From: Maribacter sp. PR1
GTDB taxonomy: Bacteria; Bacteroidota; Bacteroidia; Flavobacteriales; Flavobacteriaceae
DNA length: 64,000 bases
Reading direction: 5' to 3'
NCBI RefSeq assembly: GCF_028464145.1
Contig: NZ_JAQPCG010000006.1
Location: forward strand, 310,001 to 374,000
The position numbers were made by a program, and so were the translations under genes. The notes below the pieces were generated by a model that was not told the origin of the DNA, searched no databases, and worked only from the letters and a program-made list of their open reading frames with translations. Positions 1 to 64,000 of this stretch are shown here, one piece after another; positions within the stretch are counted from its first letter, which is position 1, and the number at the start of each line of letters is the position of its first letter.

Positions 1-40
1 ATTAATTATTTATTATTTTAGTTGAAATCAGAATTTAGAA

Positions 41-1948
41 ATGAGTAACTATCACATCAAACATTTAGAGGAATATTATCAAGTCTATAGAAAGTCGGTA
101 CGAAATCCAGAAGCCTTTTGGGAAGAAATAGCCGAGGAGCATTTTGTATGGCGAAAAAGATGGGATAATGTATTGAGTTGGGATTTTTCCAAACCTGAAA
201 TTAAGTGGTTTGAAGGTGCCCAATTGAACATCACCGAAAATTGTCTGGATAGGCATATACCTACACGGGGAAATAAAACGGCTATTATTTTTGAACCGAA
301 CGACCCAAAGGAAGAGGCAGAGTATATTACCTACAGACAATTACATGAACGTGTGTGTAAAATGGCCAATGTACTTTTGGAAAAAGGAATCAAAAAAGGA
401 GATCGCGTTTGTATCTATTTGCCCATGATCCCGGAATTGGCAATTTCCGTATTGGCCTGTGCCCGTATTGGGGCAATTCATTCGGTGGTCTTCGCTGGTT
501 TTTCTTCCAATGCTCTGGCTACACGAATAAACGATTCTGATTGTAAATTAGCCATTACCTCCGATGGTTCCTATAGAGGGTCCAAAACCATAGATTTAAA
601 GGGGATTGTGGATAAAGCACTTGAAGCTTGCCCTGGAATTGAAAATGTTTTGGTAGCCAAAAGAATCAATAGTACCATTGAAATGGTTCCCGATAGAGAT
701 CATTGGTTGCAACCTTTATTGGACGAGGCTTATGGAGATAATGTAGCCGAAATTATGGATGCAGAGGACCCGTTATTTATTCTTTATACTTCCGGCTCAA
801 CGGGCAGACCAAAAGGCATGGTACATACCACTGCGGGATATATGGTCTATACGGCATATACCTTCAAAAATATATTTCAATATAGAGAGCACGATGTGTA
901 TTGGTGTACTGCAGATATTGGGTGGATTACGGGTCACTCCTATATTGTTTATGGTCCACTAGCTAATGGAGCAACCACGGTTATGTTCGAAGGTGTTCCC
1001 TCCTACCCTGATTATGGGCGCTTTTGGGAAGTCGTCCAAAAACATAAAGTGACCCAATTTTATACAGCACCAACGGCCATAAGAGCTTTGGCCAAAGAGA
1101 ACTTGGAGTTCGTTGAAAAGTATGATTTATCCAGCCTTAAAGTCCTAGGCTCGGTTGGAGAACCTATCAACGAAGAAGCTTGGCATTGGTATAACAATAA
1201 TGTAGGTAAAAAAAACAGTCCTATCGTAGATACTTGGTGGCAAACCGAAACAGGCGGTATTATGATAAGCCCTATACCCTATGTTACTCCAACGACCCCA
1301 ACATACGCAACTTTACCTTTCATTGGTATTCAACCGGCGCTGATGGACGAAAATGCTGAGGAAATTAAAGGCAACCAAGTGGAAGGTAGATTATGCATAA
1401 AATTTCCTTGGCCTTCCATAGCCAGAACTATTTGGGGAAATCATGAAAGGTATAGAGACACCTACTTTACGGCCTATGAGAATATGTATTTTACGGGCGA
1501 TGGTGCATTAAGGGATGCCGTAGGCTATTACCGTATTACAGGAAGGGTGGATGATGTAATCATCGTTTCTGGACATAACTTGGGAACCGCTCCCATCGAG
1601 GATTCCATAAATGAGCATCCTGCTGTGGCAGAATCTGCTATTGTTGGTTTCCCTCACGATGTAAAGGGAAATGCCCTCTATGGATACGTAATCCTGAAAG
1701 AAACTGGTGAAGGTAGGGACAAGAACAATCTAAGAAAGGAAATCAATCAACAGATTACAGAGCAGATTGGACCCATTGCAAAACTCGACAAAATTCAATT
1801 TGTATCAGGATTACCGAAAACACGAAGTGGTAAAATCATGCGGAGGATACTACGGAAAATAGCAAGTAACGATACTTCAAATCTTGGGGATACCAGCACC
1901 CTATTAAATCCTGAAATTGTTCAGGAGATAATGGACAATGCCCTTTAA
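41..1948 (+). CDS. acs: Acetyl-CoA synthetase (AMP-forming)
   Basis: Activates acetate with ATP and CoA to acetyl-CoA through an acetyl-adenylate, in the cytoplasm. The 635 residues match the usual bacterial Acs length. Visible landmarks are the N-terminal ACAS domain (about 1-60), the P-loop-like TSGSTGRPKG at about 250, the adenylation motif WWQTETGG at about 398, the hinge YRITGRVDDVI near 500, and the C-terminal SGKIMRR whose lysine (about 598) is the residue acetylated and inactivated in the family. It converges with the exporter on the other strand: the two stops are only 2 bp apart, so no terminator fits between them. The start ATG gives a normal N terminus. Propionate use cannot be excluded. 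Confidence 0.97.
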   Translation: MSNYHIKHLEEYYQVYRKSVRNPEAFWEEIAEEHFVWRKRWDNVLSWDFSKPEIKWFEGAQLNITENCLDRHIPTRGNKTAIIFEPNDPKEEAEYITYRQLHERVCKMANVLLEKGIKKGDRVCIYLPMIPELAISVLACARIGAIHSVVFAGFSSNALATRINDSDCKLAITSDGSYRGSKTIDLKGIVDKALEACPGIENVLVAKRINSTIEMVPDRDHWLQPLLDEAYGDNVAEIMDAEDPLFILYTSGSTGRPKGMVHTTAGYMVYTAYTFKNIFQYREHDVYWCTADIGWITGHSYIVYGPLANGATTVMFEGVPSYPDYGRFWEVVQKHKVTQFYTAPTAIRALAKENLEFVEKYDLSSLKVLGSVGEPINEEAWHWYNNNVGKKNSPIVDTWWQTETGGIMISPIPYVTPTTPTYATLPFIGIQPALMDENAEEIKGNQVEGRLCIKFPWPSIARTIWGNHERYRDTYFTAYENMYFTGDGALRDAVGYYRITGRVDDVIIVSGHNLGTAPIEDSINEHPAVAESAIVGFPHDVKGNALYGYVILKETGEGRDKNNLRKEINQQITEQIGPIAKLDKIQFVSGLPKTRSGKIMRRILRKIASNDTSNLGDTSTLLNPEIVQEIMDNAL

Positions 1949-1950
1949 AT

Positions 1951-3171
1951 TTATTGATATGCCCGGTTACTGGCAAAGAGTGGTCTTGTTTTAAATGCTA
2001 TGAACAGGGCCACTGAAAGTAACCCACAAACCCCGAGACCTGCGAACAAGGCCCATACAGAATCTGTAATATATTTTCCAATAAATATGGAAATAGGTAT
2101 CGACAATACGGTGGAAACGAAACCTGTTATTGCGGCACCAATCCCAGCGATATGACCAATAGGCTCCATGGCAATGGATCGCATATTACCCCAAATAAAA
2201 CCTAAACATAAAAATAGTACCGAAAGAAAACTGAGTAAAACAGGAACACTAGGATCAGGACTGTTCCAGAATAACGCGCTATATAATAACGCGATTGCCG
2301 TATATGTTGAAAGTGCTACAAATGAAAGGTTTCTCATACCAAAACGAAGTACCAGAGTACCATTCATCAAGGTAGAAAGACCAATGGAAATAGCCAGTCC
2401 AGCAAAAATTAAAGTAAAGCTGTCAGCAAGTCCGTACAGCTCTTCAAAAACATGTTGCGCAGAACTCAAATAAACCAAAAAGGAACCTGTTATCAACCCT
2501 GAAATTATTGTACATGAAACGGTTTCCCTGTATCTAAATATCTCTTTAGTTCCTTCAATGAATACGGATGCTTTAAAAGCTACCTTATATTCTGGTTTTA
2601 AGGTTTCCTCCTGTCTTTTGTAGAACCAGATACAAACGACCAAAGCAAAAAATAATTGGGCATAAAAAATACCTTCCCATCCGGAAAAACTCATAATTGC
2701 CTTGCCAAAAGCTGGCGCTACTACAGGTATTAGGATAAAAAAGGCGGTGACAAAGGACATTATTTTTGCCATGTAATCTCCCCGATACGTATCCCTTATA
2801 ATAGAAATACTTATGGTCCTAGGAGCCGAAAGCCCTACCCCTTGAAGAATTCTACCAATAATCATTATTTCCAAATTAGGAGCCAATAGACATATGACGC
2901 TGGCAATTGCAAACACTACAAAACCCATATAAACGATTGGCTTTCTTCCCAAACTGTCGGATATCGGGCCAAAGAAAAGTTGTCCTACCCCAAGACCCAA
3001 AAAAATCATGATAATCAGCAACTGGTTCTGAGTTGGGTCCAAGCTATTTATGGCAATTCCAATATCTGAAATAGCCGGTATCAAAGCATCTATCGTTAAA
3101 GCGACAATAGACATTAATGAGGCCATTAAAGCGACAAACTCGAAATTAGGTTTTACATTTTCATTCTGCAT
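1951..3171 (-). CDS. MFS exporter, Bcr/CflA-type drug resistance family
   Basis: Predicted inner-membrane proton-coupled exporter of the major facilitator superfamily. The 406 residues are mostly hydrophobic and compatible with 12 membrane spans. The first helix carries the DALIPAIS segment typical of Bcr/CflA proteins, and the loop after span 2 has MFS motif A as SDSLGRKPIV (about 71-80). The substrate is unknown; drug, sulfonamide or metabolite export are possible family roles. It is transcribed divergently from udk. A TAnnTTTG box ends 4 nt before its ATG, so the mRNA is probably leaderless. Confidence 0.88.
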   Translation of the reverse strand: MQNENVKPNFEFVALMASLMSIVALTIDALIPAISDIGIAINSLDPTQNQLLIIMIFLGLGVGQLFFGPISDSLGRKPIVYMGFVVFAIASVICLLAPNLEIMIIGRILQGVGLSAPRTISISIIRDTYRGDYMAKIMSFVTAFFILIPVVAPAFGKAIMSFSGWEGIFYAQLFFALVVCIWFYKRQEETLKPEYKVAFKASVFIEGTKEIFRYRETVSCTIISGLITGSFLVYLSSAQHVFEELYGLADSFTLIFAGLAISIGLSTLMNGTLVLRFGMRNLSFVALSTYTAIALLYSALFWNSPDPSVPVLLSFLSVLFLCLGFIWGNMRSIAMEPIGHIAGIGAAITGFVSTVLSIPISIFIGKYITDSVWALFAGLGVCGLLSVALFIAFKTRPLFASNRAYQ

Positions 3172-3175
3172 GGTG

Positions 3176-3183
3176 CAAAAATA
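3176..3183 (-). promoter_or_regulatory. -7 box of the MFS exporter
   Basis: Minus-strand TATTTTTG matches the Bacteroidota -7 consensus TAnnTTTG and ends 4 nt before the ATG at 3171. No clear -33 TTG at normal spacing was seen. Confidence 0.65.
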
Positions 3184-3228
3184 AAGCTTAAAGCCAGAAG
3201 GAACGTTATCTAATCTTCAATTTTAAGT

Positions 3229-3263
3229 TTTGGCCAATTTTGATGTTCAAATATGTATTTTTG
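3229..3263 (+). promoter_or_regulatory. Promoter of udk operon
   Basis: TATTTTTG at 3256-3263 is a perfect TAnnTTTG box. A TTTG at 3229-3232 lies 23 bp upstream, at the upper edge of the usual spacing for a -33 element. The box ends 20 nt before the ATG at 3284, giving a short leader. Confidence 0.6.
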
Positions 3264-3283
3264 ATCTAAATATTTTTTCGAAT

Positions 3284-3898
3284 ATGTTGATCATAGGAAT
3301 TGCAGGAGGTACCGGCTGTGGTAAAACCACAGTGGTAAATCAAATCATTAATGAGTTACCGAATGAAGAAGTTGGGGTAATTTCACAAGATTCCTATTAC
3401 AATGACCTATCTCATCTTTCTTTGGAGGAAAGACGAAAGACAAATTTCGACCACCCAAACTCCATAGATTTTAAACTATTGGAAAAACATTTAAAAACTT
3501 TAAAATCCGGTGAATCCATAGAACAACCCGTATATTCTTTTTTAGAGTGTAATAGAACAGAAAAGACAGTTCCTACCCACCCGAGAAAGGTTATGATCGT
3601 CGAGGGAATTCTTATTTTGACCAATGCAGAAATAAGAAATATGTGCGATATTAAAATTTTTGTGCATGCGGATACGGACGAACGTCTGATAAGGAGACTA
3701 AAAAGAGATGTAAACGAAAGAGGTTGGAACTTGGATGAAACCTTGGATAAATATCAGCGTGTAATAAAACCTATGCACGATCAGTTCATTGAACCCACAA
3801 AGGAGTATGCCGATATTATCATTCCCAATAATAAATACAACACAGTTGCCGTTGAAATTGTAAGAAGCATTATTAATGAAAAACTGGCAGAAGCTTAA
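3284..3898 (+). CDS. udk: Uridine kinase
   Basis: Phosphorylates uridine and cytidine to UMP and CMP in pyrimidine salvage; cytoplasmic. The protein opens with the Walker A loop GIAGGTGCGKTT directly after the first strand, followed by SQDSYYND, the FDHP substrate motif and EGILIL, all typical of the uridine kinase/PRK family. An upstream in-frame TTG at 3230 would add 18 residues, but that TTG belongs to the putative -33 element and the -7 box lies between it and the ATG, so I start at 3284 (204 aa, normal length). The stop overlaps the next start by one base, indicating an operon with the septum protein. Confidence 0.93.
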   Translation: MLIIGIAGGTGCGKTTVVNQIINELPNEEVGVISQDSYYNDLSHLSLEERRKTNFDHPNSIDFKLLEKHLKTLKSGESIEQPVYSFLECNRTEKTVPTHPRKVMIVEGILILTNAEIRNMCDIKIFVHADTDERLIRRLKRDVNERGWNLDETLDKYQRVIKPMHDQFIEPTKEYADIIIPNNKYNTVAVEIVRSIINEKLAEA

Positions 3899-4233
3899 TG
3901 GGATTCAAGGAACTTAAAAAGAAAAAGTGGTTTAAGGTACTGACCAATATTTATGTATTGGTTCTCACCGTTTTTGTAATATGGATGGTCTTCTTCGATA
4001 CCAACTCCTTATTGATTCATTTAGAACTTAAGCGAGAAATCAATAAACTGGAAAAAACTCAGGAATTTCTAAAAAAGGAAATTGCCAAGGACAAGGAGGT
4101 AATCGAAAAATTATCCGACGAAGACGAGTTGGAAAAATTTGCCCGTGAGGAATATTACCTAAAGAAAAAAAATGAGGAAATTTACCTAATAGAATATGAG
4201 GATAGTCTCAAATTGAAGAAAAAAAACGAATAA
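3898..4233 (+). CDS. FtsB/DivIC-family septum formation protein
   Basis: Small bitopic cell-division protein of 111 residues: a basic N terminus, one membrane span at about 14-35, and a long charged coiled coil at about 40-80 (LKREINKLEKTQEFLKKEI). This layout matches FtsB/DivIC proteins, which bridge FtsL and FtsQ in the divisome. The conserved short motif after the coil, EKFAREEYYLKKKNEE, fits the family pattern in which FAREEY is recurrent. It starts on the last base of the udk stop, so it is translationally coupled. Confidence in the family is high; FtsB versus DivIC is only a naming choice. Confidence 0.88.
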   Translation: MGFKELKKKKWFKVLTNIYVLVLTVFVIWMVFFDTNSLLIHLELKREINKLEKTQEFLKKEIAKDKEVIEKLSDEDELEKFAREEYYLKKKNEEIYLIEYEDSLKLKKKNE

Positions 4234-4378
4234 CTGTCCTCAAAACTAAGTTTCCACCCCCTTTATCATTTTCATTCTAAAGTTTTGATATATAAAACTT
4301 TAACGCTATTTTAATGAAAAGCTTTTGGTTATTCACCTAGTGTTAACAAAATCCTTTTAACAGCCCCACAAATAATCG

Positions 4379-4386
4379 TATTTTTA
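4379..4386 (+). promoter_or_regulatory. Possible -7 box of parAB
   Basis: TATTTTTA differs from TAnnTTTG at the last base and lies 20 nt before the parA ATG. The gap 4234-4406 also holds the 8-bp palindrome TGTTAACA near 4341. No clear -33 element or parS-like palindrome was seen there. Confidence 0.4.
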
Positions 4387-4406
4387 CACCCTAACTTACT
4401 TTGAAT

Positions 4407-5180
4407 ATGGGCAAGATAATTGCTATTGCAAATCAGAAAGGTGGTGTTGGTAAGACTACAACTACGGTTAATCTGGCTGCCTCGCTAGGTGTGCTGGAAA
4501 AGAAAGTTTTACTGATTGATGCCGACCCCCAGGCGAACGCAACATCTGGACTAGGTATTGATGTGGAAAGTGTTGAATTGGGAACCTACCAACTACTGGA
4601 ACATACCAAAACCGCTAAAGAAGCTGTAATCCCTACAACTTCTCCTAATGTAGATTTAATACCAGCCCATATCGACTTAGTGGCTATTGAGATTGAATTG
4701 GTTGATAAGGAAGAAAGGGAATATATGATGAAAAAAGCCATCATAGAACTTAAGGATGATTACGACTATATTCTTATAGACTGCGCACCATCCTTAGGCC
4801 TTTTGACGCTAAATGCCTTAACCGCTGCGGATTCCGTAATTATACCCATTCAGTGCGAATACTTCGCCCTGGAAGGCTTGGGTAAACTTTTAAATACCAT
4901 TAAAAGCGTTCAGAGAATCCATAATCCACAATTGGATATCGAAGGTATGCTATTAACGATGTACGATTCCAGATTACGCTTGTCCAATCAAGTAGTGGAA
5001 GAAGTTAAGAAACATTTTGGGGATATGGTCTTTGAAACCATTATTCAGCGCAATGTTAGACTTAGTGAAGCCCCTAGTTATGGAGAAAGCATTATTAAAT
5101 ATGATGCCTCCAGCAAAGGTGCTACCAACTATCTTAATCTAGCCAATGAGGTAGTAAAGAAAAATAAGCAGACAGTATAA
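4407..5180 (+). CDS. parA: Chromosome partitioning ATPase ParA (Soj)
   Basis: Deviant-Walker ATPase that binds DNA non-specifically when ATP-bound and moves ParB-parS complexes during chromosome segregation. The N terminus is GKIIAIANQKGGVGKTTTT, with the ParA-type signature lysine and P-loop; LLIDADPQANATSGLG and DYILIDCAPSLGLLT follow as the Walker A' and B segments. The 257 residues have no N-terminal HTH extension, which is the chromosomal Soj type. I start at ATG 4407 rather than the TTG two codons upstream. parB follows after one base. Confidence 0.95.
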   Translation: MGKIIAIANQKGGVGKTTTTVNLAASLGVLEKKVLLIDADPQANATSGLGIDVESVELGTYQLLEHTKTAKEAVIPTTSPNVDLIPAHIDLVAIEIELVDKEEREYMMKKAIIELKDDYDYILIDCAPSLGLLTLNALTAADSVIIPIQCEYFALEGLGKLLNTIKSVQRIHNPQLDIEGMLLTMYDSRLRLSNQVVEEVKKHFGDMVFETIIQRNVRLSEAPSYGESIIKYDASSKGATNYLNLANEVVKKNKQTV

Positions 5181-5181
5181 G

Positions 5182-6090
5182 ATGGCAAAAGCAGTAAAAA
5201 AACAAGCTTTGGGGAGAGGTCTTTCAGCTTTATTGAAAGATCCCGATAATGACATTCAATCTGCAACGGATAAAAATGCCGATAAGGTTGTAGGAAACAT
5301 CATTGAATTGGATTTGGAACATATTGAGGTTAATCCATTTCAACCCCGTTCCAATTTCAACGACGAAACACTACAGGAACTCGCAACCTCCATTAGGGAG
5401 TTGGGTGTTATACAACCAATAACGGTAAGAAAACTTGGTTTCAATAAATATCAGTTAGTCTCCGGAGAGAGAAGGTTTAGGGCCTCTAAACTTGTCGGTT
5501 TGGAAACTATTCCTGCCTATATACGTATTGCCAATGACCAAGAGTCACTGGAAATGGCCTTGGTGGAGAATATTCAGCGGCAAGATTTGGACCCCATAGA
5601 AATAGCCCTTTCTTACCAAAGGCTGATCGATGAGATAAATTTGACCCAAGAGAAACTTAGTGATCGTGTTGGAAAAAAGCGTTCGACCATTGCGAACTAC
5701 CTAAGACTACTAAAATTAGACCCTATTATACAAACCGGTATGCGCGATGGTTTTTTAAGTATGGGACATGGTAGAGCTTTAGTAAATATCGATAACCGGC
5801 AGGACCAGATTTCACTGTATGAAAAGATAGTGGGTCAAAACCTTTCGGTTAGGGATACGGAAAATGCCGTTAAAACCTATCACCAGAAAGATACTTCCAA
5901 GCCGCCCAGTAAAACTTCATCCAAAAACGAAGCACCAGTATATATAAAATCGGGAGTAAAAGAGATTGCAGAGCATTTATCCGTAGGTGTCAATGTTAAA
6001 ACTTCGGGAAAGTCCAAAGGAAGTATTTCCATACCTTTTAATTCTAAGGAAGAATTTGAGCGTATTAAAAAGTTAATTACGGGTGCATAA
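5182..6090 (+). CDS. parB: Chromosome partitioning protein ParB (Spo0J/Noc family)
   Basis: parS-binding CTPase clamp of the ParABS system. The short basic N terminus with LGRGLSALL is the ParA-stimulating peptide typical of chromosomal ParB. The ParB/sulfiredoxin domain follows at about 45-135, with NPFQPR and the CTP-binding GERRFRA box at about 97. The central HTH is GKKRSTIANYLRLLK (about 165-185), and the C-terminal dimerisation region ends the protein. Its last 8 bases overlap the GTG start of the next gene. I did not recognise a parS palindrome nearby, so parS sites are presumably elsewhere. Confidence 0.95.
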   Translation: MAKAVKKQALGRGLSALLKDPDNDIQSATDKNADKVVGNIIELDLEHIEVNPFQPRSNFNDETLQELATSIRELGVIQPITVRKLGFNKYQLVSGERRFRASKLVGLETIPAYIRIANDQESLEMALVENIQRQDLDPIEIALSYQRLIDEINLTQEKLSDRVGKKRSTIANYLRLLKLDPIIQTGMRDGFLSMGHGRALVNIDNRQDQISLYEKIVGQNLSVRDTENAVKTYHQKDTSKPPSKTSSKNEAPVYIKSGVKEIAEHLSVGVNVKTSGKSKGSISIPFNSKEEFERIKKLITGA

Positions 6091-6739
6091 ACTCCTAGCT
6101 ATATCTTCTATACTATTTTTTCTGGCTCTTTCAGCATATTCGCAAGAGGAAGAAGATGTGCTAGAAAATAAAGAAGTAGACAGCCTTTCCAATTCATTAA
6201 GTACCGATGTCTTGGTCATAGAGGATTCAATTTCCCAAAAAAAGAAAAGAAATATAAATCCTTTGGCCCCAAGTAAAGCCGCCTTCTATTCGGCAGTTTT
6301 TCCTGGACTAGGTCAAATCTATAATAAAAGGTATTGGAAAGTACCGCTCGTATATGGGGCAATTGGAGGCAGTATTTATGCCTATACCTGGAACAATGAT
6401 AATTACCAACGGTTCAGAACCGCCTTTAAAAGGAGGCAGGCTGGATATACAGATGACGAGTTTTATGACCTTAATGGAGACAATGCTTCTGGAGCTCCAC
6501 CGGATTTGGATTTGGACGATTTAGAAAATCAGCAAGAACGTTTTCAACGAGACCGTGATCTATGGTTGGTGGTTGCCATTGCTGCATATGCCCTTAATAT
6601 TATAGATGCCAATGTGGATGCCCACCTAAAGCAATTTAATATTGATGATGAATTAGCTTTTGATTTTGAACCTTTTCTTGACCTTAATTCCGTCACGAAC
6701 GATCCAACGTACGGAATGGCATTAACCATAAAATTTTAA
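6083..6739 (+). CDS. DUF5683 membrane protein
   Basis: Exported or membrane protein of unknown function, 218 residues, in the place such proteins usually occupy between parB and dapB in flavobacteria. It begins with GTG overlapping the parB stop. Residues 1-20 form a signal peptide ending AYSQ, then comes an acidic linker. The conserved core PSKAAFYSAVFPGLGQIYN (about 63-81) is the DUF5683 hallmark, followed by a hydrophobic stretch and a second membrane segment (about 158-175). Acidic loop DLDLDDLENQQ is variable. No enzymatic motif was seen; a role linked to the envelope is only inference from the leader peptide. Confidence 0.82.
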   Translation: MHKLLAISSILFFLALSAYSQEEEDVLENKEVDSLSNSLSTDVLVIEDSISQKKKRNINPLAPSKAAFYSAVFPGLGQIYNKRYWKVPLVYGAIGGSIYAYTWNNDNYQRFRTAFKRRQAGYTDDEFYDLNGDNASGAPPDLDLDDLENQQERFQRDRDLWLVVAIAAYALNIIDANVDAHLKQFNIDDELAFDFEPFLDLNSVTNDPTYGMALTIKF

Positions 6740-6784
6740 TCATGATGTTAAATGGCAAATTACAACTGAATTGTAATAGAGAAA

Positions 6785-6792
6785 TAAATTTG
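6785..6792 (+). promoter_or_regulatory. -7 box of dapB
   Basis: TAAATTTG matches TAnnTTTG and ends 5 nt before the dapB ATG, predicting a leaderless message. No TTG lies at normal -33 spacing. Confidence 0.6.
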
Positions 6793-6797
6793 TAAGG

Positions 6798-7499
6798 ATG
6801 AAGATAGCACTATTTGGCTACGGTAAAATGGGAAAAATGATTGAGCGCCTTGCCATTGAGAAAGGACATGAAATTACCGCCAAGATTGACTTAGGTACTG
6901 AGAAAATTGACTTTACCAATGTTGATGTCGCCATTGATTTTAGCACACCAGATGCCGCCTATGGAAATATTACAAAATGTCTGGAGAACAACACTCCCAT
7001 AATTTCCGGAACAACCGGTTGGCTGGATAACTATGGGGATGTCGTGCAACTTTGTAAGCACAAAAAAGGTGCTTTTATCTACGCTTCAAACTATAGTTTA
7101 GGAGTAAATATCTTTTTTGAACTCAATGAATATTTAGCAAAAATGATGAAGAGCCTTTCTCAGTATAAAGTTTCTATGGAGGAAATTCATCATACCCAAA
7201 AGTTGGATGCCCCAAGTGGAACCGCTATTACTTTGGCTGAAGGTATTATTGAAAATTCTAATTATACAGGTTGGGAACTAGACCAAGGTGGTAATCAACA
7301 ATTATCAATTACTGCCAAAAGGATTGGAGATACACCGGGAACACATTCTATTGATTATCAAAGCCCGGTAGACAGTATAGAAATTAAACACACGGCACAT
7401 AATAGAGAAGGATTTGCCCAGGGTGCGGTAATAGCTGCCGAATGGATACTTGGGAAAACAGGTGTCTTCACTATGAAAGATGTGTTAAACCTTGGTTAA
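6798..7499 (+). CDS. dapB: 4-Hydroxy-tetrahydrodipicolinate reductase
   Basis: NAD(P)H-dependent reductase of the diaminopimelate/lysine pathway, cytoplasmic. The Rossmann strand begins at residue 2 (KIALFGYGKMGKMIE), so the ATG is certain. SGTTGW and the catalytic signature EEIHHTQKLDAPSGTA (about 131-146; paired His and Lys) are intact. At 233 residues it is shorter than the roughly 270 of the E. coli enzyme, as is usual for Bacteroidota. Its own promoter box lies directly upstream. lepB and wbqC follow in the same direction, but the 88-bp gap contains a hairpin. Confidence 0.96.
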   Translation: MKIALFGYGKMGKMIERLAIEKGHEITAKIDLGTEKIDFTNVDVAIDFSTPDAAYGNITKCLENNTPIISGTTGWLDNYGDVVQLCKHKKGAFIYASNYSLGVNIFFELNEYLAKMMKSLSQYKVSMEEIHHTQKLDAPSGTAITLAEGIIENSNYTGWELDQGGNQQLSITAKRIGDTPGTHSIDYQSPVDSIEIKHTAHNREGFAQGAVIAAEWILGKTGVFTMKDVLNLG

Positions 7500-7541
7500 A
7501 TAACGTAACAAAAAAGAATACATAAGACAGATACTATCAAT

Positions 7542-7563
7542 ATCGAACCAATAAAGGTTTGAT
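7542..7563 (+). other. Hairpin between dapB and lepB
   Basis: ATCGAACC and GGTTTGAT can form an 8-bp stem (one G-U pair) around the six-base loop AATAAA. No T-run follows, so it is not an ordinary terminator. It sits 24 nt before the lepB start and could shape RNA processing or stability; function unknown. Confidence 0.4.
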
Positions 7564-7587
7564 CATAAGTACAAAAATTATAACATC

Positions 7588-9285
7588 ATGAATGGAACCC
7601 AGTGGATTATTTTCATCTTAATAATACAAGTAATTCATTTTCTTGGAACATGGAAATTATACGTAAAAGCAGGTAGAAAAGCTTGGGAAGCAGCAGTTCC
7701 AATATATAATGCTATTATATTAATGCAAATCATCAACAGGCCTAAATGGTGGGTGATTTTGTTGTTTATACCTATTATTAATCTGTTAATGTTTCCAGTA
7801 ATCTGGGTGGAAACGATTAGGAGTTTTGGTAGAAATAGTCTAGTGGAGTCCTGGTTAGTTGTTCTTACCCTTGGTTTCTATATTTATTATGTCAATTATG
7901 CGCTGGATGTAAAATACATTGAAAATAGGAGTTTGCATCCGGGAACGGCTCTTGGCGAATGGGTAAGTTCTATTGTCTTCGCCGTAGTAGCGGCAACCTT
8001 GGTGCACACTTACTTTATACAGCCATACGTTATTCCAACCGGTTCTTTGGAGCGAACCCTTAGGGTTGGTGACTTCCTATTTGTCAGCAAATTCCACTAT
8101 GGTGCTAGGGCGCCGATGACTACGGTTGCCGCACCTATGGTGCACGACACTCTGCCTATTATCGGGACTAAATCATACCTCAACAAGCCTCAACTGCCTT
8201 ACTTTCGTCTTCCTGGATTTACCAAAGTAGAACGAAACGATATTGTAGTTTTTAGTTGGCCAGCGGATACGGTAAGACAGTTTTTTAGAAAGGAAGCAGG
8301 AGTTAAAAAACCAATAGACAAGAAATCTAACTACGTTAAACGATGTGTTGGAATCCCCGGAGATTCAATCGAAGTGATTGATGGTTATGTTCATGTTAAC
8401 GGCAAACAACTGGAACTGCCGGGAAGTGCAAAACCACAATACGATTATTTAGTCTACTCTCAAAAAGGTGTTTCTTCAAGATTATTCGATCAATTGGGGA
8501 TAACTGATTTTACTAGAAAATATATTTCCGGACCTGTTAACCAAGAACAGGTACAAGCCATAAGCCCTTATATAAAAGGTTATAATCAATTGGGCGATGG
8601 ACAATTGGAACTCTATACCGGTAGTTCCGGGATACCAACTGGTACCATTCGCAAATATCGATTATCGTTAAAGGAGGTTACTGATCGGGAGCGTTTAGTT
8701 CCCTTAACCGATGAGATGGTGCAGACCTTGAGAAATGACTCTGGTATTGATTCTGTGGTTCGACAAATTATACCTAAAGGACAAAGAGGAATTAACCTTT
8801 TTCCTCAAAGTCCGGACTATCCATGGAATTACAGTCAAATGGGGCCAATTTACATACCTAAGGAAGGGACTACAGTTCCTTTAAGTTTAAAAGTGCTTCC
8901 ACTTTATAAAAAAATAATTAGGGAATATGAAGGCAATACCATTGATATATCTGGTAATCAAATAAGTCTCAATGGAGAAATTGTAGACTCCTATACCTTT
9001 AAGCAAGACTATTACTGGATGATGGGTGACAATAGAGATCACTCCGAGGACAGTAGAGCTTGGGGATACGTTCCCGAAAATCATATTGTAGGAACTCCAA
9101 TTTTTATTTGGATGAGTTTTGATAATTTTACGGAAAGTATTTCTAACTGGAGACCTAGATGGAACCGAATCTTCACCACCGTGAATGGAGATGGAGAGCC
9201 ACAGTCTTATTTTAAGTATTTCCTTATTCTTTTGGTCGCCTATTTCGTGGGCAGTTGGTTTTGGAAAAGAAAAAAGTCAAAGTAA
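7588..9285 (+). CDS. lepB: Signal peptidase I, large Bacteroidota form
   Basis: Membrane-bound Ser/Lys protease that removes signal peptides from exported proteins. The first 110 residues form an extra multi-span membrane domain (DUF5684-like). The classical anchor helix at about 125-145 is followed by box B as IPTGSLERTL with the presumed catalytic Ser at about 153. The general-base Lys is in YVKRCVGIPGD (about 251), and box E is GDNRDHSEDSR (about 480). The roughly 220 residues between boxes D and E are far longer than in small SPases and probably fold as an extended beta cap. A last membrane helix and the basic tail WFWKRKKSK end the protein. Box B has Leu where many enzymes have Met. Confidence 0.93.
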   Translation: MNGTQWIIFILIIQVIHFLGTWKLYVKAGRKAWEAAVPIYNAIILMQIINRPKWWVILLFIPIINLLMFPVIWVETIRSFGRNSLVESWLVVLTLGFYIYYVNYALDVKYIENRSLHPGTALGEWVSSIVFAVVAATLVHTYFIQPYVIPTGSLERTLRVGDFLFVSKFHYGARAPMTTVAAPMVHDTLPIIGTKSYLNKPQLPYFRLPGFTKVERNDIVVFSWPADTVRQFFRKEAGVKKPIDKKSNYVKRCVGIPGDSIEVIDGYVHVNGKQLELPGSAKPQYDYLVYSQKGVSSRLFDQLGITDFTRKYISGPVNQEQVQAISPYIKGYNQLGDGQLELYTGSSGIPTGTIRKYRLSLKEVTDRERLVPLTDEMVQTLRNDSGIDSVVRQIIPKGQRGINLFPQSPDYPWNYSQMGPIYIPKEGTTVPLSLKVLPLYKKIIREYEGNTIDISGNQISLNGEIVDSYTFKQDYYWMMGDNRDHSEDSRAWGYVPENHIVGTPIFIWMSFDNFTESISNWRPRWNRIFTTVNGDGEPQSYFKYFLILLVAYFVGSWFWKRKKSK

Positions 9286-9300
9286 TTCCATAAGATTAGA

Positions 9301-9927
9301 ATGACCGTATTACATCCTGCATATTTTCCAAATGCCGCCTTTTTCAGCATATTTATGACCGCCGAAAAGGTTACATGGGAATATCATGACAATTACCAGA
9401 AACAGACTTTTAGAAATAGGGCCTATATCTGTACGGACAGGGGTAGACATATGCTAAGTATTCCCATTTTGCACACCAAAAGTGAGCATGGAAGACAACA
9501 ATACAAAGACGTAAGGATTGATAATTCATATTCTTGGCAACGCCTACACTGGAGAACATTGGAAACTGCCTATAGGACCTCTCCCTTTTTTGAGTTTTAT
9601 GAAGATGAGATAAAACCCTTGTATGAAACACCGTTTGAATTTCTAATTAATTTCAACCTTAAGACCATAGAAATTATTTGTGAGTTACTAGAGATTGAAT
9701 TTCCAGAAGAGCGGACAAAGGAATACGCACTAAATTATGATATGGATAATCGGTTTTTAGTCAATGCGAAAAAAGAAATTAAACTGGATGCACCCGAATA
9801 CGTTCAGGTATTTGGCGAACGACACGGTTTCATCCCTAACCTGAGTATTTTGGACCTACTTTTCAATCTTGGACCTAATACTACAACCTATTTAAGGGAT
9901 GTTGAAATCAACAGCCTAAATGCTTAG
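9301..9927 (+). CDS. WbqC family protein
   Basis: WbqC-like protein of 208 residues, a family found next to polysaccharide genes and widespread in Bacteroidota; biochemical role unresolved. The N terminus LHPAYFPNAAFFSIFMTAEK and the segment TFRNRAYICTDRG are characteristic, as is the W-R-LHWRTLETAYRTSPFFEFY stretch near residues 79-99. No signal peptide, so it is cytoplasmic. It lies 15 bp after lepB and overlaps the next gene by 8 bp, so the three genes probably form one transcript. Confidence 0.85.
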   Translation: MTVLHPAYFPNAAFFSIFMTAEKVTWEYHDNYQKQTFRNRAYICTDRGRHMLSIPILHTKSEHGRQQYKDVRIDNSYSWQRLHWRTLETAYRTSPFFEFYEDEIKPLYETPFEFLINFNLKTIEIICELLEIEFPEERTKEYALNYDMDNRFLVNAKKEIKLDAPEYVQVFGERHGFIPNLSILDLLFNLGPNTTTYLRDVEINSLNA

Positions 9928-10240
9928 GTTCTTTATACATTACGGAATTCACTTCATAGTGCCCTTTATAGTGGCATTTCTTTTTTATAAAGCGCATTTT
10001 TGGAAGATTAGCCTGATACTGATTTCGGCCATTCTAATTGATATAGACCACTTATTGGCCACTCCCCTATTCGACGCTAATCGTTGTAGTATAGGCTTTC
10101 ACCCCCTGCACAGTTATGGGGCAATATTCGTTTATATTTTGATGTTGTTTTGGCAAAGAACAAGGATATGGGGAATAGCATTTTTACTCCATATGATTGC
10201 CGACCTAGCGGACTGCTTCTTTATCCGCTCCTATTCTTAG
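9920..10240 (+). CDS. DUF6122 family membrane protein
   Basis: Small integral membrane protein, 106 residues, with about three to four hydrophobic helices. Conserved polar groups sit in the membrane part: IDIDHLLATP (about 41-50), CSIGFHPLHSY, and HMIADLADC near the end. Asp/His clusters like these recall metal-dependent membrane hydrolases (YdjM/DUF457-like), but that is inference. The final 36 bases overlap the tail of the EEP-family gene on the opposite strand. Confidence 0.75.
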   Translation: MLRFFIHYGIHFIVPFIVAFLFYKAHFWKISLILISAILIDIDHLLATPLFDANRCSIGFHPLHSYGAIFVYILMLFWQRTRIWGIAFLLHMIADLADCFFIRSYS

Positions 10241-11239
10241 GGTGGCCATAATCGGCTCATGATCGGATAGTTTCACATTATAATTTTCATGTTCTAAAAC
10301 CTCGATACCGGGGTCTGTTAGAATAAAATCAATCCTTAAAGGAAACTTCCAAAAATTAATTGTTCTACCATAACCAAAACCTTTTTCCTCAAAAGAATCT
10401 TTCATGTCGTTTTTGACGGCGTTATAAGCATAAGAATACTGAGTATTATTGAAATCTGCACAAACTATTTTTTTGTAATTCACTAAATCCATATGATTTC
10501 GAATCAAATCCGCCTGTTCCTGTTGTTTGGCAAACGAATTTCTTAATCGACCCAATAGCCTATCAGAACGTTCCCTTTTAATACTTCTTGGACGCACCTT
10601 TAAAGATTCTAAATGTAAATTGTAAACTCTTACCGTATCCTTGTTATAAAGTACATCGACATAACTTGCACCATTCCCTGAGTTAGGAAAATTTATGTTT
10701 CCTTTATCAACAATAGGATATTTTGAATATATTGCCATGAGTACCCCAGCTTCTTTCGAATACTTTTGACGATTTATAAACCTATAGGGATAATTGACAA
10801 ATAATTTTTTCCATATCCGCCGATAACCAAATTCCTGAAAACAAATAATATCAGGATTTTGATTTTGAATAAAATCTTCAAAGACTTGAATATTCGGCCT
10901 AGTCATTTCTGTTGGATGCCCCTCAAAACCTTGGATATTAAAACTCATCACTTTCAATACATTTTCCGATGCAGATTTGTCCATAGAATTAAACTGAACA
11001 AAGGAACCCAAAACAAAATATCCCACTGCTAAAACGGTAAACGATAGCCATACCCTTTTTGGAGAGACCATTAACCAATACAAGAGAAAAAGAAGATTGA
11101 CCAGCACCAATAAAGGAACGGTCAGACTTAAAAATGAAAGACTGGCAGACTTGGTATAAGGGACTACACAAGCCAGAAATAGCAAAGCTGAAAAAAGTAT
11201 ATTTAACCCGTATACGGTTTTACTCCAAAAGGACATCAC
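10205..11239 (-). CDS. Endonuclease/exonuclease/phosphatase family protein, membrane-anchored
   Basis: Predicted metal-dependent phosphohydrolase of the EEP (DNase I-like) superfamily. Residues 1-75 form about three membrane helices. The catalytic domain then shows KVMSFNIQGF (Asn), DIICFQEFGY (Glu), CADFNNTQ (Asp and Asn) and the closing LSDHEPIMA (Asp-His), so the active site looks complete. The substrate is unknown; nucleic acid or phospholipid headgroups are possible. It is the last gene of the mutL-rhomboid operon, 8 bp after the second rhomboid. Its 3' end overlaps the convergent DUF6122 gene by 36 bp. Confidence 0.86.
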   Translation of the reverse strand: MMSFWSKTVYGLNILFSALLFLACVVPYTKSASLSFLSLTVPLLVLVNLLFLLYWLMVSPKRVWLSFTVLAVGYFVLGSFVQFNSMDKSASENVLKVMSFNIQGFEGHPTEMTRPNIQVFEDFIQNQNPDIICFQEFGYRRIWKKLFVNYPYRFINRQKYSKEAGVLMAIYSKYPIVDKGNINFPNSGNGASYVDVLYNKDTVRVYNLHLESLKVRPRSIKRERSDRLLGRLRNSFAKQQEQADLIRNHMDLVNYKKIVCADFNNTQYSYAYNAVKNDMKDSFEEKGFGYGRTINFWKFPLRIDFILTDPGIEVLEHENYNVKLSDHEPIMATLRIGADKEAVR

Positions 11240-11247
11240 TAATATTT

Positions 11248-12123
11248 TTATTCCTTTCCGGCCTTGAACAAAAAATCCTTTTCGGCCTTGGAAAGGCTTT
11301 CATATCCTGACTTACTAATTTTGTCCAAAATGGCATCTACCTTTTTCTGTTTGCTTTGCGCATCATAATCTTTGGAACTACCACCAGTAGTATTCTTACG
11401 CTTATTCTTATAGACAGTTTTCATGGGTGCCTTTCGTTCAGATTTTTTAAACATATTCGTAAGACCATCCAAAAGCTTTGAAAAACCAGACCCTATATCA
11501 TTCCCTTTAAATAGTTGGTTAGCATATAAATAACCTAGCAACGCTCCGCCCAAATGGGCTAAATGTCCTCCTGCATTACCACTTGGCAACTGAATCAAAT
11601 CCATTACCACTACAAAGACACCGATATACCATAGCTTAACATTAAAGAAAATAACCCTAACCTCTTGGTTGGGTATATAAGTGCATATGAAAATTAAGAT
11701 GGCGCTAGCACCGGCTGAAGCACCTATCAAAGCAGCGCTAACATTAAAAAAAGCAGGAAAAATATTGTATCCAAACATAAAAAAGAGCCCCCCAAGAACC
11801 ACTCCCAAAAAATAAACGTTCAAAAATCGTCGTCCATCAAAAAGATTTAGAAAAATTCTTCCAACGAAAAATATAAGTAACATATTCCAGAACAAATGGC
11901 CCAAACCACCATGAAAAAAGGAATAGGTAATAATAGACCATGGTTGAACCAAAAACGCAAAAAAATCATTTGGCAATTCAAACCACTGTACAATAGTATT
12001 TTTAGAAATCCCCAATAAAAATGGGATAAGCGCATTTACAATAAATACAACAACGTTGACTGCGATAAGCTTTTCCGCCACACTCAACCTCTCAAACTGG
12101 TATCTTAAATTGTTTCCTGCCAT
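11248..12123 (-). CDS. Rhomboid family intramembrane serine protease with cytoplasmic tail
   Basis: Six-helix intramembrane serine protease. The catalytic serine lies in IGASAGASA (about 131) and the histidine in GGHLAHLGGA (about 187); the L1-loop segment appears as HGGLGHLFWNMLLIFFVG. After the membrane core there is a basic linker (MKTVYKNKRKNTTGG) and a charged C-terminal domain with KKVDAILDKISKSGYESL, the usual DUF6576-type tail of flavobacterial rhomboids. It overlaps the preceding rhomboid gene by one base. The serine context GASA differs from the strict GxSG motif but is common in this lineage. Confidence 0.9.
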   Translation of the reverse strand: MAGNNLRYQFERLSVAEKLIAVNVVVFIVNALIPFLLGISKNTIVQWFELPNDFFAFLVQPWSIITYSFFHGGLGHLFWNMLLIFFVGRIFLNLFDGRRFLNVYFLGVVLGGLFFMFGYNIFPAFFNVSAALIGASAGASAILIFICTYIPNQEVRVIFFNVKLWYIGVFVVVMDLIQLPSGNAGGHLAHLGGALLGYLYANQLFKGNDIGSGFSKLLDGLTNMFKKSERKAPMKTVYKNKRKNTTGGSSKDYDAQSKQKKVDAILDKISKSGYESLSKAEKDFLFKAGKE

Positions 12124-12869
12124 TATCTATCCCAGCGATTATTGTTAAACTGATTCTTCTTCCAGTACCACATCATCAAGAATCCAACTAAAGCACCTCC
12201 GACATGGGCAAAATGTGCTATACCCTGACCAAAAATACCATAGCCCGTTATCCCTGAGAACAAGTCCAAAGCAATCAATACCGGTATAAAATATTTTGCC
12301 TTGATAGGTACGGGCAGAAACAAAAGAAACAGTTCGCTATTGGGATAAGACATTCCAAAGGCGACAAGTATACCATAAATTGCTCCAGAAGCCCCGACCG
12401 CGGGGGTATGATATGCACTTAAAAAGTTATCGATCGTGGTTTTACCAGCTATATTGTACCATTCTGTATTGTATTGTCCACTAGATACTATCTCCATGAC
12501 AGTACTTTCGGAAACACCCGAATTAACAATTGCATTCAATCCTTCTTGAAAATAATAATAGTTTACCCCAGTATGGAGCAATGCCGCACCAAGTCCTGCC
12601 GAAAAATAAAAGAACAAAAACTTGTTCCGTCCCCACATTCGTTCCAGCGGTGTTCCAAAGGCGTATAGCGCATACATATTAAATGCTATATGCATAAAAC
12701 CGCCATGCATAAACATATGGGTTACTATCTGCCAAATACCAAAGTTTTCATTCTTCGGAAACCAAAGGGAGAACCATTGATACATTTGGTCCCCGTAAAT
12801 TTGAGTGGCCACAAAAAATAAAATATTGATAATCAATAAGTGTTTTATCGCCTCGGTTAATCTGCTCAT
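12123..12869 (-). CDS. Rhomboid family intramembrane serine protease
   Basis: Second rhomboid protease, 248 residues, lacking the C-terminal tail of its neighbour. The motif set is canonical: HGGFMHIAFNMYALYAFG (loop 1 and helix 2), VGASGAIYGI with the nucleophile at about 158, and FAHVGGALVGF with the catalytic His at about 218. A loop of about 50 residues between helices 3 and 4 is longer than in GlpG. It begins immediately after the mutL stop and overlaps the next gene by one base, so mutL and both rhomboids are one operon. Confidence 0.92.
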   Translation of the reverse strand: MSRLTEAIKHLLIINILFFVATQIYGDQMYQWFSLWFPKNENFGIWQIVTHMFMHGGFMHIAFNMYALYAFGTPLERMWGRNKFLFFYFSAGLGAALLHTGVNYYYFQEGLNAIVNSGVSESTVMEIVSSGQYNTEWYNIAGKTTIDNFLSAYHTPAVGASGAIYGILVAFGMSYPNSELFLLFLPVPIKAKYFIPVLIALDLFSGITGYGIFGQGIAHFAHVGGALVGFLMMWYWKKNQFNNNRWDR

Positions 12870-14711
12870 CTAAATAAATTTTCGATCAATATCATTTTCT
12901 GTAATCGTCGTATAGGTTCTTTTATTAAAAGGACTTAACGTACTTTCTTTGCAAGCGAACAACTTATTCACCAAACTAATCTGTGAAAGTTCATCCAAAA
13001 CCTCACCGGTCTTAACGGATAGTGTTTTGGACAGCGTTTTGGCCAACATATCCACTTGGGAAAAACTATCCTCGGAAACTTCCATTTGAAAATCGGAAAT
13101 GAGTTGTTCCATGACCATTTGCACTTCACTTTCGGTAACGACCACGGGAACACCCTTTACTTCAACTGTTTCATTGGTCATTTCTCCAAAAACAAAACCA
13201 ACCGCACACAAACTTTCTTTTATTTCCTTTAAGATGGCTAACTCACTCTTGGTAAAATTAAGGGTTAAAGGGAATAATAATTGTTGACTTACCGCTTCTT
13301 GTATGGTGATATTTTTTAAAAACCCTTCATAAAGCACACGCTGATGGGCTCTACTCTGGTTAATAATCAACATTCCAGATTTTATGGTCGATACAATATA
13401 TTTTTTTCTAAGTTGAAAGGTTGTGGTTACGGTGTCTTGGGTTTCTATATCCGAATCAAAGATAGTACTGTTTATTTCTTCGGATTCCATTTCCATAATT
13501 CCAGATCCACTACTAGGTACTTTTCGATCGAGACCCTGATAAATATTCTCCCAGCCTCTGGCACTTGTCTTTGTAAAACCTGATGCTCTTGAGCTTCCTG
13601 ATTGCTTAAAGGGATTAAAATCAGAATCAACCGTTATGCCGGGTACGGCAGCCGATCTATTCTTAAAATCATAAGGAGTTTCTAGGTTTTGGTCTTTTTC
13701 AAAATCAAGTGAAGGAACCACATTGAACTGCCCCAAACTATGCTTTATGGTCGATTTTAGATAAGCATATAAAGTGTGCTCATCATCAAACTTTACTTCA
13801 GTTTTTGTAGGATGTATATTGATGTCGATAGTGGATGGGTCAACATCTAAACGAATAAAATAACCTGGATGTGTACCCGATTTTATCAATCCTTCAAAAG
13901 CGCCCAACACGGCATGATGCAGATACGGACTTTTTATAAATCGATTGTTTGCGAAAAAAAATTGTTCCCCCCTGCTCTTCTTGGCAAATTCCGGCTTCTG
14001 TATATAGCCAGATATTTTTACCACGTTGGTCTCCTCATTGATTGGAACCAGTTTTTCATTGGTTTTCCTACCAAAAACCTGAACGATTCTTTTTTTAAAA
14101 TCATTGTTTGGAAGATTAAAAACATCACTTCCATTATTATAAAAACTGAACGAAATTTGGGGATGTGCCAACGCCACCCTGTGAAACTCATCCGTTATAT
14201 GGCGGAACTCCACTTGATCCGACTTTAAAAAATTACGTCTGGCGGGTATATTGAAAAAAAGATTTTTTACTAACATGGAAGTACCTTTGGGAACCACCGC
14301 AACTTCCTGACCTACAATTTTACTTCCTTCAATTTTAATATGGGTTCCTACCTCATCATCTTGGGTTCGCGTCATCATTTCTACATGTGAAATTGCAGCA
14401 ATGGACGCCAGTGCCTCCCCTCTAAAACCTTTGGTATGTAAATTAAACAGATCTTCCGCCTTCTGTATTTTGGAAGTCGCATGACGTTCAAAACTAAGTC
14501 TGGCATCTGTTTCGGTCATACCAATGCCATTATCGACCACCTGAATTAAGGTTTTTCCTCCATCCTTTACAATTAACTGTATATCACTTGCTTGGGCATC
14601 AATGGCATTCTCCAGCAACTCCTTTACCACGGAGGCCGGTCGCTGAACTACTTCTCCCGCTGCAATTTGGTTAGCAACGTGATCGGGTAAGAGTCTAATA
14701 ATATCCGCCAT
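12870..14711 (-). CDS. mutL: DNA mismatch repair protein MutL
   Basis: GHKL ATPase that couples MutS mismatch recognition to strand removal. The N-terminal ATPase is complete: NQIAAGEVVQRPASVVKELL, ENAIDA, VDNGIGM, TKGFRGEAL and FNIPARRNFLKS. A disordered linker (about 340-430) leads to the C-terminal dimerisation domain. There the endonuclease motif DQHA(X)2E(X)4E is not intact: the corresponding segment reads NQSRAHQRVLYE (about 449-460), and the late CPHGRP motif reads SPFNKRTYTT. Only the last Glu is kept. The length of 613 is usual. It is the second gene of a five-gene minus-strand operon. Confidence 0.95.
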   Translation of the reverse strand: MADIIRLLPDHVANQIAAGEVVQRPASVVKELLENAIDAQASDIQLIVKDGGKTLIQVVDNGIGMTETDARLSFERHATSKIQKAEDLFNLHTKGFRGEALASIAAISHVEMMTRTQDDEVGTHIKIEGSKIVGQEVAVVPKGTSMLVKNLFFNIPARRNFLKSDQVEFRHITDEFHRVALAHPQISFSFYNNGSDVFNLPNNDFKKRIVQVFGRKTNEKLVPINEETNVVKISGYIQKPEFAKKSRGEQFFFANNRFIKSPYLHHAVLGAFEGLIKSGTHPGYFIRLDVDPSTIDINIHPTKTEVKFDDEHTLYAYLKSTIKHSLGQFNVVPSLDFEKDQNLETPYDFKNRSAAVPGITVDSDFNPFKQSGSSRASGFTKTSARGWENIYQGLDRKVPSSGSGIMEMESEEINSTIFDSDIETQDTVTTTFQLRKKYIVSTIKSGMLIINQSRAHQRVLYEGFLKNITIQEAVSQQLLFPLTLNFTKSELAILKEIKESLCAVGFVFGEMTNETVEVKGVPVVVTESEVQMVMEQLISDFQMEVSEDSFSQVDMLAKTLSKTLSVKTGEVLDELSQISLVNKLFACKESTLSPFNKRTYTTITENDIDRKFI

Positions 14712-14713
14712 TA

Positions 14714-15010
14714 TCAGGAATAAAATATGGAAAGGTCAAAATCAATTATAAAAAGGAAAATAAGTATAAGAACCACTAAAATAATAGCGAAACGAATTTT
14801 TACATTTCGATCACCCTCTCTACGGGTATCTTCCAAAGCATTACTGATTTTATTTTTTAAACCCCGTTGATTGTGGACCGTACTTCTAAACTGGTCGAAC
14901 TTAGGTTCTATTTTATACGGGTTCCCCTTACCCTTATCATCATAAAATCTAGGATTATATTCGAATTGCCTATTCTTTCGTAAACGTGTTATTTTACTTA
15001 GCATTCCCAT
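14714..15010 (-). CDS. Small conserved flavobacterial membrane protein
   Basis: Unrecognised function; 98 residues. A basic, tyrosine-rich N terminus (RLRKNRQFEYNPRFYDDKG) and a charged middle region precede one C-terminal membrane span (about 73-93), so it is probably a tail-anchored or inside-facing protein. It lies 2 bp upstream of mutL and starts the operon. ATG 15010 is adopted; ATG 15004 two codons later is also possible. Similar proteins may carry a riboflavin synthase name because they sit next to ribH, but nothing here resembles that enzyme. Confidence 0.72.
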   Translation of the reverse strand: MGMLSKITRLRKNRQFEYNPRFYDDKGKGNPYKIEPKFDQFRSTVHNQRGLKNKISNALEDTRREGDRNVKIRFAIILVVLILIFLFIIDFDLSIFYS

Positions 15011-15015
15011 AACCT

Positions 15016-15023
15016 CAAAGTTA
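15016..15023 (-). promoter_or_regulatory. -7 box of the mutL operon
   Basis: Minus-strand TAACTTTG matches TAnnTTTG and ends 5 nt before the ATG at 15010. No TTG at -33 spacing. It lies just downstream of the ribH terminator on the same strand. Confidence 0.55.
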
Positions 15024-15033
15024 CTTAAAATAG

Positions 15034-15058
15034 AAAAAAAGGCCCCATAGGGAAAGCC
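15034..15058 (-). terminator. Terminator after ribH
   Basis: On the minus strand GGC-TTT-CCC-TAT-GGG-GCC can fold as a short GC-rich hairpin followed by seven T. It separates the TPR-ribH unit from the mutL operon. Confidence 0.5.
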
Positions 15059-15125
15059 AAAATTTGTTAACAGAATGCTATGGTCAATTACATTGAATAG
15101 AAGATTCTTAGAATAAAGTATATTG

Positions 15126-15608
15126 CTAAGCTCCTAAAACGGCCATTTTGATTGCCGCTATGGCAGCTTCCGCGCCCTTATTACCGTGTTTACCCCCACT
15201 ACGGTCAATGGCTTGTTGCATAGTATTATCCGTTAAAACGCAGAATATTACCGGAACCCTGTGTAAAACGTTAAGGTCTTTGATACCTTGCGCAGTAGCA
15301 CTACAAACAAAATCGAAGTGTTTAGTTTCACCCTGTATAACACTTCCAATGGCAATGATAGCATCCGGTTTTTCCTGTTGTATCATCCTTTTACAACCAT
15401 AAGTAAGCTCAAAACTACCAGGCACATTCCATCTAATAATATTGGAATCCTGAGCACCACAATCTTTAAGTGCTAACTCGGCACCTTGATATAAGCCTTC
15501 CGTAATATTGGAATTCCACTCAGATACAACAATCCCAAACCGAAGGTCTTTCGCATTTGGGATTGTTTCCTTATCGTATTCGGATAAATTTTTGTTTTCC
15601 GTGGCCAT
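15126..15608 (-). CDS. ribH: 6,7-Dimethyl-8-ribityllumazine synthase
   Basis: Condenses 5-amino-6-ribitylaminouracil with dihydroxybutanone phosphate in riboflavin synthesis. The 160 residues match the family. Seen motifs: VSEWNSNITEGLYQGA, the phosphate-binding VPGSFELTYG, GSVIQGETKHFDFV with the catalytic His, and the C-terminal GNKGAEAA. The stop is followed by a 115-bp gap with a terminator. Its start coincides with the stop of the upstream TPR gene (one-base overlap), so the pair is co-translated. Confidence 0.97.
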   Translation of the reverse strand: MATENKNLSEYDKETIPNAKDLRFGIVVSEWNSNITEGLYQGAELALKDCGAQDSNIIRWNVPGSFELTYGCKRMIQQEKPDAIIAIGSVIQGETKHFDFVCSATAQGIKDLNVLHRVPVIFCVLTDNTMQQAIDRSGGKHGNKGAEAAIAAIKMAVLGA

Positions 15609-16375
15609 TACGCCCCAGTTTTAGCTATTCCAATAAAGGCATCGATAGTGTTGGCCGCTTCGGAGTTAGAAAATTCATCTTTAATTCGTTGAAAATATTC
15701 TAGTGCTTTAGTGTTATTACCCATTTCCAAAGCGGTAACACCTGCCTTGTAAAGGAATTTTGGAGTTGTATAGTCATTTGTACTATGAGCAAAGGCAGAT
15801 TCGTAATAACCCAAAGCATCCGATGGTTGGTCTAGTTGCATAAAAGCGTCTCCAAGACCTCCTTTTGCCAAAGCCCCCAGTATATCATCATCTGAATTAA
15901 AGTCTTCCAGATAATCGATTGCTTCTTGATACTTATTCATATTCAAGTAGGACATACCTGCCGAATAGCTAGCAAGATTAGCCGCTTTGGTACCATTGTA
16001 TTCCTCTATAATATCTAGAAAACCATATTTACCTTCTCCACCTTCCAATGCTAAAGTGAACAAAGAATCTTTGGCGGTAGTGCTTGTCAAAGCTTGGTCA
16101 AAATATTGCTGAGGGTAATACATTTCATTGGCTGCATTAGCCTCTTTTGGTTTCAAAACGAATTGGCTATATGCCAAGTATCCCAATACCGCCACCGCAA
16201 TAACACCTATTGTACCTAAAATATAATTCTGATTCTTAGAAACCCACTCCTCGGTTTTAGAGGCGCCTTCATCCAACGAACTAAAAACTTCGGCAGTTGT
16301 ACTTTCCTGTTCCTCAAACTCCTGAGCCTCAACCTTTGTTTTGGGTTTAAATCCTCTTTTCTTATATGTTGCCAT
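15608..16375 (-). CDS. Membrane-anchored tetratricopeptide repeat protein
   Basis: Bitopic protein: a basic N terminus (ATYKKRGFKPKTK), an acidic segment, one membrane span (about 48-72, GTIGVIAVAVLGYLAYSQF) and an outward-facing domain with TPR-like helix pairs (for example YLNMNKYQEAIDYLEDF and YKAGVTALEMGNNTKALEYF). The architecture resembles YfgM-like chaperone partners, but the function is not established. I reject the upstream TTG at 16423 because it is the -33 element of the promoter; the ATG at 16375 gives a 256-residue protein. It is divergent from recF and overlaps ribH by one base. Confidence 0.82.
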   Translation of the reverse strand: MATYKKRGFKPKTKVEAQEFEEQESTTAEVFSSLDEGASKTEEWVSKNQNYILGTIGVIAVAVLGYLAYSQFVLKPKEANAANEMYYPQQYFDQALTSTTAKDSLFTLALEGGEGKYGFLDIIEEYNGTKAANLASYSAGMSYLNMNKYQEAIDYLEDFNSDDDILGALAKGGLGDAFMQLDQPSDALGYYESAFAHSTNDYTTPKFLYKAGVTALEMGNNTKALEYFQRIKDEFSNSEAANTIDAFIGIAKTGA

Positions 16376-16395
16376 CTCTAATTTTATTGGTCGCG

Positions 16396-16423
16396 CAAAA
16401 ATAAAGTTTTTATTGAAATCCAA
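16396..16423 (-). promoter_or_regulatory. Promoter of the TPR-ribH unit
   Basis: On the minus strand TTG (16423-16421) is followed after 17 bp by a perfect TATTTTTG (16403-16396). The box ends 20 nt before the ATG at 16375. This is one of the best -33/-7 pairs in the window. Confidence 0.8.
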
Positions 16424-16447
16424 TAGTGTATTTATTCGTTATTTTTG
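16413..16447 (+). promoter_or_regulatory. Promoter of the recF operon
   Basis: TATTTTTG at 16440-16447 is a perfect -7 box; a TTG at 16413-16415 lies 24 bp upstream, slightly long. Its -33 region overlaps that of the divergent TPR promoter. The leader to ATG 16499 is about 45 nt. Confidence 0.65.
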
Positions 16448-16498
16448 GAAGTCTTGTTAGCTAATGCTCAAACACCGACGAAAAACCTATTATTTTTA

Positions 16499-17584
16499 AT
16501 GTTTCTTAAAAATCTTTCCCTTCTTAATTACAAAAACTTTGAATCCAAAAATCTAGAATTTGATTCAAAAATTAACTGCTTCGTAGGTGATAATGGGGTA
16601 GGTAAAACCAATATTTTAGATTCGATTTATCATCTTTCCTTTGGTAAAAGTTACTTTAATCCGGTTTCGTCCCAAAACATTAAACACGGTACGGAATTTT
16701 TCGTAATCGAAGGAATATTTCAAAAAGCAGACAAAGAAGAGAAAATAGTTTGCAGCCTCAAAAAAGGTAGTAAAAAGATTATCAAGAGAAACGGCAAACC
16801 TTATGAGCGATTCGCAGATCACATTGGGGTCTTGCCTCTTGTTATAATATCCCCAGCAGACCGAGATTTAATTTTAGAAGGTAGCGATGTTCGCAGAAAA
16901 TTTATGGATGGTGTTATTTCCCAGTCCGATAAGGAGTATTTGCAATCACTAATCAATTACAATAAAGTATTATCGCAACGTAATGCACTGTTAAAATACT
17001 TTGCAGCCAACCACACTTTTGATAAGACTACACTAAATGTCTACAATGAGCAATTGGAAAGGTATGGTACAGATATCTTTACAAAACGATTGAAGTTTCT
17101 AGATGAGTTCATCCCTATTTTTAAAGAACAATATATCGCTATTACCAATAATACAGAGGAAGTAAATCTTACCTATGACAGTAAACTGATAGACGAAGAG
17201 CTTAAAACTTTATTAGAGAATAATATTGATAAGGACAAAGCATTACAATATACGAGTGTCGGAATACACAAGGATGACCTGAATTTTACCATCAGGGACT
17301 ATCCCATTAAAAAATTTGGAAGCCAAGGTCAGCAAAAATCCTTTTTAATTGCCTTGAAATTTGCCCAATTTCACTTTATGCAGGAAATATCGAAGACTAA
17401 GCCCATTTTAATTTTGGACGATATTTTCGATAAATTGGACGAACACCGAGTTTCCCACATTATTTCACTAGTTAACCAAGAAAATTTTGGGCAAATATTT
17501 GTAAGTGACACCCACGCAGAAAGAACTGAAGCGGTGGTGAAAAAAATTCATCAAACTTATAAAATCTTCAAACTTGAGTCATGA
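16499..17584 (+). CDS. recF: DNA replication/repair protein RecF
   Basis: SMC-like ATPase that helps load RecA at gaps. It begins [20 protein letters not shown], the usual RecF N terminus, followed by Walker [13 protein letters not shown] (about 31-42). The signature [16 protein letters not shown] and Walker [16 protein letters not shown] lie near the C terminus. From ATG 16499 the protein has 361 residues, typical of the family. The in-frame TTG at 16445 is the end of the -7 box and is not a start. The stop overlaps the next gene by 4 bases (ATGA). Confidence 0.96.
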
Positions 17585-17997
17585 AAAGATTTTTGCTTTT
17601 AACCCTACTTATTGGCATGTCCTGTTCCCATAACATAAGTAAGGAAAAATTAGACCTTTTAAACGGTTATTGGGAAATCCAGGAAGTTGAATTCCCAAAC
17701 GGGGAGAAAAAAGAATACCAAATGAGTGCTGTGGTCGATTATATTCAATTGGATAATCTCCAAGGGTATAAAAAAAAAGTGGTTCCGAAATTTGATGGGA
17801 GTTTTGAAACTTCAGATGATGCAGAAGCCTTCAAAATAATAGAAAGAAATGAAAAATTCCTTATAAAATATGAGAATCCATTGAGCGAATGGGAAGAAAG
17901 TCTTATATCTTTATCCTCCGATAATTTCTCCGTAAAAAACCCTGACGGCTTAATTTATCACTTCAAACGTTTTGAACCCCTAAAATTAGACCTTTAA
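17581..17997 (+). CDS. Small lipoprotein of unknown function
   Basis: 138 residues with a lipoprotein signal peptide ([12 protein letters not shown], acylated Cys at 15). The mature part reads like a small beta-rich, lipocalin-like domain ([20 protein letters not shown], then several short strands), a pattern seen in lipocalin-like DUFs; this is inference. It starts on the recF stop (ATGA overlap) and its own stop overlaps the DUF721 start, so the three genes are coupled. A link between an envelope lipoprotein and replication proteins is unexplained. Confidence 0.75.
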
Positions 17998-18293
17998 TGT
18001 CACGTAGAGAAAATGACCATTTAAACATGTCTGATGCACTTTCGGCCTTTTTAAAGAAAAACAATCTTCAAGAAGGAATGGATAAGGTGGATGTGAGGAC
18101 TGCTTGGGCCAGATTAATGGGAAATGGTGTAGAGAACTATACAACGGCCGTGGAGCTTAAAAAAGAAACCTTATTTGTATCCCTCTCCTCCTCGGTTTTA
18201 AGGGAAGAATTAGGGTTGGGAAAGACAAAAATTATCTCTATGCTCAACGAAGAACTGGGAAAAGACCTTATCAAAAAACTGGTACTCCGCTAA
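17997..18293 (+). CDS. DUF721 / DciA-like protein
   Basis: 98-residue DUF721 protein. The superfamily includes DciA, which helps load the replicative helicase DnaB, and neighbourhood with recF fits DNA replication. Recognisable features are LSAFLKKNNLQEGMDKVDV, the WARLMGNGVENYT segment and the KKETLFVSLSSSVLREELG strand, all in the usual order. It is the last gene of the recF operon; a strong hairpin terminator follows 20 bp after the stop. Whether it is the functional DciA of this organism is not proven. Confidence 0.83.
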   Translation: MSRRENDHLNMSDALSAFLKKNNLQEGMDKVDVRTAWARLMGNGVENYTTAVELKKETLFVSLSSSVLREELGLGKTKIISMLNEELGKDLIKKLVLR

Positions 18294-18312
18294 AACTTAG
18301 TTTCATAAAAAC

Positions 18313-18343
18313 AAAAGACCGGCCCATTAAAAGCCGGTCTTTT
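18313..18343. terminator. Bidirectional terminator between DUF721 and ndk
   Basis: AAAAGACCGGC and GCCGGTCTTTT form a perfect 11-bp stem with a 9-base loop; a T-run follows on the plus strand and the A-run gives one on the minus strand. It serves the two convergent genes. Confidence 0.9.
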
Positions 18344-18363
18344 TGTAACAAACTTATTTTACT

Positions 18364-18783
18364 CTAGTAGATTTCCCTGCCTGAAAAATGGAAGGCACCT
18401 TCTACAGCTGCATTCTCATCACTATCCGAACCGTGTATTGCATTCTCTGCAATATCGGTTGCGAACATTTTTCGAATAGTTCCTTCGGCGGCCTCTGCTG
18501 GATTTGTAGCTCCTATTAAAGCCCTAAAATCTTCTACCGCATTTTCCTTTTCCAAAATAGCCGAAACAATGGGACCTCTGGTCATAAAGTCCACCAATTC
18601 CCCAAAGAAAGGTCTTTCCTTGTGAATCGCATAGAATTCCTGAGCATCCCTCATACTCAACTGAGTATATTTCATAGCTACAATTTTAAAGCCAGCAGCT
18701 GTAATTTTTTCTAAAATGGCACCAATATGACCGTTTTCAACGGCATCTGGCTTTATCATTGTAAATGTTCTATTTGTAGTCAT
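18364..18783 (-). CDS. ndk: Nucleoside diphosphate kinase
   Basis: Transfers the gamma-phosphate between nucleoside tri- and diphosphates through a phosphohistidine. The N terminus [11 protein letters not shown], the Kpn-loop region and [12 protein letters not shown] with the catalytic His (about 115) are all present. 139 residues is the standard length. It is monocistronic, with its own strong promoter and a shared terminator. Confidence 0.98.
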
Positions 18784-18799
18784 TTCTTTTAATTTTGCG

Positions 18800-18829
18800 C
18801 AAAAATACGCTTTTCCCTAAAAACAGCAA
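18800..18829 (-). promoter_or_regulatory. Promoter of ndk
   Basis: On the minus strand TTG (18829-18827), a 19-bp spacer and a perfect TATTTTTG (18807-18800). The box ends 16 nt before the ATG. It matches the Bacteroidota housekeeping consensus closely. Confidence 0.8.
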
Positions 18830-18904
18830 CTTTATGGCGCTTTACCAAACCGTTATTTACAAGCATTTTGAATTTAACTATTAACTCCTTTTACTATTAA
18901 ATTG

Positions 18905-18912
18905 TATCTTTG
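18905..18912 (+). promoter_or_regulatory. -7 box of the nrnA-gldI-PPIase operon
   Basis: TATCTTTG matches TAnnTTTG and ends 5 nt before the nrnA ATG, so the transcript is predicted to be leaderless. The -33 position shows TTA rather than TTG. Confidence 0.6.
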
Positions 18913-18917
18913 CGCCC

Positions 18918-19934
18918 ATGAATTTTGAGCAAATAGAGGCACTAAAGCAATTGCTTTCCACTTCAAAAAGGATAGCTATTGTTCCACATAAAAATCCGGA
19001 TGGCGATGCAATTGGCTCCACATTAGCTCTTTGCCACTATTTGACAAAAAAGGGACATCACGCCCATGTTATAGCACCGAATGATTTTCCAAAATTTTTA
19101 AAATGGATGCCGGGAGCCAACAGGGTTTTCAATTTTGAGCGGCATAACACAGAAACCAAAAAAATTATTGCGGAGGCCGAATTGATATTCACTTTGGACT
19201 TTAATGATTTTGGAAGGGTAGGTCAAATGGCGGAAAGTCTTGAAAACGCCTCGGCCAAATACATTATGGTGGACCATCACCAGCAACCCTCCGATTATGC
19301 AGATATTACCTATTCTGACGTTCTTATGAGCTCCACATGTGAAATGGTCTACAATCTTATTGGGTATATGGGTGATTTGGATGTAATCGATGAGGATATC
19401 GCTAACTGCATCTATACAGGGATTATGACCGATACAGGTTCTTTTAAATTTAAAGCGACTACTAGCCAAACGCATCGTGTTGTGGCAGACTTAATGGATA
19501 AAGGAGCAAATAATACTGAAATCCATGAACGAATATACGACACCAACTCCCCCAGTAGGTTGCACTTGTTAGGATGTGCCTTAAAAAACATGGTTATTCT
19601 GGAAGAATTTAATACCGCCTACATTTCATTAACACAAGAAGAACTAGACCACTACAGTTACGAAAAAGGTGATACCGAAGGTTTTGTAAATTATGGGCTT
19701 ACCTTGGACAAAATACGCTTTGCGGTCATCTTTATTGAAAACAAGGAAGAAGGGATATTTAAAATATCATTCAGGTCCGTTGGGAATTTCTCTGTAAATG
19801 AATTTGCCAGAAATCATTTTCATGGCGGTGGACACACCAATGCCGCCGGAGGTAGAAGTGAAAGCAATTTAGAAGAAACAATTAACCATTTTGTTTCCTT
19901 ATTGCCGCAATACAAAAAAGCATTGACAGAATGA
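18918..19934 (+). CDS. nrnA: DHH-family oligoribonuclease / PAP phosphatase
   Basis: Degrades short oligonucleotides and can remove the 3'-phosphate of pAp; Mn-dependent. DHH motifs are visible in order: VPHKNPDGDAIGS (about 23-35), FTLDFNDFGR, the namesake MVDHHQQPSDY (about 116) and GIMTDTGSFKF. The C-terminal DHHA1 domain has HFHGGGHTNAAGG (about 303-315). 338 residues is typical. The gene overlaps gldI by 4 bases (ATGA), so the operon is tight. Confidence 0.94.
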   Translation: MNFEQIEALKQLLSTSKRIAIVPHKNPDGDAIGSTLALCHYLTKKGHHAHVIAPNDFPKFLKWMPGANRVFNFERHNTETKKIIAEAELIFTLDFNDFGRVGQMAESLENASAKYIMVDHHQQPSDYADITYSDVLMSSTCEMVYNLIGYMGDLDVIDEDIANCIYTGIMTDTGSFKFKATTSQTHRVVADLMDKGANNTEIHERIYDTNSPSRLHLLGCALKNMVILEEFNTAYISLTQEELDHYSYEKGDTEGFVNYGLTLDKIRFAVIFIENKEEGIFKISFRSVGNFSVNEFARNHFHGGGHTNAAGGRSESNLEETINHFVSLLPQYKKALTE

Positions 19935-20482
19935 GAGCACTTGGCATACTTTTTATTTCAGTTATACTTTTTAGCTGTGATGGTCCTGAACCCCGAAAAC
20001 CGGTTCAAAGAAAAAGTGGAAGCTACTTTAAAGCCTCTATCGAAAGGAGTCGAAAACTTTTGGAAGTCGAGGAAAAAAAGATTCAGGAGATTATTACAAA
20101 CGATTCCTTAAAACATTATACCCACAGTGCTTCCGGTTCTTGGTATCATTATTTAAGGGTTAACGATTCTTCTGATTATACCCCTAAAACGGATGACCTT
20201 GTAACGTTTAATTACAATGTACTTACCTTAGATAACGACACATTGTATTCCGAATCTGAAATTGGAACTGTTACCTATAAAGTAGATAAACAAGAGCTAT
20301 TTCTAGGACTTAGGGCCGCTATAAAATTATTAAAGGAGAATGAAAAGGCGACTTTTCTCTTTCCTTCTTCCATCGCTTTTGGGTATCATGGAGACAACAA
20401 TAAAGTAGGAACAAACGTTCCCTTAAAATCAACAATTTCCATATTAAACATTGAAAAACAAGAGAGTAATTTAGAAGAATAA
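19931..20482 (+). CDS. gldI: Gliding motility-associated peptidyl-prolyl isomerase lipoprotein GldI
   Basis: FKBP-type lipoprotein. In Flavobacterium johnsoniae GldI is needed for gliding and type IX secretion. A lipoprotein signal (LFISVILFSCDGPEP, Cys at 16) leads into a helical linker and then an FKBP domain (about 75-175) with DLVTFNYNVLTLDNDTLYSE, FLGLRAAIKLLKENEKATF and SIAFGYHG. The aromatic set of the FKBP pocket is only partly kept, so isomerase activity is uncertain. Presence of gldI suggests a type IX secretion system and perhaps gliding, although no other gld or spr gene lies in the window. Confidence 0.85.
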   Translation: MRALGILFISVILFSCDGPEPRKPVQRKSGSYFKASIERSRKLLEVEEKKIQEIITNDSLKHYTHSASGSWYHYLRVNDSSDYTPKTDDLVTFNYNVLTLDNDTLYSESEIGTVTYKVDKQELFLGLRAAIKLLKENEKATFLFPSSIAFGYHGDNNKVGTNVPLKSTISILNIEKQESNLEE

Positions 20483-20491
20483 ACAAATATT

Positions 20492-21634
20492 ATGATAAAA
20501 AAAGTTTACTTATTGGCAGTTATTGCCATCATTATGGCAAGTTGTAAAACCAGCCAAAGAGCAGATTTAGGCGATGGTCTCTTTGCAGATATCAAAACCT
20601 CTATGGGTGACATTGTTGTAAAATTGGAACATGGTAAAACTCCGGTAACCGTAGCAAATTTTGTTTCCTTGGCAGAGGGAAATAGTCCCTTCGTTAGTGA
20701 ACAATATAAAGGAAAGAAATACTATGATGGACTAACCTTTCATAGGGTAATGAAGGACTTTATGATACAAGGCGGTGATCCGCTAGCAAATGGCACAGGC
20801 GGTCCAGGCTATAAATTCATGGACGAGTTCAATGATTCCTTAATCCATGGTGATAAAGGCATCCTATCCATGGCCAATCCGGGTCCAAATTCCAATGGGA
20901 GTCAATTTTTTATAACCCATGCTCCAACACCCTGGTTGGATAATAGACATAGTGTATTTGGAAAAGTCGTTGAAGGAATGGATGTTGTAGATTCAATTGC
21001 AAATGTTGAAGTAGCTGCTGGAAGCAACAAACCGGTAGTGCCTGTAACCATGAATACGATTGAAATCATCAGAAATGGCAAGGAAGCCAGAAAATTTGAT
21101 GCCGTTAAGGTTATGTCCGACTATTTCGATGGTGAAGAGGAGCGTCTTGCCGCCATTGAAAAAGAAAAACAGGAAAAACAGGCTGAAATAATTAAGGTAA
21201 AGGAAGATTTTGTATCCACTACCGAAAAGCAAAAAGAGAATGCCAAAACTTTTTCTTCGGGACTAAAACTAGTTCAGTTAGAAGAAGGAGACGGGGAAAA
21301 ACCTAAAGTCGGTCAAAAAGTATTGGTCATGTACTCTGGATATCTTCCAGATGGTACTTTATTTGAAAGTAATTATGAGGAAGTAGCACGTAAGTATGAT
21401 ATGTTCGACGAACGTAGGCAACAAGGTGGAGGATACTTTCCTGCGCCCATGGACTATAGCCCAGACTCCGGTTTAATCGCTGGATTTAAAGAAGGTATGC
21501 TAACGATGAAAGTCGGTGACAAGGTAAGATTGTTTATTCCATCACATTTAGCATGGGGACCACAAGGTTCCGGTCCAATACCACCAAACTCCGATGTTGT
21601 ATTCGATATAGAAATCACAGGAATTCAAGAATAG
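20492..21634 (+). CDS. Chimeric cyclophilin-FKBP peptidyl-prolyl isomerase lipoprotein
   Basis: Two unrelated PPIase folds in one exported protein. A lipoprotein signal ends at ASCKTS (Cys 18). Residues about 30-200 are cyclophilin ([45 protein letters not shown]). A charged helical linker (about 205-245) follows. Residues about 255-380 are FKBP ([50 protein letters not shown]). Catalytic-type residues of both domains look intact. Cyclophilin-first chimeric immunophilins are known from Flavobacterium. It is the third gene of the nrnA-gldI operon and ends at a strong terminator, so it probably folds outer-envelope proteins together with GldI. Confidence 0.93.
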
Positions 21635-21650
21635 TATTCGATACTACGTA

Positions 21651-21682
21651 AAAAAGCCGATTGTTAATTCAATCGGCTTTTT
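21651..21682. terminator. Bidirectional terminator between the PPIase and pepD
   Basis: AAAAAGCCGATTG and CAATCGGCTTTTT form a perfect 13-bp stem with loop TTAATT. The A- and T-runs make it usable from both directions; the flanking genes converge. Confidence 0.92.
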
Positions 21683-21687
21683 TCGTT

Positions 21688-23142
21688 TTATGGTGTTTGT
21701 TTTAAAATTTCTATCAAGAATTTCCAAAATTTTTGAACTGAACTGATACTTACACGTTCATCCGGTGAATGCGCCCCCTTTATAGTCGGACCAAAGCTTA
21801 CCATATCCATTTCTGGATAATTTTGTCCTAAAATACCACATTCCAAACCTGCATGGCAGGCAACAACTTCAGGTTCAGATGCAAAAAGATTGGTATAAAC
21901 ACTTCTAACCACCTTCAATATCTTGGAATCCATATTCGGATTCCATCCAGGGTAAGCACCAGAAAAGTCTACTGCAAAGCCACCTAATTCGAATACCGAT
22001 TTTAAGGAATTTGCCAAATCCATCTTGCCAGATTCCACGGAAGACCTTGTTAAACACCCAACAAGTATAGTGCCATTACCTACTGAGACCTTGGCGATAT
22101 TATTGGAAGTTTCAACCAAATCCTTCATTGAAGCGCTCATGCTATAAACCCCATTATGCAAACCATACATAATTTTTATAAACTTATCTTGAGCCTCCAA
22201 CTCCATAAGCTGCTCATTGGGCTTATCCAAATCTTCTACGGAAATCTCTAGCTTCGGTTCTTTTAACACTAACTCAGACTTGATTGTTGTAATCTCCCTA
22301 TCCATTATTTCCAAAAAGGCATTTTTCTGATTTTCATCAACATTTAATTTACAACTACTTTCCCTCGGAATGGCATTTCTTAACCCACCTCCAGAAATTT
22401 CCGCAATCCTGAAGTCAAGTTCATTTCCATTGTAGAGCAAACGATTCATAATTTTGTTGGCATTTCCCAGACCTCGATGAATGTCCATTCCACTATGCCC
22501 TCCAGAAAGACCTTTTACATTAATTTCAAGTCCTACTTCTTTAGGTAAAACCGATACTTCTTTATAGGTTCTCGTTGCCGTAACATCAATACCACCCGCA
22601 CAACCAATGTCGATTTCATCGTCCTCTTCGGTATCAAGATTTAATAAGATCTCACCTTTTAACAATCCTCCCTTAAGCCCAAAAGCTCCGGTCATACCGG
22701 TTTCCTCGTCAATAGTAAACAATGCTTCCAAGGGTGGATGTTGTATATCATCCGCCTCAAGTAAACTCATAATAGCAGCTACTCCCATGCCATTATCAGC
22801 GCCAAGGGTCGTTCCTTTTGCCTTGACCCAATCTTCCTCTATATACATTTGGATGCCTTGCTTATCAAAATCAAATTGGGTATCGGAATTCTTTTGGTGA
22901 ACCATATCCAAATGGGATTGTAAGATCACCGTTTTCTTATCAACCATTCCCGAACTTGCGGGCTTACGAATGATTACATTGCCCACCTCATCGCTCAGTG
23001 TTTCCAAACCAAGAGATTTTCCAAAATGAATCATAAATTCAATTACTCTTTCCTCTTTTTTCGAAGGTCTTGGAACCTCATTCAATTTTGCAAAATTCTT
23101 CCAAACACTTCTTGGGGTCAATTCAACTATTTCTTCGTTCAT
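21688..23142 (-). CDS. pepD: Aminoacyl-histidine dipeptidase (M20 family)
   Basis: Zinc-dependent cytosolic dipeptidase (carnosinase-like). Metal and catalytic motifs are intact: QSHLDMVHQ (His and following Asp), LGADNGMGVA, DEETGMTGAFGL with the Glu pair, and the late GPTIKGAHSPDERVS. The lid domain carries GLSGGHSGMDIHRG. I start at ATG 23142 (MNEEIVELTPRSVW), which is the usual N terminus; 14 more upstream codons are open but give an unusual hydrophobic extension. 484 residues is the family length. It is monocistronic and divergent from the DUF3810 gene. Confidence 0.95.
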   Translation of the reverse strand: MNEEIVELTPRSVWKNFAKLNEVPRPSKKEERVIEFMIHFGKSLGLETLSDEVGNVIIRKPASSGMVDKKTVILQSHLDMVHQKNSDTQFDFDKQGIQMYIEEDWVKAKGTTLGADNGMGVAAIMSLLEADDIQHPPLEALFTIDEETGMTGAFGLKGGLLKGEILLNLDTEEDDEIDIGCAGGIDVTATRTYKEVSVLPKEVGLEINVKGLSGGHSGMDIHRGLGNANKIMNRLLYNGNELDFRIAEISGGGLRNAIPRESSCKLNVDENQKNAFLEIMDREITTIKSELVLKEPKLEISVEDLDKPNEQLMELEAQDKFIKIMYGLHNGVYSMSASMKDLVETSNNIAKVSVGNGTILVGCLTRSSVESGKMDLANSLKSVFELGGFAVDFSGAYPGWNPNMDSKILKVVRSVYTNLFASEPEVVACHAGLECGILGQNYPEMDMVSFGPTIKGAHSPDERVSISSVQKFWKFLIEILKQTP

Positions 23143-23189
23143 GATTATCAAAATTTTGAGTAAAAATACGTACCATGATATCAATTCCC

Positions 23190-23197
23190 TATTTTTG
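23190..23197 (+). promoter_or_regulatory. -7 box of the DUF3810 gene
   Basis: TATTTTTG is a perfect TAnnTTTG box that ends 5 nt before ATG 23203, predicting a leaderless transcript. It lies within the upstream region of divergent pepD. Confidence 0.62.
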
Positions 23198-23202
23198 ACT
23201 AC

Positions 23203-24270
23203 ATGAAGATTTCCTTAAAAACTGCCATTGCAGTTTCATTAATCCCCCAAATCATTCTAGTAAAGTGGCTCGGCCAAAACACGGATTTCATCGAAAGGTA
23301 CTATAGCACTGGAGCATACCCCGCCATTTCAAAATTTTTTAGATTTCTATTTGGCTGGATTCCATTTTCGATGGGAGATATTATTTATTTCCTCCTGTTA
23401 TTAATTGCAATATGGTATCTATACAAAAATTGGATGCATATTAAAACCCAAAAGATTTCCTTTTTAAGGGATGTTATTATGGTGCTCTCCATAGCCTATT
23501 TAACCTTTCACTTATTATGGGGTTTTAATTACTATCGAAAACCGCTCTCAAATAAATTGGCATTGACCGAGAGTAAGGATTATCAAGAACTAGTAACTTT
23601 CACCCAAGAACTGATTTGTAAAACCAATACAATTCAGGAACAAATAGCTGGCGATACTATTCAAAAAATTGACATTCCCTATTCCCAAAAGGAAATGTTC
23701 TCCATGAGCATAAATGGCTATGAAAAGCTTGCCAAAAAGTTCCCATTTTTGACTTATGAAAAACCCAGCGTTAAGACTTCAATTTTTAGTACGGGATTAA
23801 CCTATATGGGATATGCCGGATATTTAAATCCTTTTACCAATGAAGCACAGGTGAATGGAATTTTACCAAATTTTAGATTTCCAATCGTTACGGGGCATGA
23901 AATAGGACATCAATTGGGCTATTCTGCTGAAAATGAAACGAATTTTATTGGATACTTGGTAACTTCAAACAACAACGATCCATATTTTCAATATGCGGCA
24001 TACGCCTACGTTTTGGGCTATTGTTTAAGTGATGTGAGGAGGGGTGATATTGAAGTTTTTGACCGACTATTCCTAAGCTTAAACCCAGGAGTAAGAGCCA
24101 ATTTCCAGGAAATGGCCTTGTTCTGGCAGAAATATGAAAACCCGATGGAACCAGTCTTTAAAGCTATTTTTAATTCTTTTTTAAAAGCCAACAACCAGTC
24201 GCAAGGAATTAAAAGTTACAATGGCGTAGTTTCCTTATTAATAGCATACCACAAGAAATATCCATTATGA
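23203..24270 (+). CDS. DUF3810 membrane protein with HExxH motif
   Basis: Putative membrane zinc protease, 355 residues. Three membrane helices lie in the first 115 residues (the first begins ISLKTAIAVSLIPQIILVK). The soluble part carries TGHEIGHQLGYSAENETNF (about 230-248), an HExxH zinc site with further acidic residues downstream, as in gluzincin-like peptidases. The substrate is unknown. The family is widespread in Bacteroidota. No partner gene is evident; it is flanked by pepD and by a 219-bp gap before the amidohydrolases. Peptidase activity is inferred from the motif only. Confidence 0.85.
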   Translation: MKISLKTAIAVSLIPQIILVKWLGQNTDFIERYYSTGAYPAISKFFRFLFGWIPFSMGDIIYFLLLLIAIWYLYKNWMHIKTQKISFLRDVIMVLSIAYLTFHLLWGFNYYRKPLSNKLALTESKDYQELVTFTQELICKTNTIQEQIAGDTIQKIDIPYSQKEMFSMSINGYEKLAKKFPFLTYEKPSVKTSIFSTGLTYMGYAGYLNPFTNEAQVNGILPNFRFPIVTGHEIGHQLGYSAENETNFIGYLVTSNNNDPYFQYAAYAYVLGYCLSDVRRGDIEVFDRLFLSLNPGVRANFQEMALFWQKYENPMEPVFKAIFNSFLKANNQSQGIKSYNGVVSLLIAYHKKYPL

Positions 24271-24489
24271 GGTCCTTTTAAATTTTTCCTTTAAAATGGC
24301 AATTATTCCTTATGCCATCATTAGAAGACTGACAAAATTTTAAGAATTTAGGTAAGAATACCCTATTTTATTTAAAATAAGGATTATGGATATTCAATTC
24401 CTTGATTTCAAGTGTTAAAAAAAACTAAAATCCATGTAAACCAGTTATTCAAGCCTTAATTTTAAAAGGACTAATCAAACGAACTCAAA

Positions 24490-27444
24490 ATGAAAAAAAT
24501 TTTATTTTCACTATGCCTCCTTTGGTGTGGTGCAACAATCTTTTCACAGGATTATTTTCCTGAAAATGAAGGTGTAAAGGCAAACAACAATAACTATACG
24601 GCCTTTACGAACGCTACAATTTATGTTACTCCGACCGAGATAATAAAAAAGGGCACGCTATTAATTCAAAACGGTAAGGTAGTCAACGTTGGAAGTTCTG
24701 TCAACCTTCCTCAAAACACCATTGTGGTAGACCTGGATGGAAAATCCATTTACCCCTCCTTTATCGACGTGTATTCGAAATTTGGAGTAGAACAGCCCAA
24801 ACGAAGTAGCGGAGGAAGAAGGTCTCCACAATTTGAACCCACACGAGAGGGTTTTTATTGGAATGACCATATCATGCCAGAAAATGATGCTATCAACAGT
24901 TTTAAGTATGATGAAAAAGAGGCAAAAGAATTGATAGATGCTGGTTTTGGAGCGGTAAATTCTCATATACATGATGGTATTGCTAGAGGAACAGGAGTGC
25001 TTATAGCACTCAATGGATCGGGAACGGATGCCAATCGTATTTTAGATGACCGTTCTTCACAATACTTCTCACTTACTAAAAGTGTCACCAAACAACAATC
25101 CTACCCTACTTCATTAATGGGAACCTTAGCATTATTAAGACAGATGTACAGTGATGCCGCTTGGTACGCCAAAGGAAACGCAGAGACAAAAGACAGATCT
25201 TTGGAAGCCCTTAATAGGAACACGGGTCTACCTCAAATCTTTGAAGCGAAAGATAAGGGCAACAATCTACGTGCCGACAAAGTTGGCGATGCCAATGGAA
25301 TACAGTATACCATTCTTGGGGGAGGAAACGAATTTGAAAGAATAAATGAAATAAAGGCCACTAACGCGACTTATATAATTCCTTTGGATTTCCCGGATGC
25401 CTATGATGTTTCCGACCCTTACCAAGCGAGTTACGTTTCTTTGGAAGATATGCGCTATTGGAATCAAGCACCAAGCAATCCAAAAGTATTGGCAGAAAAT
25501 GGGGTTGCCTTTTCATTAACACCTTATGAGTTGAAATCGATGTCAAAATTCAAGGAAAACTTAATGAAAGCAATCGAATATGGTCTCCCAAAGACAAAAG
25601 CACTAGAAGCGCTTACTGTTGTACCTGCCCAGATTTTAGGAAAGTCAGGAGAAATTGGAAGCCTAAAAAAAGGTGCACATGCCAATTTCTTGATTACTTC
25701 CGGTGATATTTTTGACAAATCGACCACGCTTTATGAAAACTGGGTCCAAGGGAACAAGAATGTTATCAATGATAAGAACACTAAAGACATTAGGGGTAAT
25801 TATACCATCGCACTTAAGGGAAACAGTTATGACATTTCCATAAGTGGGGAAATTTCCAAACCTAAATTAGAAGTAAAACAAGATACCATTAAATTACCTT
25901 CAAAAATATCCTATACCGATGATTGGCTCACGTTTTCCTTTGCCACTGATGATGGGGATATGACCTATAGAATGATAGGAGCCGTACTCCCCGATACCGA
26001 AAATCTTTCCGGTAGACTTATACTCCCAGATGGAACCGAAACCTTTTACACAGCCAATAAAATATCAAGTTTTGAAGAGAAATCAGAGAAGGATAATGAA
26101 AAATCCGATGCTCCAAAGGTGATGCCGGTTACCTTTCCCAATGTAGGCTATGGATATGCCACTAAGCCGAAACAGGAAAATCTACTCTTTAAAAATGCCA
26201 CGGTTTGGACAAGCGAAGATGCCGGAATATTGGAGAATACAGATGTGTTGGTCAAGAATGGAAAAATCGCAAAAATAGGGAAAGATTTAGGCGCCAGAGG
26301 TGCCAATGTGGTTGACGCCACGGGAAAACATTTAACGGCGGGAATAATAGATGAGCATAGCCATATTGCAGCGCTTTCCGTTAATGAAGCAGGACATAAT
26401 AGTTCCGCAGAGGTAAAAATGGAAGATGTTGTTGACCCCGAACATATGGGTATATATCACTCATTGGCCGGTGGAGTTACATCCCTGCAGTTACTACATG
26501 GTTCGGCGAATCCCATTGGAGGTCGCTCGGCCATATTAAAATTAAAGTGGGGAGAAGAAGCGGACGGACTAATCTATGATAATTCACCAAAATTTATAAA
26601 GTTCGCTCTAGGAGAAAATGTTAAACAATCCAATTGGGACAGTCGTTCACGGTTTCCACAGACAAGAATGGGAGTTGAACAGGTATTCATGAATTATTTT
26701 CAACGTGCCAAGGAATATGATGAAAAGAAAAAAAGCGGACAACCTTACAGATATGATGAAGAGTTGGAAGTTTTAGCAGAAATCATTAATGGTGAACGCT
26801 TTATATCATGCCATTCCTATGTGCAAAGTGAAATTAATATGATGATGAAGGTGGCCGAAAAGTTTGGATTTAGGGTAAACACCTTTACCCATATCCTCGA
26901 AGGATATAAGGTAGCCGATAAAATGTACGAGCACGGTGTTGGTGCCGGTACATTTAGCGATTGGTGGGCCTACAAATTTGAAGTGAATGATGCCATCCCC
27001 TACAATGCCGCAATAATGCAATCCCAAGGTGTAACGGTTGCTATCAATAGTGATGACCGAGAAATGATAAGAAGGCTAAACCAGGAAGCTGCTAAAACAA
27101 TAAAATATGGCGGCATGACGGAATTAGAAGCTTGGAAAATGGTAACGATCAACCCTGCAAAACTTTTACACTTAGATGACCGTGTCGGCAGCATTAAAGA
27201 AGGTAAGGATGCTGATTTGGTTCTATGGTCCGGTCACCCTATGTCCGTATATTCCAAAGCAGAAAAAACCCTTATCGAGGGAACTACTTATTTTGATTTA
27301 GAAAAGGACCAACAACAAAGAGCAGCCATTAAAAAGGAAAGAAATCAATTGGTGAAAATGATGCTCGAGGAAAAAGCTGGAGGAAAAAAGATGCAAAAGC
27401 CAAAGCAAAGTACCAAGAGAAACTTTACTTGTGAAAGTCTATAA
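24490..27444 (+). CDS. Exported double-module amidohydrolase
   Basis: 984 residues with a signal peptide (LLWCGATIFSQ). The protein contains two amidohydrolase-like modules. The first (about 30-430) has the N-terminal strands and YPSFIDVYSKFG where active members have a metal-binding HxH, so it looks catalytically dead. A linker with a beta region (about 430-555) follows. The second (about 560-960) retains IIDEHSHIAAL (HxH at about 623-625), a His in SCHSYV (about 774), THILEGYK (about 800) and the catalytic Asp in AINSDDREM (about 854), so it should be active. The substrate is unknown; imidazolonepropionase- or prolidase-like cyclic amides and dipeptides are possibilities. The next gene is a related protein 27 bp downstream. 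Confidence 0.88.
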   Translation: MKKILFSLCLLWCGATIFSQDYFPENEGVKANNNNYTAFTNATIYVTPTEIIKKGTLLIQNGKVVNVGSSVNLPQNTIVVDLDGKSIYPSFIDVYSKFGVEQPKRSSGGRRSPQFEPTREGFYWNDHIMPENDAINSFKYDEKEAKELIDAGFGAVNSHIHDGIARGTGVLIALNGSGTDANRILDDRSSQYFSLTKSVTKQQSYPTSLMGTLALLRQMYSDAAWYAKGNAETKDRSLEALNRNTGLPQIFEAKDKGNNLRADKVGDANGIQYTILGGGNEFERINEIKATNATYIIPLDFPDAYDVSDPYQASYVSLEDMRYWNQAPSNPKVLAENGVAFSLTPYELKSMSKFKENLMKAIEYGLPKTKALEALTVVPAQILGKSGEIGSLKKGAHANFLITSGDIFDKSTTLYENWVQGNKNVINDKNTKDIRGNYTIALKGNSYDISISGEISKPKLEVKQDTIKLPSKISYTDDWLTFSFATDDGDMTYRMIGAVLPDTENLSGRLILPDGTETFYTANKISSFEEKSEKDNEKSDAPKVMPVTFPNVGYGYATKPKQENLLFKNATVWTSEDAGILENTDVLVKNGKIAKIGKDLGARGANVVDATGKHLTAGIIDEHSHIAALSVNEAGHNSSAEVKMEDVVDPEHMGIYHSLAGGVTSLQLLHGSANPIGGRSAILKLKWGEEADGLIYDNSPKFIKFALGENVKQSNWDSRSRFPQTRMGVEQVFMNYFQRAKEYDEKKKSGQPYRYDEELEVLAEIINGERFISCHSYVQSEINMMMKVAEKFGFRVNTFTHILEGYKVADKMYEHGVGAGTFSDWWAYKFEVNDAIPYNAAIMQSQGVTVAINSDDREMIRRLNQEAAKTIKYGGMTELEAWKMVTINPAKLLHLDDRVGSIKEGKDADLVLWSGHPMSVYSKAEKTLIEGTTYFDLEKDQQQRAAIKKERNQLVKMMLEEKAGGKKMQKPKQSTKRNFTCESL

Positions 27445-27471
27445 AAATCTTTAATTGAAAATATAAATAAA

Positions 27472-28764
27472 ATGAAAAAAGTAATATTCATACTTCTGGC
27501 CTTAGCTGTTTTTATTCCAGGTTCGGCGCAACAGACTCCTGCACCTAAGCAGACAGAAGCCTTAACAATAGAAGGTGCTACCGCACACTTAGGAAATGGA
27601 GAGGTCATAGAAAGCTCCTTGATTATGTTCGAGGATGGAAAACTGACATTCGTTGGTGATTCTAAAATGAAAATTGCCCGAAAAGGAAAAGTAATCGACG
27701 CTGCAGGAAAACATGTTTATCCAGGTTTTATAGCCCCGGCCAAAACTTTGGGATTGATAGAGATAGAGGCCGTAAGGGCAACAGAAGACCAAGATGAAAT
27801 TGGAGAATTAATTCCACATGTCCGTAGTTTAATAGCCTATAATGCGGAATCCAAGGTAGTAGAGAGTATGCGTCCGAATGGAGTATTGCTCGGCCAAATA
27901 GCCCCTACGGGCGGTAGAATCTCTGGAACATCATCCATTGTACAATTTGATGCTTGGAACTGGGAGGACGCTGCTATTAAAGTTGATGATGGCGTACATT
28001 TAAATTGGCCCAGAAGCTTTAGACAAGGCAGATGGTGGATGGGAGAAGAAAGAGGATATCGACCCAATAAAGATTATATGGAGGAGGTTGAAACCGTAGT
28101 TACCTTTATAAAAAATTCTACGGCCTACGGAAAAGGAACACCTAAAGAGGTAAACCCAGCTTTTGCTGCAATGCAAGGTGTTTTGGACGGTTCACAGAAA
28201 ATGTATGTGTACGCTGATGGAGAAAAGGAAATAATCGATGCGGTAAACACCCTAAAGTCTAACGGTATCAAGGAAGTTGTTTTGGTAGGTGGATATGAAG
28301 CCTATAAAATAACCGATTTCCTAAAAAGAAACGATATTCCGGTTCTCGTTCAATTTACACATAACCTTCCCAATTTTGACGATGACGACTACGATTTACC
28401 GTACAAGCTTCCAAAATTATTAGTGGATGGTGGTCTATTGGTTGGTTTGCAAAACAACGAGGCTTCTAACTTCCAAACAAGAAACCTACCTTTTTACGCG
28501 GGTCAGGTGGGTCAACAAGGCCTGGATAAGGAAAAGGCACTTCAACTTATTACGGGAAATTCAGCAAAAATTCTTGGCATAGATGACAATTATGGAACTC
28601 TGGAAGTAGGTAAAAGTGCAACTTTGTTCATTTCTGAGGGTGATGCCTTGGATATGCGCACCAATAAGCTTTCCCATGCTTTTATCGATGGTAGGGATAT
28701 TTCTTTGGAAACTCACCAGACTGAGTTATGGAAAAGATATATGGGTAAATATGAAGGACAATAA
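27472..28764 (+). CDS. Exported amidohydrolase-like protein, probably non-catalytic
   Basis: 430 residues with a signal peptide (FILLALAVFIPGSAQQ). The fold signature of amidohydrolases is present at both ends (EDGKLTFVGDSKMKI with GKHVYPGFIAPA, and KALQLITGNSAKILGIDD with GTLEVGKSATLFI). The HxH after PGFI is missing and no His/Asp set is obvious, so activity is doubtful. The layout is like the first module of the preceding protein, suggesting a shared origin; it may form a complex with the upstream enzyme. It ends 80 bp before a strong terminator. Confidence 0.83.
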   Translation: MKKVIFILLALAVFIPGSAQQTPAPKQTEALTIEGATAHLGNGEVIESSLIMFEDGKLTFVGDSKMKIARKGKVIDAAGKHVYPGFIAPAKTLGLIEIEAVRATEDQDEIGELIPHVRSLIAYNAESKVVESMRPNGVLLGQIAPTGGRISGTSSIVQFDAWNWEDAAIKVDDGVHLNWPRSFRQGRWWMGEERGYRPNKDYMEEVETVVTFIKNSTAYGKGTPKEVNPAFAAMQGVLDGSQKMYVYADGEKEIIDAVNTLKSNGIKEVVLVGGYEAYKITDFLKRNDIPVLVQFTHNLPNFDDDDYDLPYKLPKLLVDGGLLVGLQNNEASNFQTRNLPFYAGQVGQQGLDKEKALQLITGNSAKILGIDDNYGTLEVGKSATLFISEGDALDMRTNKLSHAFIDGRDISLETHQTELWKRYMGKYEGQ

Positions 28765-28844
28765 CATCAATTCGTGAAATCAATATAAAACAGTACATTT
28801 AAGTTGATAAGTATCGACATAAATAGTTACTCTTCCACAGTATT

Positions 28845-28876
28845 AAAAAAGCTCGAGCACATATCGAGCTTTTTTT
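28845..28876 (+). terminator. Terminator after the amidohydrolase pair
   Basis: AAAAAAGCTCGA and TCGAGC form a stem with loop GCACATA, followed by seven T. It ends about 20 nt before the penicillin acylase ATG, so that gene needs a promoter of its own or read-through. Confidence 0.85.
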
Positions 28877-28895
28877 ATAACCTAAAACCAAAAGT

Positions 28896-31283
28896 ATGAA
28901 GCGATTAACCTTGATTGTACTTACAGCACTTCTTTTTTCTTGTAAAGAAAACAAAACTAGCACAACAGACTTATATATAAACGGGCTGCAAGAGCCTGTA
29001 GAAGTTGTCAGGGACAAATGGGGCGTTAACCATATCTATGCGAAGAATCAGCATGACCTGTTTTTTGCGCAAGGATATGCCGCTGCGGTCGATAGACTTT
29101 TTCAGTTCGAAATCTGGCGGAGACAGGCTACTGGTACAGTTTCAGAAATACTTGGAGAAAGAGAGTTAAAAAGAGATATGGGTACCCGTCTTTTTATGTT
29201 TAGGGGAGATATGAAAACGGAAATGAATCATTACCACCCGGATGGGGATGAAATTATTACTGCCTATACTAACGGAGTAAATGCATATATAGAGGAAATG
29301 TTGAATAACCCTGAAGACCTACCCATAGAATTTAAAATTCTGGACATAGTACCCCAAAAATGGACTCCAGAAGTAGTTATTTCAAGACACCAAGGCTTAT
29401 TGGGTAATATTAAGGAAGAATTACAAATAGGAAGGGCCGTTGCCAAATTAGGACCCGAAAAGGTTAAAGATTTGTTTTGGTTGCATCCCAAAGATCCTGA
29501 TCTTACTTTGGATAAGAAAATCGATGAAAAATTGTTATCCCAAGACATTTTGGAACTCTATAATGCTTATAGAAAATCGGTAGAATTTACCGCATCTGAT
29601 ATACAACCCGAATATAGAAATAAAGAAATAAGCTCAAACCTTATAAACAAAAAGGGTGAAAAGACGGATTCCCTTTCTATAGGAAGTAATAATTGGGTAG
29701 TGAGTGGCGACCGAACCATTGACGGTAATACCTATATGGCGAACGACCCCCATAGAACCATAGCCGTACCCTCATTACGCTATATGGCGCATCTCGTAGC
29801 ACCGGGTTGGAATGTAATTGGAGGTGGTGAGCCAGAGATTCCAGGTATTTCGATAGGACATAACGAATATGGTGCCTGGGGGCTTACGGTTTTTGAGACT
29901 GATGGCGAAGATTTATATGTATACGAACTAAACCCAGAAAACCCAAACCAGTACAAATACCAAGGTAAGTGGCTGAACATGAAAAATATTAAGGAAACCA
30001 TAAAAATAAAAGGACAAAAAGATACTCTGGTAAACCTCTCTTACACAAAACACGGTCCGGTCACCCTTATTGACAAAGAAAATAATGTGGCCTATGCGGT
30101 CCGTTGTGCTTGGTTGGAGCCCGGCGGTTCCCCTTATCTGGCCTCCTTAAGAATGGATCAGGCTAAAAATTGGAAAGAATTTAGGGAAGCATGTAACTAC
30201 AGCCATATTCCAGGTGAGAATATGGTATGGACGGACAAGGAAGGTAATATTGGATGGCAGGCCGTAGGTATTGCCCCTATCCGAAGAAACTTTAGTGGAA
30301 TGGTTCCCGTTCCAGGAGACGGAAGCTATGAATGGGATGGTTATTTACCAATCATAAAAAAACCGAATGACCTTAATCCCCAGAAAGGTTTTATTGCTAC
30401 CGCCAACCAAAATGTCACACCACCTGAATATGAACATTGGGATGCCATTGGCTATTCGTGGGCGGACCCCTATAGAGGTAACCGGGTTAATGAGGTATTA
30501 GGTAAGAATACAGAGTTTACCATGGAGGACATGAAATCCTTACAAACGGATTATTTGTCCTTACCTGCCAAAGAACTTGTTCCACTCTTAAAAGACATTG
30601 TGTTTGAAGGAAAATATCAAAAGGCAAAACTTAAATTGGATGATTGGAATTTCAAACTAACATCTAATTCTATCCCTGCAGCCATCTATGTGGTTTGGGA
30701 AGAGTCCTTAGCAGAATCGATAGAGGATGAGTTTATTCCAAAAGAGGTAAAAGATATCATACCTTATTTACAGCTAAAAAAGATCTTGGATGTTTTTACC
30801 AGCCCTGATGCCCTTACAGAAAATGAAAGGGAAGAGCTCCTAAAAAAGTCCTTTCAATATGCCATTGATGATTTGGAAAACAGATTGGGTCCGGATATGA
30901 AATCATGGCAATATGGACAGAGCAACAACAAACATATTTATATAGAACATGCTTTAAGTAATGCCGTTAATGGCGCAATGAGAGATTCCATGTTTAACTT
31001 AGGACCTCTCCCCAGGGGAGGAAATGGAAGCACTCCGGGATCAACAGGAAGTAACCTCAACCAATCCAGTGGAGCATCATTCCGATTGATCGTAAATACA
31101 GGAGACTGGGATACCGCTGAAGCAAGCAATGGACCAGGACAGTCCGGTAATCCTGAAAGCCCATTTTATAGAAATCTTTTTGAACCTTGGGCCAAGGATC
31201 AATATTTTCCAGTCTACTATTCTAAAAACAAAATCGATTCCGTAGCAGTTGATCTAAAAAGGTTGCTCCCAATAAAGAAATAA
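28896..31283 (+). CDS. Penicillin acylase family lipoprotein (Ntn hydrolase)
   Basis: N-terminal-nucleophile amidase of the S45 family, made as a precursor that cleaves itself into alpha and beta chains. A lipoprotein signal (LTALLFSCKEN, Cys at 16) predicts membrane anchoring. The alpha chain has GFAQGYAAAVDRLFQ-like sequence. The autoprocessing site is IGSNNWVVSG, whose Ser (about 264) becomes the N-terminal nucleophile; NDPHR follows 22 residues later. Downstream PGENMVWTDKEGNIGWQAVG is the usual family block. 795 residues is standard. The natural substrate is unknown; acyl-homoserine lactones or acylated peptides are plausible. Few clues come from the neighbours. Confidence 0.93.
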   Translation: MKRLTLIVLTALLFSCKENKTSTTDLYINGLQEPVEVVRDKWGVNHIYAKNQHDLFFAQGYAAAVDRLFQFEIWRRQATGTVSEILGERELKRDMGTRLFMFRGDMKTEMNHYHPDGDEIITAYTNGVNAYIEEMLNNPEDLPIEFKILDIVPQKWTPEVVISRHQGLLGNIKEELQIGRAVAKLGPEKVKDLFWLHPKDPDLTLDKKIDEKLLSQDILELYNAYRKSVEFTASDIQPEYRNKEISSNLINKKGEKTDSLSIGSNNWVVSGDRTIDGNTYMANDPHRTIAVPSLRYMAHLVAPGWNVIGGGEPEIPGISIGHNEYGAWGLTVFETDGEDLYVYELNPENPNQYKYQGKWLNMKNIKETIKIKGQKDTLVNLSYTKHGPVTLIDKENNVAYAVRCAWLEPGGSPYLASLRMDQAKNWKEFREACNYSHIPGENMVWTDKEGNIGWQAVGIAPIRRNFSGMVPVPGDGSYEWDGYLPIIKKPNDLNPQKGFIATANQNVTPPEYEHWDAIGYSWADPYRGNRVNEVLGKNTEFTMEDMKSLQTDYLSLPAKELVPLLKDIVFEGKYQKAKLKLDDWNFKLTSNSIPAAIYVVWEESLAESIEDEFIPKEVKDIIPYLQLKKILDVFTSPDALTENEREELLKKSFQYAIDDLENRLGPDMKSWQYGQSNNKHIYIEHALSNAVNGAMRDSMFNLGPLPRGGNGSTPGSTGSNLNQSSGASFRLIVNTGDWDTAEASNGPGQSGNPESPFYRNLFEPWAKDQYFPVYYSKNKIDSVAVDLKRLLPIKK

Positions 31284-31353
31284 GTTTTACTATTGACCTT
31301 AACCCTGTTTACCATTGAATTAACTGGCCATCAAAGAAATCATGCACAGCCAT

Positions 31354-31446
31354 TACTCCTATTGATGATCATTAAGTGAGTTTTTTTACGTCCTTCTCTC
31401 TTAGTGAAATAGTACGAATAAAAATTAAATTATGTTCGTGAGAAGG
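31354..31446. other. Convergent intergenic region with weak hairpins
   Basis: The 200-bp gap between the acylase and moeA holds a seven-T run at 31381-31387 after a poor ACTC/GAGT stem. Next comes a longer imperfect hairpin: CCTTCTC (31392-31398) with GAGAAGG (31440-31446), inside which ACGAA pairs TTCGT. It may end transcription from the plus strand; nothing else was recognised. Confidence 0.3.
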
Positions 31447-31483
31447 TGTCACAAAATCAATATTATTTTCTTGAATCCAAAAT

Positions 31484-32674
31484 TTATCTAATGTTCACAA
31501 ACCTGACCCGCTCCCCTATTTTGTAAACTTCATCCCTTGGCTCTAAACAAATAAAACCATCTGCCCTGGTAAGGCTTGTTAAGTCACCAGAACCATTTTC
31601 AACTACCGGAGTTACCTCAAGACAGTTTTTGTTCCATTGCGATTTTACTTGAATGAATCTGGTTAAAGGGGGATTTACATCCAAATTGACCTTTAATTTA
31701 GCGTATTGCTTTTCCATTTTAATGTCCCATGATGTGTACAACCATGGCAAAAAATACAAATGATAGTTAGCAAATGTGGAAACCGGGTTACCTGGAAATG
31801 AAAAAATAACAGTTTGCAATTCTTTATGGATTCCAAACCAAAATGGCTTTCCGGGCCGTTGTGCCACACGATGAAAAATTTTCTCTACACCCAAGGAATC
31901 CATTACTTCGGGAATAAAATCAAACTTTCCTTTGGAGACTCCTCCACTCAACAGCAGTACATCATTTTCTATAAGGGCTTGAGAAAGTCCTTTTTCAATA
32001 CTTACTTTGTCATCTACTAAATGCAAGGAATTTCCTTTTATCCCAAATCCGGAAAGGGCAGAGAGCATAGTAATACTGTTGGATTTTCTTATTTGATGTG
32101 GCTCCGGCTCAACATCGATATCTACCAATTCATTTCCTGTAGCTATGCTACAAACCTTGGGCACTTTCTTGACCAACACCTTTGGCTTACCTACGGAGGC
32201 CATGACACCAATTTCTGCAGGAGTAATTCGAATTCCTACAGACAATACTTGTATTCCTTTGGATTCATCGCTCCCTTTATAATGCACATTTTGACCCTTG
32301 TTTACTTTCTCATTAATAACTACGAATTCGCCGTCAATGGTTAAATGCTCATACATAATAACAGTGTCCGTATTTTTGGGAAGTACCGCTCCAGTCATCA
32401 CTTCTATACAATTCTTATCATCCCTTAAGGAAAGTTGTGCCATACCGGCACTGGCCATATTTTCAATCTTAATGTTTTGAATGCTATCGATTACCCCATC
32501 AAAATTAATTGCAATACCGTCTTTTGTGACCCTGTTAAACGGTGGGAAATCCCTATCGGCAAAAATAGGTTCGTCCAGAAACCTGCCAACGCTCTCTAAT
32601 AATGGAACTGCTTCATTGCCCAAATGCAATGGATGTCGCAATACCATTTTTAATGCTTCCTCAAATGTAATCAT
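31484..32674 (-). CDS. moeA: Molybdopterin molybdenumtransferase MoeA
   Basis: Inserts molybdate into adenylated molybdopterin, the last step of basic Moco synthesis. Motifs: N-terminal RDFPPFNRVTKDGIA, central PHQIRKSNS with the substrate loop, LLLSGGVSKGKFDFI (about 240-255) and SFPGNPVSTF (about 290). 396 residues fits MoeA. It is the last gene of the Moco operon, 18 bp after the TauE/SafE gene. Confidence 0.95.
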   Translation of the reverse strand: MITFEEALKMVLRHPLHLGNEAVPLLESVGRFLDEPIFADRDFPPFNRVTKDGIAINFDGVIDSIQNIKIENMASAGMAQLSLRDDKNCIEVMTGAVLPKNTDTVIMYEHLTIDGEFVVINEKVNKGQNVHYKGSDESKGIQVLSVGIRITPAEIGVMASVGKPKVLVKKVPKVCSIATGNELVDIDVEPEPHQIRKSNSITMLSALSGFGIKGNSLHLVDDKVSIEKGLSQALIENDVLLLSGGVSKGKFDFIPEVMDSLGVEKIFHRVAQRPGKPFWFGIHKELQTVIFSFPGNPVSTFANYHLYFLPWLYTSWDIKMEKQYAKLKVNLDVNPPLTRFIQVKSQWNKNCLEVTPVVENGSGDLTSLTRADGFICLEPRDEVYKIGERVRFVNIR

Positions 32675-32692
32675 GGTTTCAAAAAATTATAA

Positions 32693-33469
32693 TCAAAAAA
32701 CTCCCAGTCCATTCACCAATAATACTCTAACACCAACAATCAATACCAGCAAAGCTGTTACTCGCTTAATTCTATTGGCAGAAAATCTTTTAAGACTGAT
32801 CCTGATTCCCAATTGACCTCCCAAGAGAACTGTGATGGCCAAACACAATGTTTCGATCCATGGTAAGGTAAGAGAATCACTAGAAATTAAACCCATTAAA
32901 CCCGAAACAGAGTTTACCAAAATAAAAAAGCTTGCCAAAGCTGCTATTTTAATTGCTTTATCCCATTTTAAATGATTTAAAACAGGAGCTAAAAAAATTC
33001 CTCCACCTATTCCTACAAGTCCGGACAAAAAACCTATCCCTGCTCCTAATAAATAACATAAGTAGCTTGGATATTCTTTAGTTTCCGATTGGGAATGTTT
33101 CCAATTATACGTTTGGAGAGCCAAAAAGGTTGCGGACAAAATCAGTGATGCTCCTAGGATTACGAAAAAGATATGTTCCTTTAATCTAAACGAGGCGCCT
33201 AAAAATGCAAGTGGAATACTGGCAATAATAAACGGGAGAAAGTCCTTTAATTTGGCATGGCCATTTTTAAAATAGAGATACGTACTTCCAGAAACCACAA
33301 CTAGGTTACAGATTAAGGCAATTGACCGAATAGCAAAAAAACTACCAAGAAAAATTGTGAGTAAGGCCAAATAGCTTGATCCTCCTCCAAAACCAACAGA
33401 AGAGTAAAGAGTAGCAACAATAAAAAAACCTAAGCACAAGAAGATAAAATTCTCAATAGGTATTTGCAT
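32693..33469 (-). CDS. TauE/SafE family membrane protein inside the Moco operon
   Basis: 258 residues, about eight membrane spans. Family signatures VGFGGGSSYLALLTIFLG (about 26-43) and the internal repeat GLVGIGGGIFLAPVLNHL are clear. TauE/SafE proteins are proposed exporters or importers of sulfur-containing anions such as sulfite or sulfoacetate. Overlaps the moeB start region by 17 bp and is followed by moeA, so it is transcribed with the pathway. A role in oxyanion movement linked to a molybdoenzyme is inference. Confidence 0.87.
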   Translation of the reverse strand: MQIPIENFIFLCLGFFIVATLYSSVGFGGGSSYLALLTIFLGSFFAIRSIALICNLVVVSGSTYLYFKNGHAKLKDFLPFIIASIPLAFLGASFRLKEHIFFVILGASLILSATFLALQTYNWKHSQSETKEYPSYLCYLLGAGIGFLSGLVGIGGGIFLAPVLNHLKWDKAIKIAALASFFILVNSVSGLMGLISSDSLTLPWIETLCLAITVLLGGQLGIRISLKRFSANRIKRVTALLVLIVGVRVLLVNGLGVF

Positions 33470-34523
33470 AGGTATCTATTTGATTCATCCCCCCTGTGAC
33501 ATTTATAAACCTATTATTTGGAAAAAGCTTTTGCAGGGTTATTATTGCTTTTAGACTCCGGGTTCCTGATTGACAAATAACATATACCGGTGTTTCTTGT
33601 TTTACCTCCCTTACTCTTTCCTCCAATTCATCCAAGGGTATGTTTTTAGCTCCTACTAAATTTTTGGATTGGAATTCTTGGGGGGTCCGTACATCAATCA
33701 GTTCTATATTTTTATCCTTTAAAAGGTTTTGAATTTCAACAGCTTGAATCGATTCGTTGGGAACTTCACATTCAAATTCATAGCTATCCAAAACTTGTGA
33801 AATTTTTAAATTTTCTTGATTAATATTAAATTTCATCCTTTGCATCCGTTGTGAAATTCCATCGTACAATAATAATATCCCGGATAATACCCCATCTAGA
33901 CCAGATACTATCTTTATAACCTCCAAGGCCTGCAAATTTCCTATGATACCCGGAAGTATTCCAAGTACTCCGTGTTCGTTACAATTAGGAACTTCATCCA
34001 TTTTTGGCATCTTTGGAAATAAACAACGATACGTTGGACCATTTTTATAATTAAAGACACTCACCTGACCTTCAAATCCATGCAAGGCACCATATACAAA
34101 TGGTTTATTTTGGATAACACAGACATCATTGATCAAATACCTGGTGGGAAAATTATCGGTAGCATCCACGACCAAATCATACTTTCGTATAATTTCGGAA
34201 GCATTGGAAGGTTCCAGAAAAGTCTTGTAAACTAGAATCGTTGTCGCGGAATTTTGAGCCTGAAGTTGGTCTTTGGCAACCTCTACTTTCTTCTTACCTA
34301 CCATAGCTTCTGTAAAAAGCACTTGCCTGTGGAGATTTGATTCCGAAACGATGTCGGCATCAACAATACCAAGCGTACCCACTCCCATGGCATTCAAATA
34401 CGTCAAGACCGGAACCCCAAGTCCACCGGCTCCTACAATAAGAACCTTAGCTTTCCTCAAAGCCTCCTGTCCCTCTGTACCAAATCCCGGTAAAATGGTT
34501 TGTCTAAGGTATCTAGAATCCAT
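33453..34523 (-). CDS. moeB: MoeB/ThiF-type adenylyltransferase with C-terminal rhodanese domain
   Basis: Adenylates the C-terminal glycine of MoaD so that sulfur can be added. The ATP-binding GAGGLGVPVLTYLNAMGVG (about 31-49) and the DATDNFPTRY motif are intact. The zinc-knuckle region keeps RCLFP but the preceding Cys of the usual CxxC is Thr, and the second CxxC pair is not found. From about residue 265 there is a rhodanese domain with the active-site loop YVICQSGTRS (about 320-329), so the protein may both activate MoaD and deliver sulfur. Stop and start overlap neighbours by 17 and 1 bp. ThiS of thiamine synthesis is an alternative client. Confidence 0.9.
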   Translation of the reverse strand: MDSRYLRQTILPGFGTEGQEALRKAKVLIVGAGGLGVPVLTYLNAMGVGTLGIVDADIVSESNLHRQVLFTEAMVGKKKVEVAKDQLQAQNSATTILVYKTFLEPSNASEIIRKYDLVVDATDNFPTRYLINDVCVIQNKPFVYGALHGFEGQVSVFNYKNGPTYRCLFPKMPKMDEVPNCNEHGVLGILPGIIGNLQALEVIKIVSGLDGVLSGILLLYDGISQRMQRMKFNINQENLKISQVLDSYEFECEVPNESIQAVEIQNLLKDKNIELIDVRTPQEFQSKNLVGAKNIPLDELEERVREVKQETPVYVICQSGTRSLKAIITLQKLFPNNRFINVTGGMNQIDTYANTY

Positions 34524-35116
34524 TATACTTCTAATTTTTGCAAAGCTTCCTGATATTCCAATTGGGAATTTGCATTGAGTAAAACTTCCTGTTTTTCGGG
34601 AAAAACCAAGGATACATCATTATGGATTAAAAACTTCCTTGGGCATGTTCCATTTCCGGCCTTTAAATAAGAAATAGATATTTTTAATGCCTCAGGTTCC
34701 CAAATGGCAGCTAAAGGTTCAGGTAATGGATTTTCTTCATTGGCAAAGGCGGTTGCCATTTTTTTACTGTTTCTTTTGCCAATTAATTCCTTTAATGCTT
34801 CCTCATTTATAAGGGGAAGGTCACATGCCAATACCAACCAAGACACCTCTGAATATTTTTTATGTGCCGATAACAATCCGTTATAGGGTCCTCGAAACTC
34901 ATCTTTGTCCACAATAACATTGAAATCAGGGGCAATTGAATTCTGTTGATCACTACGGATACTTAGGAAGGCTTCATCACAAACTTTACTTAGTAAGTGA
35001 TATAGGTATTCTCTTTGGGGTATTCCATGATAGGGAATTAAGCCTTTGTCCTGTCCCATTCTGGTACTTTTCCCTCCAGAAAGCACCAATCCATATATTC
35101 TATCTTTCGAAGTCAT
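34523..35116 (-). CDS. mobA: Molybdenum cofactor guanylyltransferase-like protein
   Basis: NTP transferase that attaches GMP to Moco in the MobA family. The nucleotide loop is LSGGKSTRMGQDKGLI (about 13-28), followed by IRSDQQ and ACDLPLINEEAL, all standard. 197 residues is MobA length. It overlaps moaC by 17 bases and moeB by one, so it is within a tight operon. A cytidylyltransferase (MocA) is less likely because the loop ends in DKG with the MobA pattern, but base choice is not certain from sequence. Confidence 0.88.
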   Translation of the reverse strand: MTSKDRIYGLVLSGGKSTRMGQDKGLIPYHGIPQREYLYHLLSKVCDEAFLSIRSDQQNSIAPDFNVIVDKDEFRGPYNGLLSAHKKYSEVSWLVLACDLPLINEEALKELIGKRNSKKMATAFANEENPLPEPLAAIWEPEALKISISYLKAGNGTCPRKFLIHNDVSLVFPEKQEVLLNANSQLEYQEALQKLEV

Positions 35117-35573
35117 TTTTCCCTCCTATTTTTTTTTCGAGTTGTAAAGTGGAGATTACTATATTCTGGGATAGGGCTTTACACATATCATAAATAGTCA
35201 AAGCTGCTACACTAACCCCAGTGAGTGCCTCCATTTCTACCCCAGTCTTTCCATTGCATTTCACGGTACAACTAATATGAAATTCGTTTTCACCTGGAAC
35301 AATGTCCAGATCAATTTTCGTTAAGTTTATTTGATGACATAATGGAATTAATTCAGATGTCTTTTTCACCCCTTGAATTCCTGCGATTACAGCAGTTTGT
35401 ACAATACTTCCCTTTTTACCTAAAAAATCTTGGTCCGATAGTTCCTTAAAAACTTTCGAGGGAAACAACACGCGACCAGAAGCCACAGCAATCCTTGAAG
35501 TCATCCGTTTTTCAGAAACATCCACCATGGTGGCATTCCCATCCTCATTTACATGTGATAACTTCTTTTCCAT
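35100..35573 (-). CDS. moaC: Cyclic pyranopterin monophosphate synthase accessory protein MoaC
   Basis: Converts the MoaA product to cyclic pyranopterin monophosphate. Motifs: GTIV-like KGSIVQTAVIAGIQGVKKT, LIPLCHQINLTKID (about 80) and VEMEALTGVSVAALTIYDM with the conserved Glu/Asp. 157 residues is the family size; no fused MoaB domain is present, unlike some Bacteroidota MoaCB proteins. One base separates it from moaA. Confidence 0.96.
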   Translation of the reverse strand: MEKKLSHVNEDGNATMVDVSEKRMTSRIAVASGRVLFPSKVFKELSDQDFLGKKGSIVQTAVIAGIQGVKKTSELIPLCHQINLTKIDLDIVPGENEFHISCTVKCNGKTGVEMEALTGVSVAALTIYDMCKALSQNIVISTLQLEKKIGGKNDFER

Positions 35574-35574
35574 A

Positions 35575-36558
35575 CTATCCTCCGATTGATGTCATTGAAT
35601 TGGAAAAAACATCCTTATATTTTTCTTGGGCTTCAAAACCTGTTTTAGCCCTACTGCCAACTGCTTTTAAAACTTGCTCCCTGACTTTTTTTTCTGAATC
35701 TTCCCTTCGGAGAATATCCCTTAGATTGGTAAAGGCTTTAGCATATAAACAAGTAATTACATCACCTGTTGCAGAAATCCTTAACCGATTACAGCTTCCA
35801 CAAAACGTCCTACTAAAAGAGGGTATGACCCCAAAAGTTCCCTTAAATCCAGGTATTTTATAATTAATGGATGTTGACGTTTTGGGCGATTCCAATTTAT
35901 AATAATCCGGATGTTCTGCTTTTATATGCTCCAATATATGTTTATAGTCCCAAGTAATTTTTTGGAAAGATTTAGACCCGCCGTTAAAGGGCATTTCTTC
36001 CAAAAACCGAACGGATACCGGATAGTGCTTGGCCAGTTCCAAGACGGGTATTATGTCTTGAGTGTTTTGCCCGTCCAAGGCTATAAAGTTAATGCGCACA
36101 TTAAACCCTTCACTTATTAACCGAATTAGATTATTATGTACGGTATCGTATTGATTCCTTCTTGTAATTCTTTCGAAAGTGGCTTTGTTTATGGCATCCA
36201 AACTAACATTGATGTTCTTTATATCGAGTGACTTTAATTCATCTATATAAGGACCAATCAAAGTAGCATTAGTGGTCACAGAAATATCCATTAGTCCGTC
36301 CAAAGAGCGAAGGTGACGTAATAGAACCATTAAATCTTTTCGAACGAAAGGTTCTCCCCCAGTAATTCTAATTTTATCAATTCCCTGATCGACCAAAATT
36401 TCGCTCAACACTTTCAGTTCATCTATAGTGAGTAGCTTGTTATTTTTGGCAAAGTTTATTCCTTCGGCTGGCATACAGTAATTACAGCGGAGATTACAAC
36501 GATCCGTTACTGCAAGCCTTAGGTAATTAATTTTTCTATTATGATTATCTATTAACAT
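35575..36558 (-). CDS. moaA: GTP 3',8-cyclase MoaA
   Basis: Radical SAM enzyme that starts Moco synthesis from GTP. The N-terminal cluster motif is DRCNLRCNYCMP (about 15-26), then RITGGEPFVRKDL. The C-terminal cluster motif is FCGSCNRLRISATGDVITC (about 253-271), and the chain ends in GG, which is essential in the family. I start at ATG 36558, two codons inside the TTG-initiated frame. The 67-bp gap to moaE is the longest in the operon but shows no clear promoter. Confidence 0.96.
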   Translation of the reverse strand: MLIDNHNRKINYLRLAVTDRCNLRCNYCMPAEGINFAKNNKLLTIDELKVLSEILVDQGIDKIRITGGEPFVRKDLMVLLRHLRSLDGLMDISVTTNATLIGPYIDELKSLDIKNINVSLDAINKATFERITRRNQYDTVHNNLIRLISEGFNVRINFIALDGQNTQDIIPVLELAKHYPVSVRFLEEMPFNGGSKSFQKITWDYKHILEHIKAEHPDYYKLESPKTSTSINYKIPGFKGTFGVIPSFSRTFCGSCNRLRISATGDVITCLYAKAFTNLRDILRREDSEKKVREQVLKAVGSRAKTGFEAQEKYKDVFSNSMTSIGG

Positions 36559-36631
36559 ATTCAATCAATATAATGTATTGAAACAGGAACTCAAAACGAC
36601 CAACAACTTTCCATAGTTCTATTGTAAAAAA

Positions 36632-37048
36632 TTATGGGTGAGCCGAAACCCAAACAGATTTGTTTTTAAAAATCTCTTTCTTCCATATGGGTATTGTTTC
36701 CTTTAAAGTATCTATCAAAAATCTACAAGCCTCAAAACAAGCAGAACGGTGCGCGGATGAAGCTCCTACGACGACCACTGGTTCCTGCACTTCCTTCTTT
36801 CCAATCGCATGTTTAATGACAACCTTATTAAGTCCCCATTTTTCCAGAGCAGTATCTGCTAACTTGTTCATTTCCTTTAAGGCCATTGCTTCATAAGTTT
36901 CAAATTCCAAACCAGTGACCTGCTCGTTATTGGTGAATTCACGAACAGCTCCAAAAAATACACAAATACCTCCACTATTGGGATGGGAGAGCTCCGCATA
37001 TACTTGATTGGTATCAAGTGAACTTACTATCTCTATTATTTTATTCAT
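36632..37048 (-). CDS. moaE: Molybdopterin synthase catalytic subunit MoaE
   Basis: Large subunit that receives sulfur from MoaD thiocarboxylate and builds the dithiolene. Visible are FFGAVREFTNNEQVTGLEFE, HAIGKKEVQEPVVVV and SSAHRSACFEACRFLID with KETIPIWKKE containing the catalytic lysines. 138 residues. It overlaps moaD by a single base. Confidence 0.95.
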   Translation of the reverse strand: MNKIIEIVSSLDTNQVYAELSHPNSGGICVFFGAVREFTNNEQVTGLEFETYEAMALKEMNKLADTALEKWGLNKVVIKHAIGKKEVQEPVVVVGASSAHRSACFEACRFLIDTLKETIPIWKKEIFKNKSVWVSAHP

Positions 37049-37290
37049 TAACCTCCACTTACGGGTGGTATTATGGCCACCTCATCATTAGTTTGCAATT
37101 GAACATTATCATCCGCATACTCACTGTTAACAGCAACTGCCAAAGAAGACAACTTTGAAAATTCTGGGTATTTCCTTTCCAATTTCATCTTTAGCTCCCC
37201 GACAGACTTTGGAACTTCGTTTTCAAAATCCAATTTTACTTGTGAGGATCCCACAATATCCTTAGTTATTCCAAAAAAAAGAATTTCCAT
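37048..37290 (-). CDS. moaD: Molybdopterin synthase sulfur carrier subunit MoaD
   Basis: Ubiquitin-like sulfur carrier of 80 residues ending in VSGG, with the C-terminal Gly-Gly that is adenylated and thiocarboxylated. The NDEVAIIPPVSGG tail is the family signature. It is the first gene of the eight-gene operon. The 123-bp upstream region lacks a perfect TAnnTTTG box; TGCCTTTG about 13 nt before the start is one mismatch away. Confidence 0.93.
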   Translation of the reverse strand: MEILFFGITKDIVGSSQVKLDFENEVPKSVGELKMKLERKYPEFSKLSSLAVAVNSEYADDNVQLQTNDEVAIIPPVSGG

Positions 37291-37413
37291 ATTTATTTAT
37301 TCAAAGGCACAAACCCCATATTCGCTAAATGTCTAAATTACTTATTATTCTGGAAGAAATGAATTTGTAACCGAGCTATTTAACCTTTCCTTAAGTTTGA
37401 ATTTTATAGTAAA

Positions 37414-38229
37414 TTAGAATTGCTTATTCCCTTCCACAAAAACACCACCTTCTGGTTTTTTGTAAAATTCCTTCGGTCTGGATTCTTCACTCAGATTCAC
37501 ATTATCAAAAAACACGGTGTTTTTCTTTTGTTTTATTGTTCGTCCTTCATAGTCAAACCAAGAAATTGAACGAGGCAATAGAACATCTTCTACCTTTTCC
37601 CAATCATTATATCGAATCCATTTAATATTATCAGAATCTTCACCACTTCTATAGGTAACCGTATACCCCAACCAAGCCATTTGGTATGTTTCCGGATCAT
37701 AGTGAAGATAATATTCGTCTTTTGGGGAGGTTCCTACTCCCTTGTTATAGGTAATGCTAATTCCAGGATATAATTTTCCTTCAAATCGAAGTGCCTCGGC
37801 AACCCCATAATTTATACCATCGTCCCCAAATACAAATGGCATTGCAAAAAAGTAAAACATTAAATTATGATAAAAAACGGGATCTCCTTCATAACTATTT
37901 TCGGGGTTTTGTAACCAAACTTTTGAACCATCGAACCCCATTTCCACTCCACCTATGGATATCACATCCATTCTGCTGTAAAGGTCAATCGTATGTATTT
38001 CTTTATTTTTTTCCTTCGGTATCTCGTAAGACAAGGTTTTATACTCTTGCCAAGAATCCAACCCTCCATGTGCATTAAAAATTTTCTCCAAAGCCTCTGG
38101 GTATTTTTTAATTACGGATTCAGAAGTATCATTTTCAGAAATCTTTACTTCTTGTTCCTTTTTTGAAATATCCTTACAACTGAATACACTTAGGGTAAAG
38201 ACCACTAACGCCAATTTTTTTATCATCAT
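37414..38229 (-). CDS. DUF6503 family lipoprotein
   Basis: Unknown function, 271 residues. The lipoprotein signal is LALVVFTLSVFSCKD (Cys at 18). The mature protein has a helix with EKIFNAHGGLDSWQEYKTL, typical of DUF6503 and of LolA/outer-membrane lipoprotein-sorting-like folds, then a predominantly beta structure (FDGSKVWLQNPE; YLHYDPETYQMAWLGY). This suggests an envelope beta-sheet ligand-binding protein, but the ligand is unknown. Divergent from the trmH gene. No sign of transfer. Confidence 0.8.
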   Translation of the reverse strand: MMIKKLALVVFTLSVFSCKDISKKEQEVKISENDTSESVIKKYPEALEKIFNAHGGLDSWQEYKTLSYEIPKEKNKEIHTIDLYSRMDVISIGGVEMGFDGSKVWLQNPENSYEGDPVFYHNLMFYFFAMPFVFGDDGINYGVAEALRFEGKLYPGISITYNKGVGTSPKDEYYLHYDPETYQMAWLGYTVTYRSGEDSDNIKWIRYNDWEKVEDVLLPRSISWFDYEGRTIKQKKNTVFFDNVNLSEESRPKEFYKKPEGGVFVEGNKQF

Positions 38230-38287
38230 TTTTTCATTTCAATTTTTAGATAAGTCGAAGCTAGAGGTAATACTTAACATAATCGAT

Positions 38288-38295
38288 TATTTTTG
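38288..38295 (+). promoter_or_regulatory. -7 box of the TrmH-family gene
   Basis: TATTTTTG ends 6 nt before ATG 38302, predicting a leaderless message. Its last three bases TTG are in frame and could be mistaken for a start. Confidence 0.62.
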
Positions 38296-38301
38296 CAAAC
38301 A

Positions 38302-39108
38302 ATGAAGGATATAAAACATATTAGTAGCTTACAAAACCCATTGGTAAAGCAAACTATTCTTCTAAAGGAAAAATCAAGGGAAAGAAAGAAAACCGGGCTT
38401 TTTGTTTTAGAAGGGAAAAAAGAGTTGGAAATCGCTACTCGAGCAGGTTATTCAATGGATACAATCTTGGTTTGCAAAGATTTTATTGATGAGGAGGCGT
38501 TCCATAGGTTTTCCATTATCCCAAATAATTCTTTTGTCTCCGTTAGTTCTGTTGTTTATAAAAAATTGGCACATAGAGATACTACCGAAGGAGTCATTGC
38601 AATTGCGCAAGCAAAAAACCATGATCTTAGTGCTATTAATATCGAGAATAAAAACCCATTAATTCTTGTTGCAGAAGCACCTGAAAAACCAGGAAACATT
38701 GGTGCGCTTTTAAGAACGGCAGATGCAGCAAATCTGGATGCGGTATTTATTGCCAATCCGAAGACTGACCTTTATAATCCAAATATCATCAGGTCAAGTG
38801 TTGGATGTGTTTTTTCAGGAAATATTATCTTGTCCGACACGAGTTCTATCATTGCTTTTTTGAAAGAAAGGGATATTAATATATTCTGCGCAGCATTAAC
38901 TGCAAGTAAACGATATACCACAGTAGCATATACCAAACCGACAGCTATAATTGTGGGAACAGAACATAGTGGGTTAAGCGAAGAATGGCTTTCAAGTTCT
39001 TCACAAAATATAATAATCCCCATGGAAGGCAAGATAGACTCTATGAATGTTTCCGTCTCCGCGGCAATACTTATCTTTGAAGCAAAGCGACAGCGGCATA
39101 TCTCATAA
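38302..39108 (+). CDS. TrmH/SpoU-family RNA 2'-O-methyltransferase
   Basis: SPOUT-fold methyltransferase acting on tRNA or rRNA. N-terminal substrate-binding region: LQNPLVKQTILLKEKSRERK and FVLEGKKELEIA (about 38-49). Motif 1 is PEKPGNIGALLRTADAA, motif 2 IIVGTEHSGLSEEW and motif 3 IPMEGKIDSMNVSVSAAI, together forming the trefoil-knot SAM pocket. From ATG 38302 it has 268 residues. Which nucleoside it modifies is not predictable. A three-codon extension from TTG is rejected because that TTG is part of the -7 box. The protease gene follows after 40 bp. Confidence 0.93.
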   Translation: MKDIKHISSLQNPLVKQTILLKEKSRERKKTGLFVLEGKKELEIATRAGYSMDTILVCKDFIDEEAFHRFSIIPNNSFVSVSSVVYKKLAHRDTTEGVIAIAQAKNHDLSAINIENKNPLILVAEAPEKPGNIGALLRTADAANLDAVFIANPKTDLYNPNIIRSSVGCVFSGNIILSDTSSIIAFLKERDINIFCAALTASKRYTTVAYTKPTAIIVGTEHSGLSEEWLSSSSQNIIIPMEGKIDSMNVSVSAAILIFEAKRQRHIS

Positions 39109-39148
39109 CAACAAATGAGAAGTTCGCTCGTTAACCTGAAAAGCCTAT

Positions 39149-40381
39149 ATGAGTCATACTTTTATTTTTTACTGTATTCTTGCCATTCTCATAGGTGATT
39201 TTTTATTGTCGACCGTATTAAACTATTTAAATGCAAAAAAATTTCGGGATCCCGTTCCAGAAGATGTTGAAGACGTTTACAATACCGAGGAATATGAAAA
39301 ATCGCAGGACTACAAACTTACTAACTATAAGTTTGGGATAGTTACCTCTACATTCTCATTGGTTTTAATTATAGGCTTTTTAATATTTGGAGGTTTTGGG
39401 TATGTAGACAACTTAGTCCGGGATTGGACAAATAATCAAATTTTACAAGCACTACTGTTTTTTGGTATTATTATGATAGGTAGTGATTTTCTTGGCACTC
39501 CTTTATCTTACTATCAAACCTTTGTGATCGAAGAAAAATTCGGCTTTAACAATACTACCAAAAGTACATTTATACTGGATAAAATAAAAAGCTGGTTAAT
39601 GACCATAGTTATTGGTGGGGTAATCCTTTCTTTGGTAATCTGGTTTTATCAATGGTCGGGAAAGAATTTTTGGGTATACACTTGGATACTGGTAGCGCTA
39701 TTTACGGTTTTTATGAATTTATTCTACAGTAAGTTAATTGTACCTCTTTTCAACAAACAAGAACCTTTGGAGCGTGGAAGCCTCAAACAAAAAATTGAGT
39801 CTTATGCCAGTAATGTAGGGTTTGAACTCAATAATATTTTTGTTATCAATGGTTCAAAAAGATCTACCAAGGCAAATGCCTACTTTTCAGGATTTGGGAA
39901 GGAAAAAAGGGTAACCCTGTATGACACTCTAGTCAATGACCTTGAAGAGGATGAAATTGTAGCTGTTCTGGCCCATGAGATAGGGCATTATAAGAAGAAC
40001 CACATAGTTTTCAACCTAGTGACTTCTATTTTATTAACGGGACTTATGTTATTTATACTCTCCATTTTTATCAATAACCCAAGTATCTCTTTGGCTGTTG
40101 GGGTCGACCAACCAAGCTTTCATGCTGCCTTAATCGGTTTTGGAATTCTGTACAGTCCAATATCGGAAATCACGGGTCTGATAATGAACCATTTTTCAAG
40201 AAAATTCGAATATCAAGCGGATGATTTTGCAAAAAACACCTTTGCGGCCGCTCCTTTGGTTACCTCCCTAAAAAAATTGTCCAAAAACAGTTTAAGTAAC
40301 CTTACCCCCCATCGTGCATATGTTTTTGTTCACTATTCACATCCTCCTTTAATAGAAAGAATACGAAATTTAAAGGCATAA
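39149..40381 (+). CDS. Ste24-type M48 membrane zinc metallopeptidase
   Basis: CAAX protease 1/Ste24 homologue, 410 residues, with an N-terminal M48_N domain of several membrane helices (about 1-185) and the zinc site VLAHEIGHYKKNH (about 274-286). The third ligand region is SRKFEYQADDFA (about 350), and the C-terminal block is PHRAYVFVHYSHPPLIERI. Bacteria lack prenylated CAAX proteins, so the physiological target is more likely a misfolded or mislocalised membrane protein. Followed by rel after 44 bp. Confidence 0.94.
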   Translation: MSHTFIFYCILAILIGDFLLSTVLNYLNAKKFRDPVPEDVEDVYNTEEYEKSQDYKLTNYKFGIVTSTFSLVLIIGFLIFGGFGYVDNLVRDWTNNQILQALLFFGIIMIGSDFLGTPLSYYQTFVIEEKFGFNNTTKSTFILDKIKSWLMTIVIGGVILSLVIWFYQWSGKNFWVYTWILVALFTVFMNLFYSKLIVPLFNKQEPLERGSLKQKIESYASNVGFELNNIFVINGSKRSTKANAYFSGFGKEKRVTLYDTLVNDLEEDEIVAVLAHEIGHYKKNHIVFNLVTSILLTGLMLFILSIFINNPSISLAVGVDQPSFHAALIGFGILYSPISEITGLIMNHFSRKFEYQADDFAKNTFAAAPLVTSLKKLSKNSLSNLTPHRAYVFVHYSHPPLIERIRNLKA

Positions 40382-40387
40382 TTTTTG

Positions 40388-40418
40388 TTGTCTAACAGTT
40401 AGGATTGTACTAATTTTA
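40388..40418 (+). promoter_or_regulatory. Possible promoter of rel
   Basis: TTG at 40388-40390, 20-bp spacer, then TAATTTTA at 40411-40418, one base off TAnnTTTG. The box ends 7 nt before the rel ATG. Confidence 0.42.
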
Positions 40419-40425
40419 ATCTAGT

Positions 40426-42630
40426 ATGACAAAGGCTGCATTAGAGAAGGAAAACAAACTTATAGCAAAGGAATACAAGGAATTACTTCGTATTAGTTAT
40501 CAAACTTTAACAGAGGATGATAAAAAATTAATTCGTAGTGCTTTTGAAATTGCCGTAGATGCCCATAAGAATCAGCGAAGAAAATCAGGGGAAGCCTATG
40601 TTTTTCATCCAATTGCCGTGGCCAAAATTGTAGCTTCCGAAATCGGTTTGGATGCCGTGAGTATCGCTTCCGCTCTTTTACACGACGTAGTAGAGGATAC
40701 CGAATATACACTGGACGATATTGATCGCATGTTTGGAGAAACAGTGGCACGTATCGTGGATGGGCTTACGAAAATTTCCCATCTTAAAAAGGACATGAAC
40801 ATCTCCCAGCAGGCGGAGAATTTCAGAAAGATGTTATTGACGCTAAACGACGATGTTAGAGTAATAATTATCAAAATTGCAGATCGTTACCATAATATGC
40901 TTACCATGGATGCCATGCCCGAGCATAAACAGGTGAAAATAGCCTCGGAGACTCTTTACATCTATGCCCCTTTGGCACATAGAATAGGGCTATATAATAT
41001 AAAAACAGAGCTAGAAGATTTAAGCTTAAAGTATACCGAGCCTGAGGTATACAACGATATAAAAAGTAAAATAGAGGAAAGCAAGGAAGAACAACAGGCC
41101 TATATAGATGCCTTTTCCGAAGTTATTGACAATTCCCTAAAGCAAGAAGGGCTTAACTATATTATTAAGGGCAGAATGAAATCCATTTTCTCCATGAGGA
41201 GAAAAATGAAGGCCCAAAATGTCGGTTTTGATGAGATTTATGACAAGTTCGCGATTAGAATTATTTACCGGTCCGATGCCAAAAACGAAAAGTTTTTGGC
41301 CTGGAAAATATATTCCATAGTTACCGATCACTTTACACCTAACCCTGTTCGGCTTAGAGATTGGATTTCTTCTCCAAAATCTACAGGTTATGAGGCCCTT
41401 CACATTACGGTCATGGGACCCAAAGGGAAATGGGTAGAGGTACAGATTAGAAGTGAGCGAATGCATGAAATTGCAGAAAAAGGGTATGCCGCCCATTTTA
41501 AATATAAGCACGGGGACCAGAAGGAACAGGGCATAGAAGTGTGGCTAAACAAACTACAGGAAGCATTGGAAAATTCCAATGCTAACGCCGTGGATTTTGT
41601 AGAAGAGTTTAAACTCAACTTATACTCCAAAGAAATTTTTGTTTTTACCCCAAAAGGTGAACTAAAGTCACTACCTAAAGGAGCAACTCCGTTAGATTTT
41701 TCCTTTAATATACATACAGAGGTAGGAATGCGTACCAGGGGTGCAAAAGTCAACGGAAAACTTGTTCCCTTGAACACGCCATTGCAAAGTGGGGATCAGG
41801 TTGAGATTATAACTTCCGACCAAGCAAAACCTAATCAAAATTGGTTAGACTACGCTACCACAGCAAGAGCGCGTTCAAAAATTAAATCCGTTTTAAGGGA
41901 AGAGAAGAAATCGGTTGCAGAAGAGGGTAAAGAGATTTTAAGAAGAAAATTAAAATCCCAAAAAATTTCCCTCAATGAGGATTCCATTAACAAAATGGTA
42001 AGCTATTTTAAACTCAAGACCAGTTTAGATCTTTTCTTTAGAGTGGGCATTGGTTCCATAGACAATCAAATGATCAAGGACTTTGCTTCTTCCTACAGTA
42101 ACGCCTTTATTAGTTTCTTTAAAAATAGAATACGAAGGACTCCCGCCCCCGAAGACGTAAACAAGGAAGAAATCACCTCCAAATTCGACCTCTTAGTATT
42201 TGGAAAAGAGGAGGAAAAATTGGATTACAAACTATCCCAATGTTGCAATCCCATTCCTGGCGATGAAGTCTTTGGGTTTGTAAGTGTATCAGAAGGAATC
42301 AAAGTGCACAAAAAAAATTGCCCAAATGCCATATCATTGCAATCCAATTATGCCTATCGTATTATAAGTGCCAAATGGGTGGATTCTTCACAAGAAGAAT
42401 TTAAAGCTGATATTCAGTTGACCGGTATTGATAATTTAGGATTGGTAAGTGATATAACCGAAGTTATTTCTGATAACATGCATGTTAATATGCGAAATTT
42501 AAACTTTAGTACCGATGGTGGTACCTTTACCGGTAGAATAACAGTTGTGGTCAAAAACAAGGGCATTTTAAATAAATTAACGGAAAACCTTCAGCAAATA
42601 CACGGTATAGACAAAGTGACTCGACTTTAG
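40426..42630 (+). CDS. Bifunctional (p)ppGpp synthetase/hydrolase (RelA/SpoT family)
   Basis: Makes and degrades the alarmones ppGpp and pppGpp. HD hydrolase motif LLHDVVEDTEYT is intact (about 84-95). The synthetase domain has GRMKSIFSMRRKM and YDKFAIRIIYR (about 270) and VEVQIRSERMHEIAE with the catalytic Glu, so both activities are expected. TGS (about 400-465), zinc-finger-like helical (CCNPIPGD) and C-terminal ACT (about 655-734) domains follow. 734 residues fits the long Rel/SpoT type. The fur gene follows after 48 bp. Confidence 0.96.
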   Translation: MTKAALEKENKLIAKEYKELLRISYQTLTEDDKKLIRSAFEIAVDAHKNQRRKSGEAYVFHPIAVAKIVASEIGLDAVSIASALLHDVVEDTEYTLDDIDRMFGETVARIVDGLTKISHLKKDMNISQQAENFRKMLLTLNDDVRVIIIKIADRYHNMLTMDAMPEHKQVKIASETLYIYAPLAHRIGLYNIKTELEDLSLKYTEPEVYNDIKSKIEESKEEQQAYIDAFSEVIDNSLKQEGLNYIIKGRMKSIFSMRRKMKAQNVGFDEIYDKFAIRIIYRSDAKNEKFLAWKIYSIVTDHFTPNPVRLRDWISSPKSTGYEALHITVMGPKGKWVEVQIRSERMHEIAEKGYAAHFKYKHGDQKEQGIEVWLNKLQEALENSNANAVDFVEEFKLNLYSKEIFVFTPKGELKSLPKGATPLDFSFNIHTEVGMRTRGAKVNGKLVPLNTPLQSGDQVEIITSDQAKPNQNWLDYATTARARSKIKSVLREEKKSVAEEGKEILRRKLKSQKISLNEDSINKMVSYFKLKTSLDLFFRVGIGSIDNQMIKDFASSYSNAFISFFKNRIRRTPAPEDVNKEEITSKFDLLVFGKEEEKLDYKLSQCCNPIPGDEVFGFVSVSEGIKVHKKNCPNAISLQSNYAYRIISAKWVDSSQEEFKADIQLTGIDNLGLVSDITEVISDNMHVNMRNLNFSTDGGTFTGRITVVVKNKGILNKLTENLQQIHGIDKVTRL

Positions 42631-42652
42631 AAAAGGAATTAAAATTTAACTG

Positions 42653-42660
42653 TACCTTTG
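42653..42660 (+). promoter_or_regulatory. -7 box of the Fur-family gene
   Basis: TACCTTTG matches TAnnTTTG; the next in-frame ATG is 42679, giving a short leader. The final TTG of the box is in frame with the gene and can be mistaken for its start. Confidence 0.6.
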
Positions 42661-42678
42661 CTTATTAATGCAAGTTAT

Positions 42679-43134
42679 ATGACTTCTGATAAAAATCAGG
42701 AAATAGTAAAAAATGTCTTCACCTCCTTTTTGGAGGATAACGGACATAGAAAAACCCCCGAGCGTTACGCAATCCTTCAGGAGATTTATGAAAGTGAAGA
42801 GCACTTTGATATTGAATCGCTCTACATAAAAATGAAAAACAAAAATTATCGTGTTAGTCGTGCTACACTATACAATACGATAGAACTTTTGTTGGATTGT
42901 AAATTGGTGCGCAAGCATCAATTCGGAAAAAATCAGGCGCAATATGAAAAGTCATATTTCGATCGTCAGCATGATCATGTTATCCTTACGGATACCGGTG
43001 AAGTGATGGAGTTTTGTGACCCTCGAATACAATCAATCAAAAAAACAATAGAAGAAGTCTTCGATATTAAAATCAATACACATTCGCTCTATTTTTATGG
43101 AGTAAAAAATAATTCAGATAATACAAATAACTAA
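42679..43134 (+). CDS. fur: Fur-family transcriptional regulator
   Basis: Metal-responsive winged-helix repressor. From ATG 42679 it has 151 residues. The N-terminal HTH region has [17 protein letters not shown] and [16 protein letters not shown]; the metal-sensing region is [18 protein letters not shown]. The paired CxxC structural zinc site of many Fur/PerR proteins is absent; only scattered Cys remain. Whether it senses iron, zinc or peroxide is open. It is followed after 19 bp by purA, so co-transcription is likely. Confidence 0.88.
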
Positions 43135-43153
43135 CCAAGCAAGTTTTTTTTAG

Positions 43154-44425
43154 ATGGCAGTAGATTTATTGTTGGGCCTACAATGGGGTGACGAAGGAAA
43201 AGGTAAAATTGTTGATGTACTCACAAAAAATTATGATATAATAGCCCGTTTTCAAGGTGGGCCAAATGCAGGGCATACCTTGGAATTTGATGGAATAAAA
43301 CACGTACTACATACGATTCCATCGGGGATTTTCCATAAAAACGCCCTAAATGTAGTGGGGAACGGTGTGGTTATAGATCCGGTAATATTTAAAAAGGAAA
43401 TAGACAACTTAAAAAAGTTTGATTTGGACATCAAGTCCATTTTATTAATTTCTAGAAAAGCACATCTCATACTTCCAACGCATCGCCTGTTGGATGCCGC
43501 ATCCGAAGCCTCAAAAGGAAAAGCAAAAATTGGTTCCACCTTAAAGGGTATAGGACCAACCTATATGGACAAAACTGGTAGGAACGGCATGCGCGTAGGT
43601 GATTTGGAGTTGGACGACTGGAAAGAAAAATATAGAAGTTTGGCCAATAAACATGAGGCCATGATCAACTTTTATGATGTGGACATTCAATACGACCTGG
43701 CCGAACTGGAGGCTGATTTCTTTAAGGCCGTTAAGGAGCTGAAAGAATTAACTTTTATCGATAGCGAAGAATACATCTACCAAGCCCAAAAGGCTGGAAA
43801 GAAAATACTGGCAGAGGGTGCTCAAGGTTCTTTATTGGACATTGATTTCGGGACTTATCCTTATGTAACTTCTTCCAATACTACAGCGGCTGGTGCTTGT
43901 ACCGGCTTGGGCGTTGCACCTAACCAAATAGGAGATGTTAAAGGTATCTTCAAGGCTTATACTACTAGAGTAGGTAGCGGACCATTTCCAACCGAACTCT
44001 TCGATGAAGTTGGTGAAACTATGGGCCGAGTAGGTAACGAATTCGGAGCTACAACGGGAAGGCCTAGAAGATGTGGATGGTTGGATTTAGTTGCACTTAA
44101 ATATGCAGTCCAAATAAACGGGGTGACCGAATTAATGATGATGAAGGGTGATGTTTTAAGTGGGTTCGATAAATTAAAGGTATGTACAGCCTATAATTAT
44201 AAAGGAAAAAAAATTGAACATTTACCTTTTAATATTGAAGCTGAAAATGTCACTCCTATCTATACAGAAATGGATGGATGGGCAGAAGACCTAACAAAAA
44301 TGAGCAAGGAAGATCAATTCCCAAAAGCTTTGAATAATTATATAGAATTTTTGGAAAAAGAATTGGAAGTGCCAATAAAAATTGTCTCCGTGGGACCGGA
44401 CAGAACCCAGACAATACATAGGTAA
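43154..44425 (+). CDS. purA: Adenylosuccinate synthetase
   Basis: GTP-dependent joining of IMP and aspartate in AMP synthesis. Motifs LLGLQWGDEGKGKIVD (about 5-20), FQGGPNAGHT and the SSNTTAAGACTGLG region are complete, as are TGRPRRCGWLD and SVGPDRTQTI at the C terminus. 423 residues is the usual length. It ends in a clear hairpin terminator. Confidence 0.98.
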   Translation: MAVDLLLGLQWGDEGKGKIVDVLTKNYDIIARFQGGPNAGHTLEFDGIKHVLHTIPSGIFHKNALNVVGNGVVIDPVIFKKEIDNLKKFDLDIKSILLISRKAHLILPTHRLLDAASEASKGKAKIGSTLKGIGPTYMDKTGRNGMRVGDLELDDWKEKYRSLANKHEAMINFYDVDIQYDLAELEADFFKAVKELKELTFIDSEEYIYQAQKAGKKILAEGAQGSLLDIDFGTYPYVTSSNTTAAGACTGLGVAPNQIGDVKGIFKAYTTRVGSGPFPTELFDEVGETMGRVGNEFGATTGRPRRCGWLDLVALKYAVQINGVTELMMMKGDVLSGFDKLKVCTAYNYKGKKIEHLPFNIEAENVTPIYTEMDGWAEDLTKMSKEDQFPKALNNYIEFLEKELEVPIKIVSVGPDRTQTIHR

Positions 44426-44448
44426 AAAAATAGAATTCATAAATTTTA

Positions 44449-44491
44449 GGATAGCGGTATTGGCAAAAGTCAGTATCGCTATTCTTTTTTT
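44449..44491 (+). terminator. Terminator after purA
   Basis: GGATAGCGGTATTG and CAGTATCGCTATTC form a 14-bp stem with G-U pairs around an 8-base loop; seven T follow. Confidence 0.85.
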
Positions 44492-44533
44492 ATTAAATTA
44501 CCATTTAAACCAAAAAATCTACCATAATATAAA

Positions 44534-45322
44534 ATGAAATATCTCAAATTTCTACCTATCCTTTTTTTACTTATTCAATCATGTAAGACAGAAAAAAAGG
44601 AAATTACAGATACCACAAAGGATGATAAAGAATTAAGCGATGAGTGGATTGTTTTATTCGACGGTAAAAGTACGGAAGGCTGGCGTGCCTATAACGGAGA
44701 TAAATTACCTCCTGGTTGGATTGCGAAAGACGGGGCCTTGACTTTTGATACGGAACTGGGGCTGGAACAGGATTACACAGGCGGCAAAGATATTATTTAC
44801 GGCGCTGAGGAATTTGAAAACTTTGAGCTGTACATTGAATGGAAAATACCCGAAGGAGGTAACAGTGGTATTTTTTATCATCTCAAAGAAGGCTATGATG
44901 CCCCCCCTGAAGTAGCTCCGGAGTATCAGCTCATAGATGATGAGAATTACGCTAAAATCCATGATTTGACCGCCTACAACAAAAGTTTGGGGTATACCGA
45001 AAAGCCGGAAGAATTAAAACCATTACAACAAACTGCTTCGGACTATGCCATGCATGCCGCCGATTCCAGTAAAAAAACGCTTCATCCCGTTGGGGAATGG
45101 AATACGTCCAAGATAGTTTTTACTCCAGAAAAAGTAGAGCATTGGTTAAATGGTGAAGTAGTACTGTCCTTTGTGCCCTGGTCCAAAGATTGGTACGAAA
45201 GAAAGAACTCTGACAAATGGAAGAATAGTGAGGACTATGGTAAATATAAGACTGGGTACATAGGCTTACAAGACCACTCCAGCCCAATCTGGTTCCGTAA
45301 TATCAAAATCAAAAAACTTTAA
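44534..45322 (+). CDS. DUF1080 lipoprotein (3-keto-disaccharide hydrolase family)
   Basis: Lipoprotein of 262 residues with a concanavalin-like DUF1080 domain. The signal ends FLLIQSCKTE (Cys at 17). Conserved elements are DEWIVLFDGKSTEGWRAY, YIEWKIPEGGNSGIFYHL (about 100-117) and TGYIGLQDHSSPIWFRNI at the C terminus. Members of this family hydrolyse or cleave 3-keto-glycosides produced by oxidoreductases, which fits the Gfo/Idh/MocA gene 9 bp downstream. The actual glycoside is unknown. The family name rests on motif recognition; activity is inference. Confidence 0.87.
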   Translation: MKYLKFLPILFLLIQSCKTEKKEITDTTKDDKELSDEWIVLFDGKSTEGWRAYNGDKLPPGWIAKDGALTFDTELGLEQDYTGGKDIIYGAEEFENFELYIEWKIPEGGNSGIFYHLKEGYDAPPEVAPEYQLIDDENYAKIHDLTAYNKSLGYTEKPEELKPLQQTASDYAMHAADSSKKTLHPVGEWNTSKIVFTPEKVEHWLNGEVVLSFVPWSKDWYERKNSDKWKNSEDYGKYKTGYIGLQDHSSPIWFRNIKIKKL

Positions 45323-45331
45323 ACCAAACAA

Positions 45332-46792
45332 ATGAAAAAAAGGGAATTTTTAAAAAAATCGGCCATACTTGCCTCGTCAACAGCTATCATGCCCTCTGTA
45401 TTAATAGCTTGTAAGGAACAGCAACAAAAGTCAGAAGGACAACCAATATCAAAGTTGAGAACGGCACATATCGGTGTAGGTAATATGGGCGGTGAGGATT
45501 TAAGGGATATCTCCTCTCATGCCAAGGTTGAAGTAACAGCTTTATGTGATGTAGATGCCAATAACCTTGCGGCGGCAAAGGAATTGCATCCCAACGCAAA
45601 AACTTATACGGACTACAGGGTTATGCTAGAGGAAATCGGTGATGAGATTGATGCGGTTATTGTAAGCACACCAGACCATACCCACGCGCCTGCCTCCATA
45701 ATGGCCATGAATATGAATAAGCCGGTTTACTGTCAAAAACCCTTAACTCATTATGTTTCAGAAGCAAGAGCCATGAAAAAATTGGCTGAAGACAAGGGCC
45801 TTGTAACACAAATGGGAATACAGGTTCATTCTTTTTACGACTATAAATTGGCCACTTTATTGATTCAATCCGGTATTATCGGCAAGGTTCATACGGTTCA
45901 TGCGTGGTCACCTAAAAATTGGGGATATGATGGCCCTGAACCAGAAGGTTCGGATCCGGTTCCCGAATCCCTGGATTGGAACTTATGGCTTGGAACATCT
46001 GCCGAAAGACCTTATAAAGAAGGGATATACCATCCAGGTAATTGGCGAAAATTGGTAGATTATGGTTGTGGAACGCTTGGTGATATGGGTGTCCATATAT
46101 TCGATACGCCATATAACGCGTTGGAACTTGATGTCCCGAGGACCATTAAAAATGAATGTAGAGAACCGAACGGTTTTGGATTTCCAGAAAAAAATATAGT
46201 CACCTATGAGTTTCCGGGCACAAAACATACGGCAGAATCTTTAAAATGGGTATGGTATGATGGACCCGGAGCACCAGAAATGCACGAAGATTTAAAGTTG
46301 CCTAATGTTGCTTCCTCCTCAGAAAATAATAAGGATGAGGATGGGGATACATCAATGGAGGATAAAATGTCATTGGACGCAAAAGTTGCCGATGAAGGGC
46401 AACTACCAGAACAAGGCGCGATGTTCGTCGGTGATAAAGGCCGACTCCTTTTACCACATTTTATGCAATTGCCTCAAAAAATAGTAGATGGTAAATATGT
46501 AGATATTTCAGAAGAAATAGCTCAGGTAGAGAAAGCAAATAATATGGGGGAACCCATTAGAGACTATGCATCTGAAGGACCAAAGCATTATCATCAGTTT
46601 GTGGATGCATGTTTAGGTGAAGCAGAAACTAGCGCTCCCTTCTCCTATGCCTCCAGACTTACGGAAACTATTCTATTAGGCGTAATAGCAGGTAGATTTC
46701 CAAACCAGACATTACACTGGGACAGTGAAAATGCTAAATTCGCCGAAGATGATGCCAATCAATATTTAGAGGGAGATTATAGAAATTTTTAA
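45332..46792 (+). CDS. Exported Gfo/Idh/MocA-family oxidoreductase
   Basis: NAD(P)-dependent sugar dehydrogenase family, 486 residues. The start MKKREFLKKSAILASSTA resembles a Bacteroidota Tat signal with Lys-Arg, and a lipobox-like LIACKE follows. Rossmann start RTAHIGVGNMGGEDL, VSTPDHTHAPAS and the catalytic-type QKPLTH are present. The C-terminal domain includes GTLGDMGVHIFDTP. Enzymes of this group can oxidise C3 of a glycoside, giving a keto-sugar for the DUF1080 partner. A tightly bound cofactor is expected of a Tat substrate. A terminator follows. Confidence 0.9.
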   Translation: MKKREFLKKSAILASSTAIMPSVLIACKEQQQKSEGQPISKLRTAHIGVGNMGGEDLRDISSHAKVEVTALCDVDANNLAAAKELHPNAKTYTDYRVMLEEIGDEIDAVIVSTPDHTHAPASIMAMNMNKPVYCQKPLTHYVSEARAMKKLAEDKGLVTQMGIQVHSFYDYKLATLLIQSGIIGKVHTVHAWSPKNWGYDGPEPEGSDPVPESLDWNLWLGTSAERPYKEGIYHPGNWRKLVDYGCGTLGDMGVHIFDTPYNALELDVPRTIKNECREPNGFGFPEKNIVTYEFPGTKHTAESLKWVWYDGPGAPEMHEDLKLPNVASSSENNKDEDGDTSMEDKMSLDAKVADEGQLPEQGAMFVGDKGRLLLPHFMQLPQKIVDGKYVDISEEIAQVEKANNMGEPIRDYASEGPKHYHQFVDACLGEAETSAPFSYASRLTETILLGVIAGRFPNQTLHWDSENAKFAEDDANQYLEGDYRNF

Positions 46793-46815
46793 GGACACAT
46801 CCATTCGGATCAAAC

Positions 46816-46843
46816 AAAAAAGCCACTATGTAGTGGCTTTTTT
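46816..46843 (+). terminator. Hairpin terminator after the Gfo/Idh/MocA gene
   Basis: AAAAAAGCCACTA and TAGTGGCTTTTTT are perfect inverted repeats with only two bases between, ending in a T-run. It touches an in-frame ATG at 46844, making that codon an unlikely start for the next gene. Confidence 0.88.
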
Positions 46844-46876
46844 ATGTTTATATTTAAATACAATTTTATCCAATCA

Positions 46877-49800
46877 ATGAATACAAGAAAGCAAAACCTA
46901 TATCTACTATTTTTCTTTACAGTAATTATTTTTTTTACTTCCTGTGAAGGTAAAGAAGAGCCCCTGATAGAAATCGAACCAAATAGTAATATCGTTCTTA
47001 TAGGTAACAATTTGGGATCGAGAATGCAAAATTTTGGTTTTTTTGAAACTGAAATGCAGTTGAGGTTTCCCAATGATTCCCTTAAAATTAGGAACATGTG
47101 TGATGGAGGGAATACCCCTGGATTTCGCCCCCATTCCGCCAGAAACGCACCATGGGCCTTCCCGGGAGCTGAGAAATTTCAAACCGAATTGGCAATAAAC
47201 TCAGGGAGCGAAGGTTTTTTTCCTACCCCAGATGAATGGTTAACCCATTTAAAGGCAGATATCATTGTGGCCTTTTTTGGATATAACGAGTCATTTCAAG
47301 GTCCAGATGAACTTGAGAGTTTTAAAGAGGAATTAGAAACTTTTATTAATCATACTAAGAACCATAATTATAATGAAAGTAGCAGTCCTAGTTTAGTTTT
47401 AGTTTCCCCCATAGCTTTTGAAGATCTTTCTGACAAAATGGACCTTCCAAATGGTGTAGAAGAAAACAAGAACTTAAAATTATATGCCGAGGCTATGAAG
47501 CAAGTTTGCTTGGACAATCAAATTCCCTTTATTGATGTTTTTACTCCAACTATGGAATGGTTCAATGGTGATGACGACCTTACCATAGATGGTTCCCAGT
47601 TGAACGAAAGAGGATACAAAAAATTTGCGGAGTTCTTAGCTTATAATATCTCCGGTATCAAAACCGCAGGTAACACCTCAGAAAGAATGGCCATTAATAA
47701 ATTGGTAAATGATAAAAACTTCTACTGGCATAATGACTACAAAATCCCGAACGGAGTTCATGCATATGGTAGAAGGTATGATCCTTTTGGACCGGACAAT
47801 TATCCCTTTGAAGTACAAAAGGTAAGGGAAATGACCGCCATAAGGGATACCGCTATTTGGTCCAGGCTTCGAAATGATGAATTTGATATTGCAAAAGCGG
47901 ATATCAAAACCACGGTACTTCCAGAAGTTGAAACGAATTACAACTTGGCAGATGAAGGTGAAATGATTACTTATAAATATGGGGAGGAAGCCGTAAATAC
48001 CTTAGCCGTACCCGATGGATACAAGGTGGAATTGTTTGCATCCGAGAAAGAATTCCCTGACTTGGCCAACCCTGCCCAAATTTCTTTTGACAATAAAGGC
48101 AGGTTATGGGTTGCTACACTACCCTCCTACCCTCACTATAAGGTTGGTGACCCAAAACCTAACGATAAATTAATTATTCTGGAAGACACCGATAAAGATG
48201 GAAGAGCTGATAAACAAACAATATTCGCAGATAGTCTTCATTTACCCATAGGTTTTGAATTTGCCCCCGAGGGTGTTTATTTGAGCCAAGGCACTAACCT
48301 TAAACTATTAACCGATACCGATGGTGACGACAAAGTAGATAAGGTTGAAATCGTACTGAGCGGTTTCGATGACCATGATACGCACCATGCAATTTCTGCA
48401 TTTTGTGCAGATCCTTCCGGTGCTTTTTATATGTCTGAAGGTATCTTTCTTCATACAAACGTGGAAACCTCATATGGACCCATTAGAGCTACAAATGGTG
48501 GATTTTACCGCTATAATCCCCAAAGAAAAAAATTGGAGCGTGCGTTACAAGTAAGCATTCCCAATCCTTGGGGCATTGCCTTTGATGAATGGGGCCAGGA
48601 TTTCTTCCTTCATACTTCTGGCCCAACAGTAAACTGGATGATGCCAAGTACTTTAAAACCCATCTATGGTATTGCTTCTCCATTGACGGAAGACCTTATA
48701 GAGGAAGCCCACCAGGTAAGGCCAACTTCCGGATTGGAATTTATCTCCAGCAGTCACTTCCCAGATGAGGTTCAGGGCGATATGATTTTGGCCAACTCCA
48801 TTGGCTTCTTGGGTATGAAACAACATCAGGTCCTAGAAGATGGAACGGGATATATAACAAAACATAGACAAGACCTAATCAGTAGTACGGACAATAACTT
48901 CAGACCTGTTGAAATGGAGTTCGCTCCAGATGGCTCGCTTTACCTTGTGGATTGGCATAATGTACTTATAGGACACATGCAGCATAACGCTAGAGACCCC
49001 CTAAGAGACCATGTTCATGGTAGAATATATAGAATAACTTATCCTTCAAGGCCACTAGTGGAACCGGCAAAAATTGACGGGGCTTCTATTGAACAACTCT
49101 TGGACAATTTAAAACTTCCTGAATACAGAACTAGATATAGAACGAGAAGGGAATTAAGAGCTAGGGACACCGAAGAGGTTCTCAACAAACTGCAAACTTG
49201 GATTACTAAATTAGACGTTGATGATGAAAACTATGAACATCATCGTCTTGAAGCTTTATGGGTAACTTGGGGTGTGAACAAGGTGGATAAAACTCTTTTG
49301 AAAGACTTACTACAATCCAAAGACCATCGAGTAAGAGCTGCATCCGTTCGAGTATTGAGATATATGGGGCATCAGCTTGATAATTCCTTAGAGTTGCTAA
49401 AGACAGCGGCCGCTGACGACCATGGAAGGGTTCGTCTGGAAGCGATTACCGCAGCATCTTGGCTACCAGAAAAAGAGGGTATTGAAGTATTGAATATTGC
49501 AGAGCGGCACCCATTGGATAGATGGATGAAAGATTCTTTCAAATTTGCCAAAAGTAGACTTACCGGCGACTTTTTGGCCAAAAACGACGAAGAAATCTTG
49601 ATTACCACTTTGGAAGGTGAAGATTTGGAAGTGTTTGCCAAAGGGAAGAAAATTTATGAAACCGAAGGATATTGCATTACCTGCCATCAAGAAAGCGGTA
49701 CTGGTCTGCAACAGGCTGGTTATCCAACATTGGTAAATCAAGAATGGGTTACCGGTGATGAAGAAAGATTAATCAAACTAGCCCTACATGGACTTTATGG

Positions 49801-50032
49801 TCCGATGGATGTAATGGGCAACCATTATGAAGGTCAAGTACCCATGATGCCCTTTAAAGGGCTTTTAAATGATGAAGAAGTAGCGGCCGTTTTAACCTAT
49901 GTTAGAAATGCCTTTGGAAACAAAGCATCGGTTATTAAACCAAATATGGTCAACAAAGTAAGAGAATTGACAAAGAATAGAAACGACTTTTATACCCCAG
50001 ATGAATTATTGAAAGAGCATCCTATGAAATAA
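46877..50032 (+). CDS. Multidomain PVC-type lipoprotein: SGNH-like, propeller, HEAT, cytochrome c
   Basis: Surface or periplasmic lipoprotein of 1051 residues (signal FFFTVIIFFTSCEGK). Domain order, numbered from this start: SGNH-hydrolase-like (about 30-265), linker, six-bladed propeller-like membrane-bound-dehydrogenase domain (about 375-700) with Ca-binding DTDKDGRADK and DTDGDDKVDK loops, HEAT-like helices (about 750-900) and a C-terminal cytochrome c with CITCHQ (about 933) and a later Met in VPMMPF. The first domain has GNNLGSRM in place of GDS and DGSQ in place of DxxH, so it is probably not a hydrolase. Such proteins are typical of Planctomycetes and also found in Bacteroidota; they may oxidise sugars and pass electrons to the heme. 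ThuA follows after 71 bp. Confidence 0.9.
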   Translation: MNTRKQNLYLLFFFTVIIFFTSCEGKEEPLIEIEPNSNIVLIGNNLGSRMQNFGFFETEMQLRFPNDSLKIRNMCDGGNTPGFRPHSARNAPWAFPGAEKFQTELAINSGSEGFFPTPDEWLTHLKADIIVAFFGYNESFQGPDELESFKEELETFINHTKNHNYNESSSPSLVLVSPIAFEDLSDKMDLPNGVEENKNLKLYAEAMKQVCLDNQIPFIDVFTPTMEWFNGDDDLTIDGSQLNERGYKKFAEFLAYNISGIKTAGNTSERMAINKLVNDKNFYWHNDYKIPNGVHAYGRRYDPFGPDNYPFEVQKVREMTAIRDTAIWSRLRNDEFDIAKADIKTTVLPEVETNYNLADEGEMITYKYGEEAVNTLAVPDGYKVELFASEKEFPDLANPAQISFDNKGRLWVATLPSYPHYKVGDPKPNDKLIILEDTDKDGRADKQTIFADSLHLPIGFEFAPEGVYLSQGTNLKLLTDTDGDDKVDKVEIVLSGFDDHDTHHAISAFCADPSGAFYMSEGIFLHTNVETSYGPIRATNGGFYRYNPQRKKLERALQVSIPNPWGIAFDEWGQDFFLHTSGPTVNWMMPSTLKPIYGIASPLTEDLIEEAHQVRPTSGLEFISSSHFPDEVQGDMILANSIGFLGMKQHQVLEDGTGYITKHRQDLISSTDNNFRPVEMEFAPDGSLYLVDWHNVLIGHMQHNARDPLRDHVHGRIYRITYPSRPLVEPAKIDGASIEQLLDNLKLPEYRTRYRTRRELRARDTEEVLNKLQTWITKLDVDDENYEHHRLEALWVTWGVNKVDKTLLKDLLQSKDHRVRAASVRVLRYMGHQLDNSLELLKTAAADDHGRVRLEAITAASWLPEKEGIEVLNIAERHPLDRWMKDSFKFAKSRLTGDFLAKNDEEILITTLEGEDLEVFAKGKKIYETEGYCITCHQESGTGLQQAGYPTLVNQEWVTGDEERLIKLALHGLYGPMDVMGNHYEGQVPMMPFKGLLNDEEVAAVLTYVRNAFGNKASVIKPNMVNKVRELTKNRNDFYTPDELLKEHPMK

Positions 50033-50103
50033 GCCAAAATACTATTTCGTGTACTTGTAAAAAATCATATTTCAAATTAAAACTGAACCGTAATATCCAC
50101 AAT

Positions 50104-51093
50104 ATGCTGAAAAAACCAATATTCAAAAGCTTGGTGTTAATTGCTACTATCATCTTATTTACCTCCTGTAAAGAAGAAAAAAAGCCAACGGTAGATACCA
50201 TTGAAAAAACCGAGCGTAGACCACACATCGTATTTGTAACAGGAGACGAAGAATACCGATCTGAAGAATCTATGCCAATGTTGGCATCTATTGCGAAAAG
50301 AGAATTAAACGCTAAAGTCACGGTTTGCTATGCTTTGGATTCGTTAGGGATAATCGACCCGAATAGGATTGATCATATTTCCAATTTAGAAGCGCTAGAA
50401 AATGCCGATTTGATGGTTATTTTTACTAGATTCCGTCAACTTCCCAAAAAGGAACGGGATTACATTGCCAATTATGTGGAATCGGGTAAACCCATTGTAG
50501 GTTTCAGGACCGCTACACATGCGTTCAATTATGAAGACCCTTCTTTAGCCTACTGGAACAATGAATGGCCAACGAAGGTATTCGGCCAACAATGGATAAC
50601 ACATCATGGTCATTTTGACGATGGAAAATTTCCGGTAACCCAAATAACAAAAATAGATTCCAGCAGTGTTATATTAAATGGTTTTAAACCTTTTGAAGCT
50701 TATTCATGGTTGTATCACGTAGACGGGGGAGACTGGAAATTATATGGGGATTCCAAACCCATTCTTCAAGGACATTCATTAAAATCCCAACATCAAATGG
50801 ACGGTAATCTAGATAAGTTCCCTTTGACAAATCCGGTAGCCTGGACCAAGAGTTATACTGCAGAAAGTGGAGGGAAATCCAGAGTGTTTTTCACTACTCT
50901 GGGGCACCCTTATGATTTTAAAATTCCGGAAGTAAGGAAGATAGCCATGAACGGTATCTTTTGGGCACTTGGAAAAGAAAAAGGAATTCCTGATAACGGC
51001 GTTAATGTGGAATTGAACACACCTTATGAGCCAAACAATTCAGGTTTTGGTGAAAAATATAAAAGGAACAGAAAGCCCCAACCTATTCTGTAA
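50104..51093 (+). CDS. ThuA-domain lipoprotein
   Basis: 329 residues, lipoprotein signal LIATIILFTSCKEE (Cys at 23), then a ThuA-like domain resembling class I glutamine amidotransferases: HIVFVTGDEEYRSEESMPML, ADLMVIFTRFRQLPKKERD, KPIVGFRTATHAFNY, GQQWITHHGHF and YSWLYHVDGGD. ThuA belongs to trehalose/maltitol utilisation in rhizobia, working with a 3-keto-forming dehydrogenase. Its position beside DUF1080, Gfo/Idh/MocA and PVC cytochrome genes strongly suggests the same pathway. The reaction of ThuA proteins is not settled. Confidence 0.9.
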   Translation: MLKKPIFKSLVLIATIILFTSCKEEKKPTVDTIEKTERRPHIVFVTGDEEYRSEESMPMLASIAKRELNAKVTVCYALDSLGIIDPNRIDHISNLEALENADLMVIFTRFRQLPKKERDYIANYVESGKPIVGFRTATHAFNYEDPSLAYWNNEWPTKVFGQQWITHHGHFDDGKFPVTQITKIDSSSVILNGFKPFEAYSWLYHVDGGDWKLYGDSKPILQGHSLKSQHQMDGNLDKFPLTNPVAWTKSYTAESGGKSRVFFTTLGHPYDFKIPEVRKIAMNGIFWALGKEKGIPDNGVNVELNTPYEPNNSGFGEKYKRNRKPQPIL

Positions 51094-51236
51094 ATTTTAC
51101 CGGATTAGAATCAAAGATCATCTGAAAAATCAAAGATTTGATCTCGGGGCTTAACTCACGGCCATGAGATCTGAAGTAGCAAGGCTAAGGATTCCTAAAA
51201 GTATGCAAATAATATACCAGCCTACACTAAAAATCC

Positions 51237-51244
51237 TATTTTTG
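51237..51244 (+). promoter_or_regulatory. -7 box of the OstA-like gene
   Basis: TATTTTTG is a perfect TAnnTTTG box 14 nt before the TTG start at 51259. The gap 51094-51258 also contains two ATCAAAGAT direct repeats and GATCTC/GAGATC inverted repeats of unknown meaning. Confidence 0.55.
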
Positions 51245-51258
51245 ACAAAAATTTCATC

Positions 51259-52944
51259 TTGCGCTGTACTTCAATAGGAACTTTGTTCTTCTTTATAAGC
51301 TTTTCCATATTCTGTCAGGAGAATACCGAAGAACCTAAACAAATCAATATTGTTTACGGGGCAAATTTTACCAAAAACGAAACCGAATATCCTGGAGCAT
51401 CTATATTTAGCAAGGATGAAAGACAGGTTCAATTTGAGCATCAAGGAGCCGACTTATGGTGTGATGTGGCCATTTATTTCCAAAGGGAAAACAGATTAGA
51501 GGCTATTGGAAATGTCTTGTTGAAACAGGGTGATTCTGTGGAGATGACAGCAAAAAAGATTAATTATCAGGGAGATGTGAAGCTAGCTAAGGCCTGGGGA
51601 GACGTAGTGCTAACTAATGCCGATATGACCCTAAAAACGGACACTTTACGTCTGGATAGAATTAACCAGGAGGCATATTACCAAGACAATGGAACCGTAA
51701 TAGATTCCGCAAATACATTGACCAGTAAAATTGGTAGGTATTTTATGGAGTTAAAAAAATATCAGTTCTTGGATAGTGTCCATATAAAAAACCCGGAATA
51801 TATTCTCGATTCCGAGCAGTTAGACTATTACACAACTTCTAAAAATGCATATATGTACGGGCCATCCACTATTGTCGGTGAAACCTACAAAATATATTGC
51901 GAAAGAGGATTCTACGATACAAAAGTGGAAAGTGGCTATGGTATCAAGAATACCAAAATAAACTATAATAATCGCATCGTTGAAGGCGATAGTGTCTACT
52001 TTAATAAGGCCAGGGAATTTGCATCCGCAACCAATAATATAACCGTTACGGATACCATAAACAATGGAGTAATACGAGCACATTATGCAGAGGTCCATAA
52101 AGCAAAAGATTCTGTTTTCGCCACAAAAAGAGCTGTTTCGATATTGGTTCAAGAACTAGATTCCCTCTACGTTCATGGAGATACATTAATGGTAACTGGT
52201 AAGCCGGAAGCAAGAATTACAAGGGCCTTTAGAAACGCCAAGTTTTACAAAAAGGACCTTAGTGGAAAGTGCGATTCTATTCATTCCGAAGAAAATACAG
52301 GAATTACGCAGTTGATTAAAAACCCTATTATCTGGAACGGGGCCAACCAGATGACTGGCGATAGTATTCATCTTATTTCTAACTTGGAGACGGAAAAACT
52401 TGATTCTTTAAAAGTCTTGGAAAATGCGTTCATTGTTTCATTGGACAGTATTAGCAAGACAGGTTATAACCAAGCAAAAGGAATTAACTTGTATGGACAG
52501 TTTATCGAAAACGAATTAAAAATTATAGACCTTGTTCAAAATACCGAGGTGGTCTATTATATGTATAATGACGACGATGAACTTATCGGAATAGATAAAA
52601 CGGTATGTAGTTCTATTCGAATAACCATGGCGAACAACGATGTTGAAGACCTAACATTTTATACCAACCCGGACGGAACAATATATACCGAAGCCAATCT
52701 TCCCGAAAACAGCAGAATTCTAAAGGGATTTTTATGGCGCGGCGATGAGCGCATTCTTACCAAAGAAGACATATTTGACGAGGATGATAACAATATTGAA
52801 CTGGTTACGATTAGAGGTATAGACAATCCCATAGATATTGATGCAGAAGAGGAAGAACGAAGTCAAAATGAAAATGACCCTGTAAATAATATTCCTAATA
52901 ACAAGGTGACGGACCCAAGAAAAAAAAGTTCTTCCAAACAGTAA
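51259..52944 (+). CDS. OstA/LptA-like exported protein
   Basis: 561 residues with a signal peptide (RCTSIGTLFFFISFSIFCQ). The mature protein is built of short beta-repeats like LptA/OstA: QLNYDGDVKLAKAWGDVVLT-type segments, TLTSKIGRYFMEL and YILDSEQLDYYTTSKNAYMYG. Such proteins bind and pass lipopolysaccharide across the periplasm. The start is TTG because no in-frame ATG precedes the signal peptide. An acidic, probably disordered tail (EDEEERSQNEN-like) ends it. No LptD or LptB is nearby. The class III aminotransferase follows 13 bp later, so they are co-transcribed. Confidence 0.82.
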   Translation: MRCTSIGTLFFFISFSIFCQENTEEPKQINIVYGANFTKNETEYPGASIFSKDERQVQFEHQGADLWCDVAIYFQRENRLEAIGNVLLKQGDSVEMTAKKINYQGDVKLAKAWGDVVLTNADMTLKTDTLRLDRINQEAYYQDNGTVIDSANTLTSKIGRYFMELKKYQFLDSVHIKNPEYILDSEQLDYYTTSKNAYMYGPSTIVGETYKIYCERGFYDTKVESGYGIKNTKINYNNRIVEGDSVYFNKAREFASATNNITVTDTINNGVIRAHYAEVHKAKDSVFATKRAVSILVQELDSLYVHGDTLMVTGKPEARITRAFRNAKFYKKDLSGKCDSIHSEENTGITQLIKNPIIWNGANQMTGDSIHLISNLETEKLDSLKVLENAFIVSLDSISKTGYNQAKGINLYGQFIENELKIIDLVQNTEVVYYMYNDDDELIGIDKTVCSSIRITMANNDVEDLTFYTNPDGTIYTEANLPENSRILKGFLWRGDERILTKEDIFDEDDNNIELVTIRGIDNPIDIDAEEEERSQNENDPVNNIPNNKVTDPRKKSSSKQ

Positions 52945-52957
52945 AAAATAGCCTTCG

Positions 52958-54133
52958 ATGAAAGAGGACTTCCTCAAATATCAAGCTCAAACCTCTTTAC
53001 ACCCTTTAGGCATAGAAATTTCACATGCCAAAGGAAGTTATATTTATGACGTTCATGGAAATGCCCATTTAGACTTCGTTGCGGGCGTTTCAGCTTGTAG
53101 TCTTGGCCATTGTCACCCGAAAGTAGTCAATGCAATTCAACAGCAAACTTCCAAATATATGCATGTGATGGTCTATGGAGAATATGCCCAATCACCTGCT
53201 ACGGAATATGTGAAATTATTACAACAAAACCTTCCTAAAAAACTAGAAGTAACCTATTTGGTAAATTCAGGTACGGAAGCCATTGAAGGTGCCATTAAAT
53301 TGGCAAGAAGATTCACAGGAAGGTCTCAAATTATATCCGCACAAAAAGCGTATCATGGCAATACCATGGGGAGTCTAAGTCTTATGGACTACGAAGAACG
53401 TAAAGCTCCCTTTAGACCCTTACTCCCCGATGTTTACCATATTCGGTTCAATGCATCGGAAGATATCGATTTGATTACCGAAAAAACAGCCTGCGTAGTC
53501 TTGGAGACCATACAGGGTGGAGCGGGTTTTATCTTACCTGACGATGGTTACCTAGAGAAAATAAGTAAACGTTGTAAAGAGGTTGGAACATTGCTGGTAT
53601 TGGATGAAATTCAGCCTGGCTTTGGACGCACTGGAAAATTATTCGCATTTGAGCATTTTAATTGTATACCTGATATATTGGTCATTGGTAAGGGTATGGC
53701 TTCGGGAATGCCCGTTGGAGCCTTTACATCAAGTCGAGAAATTATGAACACGCTCAGTGAGAATCCAAAAATGGGACATATCACGACTTTTGGCGGCAAT
53801 CCAGTCATAGCAGCTGCCTGCCAAGCAACCCTAGAGGTTTTATTGGATTCCTCCGTTATTGAGGAAACCTTGAATAAAGAAAAACTACTCCGAAAACTAT
53901 TAGTCCATTCAAAGATTAAAGAAATCCGAGGTCGCGGATTAATGTTGGCATTGATTATGGAAACCCCGGAATTTGCCAACCAACTTATACTAGAGGCGAA
54001 GAAGGATAATCTTATTTTATTTTGGCTTTTATATGAAACAAGGGCTGTTAGAATTTCCCCGCCACTTACCATCTCCATGGAAGAATTAGAAGAAGGGTGT
54101 AAGATAATTCTAGACATTTTGGATAGGCTATAA
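52958..54133 (+). CDS. Class III PLP-dependent aminotransferase (acetylornithine-type family)
   Basis: 391 residues. Motifs: YDVHGNAHLDFVAGVS, LVNSGTEAIEGAIKLARR (about 100-118), AYHGNTMGS, VLDEIQPGFGRTGKLFAFE and VIGKGMASGMPVGAF with the PLP lysine. It resembles ArgD and ornithine/4-aminobutyrate aminotransferases; the exact substrate is not decidable, and no arg genes are adjacent. The final residues are normal for the family. The next gene is 102 bp away. Confidence 0.92.
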   Translation: MKEDFLKYQAQTSLHPLGIEISHAKGSYIYDVHGNAHLDFVAGVSACSLGHCHPKVVNAIQQQTSKYMHVMVYGEYAQSPATEYVKLLQQNLPKKLEVTYLVNSGTEAIEGAIKLARRFTGRSQIISAQKAYHGNTMGSLSLMDYEERKAPFRPLLPDVYHIRFNASEDIDLITEKTACVVLETIQGGAGFILPDDGYLEKISKRCKEVGTLLVLDEIQPGFGRTGKLFAFEHFNCIPDILVIGKGMASGMPVGAFTSSREIMNTLSENPKMGHITTFGGNPVIAAACQATLEVLLDSSVIEETLNKEKLLRKLLVHSKIKEIRGRGLMLALIMETPEFANQLILEAKKDNLILFWLLYETRAVRISPPLTISMEELEEGCKIILDILDRL

Positions 54134-54235
54134 CAATATGTTGTTAACTAATTTGTTAATAATATAGCGTGCAATCATTGAGTTTAGCCCTACAAAAGAT
54201 TAATTTTAAATCCATAGTTTAACCAAAACGTTCCT

Positions 54236-55639
54236 ATGGCGTTAGAATCTAACGAAAGACCTGACAAGCCCATTACCAAGTTTGAATCCATGCTGAGGAC
54301 AGATGATGTCTACTTCTTTGATGCGGAGGATTTTGAAGATATTGTGCACCACTATCTTAATAACGGTAAAATTTCCCTGGCAAAAAAAGGAATTAAAATA
54401 GGATTGCAGCAACATCCAGGTTCTACGGAGCTTAAGTTATTACAGGTGGAGGTTATGGTTTTTGAAAATAACCTTGACTATGCCGAACGGTTATTGGATG
54501 AATTACAATTACTAGATGCCAATAACGAAGAAATATATATTCAACGTGCCAATATTTTTTCCAAACGGGATAACCACGAAGCAGCGGTAGCATTTCTTCA
54601 CAAAGCCTTGGATTTAACTTCTAATTCCTTTGATATATATTCTTTGCTGGGCATGGAGTATCTTTTTATGGACGATTTTAAATTAGCCAAGGAAAGTTTT
54701 ATGCGCTGTGTAGAATTCGACAATGAAGACTATTCCTCCCTTTACAACGTAGTTTATTGTTTTGAGTTTTTGGAGGACTACGATGGTGCCATCGTTTATT
54801 TAAACGAATACTTGGAAAGCAATCCATACTGTCAAGTGGCCTGGCATCAATTAGGAAAACAATACTCTGAAAAGGAAATGTTTCAAGAGGCACTAACGGC
54901 ATTTGATTTTGCCGTTATTTCCGATGACAGTTTCATTGGTGCTTATTTTGAGAAGGGAAAAGTATTGGAGAAACTCGGGAAATATGAAGAAGCAATAGAA
55001 AATTATGAAACCACCATCACTATAGAAGATCCAACTTCACATGCCTTTTTAAGAATCGGTAAGTGCTATGAAAAGTTGAAGAACAGGGACATGGCAAAGT
55101 ATTATTTTTATCAAACGGTCCATGAAGACCCTTTGCTCGATAAAGGTTGGTTGGCCATCACCAACTTTTATTATAATAACAAAAACTACGAAAAAGCCCT
55201 ATACTACATAAATAAAGCGTTGAATATAGACGGTGAAAACCCGTTATATTGGAAGAAATGTGCCAATATTAATTATGCCTTGGAGAATTTTGACCAAGCA
55301 GATTTTGCGTATAAGCAAGTGGTCGATTTGGGGAATTATGAATTGGAAACTTGGCTTAAATGGGCAGATGTGGCACAAATTAACGGTGATACCATATCGG
55401 CTTTACAGATACTCGCACAAGGACGGGAATTCTATCCCAATAATTTAAAAATTATATATAAGTCAGTAGGGTTTCACCTAATTTTAAAAGACTTCATTAA
55501 TGCAAGAATATGCATGTTAGACGCCTTAAAATTGGACAAAAAACACAAGCAATTACATCTTTTCAACAAACAATTCCCCCAATACTGCAATTCTGAATGG
55601 ATTAATACTATTTTAGCCAACTACAAAAAGGCTTCTTGA
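54236..55639 (+). CDS. Tetratricopeptide repeat protein
   Basis: 467 residues, no signal peptide, so cytoplasmic. Many TPR helix pairs are visible, for example YSLLGMEYLFMDDFKLAKESF, AYFEKGKVLEKLGKYEEAIENYE and FLRIGKCYEKLKNRDMAKYYF, giving about ten repeats from residue 40 onward. The role is protein-protein interaction; partner unknown. It has 19 bp to the first DUF368 gene, so it is likely to be co-expressed with the lipid-carrier transporters. Confidence 0.88.
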   Translation: MALESNERPDKPITKFESMLRTDDVYFFDAEDFEDIVHHYLNNGKISLAKKGIKIGLQQHPGSTELKLLQVEVMVFENNLDYAERLLDELQLLDANNEEIYIQRANIFSKRDNHEAAVAFLHKALDLTSNSFDIYSLLGMEYLFMDDFKLAKESFMRCVEFDNEDYSSLYNVVYCFEFLEDYDGAIVYLNEYLESNPYCQVAWHQLGKQYSEKEMFQEALTAFDFAVISDDSFIGAYFEKGKVLEKLGKYEEAIENYETTITIEDPTSHAFLRIGKCYEKLKNRDMAKYYFYQTVHEDPLLDKGWLAITNFYYNNKNYEKALYYINKALNIDGENPLYWKKCANINYALENFDQADFAYKQVVDLGNYELETWLKWADVAQINGDTISALQILAQGREFYPNNLKIIYKSVGFHLILKDFINARICMLDALKLDKKHKQLHLFNKQFPQYCNSEWINTILANYKKAS

Positions 55640-55658
55640 CGTTTTACTCCTAAGATTT

Positions 55659-56573
55659 ATGGGAAATAGAAATTTTTTAGATTACATATTCATAACTCTT
55701 AAAGGAATGGCTATGGGTGCCGCCGATGTGGTACCGGGAGTATCTGGTGGAACCATTGCTTTTATCTCTGGAATTTACGAAGAACTCATCACCTCCATTA
55801 ACAGTATTAATCTTGGGTTATTAAAAACTTGGAAAACCGAAGGTTTTATGTCCGTTTGGAAAGAGGTAAACGGTAATTTTTTACTTGCGCTGTTTGCCGG
55901 AATCTTTATCAGTCTATTTTCATTGGCCACGTTAGTTAGTTGGTTATTGGAAAATGAACCCGTTTTGCTTTGGTCTTTCTTCTTTGGCTTGGTTTTAGCC
56001 AGTGTTTTTTTTGTCGGAAAGGAAATAAAACGTTGGAATTTAGGCATCATAACTGCCCTGATATTGGGGGCTATTGTTGCCTTTTTTATTACCACACTAC
56101 CCCCTAACGAAAATATAGAGAGTCTTCCTTTTTTGTTTCTTTCAGGGGCATTGGCGGTCTGTGCAATGATTTTACCAGGAATTTCCGGAGCGTTTATTTT
56201 AGTGCTTTTAGGATCCTATAAAACAATTTTGGATGCGGTTCACGAAAAAGATATTAAGATAATAATTACGGTAGGATTGGGTGCTGTTTTTGGTCTCTTG
56301 AGCTTCGCAAGACTGTTAAAGTGGATGTTTACTCATTATAAAAACATTACCCTAGCCATACTTACTGGGTTTATACTAGGTTCGCTTAATAAAATATGGC
56401 CATGGAAACGTATCTTGGAAACCAAGGTTTTTGGTGATAAAACAGTCATTATAGATACCAACACCTCCCCGTTTAACTACGATGGAAATCCCCAAATATT
56501 ATATGCGATCATAGCCGCGTTCATAGGTTTTTCCCTTATTTTTATATTGGAAAAAACAGCTTCCAAAAAGTAA
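55659..56573 (+). CDS. DUF368 membrane transporter, copy 1
   Basis: 304 residues, about eight to nine membrane spans. DUF368 proteins are now linked to recycling of undecaprenyl phosphate across the membrane (PopT type). Family signature GMAMGAADVVPGVSGGTIAF (about 15-34) is repeated in inverted-half form as GALAVCAMILPGISGAFILV (about 163-182). Directly followed by a second DUF368 gene after 12 bp. Transport direction and carrier lipid are inferred from the family. Confidence 0.9.
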   Translation: MGNRNFLDYIFITLKGMAMGAADVVPGVSGGTIAFISGIYEELITSINSINLGLLKTWKTEGFMSVWKEVNGNFLLALFAGIFISLFSLATLVSWLLENEPVLLWSFFFGLVLASVFFVGKEIKRWNLGIITALILGAIVAFFITTLPPNENIESLPFLFLSGALAVCAMILPGISGAFILVLLGSYKTILDAVHEKDIKIIITVGLGAVFGLLSFARLLKWMFTHYKNITLAILTGFILGSLNKIWPWKRILETKVFGDKTVIIDTNTSPFNYDGNPQILYAIIAAFIGFSLIFILEKTASKK

Positions 56574-56585
56574 GTAAGGTCCCAA

Positions 56586-57605
56586 ATGAACGATTCTAGA
56601 ACTTTAACGGATAAACTATTTTTAATAGTTAAAGGATTGTGCATGGGTGCTGCCAACAAGGTGCCGGGGGTTTCTGGTGGAATTGTAGCTTTTGTAGCTG
56701 GTTTTTACGAGGAGTTTATTTATTCTCTGCAGAAAGTCAATTTAAAAGCTTTTAAGCTACTAATAAATGGTAGGTTAAAGAGTTTTTTTAGGTATGTCAA
56801 CGGTACCTTTCTTACACTATTAATTTTTGGAATGCTGGTCAGCTATTTTAGCGTTTCTAAGGTGCTAGACTATTTTCTGGTCAAAAAAGAATTGTTCGTA
56901 TGGTCCGCTTTTTTTGGTATGATTCTAGGTTCCATATATTACATTGGAAAAGACTTTGGACACTGGACAAAAAAAACAATTCCTTCTGCAATTTTAGGTT
57001 TGTCGGTAGGTGTTGCCATAAGCTTTTTGAGTCCTGCAAAAGAGAACGACAACTTACTTTTTATATTTTTTTGTGGAATGATTAGCGTTTCCGGAATGAC
57101 CTTGCCAGGACTTTCAGGTTCCTTCATACTTATTTTGTTAGGCAATTATGTTTTACTATTGGTAGACTCCGTAAATGCCTTGTATGATACTTTCTCCGAA
57201 CTTATAGTCGGTGACTTCAGTTTTACTTCTAATAGTGAACGATTAAGAACCTTAAAAATACTGGCTGTTTTTACTCTAGGTTCTGCAACCGGCCTGGTTA
57301 CTTTATCCCATATCCTTAGTTATGTTCTAAAACACTACAAGCATATTTCAACAGCTGTTATATTGGGCTTTATAACAGGATCTCTAGGAGTAGTTTGGCC
57401 TTGGAAAGAAACTGTTTACAAAAGGGATATGACCGGAAATATTCTTTTGGATACAAATGGAAAAGAGATTATTGTGAATTATGAACGCTATCTCCCAAAT
57501 CTATCATTTTCGGAAACGTGGTGGGCCTTCTTTTTTATAGTTTTTGGAATTAGTATTTTACTACTTTTAGATTGGTATGGAAAAAACAGAAAAAGAGTTG
57601 CATAA
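56586..57605 (+). CDS. DUF368 membrane transporter, copy 2
   Basis: 339 residues, paralogous to the upstream gene: GLCMGAANKVPGVSGGIVAF and GMISVSGMTLPGLSGSFILI are the two half-signatures. It has longer loops (around DTFSELIVGDFSFTSNSE and DMTGNILLDTNGKE). The last 29 bases overlap the aroE start. Two adjacent DUF368 genes suggest duplication with specialisation, for example for different pH, ions or carrier lipids. Confidence 0.9.
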   Translation: MNDSRTLTDKLFLIVKGLCMGAANKVPGVSGGIVAFVAGFYEEFIYSLQKVNLKAFKLLINGRLKSFFRYVNGTFLTLLIFGMLVSYFSVSKVLDYFLVKKELFVWSAFFGMILGSIYYIGKDFGHWTKKTIPSAILGLSVGVAISFLSPAKENDNLLFIFFCGMISVSGMTLPGLSGSFILILLGNYVLLLVDSVNALYDTFSELIVGDFSFTSNSERLRTLKILAVFTLGSATGLVTLSHILSYVLKHYKHISTAVILGFITGSLGVVWPWKETVYKRDMTGNILLDTNGKEIIVNYERYLPNLSFSETWWAFFFIVFGISILLLLDWYGKNRKRVA

Positions 57606-58329
57606 ATTTGGTTTGATAGGTAGAAATATATCCTATTCATTTTCTAGAGGTTACTTCGCAAAAAAATTTGATCAATTAGGACTAGATGATCATAGTTATG
57701 TAAATTTCGATATTCCGTCAATCGATGAATTTAAAAACCTAATTTCAAATACTGAAAACCTCAAAGGATTAAATGTCACCATTCCGTACAAACAGGAAGT
57801 AATACCTTTCTTAGATGAATTAGATTCCGCCGCTGCCAAAATAGGAGCAGTGAACACAATAAAAATAGAAGGCAATAATTTAAAAGGCTATAATACAGAT
57901 GCCTATGGTTTTCATAAATCACTGGAACCCTTACTAAAAACTCATCACAAAAAAGCTCTTGTCCTTGGAACGGGTGGTGCTTCCAAAGCCATTACATATG
58001 TGTTAAATAACTTGGGCATAGTAAGTACCTTGGTCTCTAGATCCTCAATGTTAAATGGACTCACCTATGATCAATTAACGAAAAATGTTATTGAAAATCA
58101 TCTTTTAATCATTAATTGCACGCCTCTAGGAACATACCCGGAAACCGATAAAAAGCCCAATATACCCTACCAACATATAGGGCAAAATCATCTTTTTTTT
58201 GATTTGATATATAATCCAGAAAAAACTACTTTTTTAAGAATGGGAGAAGAAAGGGGAGCCACTATTTTAAATGGATATAAAATGCTAGAATTTCAAGCTG
58301 AGAAAGCTTGGGAAATCTGGAACGAGTAA
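57577..58329 (+). CDS. aroE: Shikimate dehydrogenase
   Basis: NADP-dependent reduction of 3-dehydroshikimate, cytoplasmic. 250 residues. GRNISYSFSRGYFAKKF is the substrate-binding start (canonical SxS pattern modified), NVTIPYKQEV carries the catalytic Lys, GAVNTIKIEGN and YNTDAYGF the conserved Asn and Asp, LGTGGASKAI the dinucleotide loop. ATG 57577 overlaps the upstream gene by 29 bp. A start at the internal TTG 57598 would remove only seven residues, so either is possible; the ATG is preferred. Confidence 0.93.
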   Translation: MEKTEKELHKFGLIGRNISYSFSRGYFAKKFDQLGLDDHSYVNFDIPSIDEFKNLISNTENLKGLNVTIPYKQEVIPFLDELDSAAAKIGAVNTIKIEGNNLKGYNTDAYGFHKSLEPLLKTHHKKALVLGTGGASKAITYVLNNLGIVSTLVSRSSMLNGLTYDQLTKNVIENHLLIINCTPLGTYPETDKKPNIPYQHIGQNHLFFDLIYNPEKTTFLRMGEERGATILNGYKMLEFQAEKAWEIWNE

Positions 58330-58453
58330 TATACTTCATTTAAAAACCCCAATTAATACTAAAATTTTAAGTACTCATTGAGTCTCAAATTTTGAAAAAT
58401 GAGATATCAAAGCTCCTAAAAAGAAATCCTATATACTTTGCAGTTATTTAGCT

Positions 58454-58482
58454 TGTCACTATCTTGTAAACACCTAATTTTG
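58454..58482 (+). promoter_or_regulatory. Promoter of the DUF349 gene
   Basis: TTG at 58454-58456, 18-bp spacer and perfect TAATTTTG at 58475-58482. The box ends 4 nt before the ATG, predicting a leaderless transcript. Confidence 0.72.
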
Positions 58483-58486
58483 GAAG

Positions 58487-60502
58487 ATGTCTGAAGAAAG
58501 CGATAAAAAAACACAAGAAACCAAAGTAGCCGAAGAAAACAACGAAACCGTTAAAGTTGAAGAATCCGCTAAAGTGGAAAGTCCGATTGAGGAGGAAAAG
58601 GTTGATGAGGAGGTCATTAAGAGTGCGGATGACAAAACAAAAGACCAAAAGGAAGAGAGTGTTTTAGACGAAATTGATGAGAGTAATGCCGAGGATGCCG
58701 AGGATACAGAAACTCAGAAAAGACATGAAATTCCTTTTTTAGATTATCATTCCATTTCCATGGAAAACCTCGTCGGGGAGCTTCAAAAACTGGTTCGTAA
58801 TGAAAAAGTCCAGGCCATTAAAAAGCATGTCGATTCCATCAGGGACGAGTTCAATCTAAAATTTCAAGAGTTTATTGAACAAAAGAAAGAGGATTTTGTA
58901 TCCAATGGTGGTAACGAAATAGATTTTAGATATAACTCGGTTACCAAAAGACAGTTTAACGAAGTTTACTCCGACTATCGAGAAAAAAGAAATCAGCACT
59001 ACAAAAATCTCGAAAAGAGCCACAAAGAAAATTTGGCATACCGTCTAGAACTCATAGAAAACCTAAAAGGTCTTGTAAATGTGGAGGAAGACATGAATAC
59101 CACGTACAAGAGTTTTAAAGAAATTCAGGAAAACTGGCGCAATGCAGGACCTATTCCACGAGCCGAATACAATAACGTTTGGCGTACGTATCATCACCAC
59201 ATCGAAATATTCTATGATTTTCTTCACCTAAATAGAGAGCTTAGAGATTTAGATTTTAAACACAATCTGGAAGAAAAGTTAAAACTTGTGGAGCGGGCAG
59301 AAGCATTGGCCGTAGAACCTGATTTAAATAGGGCCTTTAGGGAACTACAGGCGCTTCATAAAATTTGGAAGGAAGAAATAGGGCCAGTTGGAAAAGAACA
59401 TAGGGAGGAAATTTGGGAACGTTTCAGTAATGCCACTAAAGCTATTCATGAGAGAAGGCAGGAATATTTTAAGGAGTTGGATAAACTGAGTGAAAAAAAT
59501 CTTGAAAGAAAAAATGAAATAATTAAAGAAATAGTTAAACTGTCAGAAAATGTAGCCAATAATCATAGAGCTATCCAAAAGCAGATTAAACACTTAGAAG
59601 AGCTAAGAGAGTTATTTTTCAAAGCTGGTAAAGTTCCCCAAAAGGATAACGAAAAAACTTGGAGTGCATTTAAAAATGCGGTCAGGTCATTTAATAGAAG
59701 TAAAAACGCTTTTTATAAAAACCTAAAAAAGGACCAACAGGAAAACCTGGACAAAAAAAGGGCGTTATTGGATGTTGCAGTTTCCTTGAAGGATAGTGAA
59801 GATTTTGATACCGCAACCAATGAAATGAAGCGGATACAAAGCGAGTGGAAAAAAATTGGACATGTTCCCAGAAAGTATTCCGATAAACTTTGGAAAGAGT
59901 TTAAAGATGCCTGTAACCATTATTTTGACAGACTACACGCTTCCAAAAACGATTCCTATAAGGAGGAACTAGAAAATCTGAACAAAAAGGAAACTATTCT
60001 TAATAGATTAAAGGAATTTAAACTCAGTGGTAAAAAGGATAGCGACACAAAAAATATCCAGAAATTTTTGGAAGAATGGAAGGTTATCGGTCATGTGCCG
60101 TTTAAGCAAAAAAACATCAATCAGAAATTTCATAAAATAATAGATGCGCTGTTCAATAAGCTAAATATTAGCCCACAGGAATCTGAGTTGTTAAAATATG
60201 GGAATAAAATTCAAAAGCTAAAACAAGAAGAAAACCAAGAAAGGGCAATTTATAAAGAACGTAGCTTCATAAAAAAGAAGATTGAAGAAAGTAAAAATGA
60301 AATTAGACAGTTGGAAAACAACCTTCAATTTTTTTCCGATGACTCTGAAAGTAACCCTCTGGTAAAAGATGTAATCAATAGAGTAGAACAACACAAAGAG
60401 GCCCTGGACTCCTGGAAAACGAAGTTAAAAAAACTAAATATTCTAAAGAATAATCTAGAAAAGGAAGTAGAGGAAAGTACGGATAACACCGAAGAGGAAT
60501 AA
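58487..60502 (+). CDS. DUF349 repeat protein with acidic N terminus
   Basis: 671 residues. The first 80 or so are very acidic (EESAKVESPIEEEKVDEEV) and probably disordered. Then come about five DUF349 helical repeats with the recurring pattern W+xxGxvp+: NWRNAGPIPRAEYNNVW, IWKEEIGPVGKEHREEIW, LFFKAGKVPQKDNEKTW, EWKKIGHVPRKYSDKLW, EWKVIGHVPFKQKN. C-terminal coiled coil (about 590-660). DUF349 proteins of unknown role are common in Bacteroidota. Cytoplasmic. Confidence 0.9.
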   Translation: MSEESDKKTQETKVAEENNETVKVEESAKVESPIEEEKVDEEVIKSADDKTKDQKEESVLDEIDESNAEDAEDTETQKRHEIPFLDYHSISMENLVGELQKLVRNEKVQAIKKHVDSIRDEFNLKFQEFIEQKKEDFVSNGGNEIDFRYNSVTKRQFNEVYSDYREKRNQHYKNLEKSHKENLAYRLELIENLKGLVNVEEDMNTTYKSFKEIQENWRNAGPIPRAEYNNVWRTYHHHIEIFYDFLHLNRELRDLDFKHNLEEKLKLVERAEALAVEPDLNRAFRELQALHKIWKEEIGPVGKEHREEIWERFSNATKAIHERRQEYFKELDKLSEKNLERKNEIIKEIVKLSENVANNHRAIQKQIKHLEELRELFFKAGKVPQKDNEKTWSAFKNAVRSFNRSKNAFYKNLKKDQQENLDKKRALLDVAVSLKDSEDFDTATNEMKRIQSEWKKIGHVPRKYSDKLWKEFKDACNHYFDRLHASKNDSYKEELENLNKKETILNRLKEFKLSGKKDSDTKNIQKFLEEWKVIGHVPFKQKNINQKFHKIIDALFNKLNISPQESELLKYGNKIQKLKQEENQERAIYKERSFIKKKIEESKNEIRQLENNLQFFSDDSESNPLVKDVINRVEQHKEALDSWKTKLKKLNILKNNLEKEVEESTDNTEEE

Positions 60503-60588
60503 TAGAAACCGATAGAGTTACAATTAACAACATTTTTTACAAATCCAGTATTTAGCAACAGCATATTTTAAGACTTAAAAACAAAACT

Positions 60589-61113
60589 ATGAAAAGTACC
60601 GTTTTGAATAGTTTATTGCTCTTGTTTTCTATGCTTTTTATTAATTGCAATTTCAATGACAAGAAGTCTGACGAACCACTATCCAAAATAGATTGGAGCA
60701 ATAAGGAGACACAACTTACCGAAAAGGACTCTCTTACGATGGGAACGTCATATCTATCCGTTTATTCACAAATTTATAGTTACACAGAACATACTTCCAT
60801 TGATTTGACGGCGACCGTTAGCATTAGAAACACAAATGCTAATGCCAAAACCTATTTATTGAAAGCTGATTATTTCGACACTCATGGAAACAAAATTCAT
60901 TCTTATGTAAACAGACCTATTGCCCTTTCGGAGTTGGAAACGCTTGAAATAGTAATTGCCGAATTTGATAAAAAGGGTGGAACGGGGGCGAACTTTATTT
61001 TTGAATGGGCGGTAGCGCCAGAAAGCACAAAACCAATATTTGAGGCGGTAATGATTTCTACCTATGGTCAACAAGGCCTCTCTTTTACCACGCAAGGTCA
61101 TCAAATAAAATAA
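60589..61113 (+). CDS. DUF3124 lipoprotein
   Basis: 174 residues; lipoprotein signal LLLFSMLFINCNFN (Cys about 21). The mature beta-sandwich-like part carries SVYSQIYSYTEHTSIDLTA, RNTNANAKTYLLKADYF and the C-terminal FEAVMISTYGQQGLSF, matching the DUF3124 family. Function unknown. One base separates its stop from a TTG start of a small cytochrome-like gene, indicating translational coupling. Confidence 0.82.
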   Translation: MKSTVLNSLLLLFSMLFINCNFNDKKSDEPLSKIDWSNKETQLTEKDSLTMGTSYLSVYSQIYSYTEHTSIDLTATVSIRNTNANAKTYLLKADYFDTHGNKIHSYVNRPIALSELETLEIVIAEFDKKGGTGANFIFEWAVAPESTKPIFEAVMISTYGQQGLSFTTQGHQIK

Positions 61114-61114
61114 G

Positions 61115-61480
61115 TTGAGGGAAATAGTCGCTTCTATTTTATTTGTTATCACCGTGTTAAATCCCGGAAGAACAGTCCTATTTGGTTTGGAAATAAGTCC
61201 GTATAAAAATAAAAGCAGCCTATATTCTCCAAATATATCTACTGATCAAAATTCGTATAAAAAAGAAGCGTTCCAGGTTTTAGTACAAAAATGCAATGTT
61301 TGTCATTTAACCAAGAAAAGAGTTGAAAATTTTACCTTGGAAAATATGGATAGTCTTGCAACGGATATTAACAAACAAGTATTCATTAAAAAGAAAATGC
61401 CAAAAGGGAAAAAGATTACACTTACAAAGTCAGAAAAAGAATCTTTAACCTTGTGGCTTAATCAAGTCCTTATCAAATAA
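61115..61480 (+). CDS. Small c-type cytochrome-like protein
   Basis: 121 residues from TTG 61115; no ATG precedes the heme motif. A hydrophobic leader (EIVASILFVITVLNPGRTVLF) is followed by a core with VLVQKCNVCHLTKKRVENF, a CxxCH heme-attachment site, and KKKMPKGKKITLTKSEKESL with a candidate Met ligand. The layout suits a mini mono-heme cytochrome. It may accept electrons in the envelope; the partner is unknown, though the coupled DUF3124 lipoprotein is the first suspect. Confidence 0.7.
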   Translation: MREIVASILFVITVLNPGRTVLFGLEISPYKNKSSLYSPNISTDQNSYKKEAFQVLVQKCNVCHLTKKRVENFTLENMDSLATDINKQVFIKKKMPKGKKITLTKSEKESLTLWLNQVLIK

Positions 61481-61481
61481 A

Positions 61482-61504
61482 AAGGAGACTATAAAAGCCT
61501 CCTT
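61482..61504 (-). terminator. Weak terminator of rny
   Basis: On the minus strand AAGGAG and CTCCTT form a 6-bp stem with an 11-base loop, followed by about five T. It is between the convergent cytochrome gene and rny. Confidence 0.4.
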
Positions 61505-61534
61505 CCTACTCTTCTATCTAAGCGATGTGTAATA

Positions 61535-63103
61535 TTATTTCGCAACGTTTACAGCTCTTGTTTCCCGTATAACCGTAACCTTTACCTGTCCTGGATAGGT
61601 CATATCCGTTTGTATTTTTTGTGAAATTTCAAAGGAAAGCTGTGCCGCTTTATCATCGTTCACTTTTTCACTCTCCACAATAACCCTTAGCTCCCTACCT
61701 GCTTGGATTGCATATGCCTTTTGAACTCCACCGAATCCGAATGCTATTTCTTCTAAATCCTTTAAGCGTTGAATATAGGAGTCCAACACTTGTCTCCTTG
61801 CTCCTGGACGAGCACCACTAATGGCATCACAAACCTGCACAATTGGTGATATTAAGGTCTTCATTTCTATTTCATCATGGTGTGCACCGATAGCATTACA
61901 TACCTCCGGTTTCTCTCCGTATTTCTCAGCCCACTGCATACCTAAAATTGCATGGGGTGTTTCTACCTCAGCCTCCGTATTTGGAACTTTACCAATGTCG
62001 TGCAAAAGACCGGCCCTTTTGGCTATTTTTGGATTCAATCCTAATTCTGATGCCATTACTCCACAAAGTTTAGCTACTTCACGGGAGTGCTGCAATAGGT
62101 TTTGTCCATAGGAAGAACGATATTTCATTCTACCAACGGCTTTAATTAATTCTGGATGAAGGCCATGGATACCTAAATCGATTACCGTCCTTTTTCCAAT
62201 CTCTACAATTTCTGCCTCAATTTGTTTTTCGGTTTTCTTAACAATTTCCTCAATTCTAGCAGGATGTATTCTACCATCTGTGACCAATTTATGCAAAGAC
62301 AATCTCGCTACCTCCCTTCTAACGGAGTCGAAGCAAGACAAGATAATGGCCTCAGGCGTATCATCAACAATAATTTCCACTCCGGTAGCAGATTCCAAGG
62401 CTCTAATGTTTCTTCCTTCCCTACCTATGATTCGTCCTTTGACGTCATCGGACTCAATATTAAAAACCGAAACACAGTTTTCAACGGCCTCCTCGGTACC
62501 AATTCTTTGAATGGTATTGATTACTATTTTCCTAGCTTCCTGTTGCGCCGTAAGCTTTGCTTCTTCAAGAGTAGTTTGTATGTAGCCCATTGCATCAGTC
62601 TTGGCCGTATCCCTAAGACTTTCTATCAATTGACTTTTGGCTTCCTCCGCGGATAGGCCAGAAATAACTTCTAACTGTTGTACTTGACTATTATGAAGCT
62701 TATCAACCTCTGATTGTTTCTTTTCAAAAAACTCTCTTTTATGCTCAACCTCTTTAATCTTGCCCTCAAGTTGGGAATTTAGCTGTTTATTTTTGGCAAG
62801 CTCACTGCTAACTTGAGACTCTTTATCCCTTGTTCTTTTTTCTGCCTCCCCAATCTTTTTATCCTTTCCTATGATTACCTTCTCGTGTTCTGCCTTTAAT
62901 TCTAGGAATTTTTCTTTTGCCTGTAGTATTTTATCTTTCTTTATACTCTCACCCTCCACTTTGGCCTCTTTCAAAATTTGTGCGGCATCTTTTTTTGCAT
63001 TTGCAATTGTTTTGGAGGCCTTACCCTTTTCCATAAACTTGGCGATGGCAAATCCGATGGCCAAACCAACGATACCAGCTATTATAATCATTGTACTATC
63101 CAT
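61535..63103 (-). CDS. rny: Ribonuclease Y
   Basis: Membrane-anchored endoribonuclease that starts mRNA decay. From ATG 63103 (522 residues): N-terminal membrane helix ([19 protein letters not shown]), long coiled coil (about 25-200), KH domain [19 protein letters not shown] and HD domain with [11 protein letters not shown] and ETPHAILG. The upstream in-frame TTG frame to 63187 would run through the structured RNA described below and is rejected. Bacteroidota often rely on RNase Y in the absence of typical RNase E. Confidence 0.95.
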
Positions 63104-63115
63104 AGTTTCATATTT

Positions 63116-63288
63116 AAAAAAAAGCCCACATTGGAGAAGTTTTGTACAAACTCCTATAAACAGGTTTAGGGCTAACAGACTGATCAAGGATCCTTATACT
63201 AGTAAGGCTTGCTTTTACAACCTAAACTCACCCTTTTTAAACTAATTAGTGTTGAGTTCGTCAAAAGATAATACCAATGTGGGCAGTA
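63116..63288 (-). ncRNA. ssrS: Structured RNA between zapA and rny, probable 6S RNA
   Basis: Minus-strand transcript of about 170 nt. The arms GCCCACATTGG (63284-63274) and CCAATGTGGGC (63134-63124) pair perfectly and are followed by eight T (63123-63116), so the closing stem also ends the RNA. Inside, TTTTG pairs CAAAA and ACGAACTC pairs GAGTTTGT (one G-U), then comes a large central bubble of about 26 and 9 nt, then GTTTAGG pairs CCTAAAC, and a terminal hairpin has CAAG-CCTTA against TAAGG-ATC-CTTG. Long rod, central bubble and terminal stem is the 6S RNA plan, and the zapA neighbourhood is the classical one. An rny attenuator is the main alternative. Confidence 0.68.
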
Positions 63289-63313
63289 ACTTAATGTATT
63301 TATAAGAACGTTT

Positions 63314-63610
63314 TTATTTTGAAGCAAGCTGTAAATTCACCAATTCCGAAAGCGCTTTTAAACGCTCCTCGGCTTCTTTGGTTCCTTCAGTCTGTTCAAT
63401 GCCTTTCTGCTCTATTTTCGAAGCAAACTGCAAGGCGCACATAGCCAATACATCCTGTTTGTCCCTTACAGCATAATTCTGCTCAAATTTCTTGGCCAAA
63501 TGTTCTATATTTTTGGCCGCCTTTCTTAAACCCTCTTCCTGGCTTGGGTCTATAGTCAAAGGATAAACCCTATCCGCAATTGAGAGCTTTATTTTGAGCT
63601 TTTCCGACAT
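63314..63610 (-). CDS. zapA: Cell division protein ZapA
   Basis: 98 residues. Binds and bundles FtsZ. It has the ZapA start SEKLKIKLSIADRVYPLTI, a helix EEGLRKAAKNIEHLAKKFE, then the coiled-coil half with DKQDVLAMCALQFASKIEQ. It lies 11 bp after the coiled-coil gene. A structured RNA and rny follow downstream, giving the unit coiled-coil-zapA-RNA-rny. Confidence 0.92.
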   Translation of the reverse strand: MSEKLKIKLSIADRVYPLTIDPSQEEGLRKAAKNIEHLAKKFEQNYAVRDKQDVLAMCALQFASKIEQKGIEQTEGTKEAEERLKALSELVNLQLASK

Positions 63611-63621
63611 ATTAGTTTACA

Positions 63622-63912
63622 TTATTCCGAAAGTTGCGCTATACAATAATCCAACTCCCTTATCAATGTATTTATTTTAAGCTTAGCTTCAGTTTTGTTT
63701 GTATTACTGCCAAGCATTGAATTTGCTAGTTTGAGCGAATTATATTTTTCCTCCCATTCCGACACAGTTTTCTGTGCGTTTACCTGATTGGATTTAATAT
63801 GATTTAATTCATCTTCCAACGTCCTATTAGCCTTGTCTAAAACCTCCAACCTATGAAGCAACTTACTAATTTTATTCTCTAAGGAATCAACGATTTGAAT
63901 TAATTCGCTCAT
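63622..63912 (-). CDS. Small coiled-coil protein upstream of zapA
   Basis: 96 residues, almost entirely predicted coiled coil with heptads (IVDSLENKISKLLHRLEVL, LEDELNHIKSNQVNAQKT). No membrane segment. It is reminiscent of ZapB in size and fold but shows no certain homology. Being co-transcribed with zapA by its own good promoter, a role at the FtsZ ring is likely but unproven. Confidence 0.8.
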   Translation of the reverse strand: MSELIQIVDSLENKISKLLHRLEVLDKANRTLEDELNHIKSNQVNAQKTVSEWEEKYNSLKLANSMLGSNTNKTEAKLKINTLIRELDYCIAQLSE

Positions 63913-63936
63913 ACAAAAATTCGATGCGATTTACAC

Positions 63937-63966
63937 AAAGTTAACATTCGTTTGCAGACTTAGCAA
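63937..63966 (-). promoter_or_regulatory. Promoter of the coiled-coil-zapA unit
   Basis: On the minus strand TTG near 63966-63964, a 19-20-bp spacer and TAACTTTG at 63944-63937. The box ends 24 nt before the ATG at 63912. It probably also feeds zapA and the structured RNA. Confidence 0.7.
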
Positions 63967-64000
63967 TACTTTTCAAAAATATTCTTTCAAGTACTTTGCC

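Follow-up and report, generated by a model that had tools for sequence, protein, structure and literature searches.

Between the genes for the cell division protein ZapA and for RNase Y, the minus strand of the window (the whole stretch of 64,000 nt of DNA that was analyzed) carries a 173-nt element at positions 63116-63288. It raises the question of which structured RNA is encoded there, for which the original prediction had offered a probable 6S RNA or else an attenuator of rny, and of how such an RNA would be produced between two protein genes.

Identity and structure of the RNA

The original prediction had named the Rfam 6S and Bacteroidales-1 models as the comparisons to make, and the outcome was divided. 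In a cmscan analysis of the entire 64,000-nt window the sole Rfam match above threshold was to RF01685 (6S-Flavo), which spans 63257-63148 on the minus strand, uses model positions 1-108 and scores 106.7 bits against a cut-off of 85 (E 6.9e-18). The general 6S model, RF00013, covered the entire rod at 23.6 bits (E 0.012) and remained under its cut-off of 46.4; the Rfam comparison of the region reported no match to Bacteroidales-1. A search of the organism's own genome gave this one 6S-Flavo match and no second, which removes another clear 6S locus as an objection to the identification. With 6S-Flavo, as the family is portrayed in part of PMC2864571, the window RNA shares sequence and core structure at a score above the family cut-off; it differs in that its closing stem, terminator, operon and boxA-like leader lie beyond the 108-nt core (63148..63257, minus strand) to which the RF01685 model is confined. 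The complete 6S molecule is a rod of ~170 nt whose closing stem leads into a run of T residues.

Across the family of the window, 194 of 199 sampled genomes had a single 6S-Flavo match (182 of them above the cut-off), and a match was found in all 165 high-completeness genomes of that sample. At the level of the class, a full-length model of 172 positions, which was built in part from loci of the same class sample, identified a 6S RNA in 102 of 390 genomes at E <= 0.001, and RF01685 alone matched 28 of 395 genomes at E <= 0.01 (8 above the cut-off), both class counts having been obtained behind strict filters. One genome (G046) matched the full-length model twice (E 2.0e-15 and 1.7e-5), as against once for each of the others listed, and L017 is a 6S gene at another place in the same genome as L269. 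Two RF01685 matches, L020 and L021 (E 0.002-0.004), are probably false, with zapA and rny absent nearby; their genomes were not among the full-length-model matches from the 390-genome sample, which may not contain both.

The 173-nt minus strand folds at -50.4 kcal/mol (z = -4.16), and 0/200 dinucleotide shuffles were equally stable. For the comparison with relatives, 145 of 152 loci were kept based on a stem of at least 10 pairs and a length of 150-212, and the alignment was made from the 41 full-length sequences that stayed below 82% identity. The rod that is conserved around the central bubble has 37 pairs in six helices, for which 95.9% of the cells were paired (81.8% in shuffles), with double changes at 27 of the 37 pairs (21.3 shuffled) and a covariation score of 0.526 (0.247 shuffled). 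None of 500 shuffles attained any of the five measures, and the paired cells fell to 30-43% when the partners were slid by 1-3 columns. Covariation across the zapA-rny interval had been put forward as a check on the original prediction, and it proved to be strong.

The closing stem is a perfect 11-bp repeat between GCCCACATTGG (63274-63284, minus strand) and CCAATGTGGGC (63124-63134, minus strand), which lie 139 nt apart and are followed by eight T (63116-63123, minus strand), just as had been described. Although this stem is outside the Rfam model, 98.4% of its cells were paired and 9 of 12 pairs had double changes. The inner closing helix, which adjoins the central bubble and in the alignment pairs TTTTGACGAACTC (63254..63266, minus strand) with GAGTTTGTACAAAA (63140..63153, minus strand), was similarly conserved, with 98.8% of cells paired for the CGAACTC/GAGTTTG part and with AACTCAAC, within its 5' strand, invariant in the 41-sequence alignment. 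Among the further stems that had been proposed, this helix held up and GTTTAGG/CCTAAAC did not: the complementarity is present here, yet 60% of cells were paired and 152 of 500 shuffles were as good, the conserved pairing at that site being AGGG/CCCU plus a separate apical helix. A hairpin of UAAACUU and GGAGUUUA in the 3' bubble strand was weighed by eye only and excluded from the count. An extra apical insertion, at most a few dozen bases long, was seen in 6S RNAs of the wider class and in some flavobacterial ones (alignment columns about 92-142, in rows such as L018, L019, L022, L023, L026 and L028).

The family score, the single match in the genome, the covariation and the occurrence throughout the family agree with the proposal of a 6S RNA, and the element is almost certainly the 6S RNA (6S-Flavo) of a Maribacter-like flavobacterium; the RNA itself is a member of an already named family. 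The 6S RNA of E. coli is a rod with a central bubble, as is the window RNA. The E. coli gene, ssrS (RF00013; zapA-ssrS-fau), also resembles the window gene in lying directly downstream of zapA, and differs from it in that the next gene is fau there and rny here, in addition to the RF00013 score of the window RNA being below the cut-off. Closer to the organism, passages of PMC9723704 report a 6S RNA transcript in Flavobacterium psychrophilum, and for Bacteroides thetaiotaomicron, a related member of the phylum, part of PMC7366714 describes the detection of 6S RNA together with dRNA-seq evidence for pRNA. By analogy, the mature window RNA should function as other 6S RNAs do, with binding of the sigma-A polymerase and templating of pRNA predicted.

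Gene order, promoter and terminator

On the minus strand, the 6S RNA is preceded by a 96-aa coiled-coil ORF in the zapB position (63622..63912; named by position only, as it had no Pfam match above cut-off) and by zapA (63314..63610; PF05164, 67.7 bits, E 1.1e-18), which is directly upstream of it, so that the claimed zapA neighbor is indeed present. It is followed by rny (61535..63103, minus strand; PF12072, 121.4 bits, with KH and HD domains), for which the closest RNase Y in named records is that of Maribacter sp. 4G9 (97% identity). The rny ATG, at 63103-63101, is 12 nt past the T-run, a spacing that the original prediction had given correctly.

This order is widely kept. Of 156 6S loci, window included, 147 were flanked by zapA upstream and by rny downstream in the same orientation, and each of these also had the zapB-position ORF; high-scoring matches are overrepresented in this set of loci. 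The remaining nine comprised three loci without either gene, one at a contig end, and five with zapA but no rny in reach. These five (L069, L071, L117, L126 and L142) come from members of the family with small genomes (1.2-1.8 Mb), in which zapA and 6S are kept and there is no rny within 1.5 kb downstream. The stem, promoter and motif counts given for 152 loci omit L017, L020 and L021 (no zapA) and L095 (contig end). When the loci were anchored on rny, a full-length 6S match was found just upstream in 79 of the best 80 rny loci (566 found, all close relatives), and the sole exception, L398, had only 42 nt of upstream sequence. In the wider class, by which we mean genomes outside the order of the window, zapA was upstream in 42 of 60 loci taken from among the full-length-model matches, 39 of which also had rny downstream. 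The other 18 (L226, L233, L236, L238, L245, L253, L256, L257, L260, L263, L265-L270, L274 and L276) are 6S genes elsewhere, without zapA and without rny downstream either. Of 30 other loci found with the full-length model, 24 came from genomes already represented, and the remaining six had both zapA and rny in 6/6 cases. At the level of sequence, the link between 6S and rny is well supported.

To locate promoters, we used the sigma-A -7 consensus TAnnTTTG given in parts of PMC9723704 and PMC7366714, with mononucleotide shuffles as the reference, and the scan covered the sigma-A consensus only. Of 152 loci, 151 had the box in the 120 nt that precede zapB, as compared to 17.9 in the shuffles (maximum 27), and its commonest position was 32 nt ahead of the ATG. 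In the window it is TAACTTTG (63936..63943, minus strand), the putative promoter of the whole operon. Further downstream the box was no more frequent than in shuffled sequence: it was found in 2/145 loci in the 80 nt before 6S (6.2 shuffled), in 21/145 inside 6S (23.4), which leaves a promoter for rny within 6S unsupported, in 0/142 between the T-run and rny (4.7), in 1/62 of the longer gaps between T-run and rny (5.1), and in 1/42 of the 60-nt stretches before zapA-linked 6S genes of the wider class (1.3). As a positive control, RNase P RNA genes carried the box within 60 nt upstream in 19 of 22 genomes. Most likely, a single sigma-A promoter before zapB serves zapB-zapA-6S-rny. Since neither 6S nor rny is preceded by a sigma-A box more often than chance would give, transcription of rny probably depends on polymerases passing the 6S terminator.

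That terminator is very probably the closing stem with the T-run, which is predicted to be of the intrinsic type with a loop of ~140 nt and would define the 3' end of the 6S RNA. In relatives, the stem beside the T-run had a mean of 11.8 contiguous pairs (G-U allowed) versus 6.9 with the 5' side shuffled, and 130 of 147 loci had at least 11. From the end of the T-run to rny, the median distance was 22 nt in what is mainly the flavobacterial set (121/142 within 40 nt). It was longer in the wider class, with a median of 64 nt and 9/38 at most 40 nt, a distance that is inflated because the first T-run was taken, which is sometimes inside the RNA. Among the five loci for which no rny was found downstream, stem and T-run were retained in L069, L117 (with a 7-bp stem), L126 and L142, and in L071 the stem was retained and a good T-run was absent. 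The retention of the terminator in four of the five implies that it is primarily the 3' end of the 6S RNA itself.

Those four loci also speak for a competing explanation, namely an ordinary 6S gene that has no part in the regulation of rny, in which 6S and rny would each have a promoter of its own, of an unrecognized type, the neighborhood would be simply inherited, and the terminator would do nothing beyond insulating 6S. So do the 6S genes that lie outside the zapA-rny context in the class, as 4 of the 18 have a sigma-A box within 60 nt upstream (0.8 in shuffles). We nevertheless consider this explanation rather unlikely, as it is at odds with a gene order retained so consistently, whether the loci were anchored on 6S or on rny, and with the finding that sigma-A boxes did not exceed chance anywhere between zapA and rny, nor before the zapA-linked 6S genes of the wider class. 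On balance, then, rny would be expressed mainly by read-through of the 6S terminator.

A boxA-like motif after zapA

Directly after the zapA stop, the relatives have a conserved motif of the GTTCTTTAAAATA type. Of 152 loci, 124 have its strict form, GYTCWTT, no more than 70 nt beyond the stop, and among the 28 loci without it, 13 carry GTTCTTA. For comparison, the gamma-proteobacterial boxA consensus, as given in a section of PMC5725501, is GYTCTTTAANA. To relate the motif to the rRNA leaders of these bacteria, a matrix was built from nine Flavobacteriaceae rRNA leaders and used with a threshold of 6 bits. Of the 152 gaps between zapA and 6S, 76 scored at least 6 bits, compared to 2.1% of dinucleotide shuffles, and five control zones gave 0-8 loci each. 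The copy in the window, GTTCTTATAAATA (63297..63309, minus strand), which begins 4 nt past the zapA stop, is weak and off-consensus at 5.3 bits, below the threshold, and the match to rRNA leaders is carried by the set of relatives.

The nine leaders of the family have sequences of the GTTCAT(T/A)(G/A)ACATAT type, 124-185 nt before 16S, and GTTCTTTGAA-type sequences are present in the rRNA leaders of seven genomes from other families. At base five, the nine Flavobacteriaceae leaders have A and the 6S motif mostly has T. No 16S gene was found in the organism's own assembly. Two genomes (G207 and G327) have GTTATTTGACAT in their rRNA leaders instead and GATCTTT at their 6S genes, and two loci of another family (L015 and L016) are without the motif, despite GATCATTGACATA in the rRNA leaders of one of their two genomes, G294, the leader sequence from the second genome being truncated.

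Relative to mononucleotide shuffles, 37 of 42 zapA-linked loci of the wider class had the strict form in the 150 nt that lead up to 6S (1.2 shuffled), and the looser GYTCWTW was present in 76/76 rny-anchored loci with a recognized core (79 examined; 2.5 shuffled). The motif was also identified in 5/6 of the additional zapA-rny loci, the stretch taken for L209 being misplaced owing to a contig end. With regard to the 18 6S genes without zapA, the form G[ACT]TC[AT]T[TCA] occurred within 60 nt upstream of 10, as compared to a mean of 1.9 and at most 6 in 300 rounds of dinucleotide shuffling, and the strict form upstream of 6 (0.6 shuffled, at most 4). The occurrence of the motif at part of these genes indicates that it is not tied to zapA. 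Conversely, inspection by eye of the E. coli zapA-ssrS gap found GYTCTTT to be absent, and the motif is therefore not merely shared with zapA-6S synteny.

Two other structured RNAs were examined in the same way, with mononucleotide shuffles. In the tmRNA set (L320-L341, 21 loci after L333 was dropped as too short), the strict motif was within 60 nt upstream in 7/21 genomes (0.4 shuffled) and the looser form in 10/21 (1.6 shuffled), the 60-nt counts being used because some of the 150-nt tmRNA matches are T-rich runs. The tmRNA gene of the organism's own genome (L322) has a boxA-like GTTCATAAACATATT 15 nt upstream. For RNase P RNA, the 60 nt upstream contained the strict motif in 0/22 genomes and the looser form in 1/22 (1.9 shuffled).

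By analogy with rRNA leaders, it is quite likely that the motif is a working boxA, with binding of NusB-S10 predicted, and NusB and Rho genes are both present in the organism's own genome. Like the boxA of rRNA leaders and of suhB, as these are presented in part of PMC5725501, it has the core GYTCWTT in what would be a transcribed leader, located in the window after the zapB promoter box and zapA and before a structured RNA. It differs from them in that it precedes 6S inside a protein operon. A passage of the same paper states that non-coding RNAs were not considered. The weak window copy, and the fact that within the family the motif is close to the 5' end of 6S, would also be consistent with a different kind of element, either a promoter element of some other kind or a site at which an RNase cuts to mature the 5' end of the 6S RNA. 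For such an element one would have to account for the situation in the wider class, where the distance from the zapA stop to 6S varies from 4 to 123 nt but the motif begins 0-23 nt past the stop in 38 of 42 loci, as well as for the match with rRNA leaders and for the excess of the motif upstream of 6S genes without zapA and of tmRNA genes but not of RNase P RNA genes. We thus regard a role unrelated to Nus factors as unlikely.

Proposed synthesis of 6S RNA and RNase Y

The reading that we favor, and which is probably correct as a whole, is that of a zapB-zapA-6S-rny operon with a boxA-like leader, in which 6S RNA would arise by termination and the rny message by read-through. Promoter, zapB, zapA, boxA, 6S, terminator and rny would then form one transcription unit. 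As in rRNA leaders, the boxA-like sequence would recruit NusB/S10 and other Nus factors to the polymerase, and the polymerase so modified would make the 6S precursor. The complex bound at boxA could shield the untranslated RNA from Rho and could also aid formation of the long-range closing stem, which would form during synthesis of the T-run and end most transcripts, giving the 3' end of the 6S RNA, and the 5' end would be cut from the zapA transcript. A minority of polymerases would read through to produce the RNase Y message. The mature 6S RNA would mimic an open promoter and hold the sigma-A polymerase.

6S RNA is usually very abundant, which is hard to reconcile with its synthesis solely from a cell-division operon. 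In the case of rRNA, part of PMC10250234 describes the leader-trailer helix as essential and boxA mutations as costing 2- to 3-fold in E. coli.

With respect to rny, regulated read-through is an unproven candidate. Of the rny attenuator in the original prediction, the part that stands is the arrangement, with stem and T-run just before rny and no sigma-A box for rny beyond chance; speaking against it is that the terminator is also kept where rny is not found downstream. A true attenuator, in which the 6S rod would toggle between terminator and antiterminator folds with the level of polymerase or pRNA and so set RNase Y, is improbable despite the placement of the rod just before rny and the ability of AAACUCA to pair with UGAGUUU (78.7% of cells), since this helix, the single candidate examined for a conserved and mutually exclusive antiterminator fold and rejected as a refolding switch, had no covariation (0 double-change pairs, 500/500 shuffles as good, 5' strand nearly invariant) and by eye is gone in wider-class alignment rows, and since the GTTTAGG/CCTAAAC stem was likewise unsupported.

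Returning to the boxA-like leader, we tentatively raise the possibility that 6S RNA in the Bacteroidota is made like rRNA: a boxA in the precursor would load a Nus complex that holds the 5' end for timely formation of the closing stem, the Nus state would decide between 6S and rny, and boxA would be a mark common to the rRNA and 6S genes of this phylum and to some of its tmRNA genes. In searches of open-access text, limited for some to the top-ranked matches, we found no description of the broad conservation of 6S in one operon with RNase Y or of a boxA-like signal preceding it, nor any connection between 6S RNA and boxA in the texts so searched, where co-mentions of the two were unrelated. 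The boxA-like leader, not found described in these searches, is the most interesting part of the locus. If the boxA works, Nus factors, which are seen mainly as rRNA machinery, would also help to make an RNA that restrains the polymerase, and the supply of RNase Y would depend on read-through of the 6S terminator. If true, one Nus-controlled branch point would balance transcription capacity, through 6S, against RNA decay, through rny.
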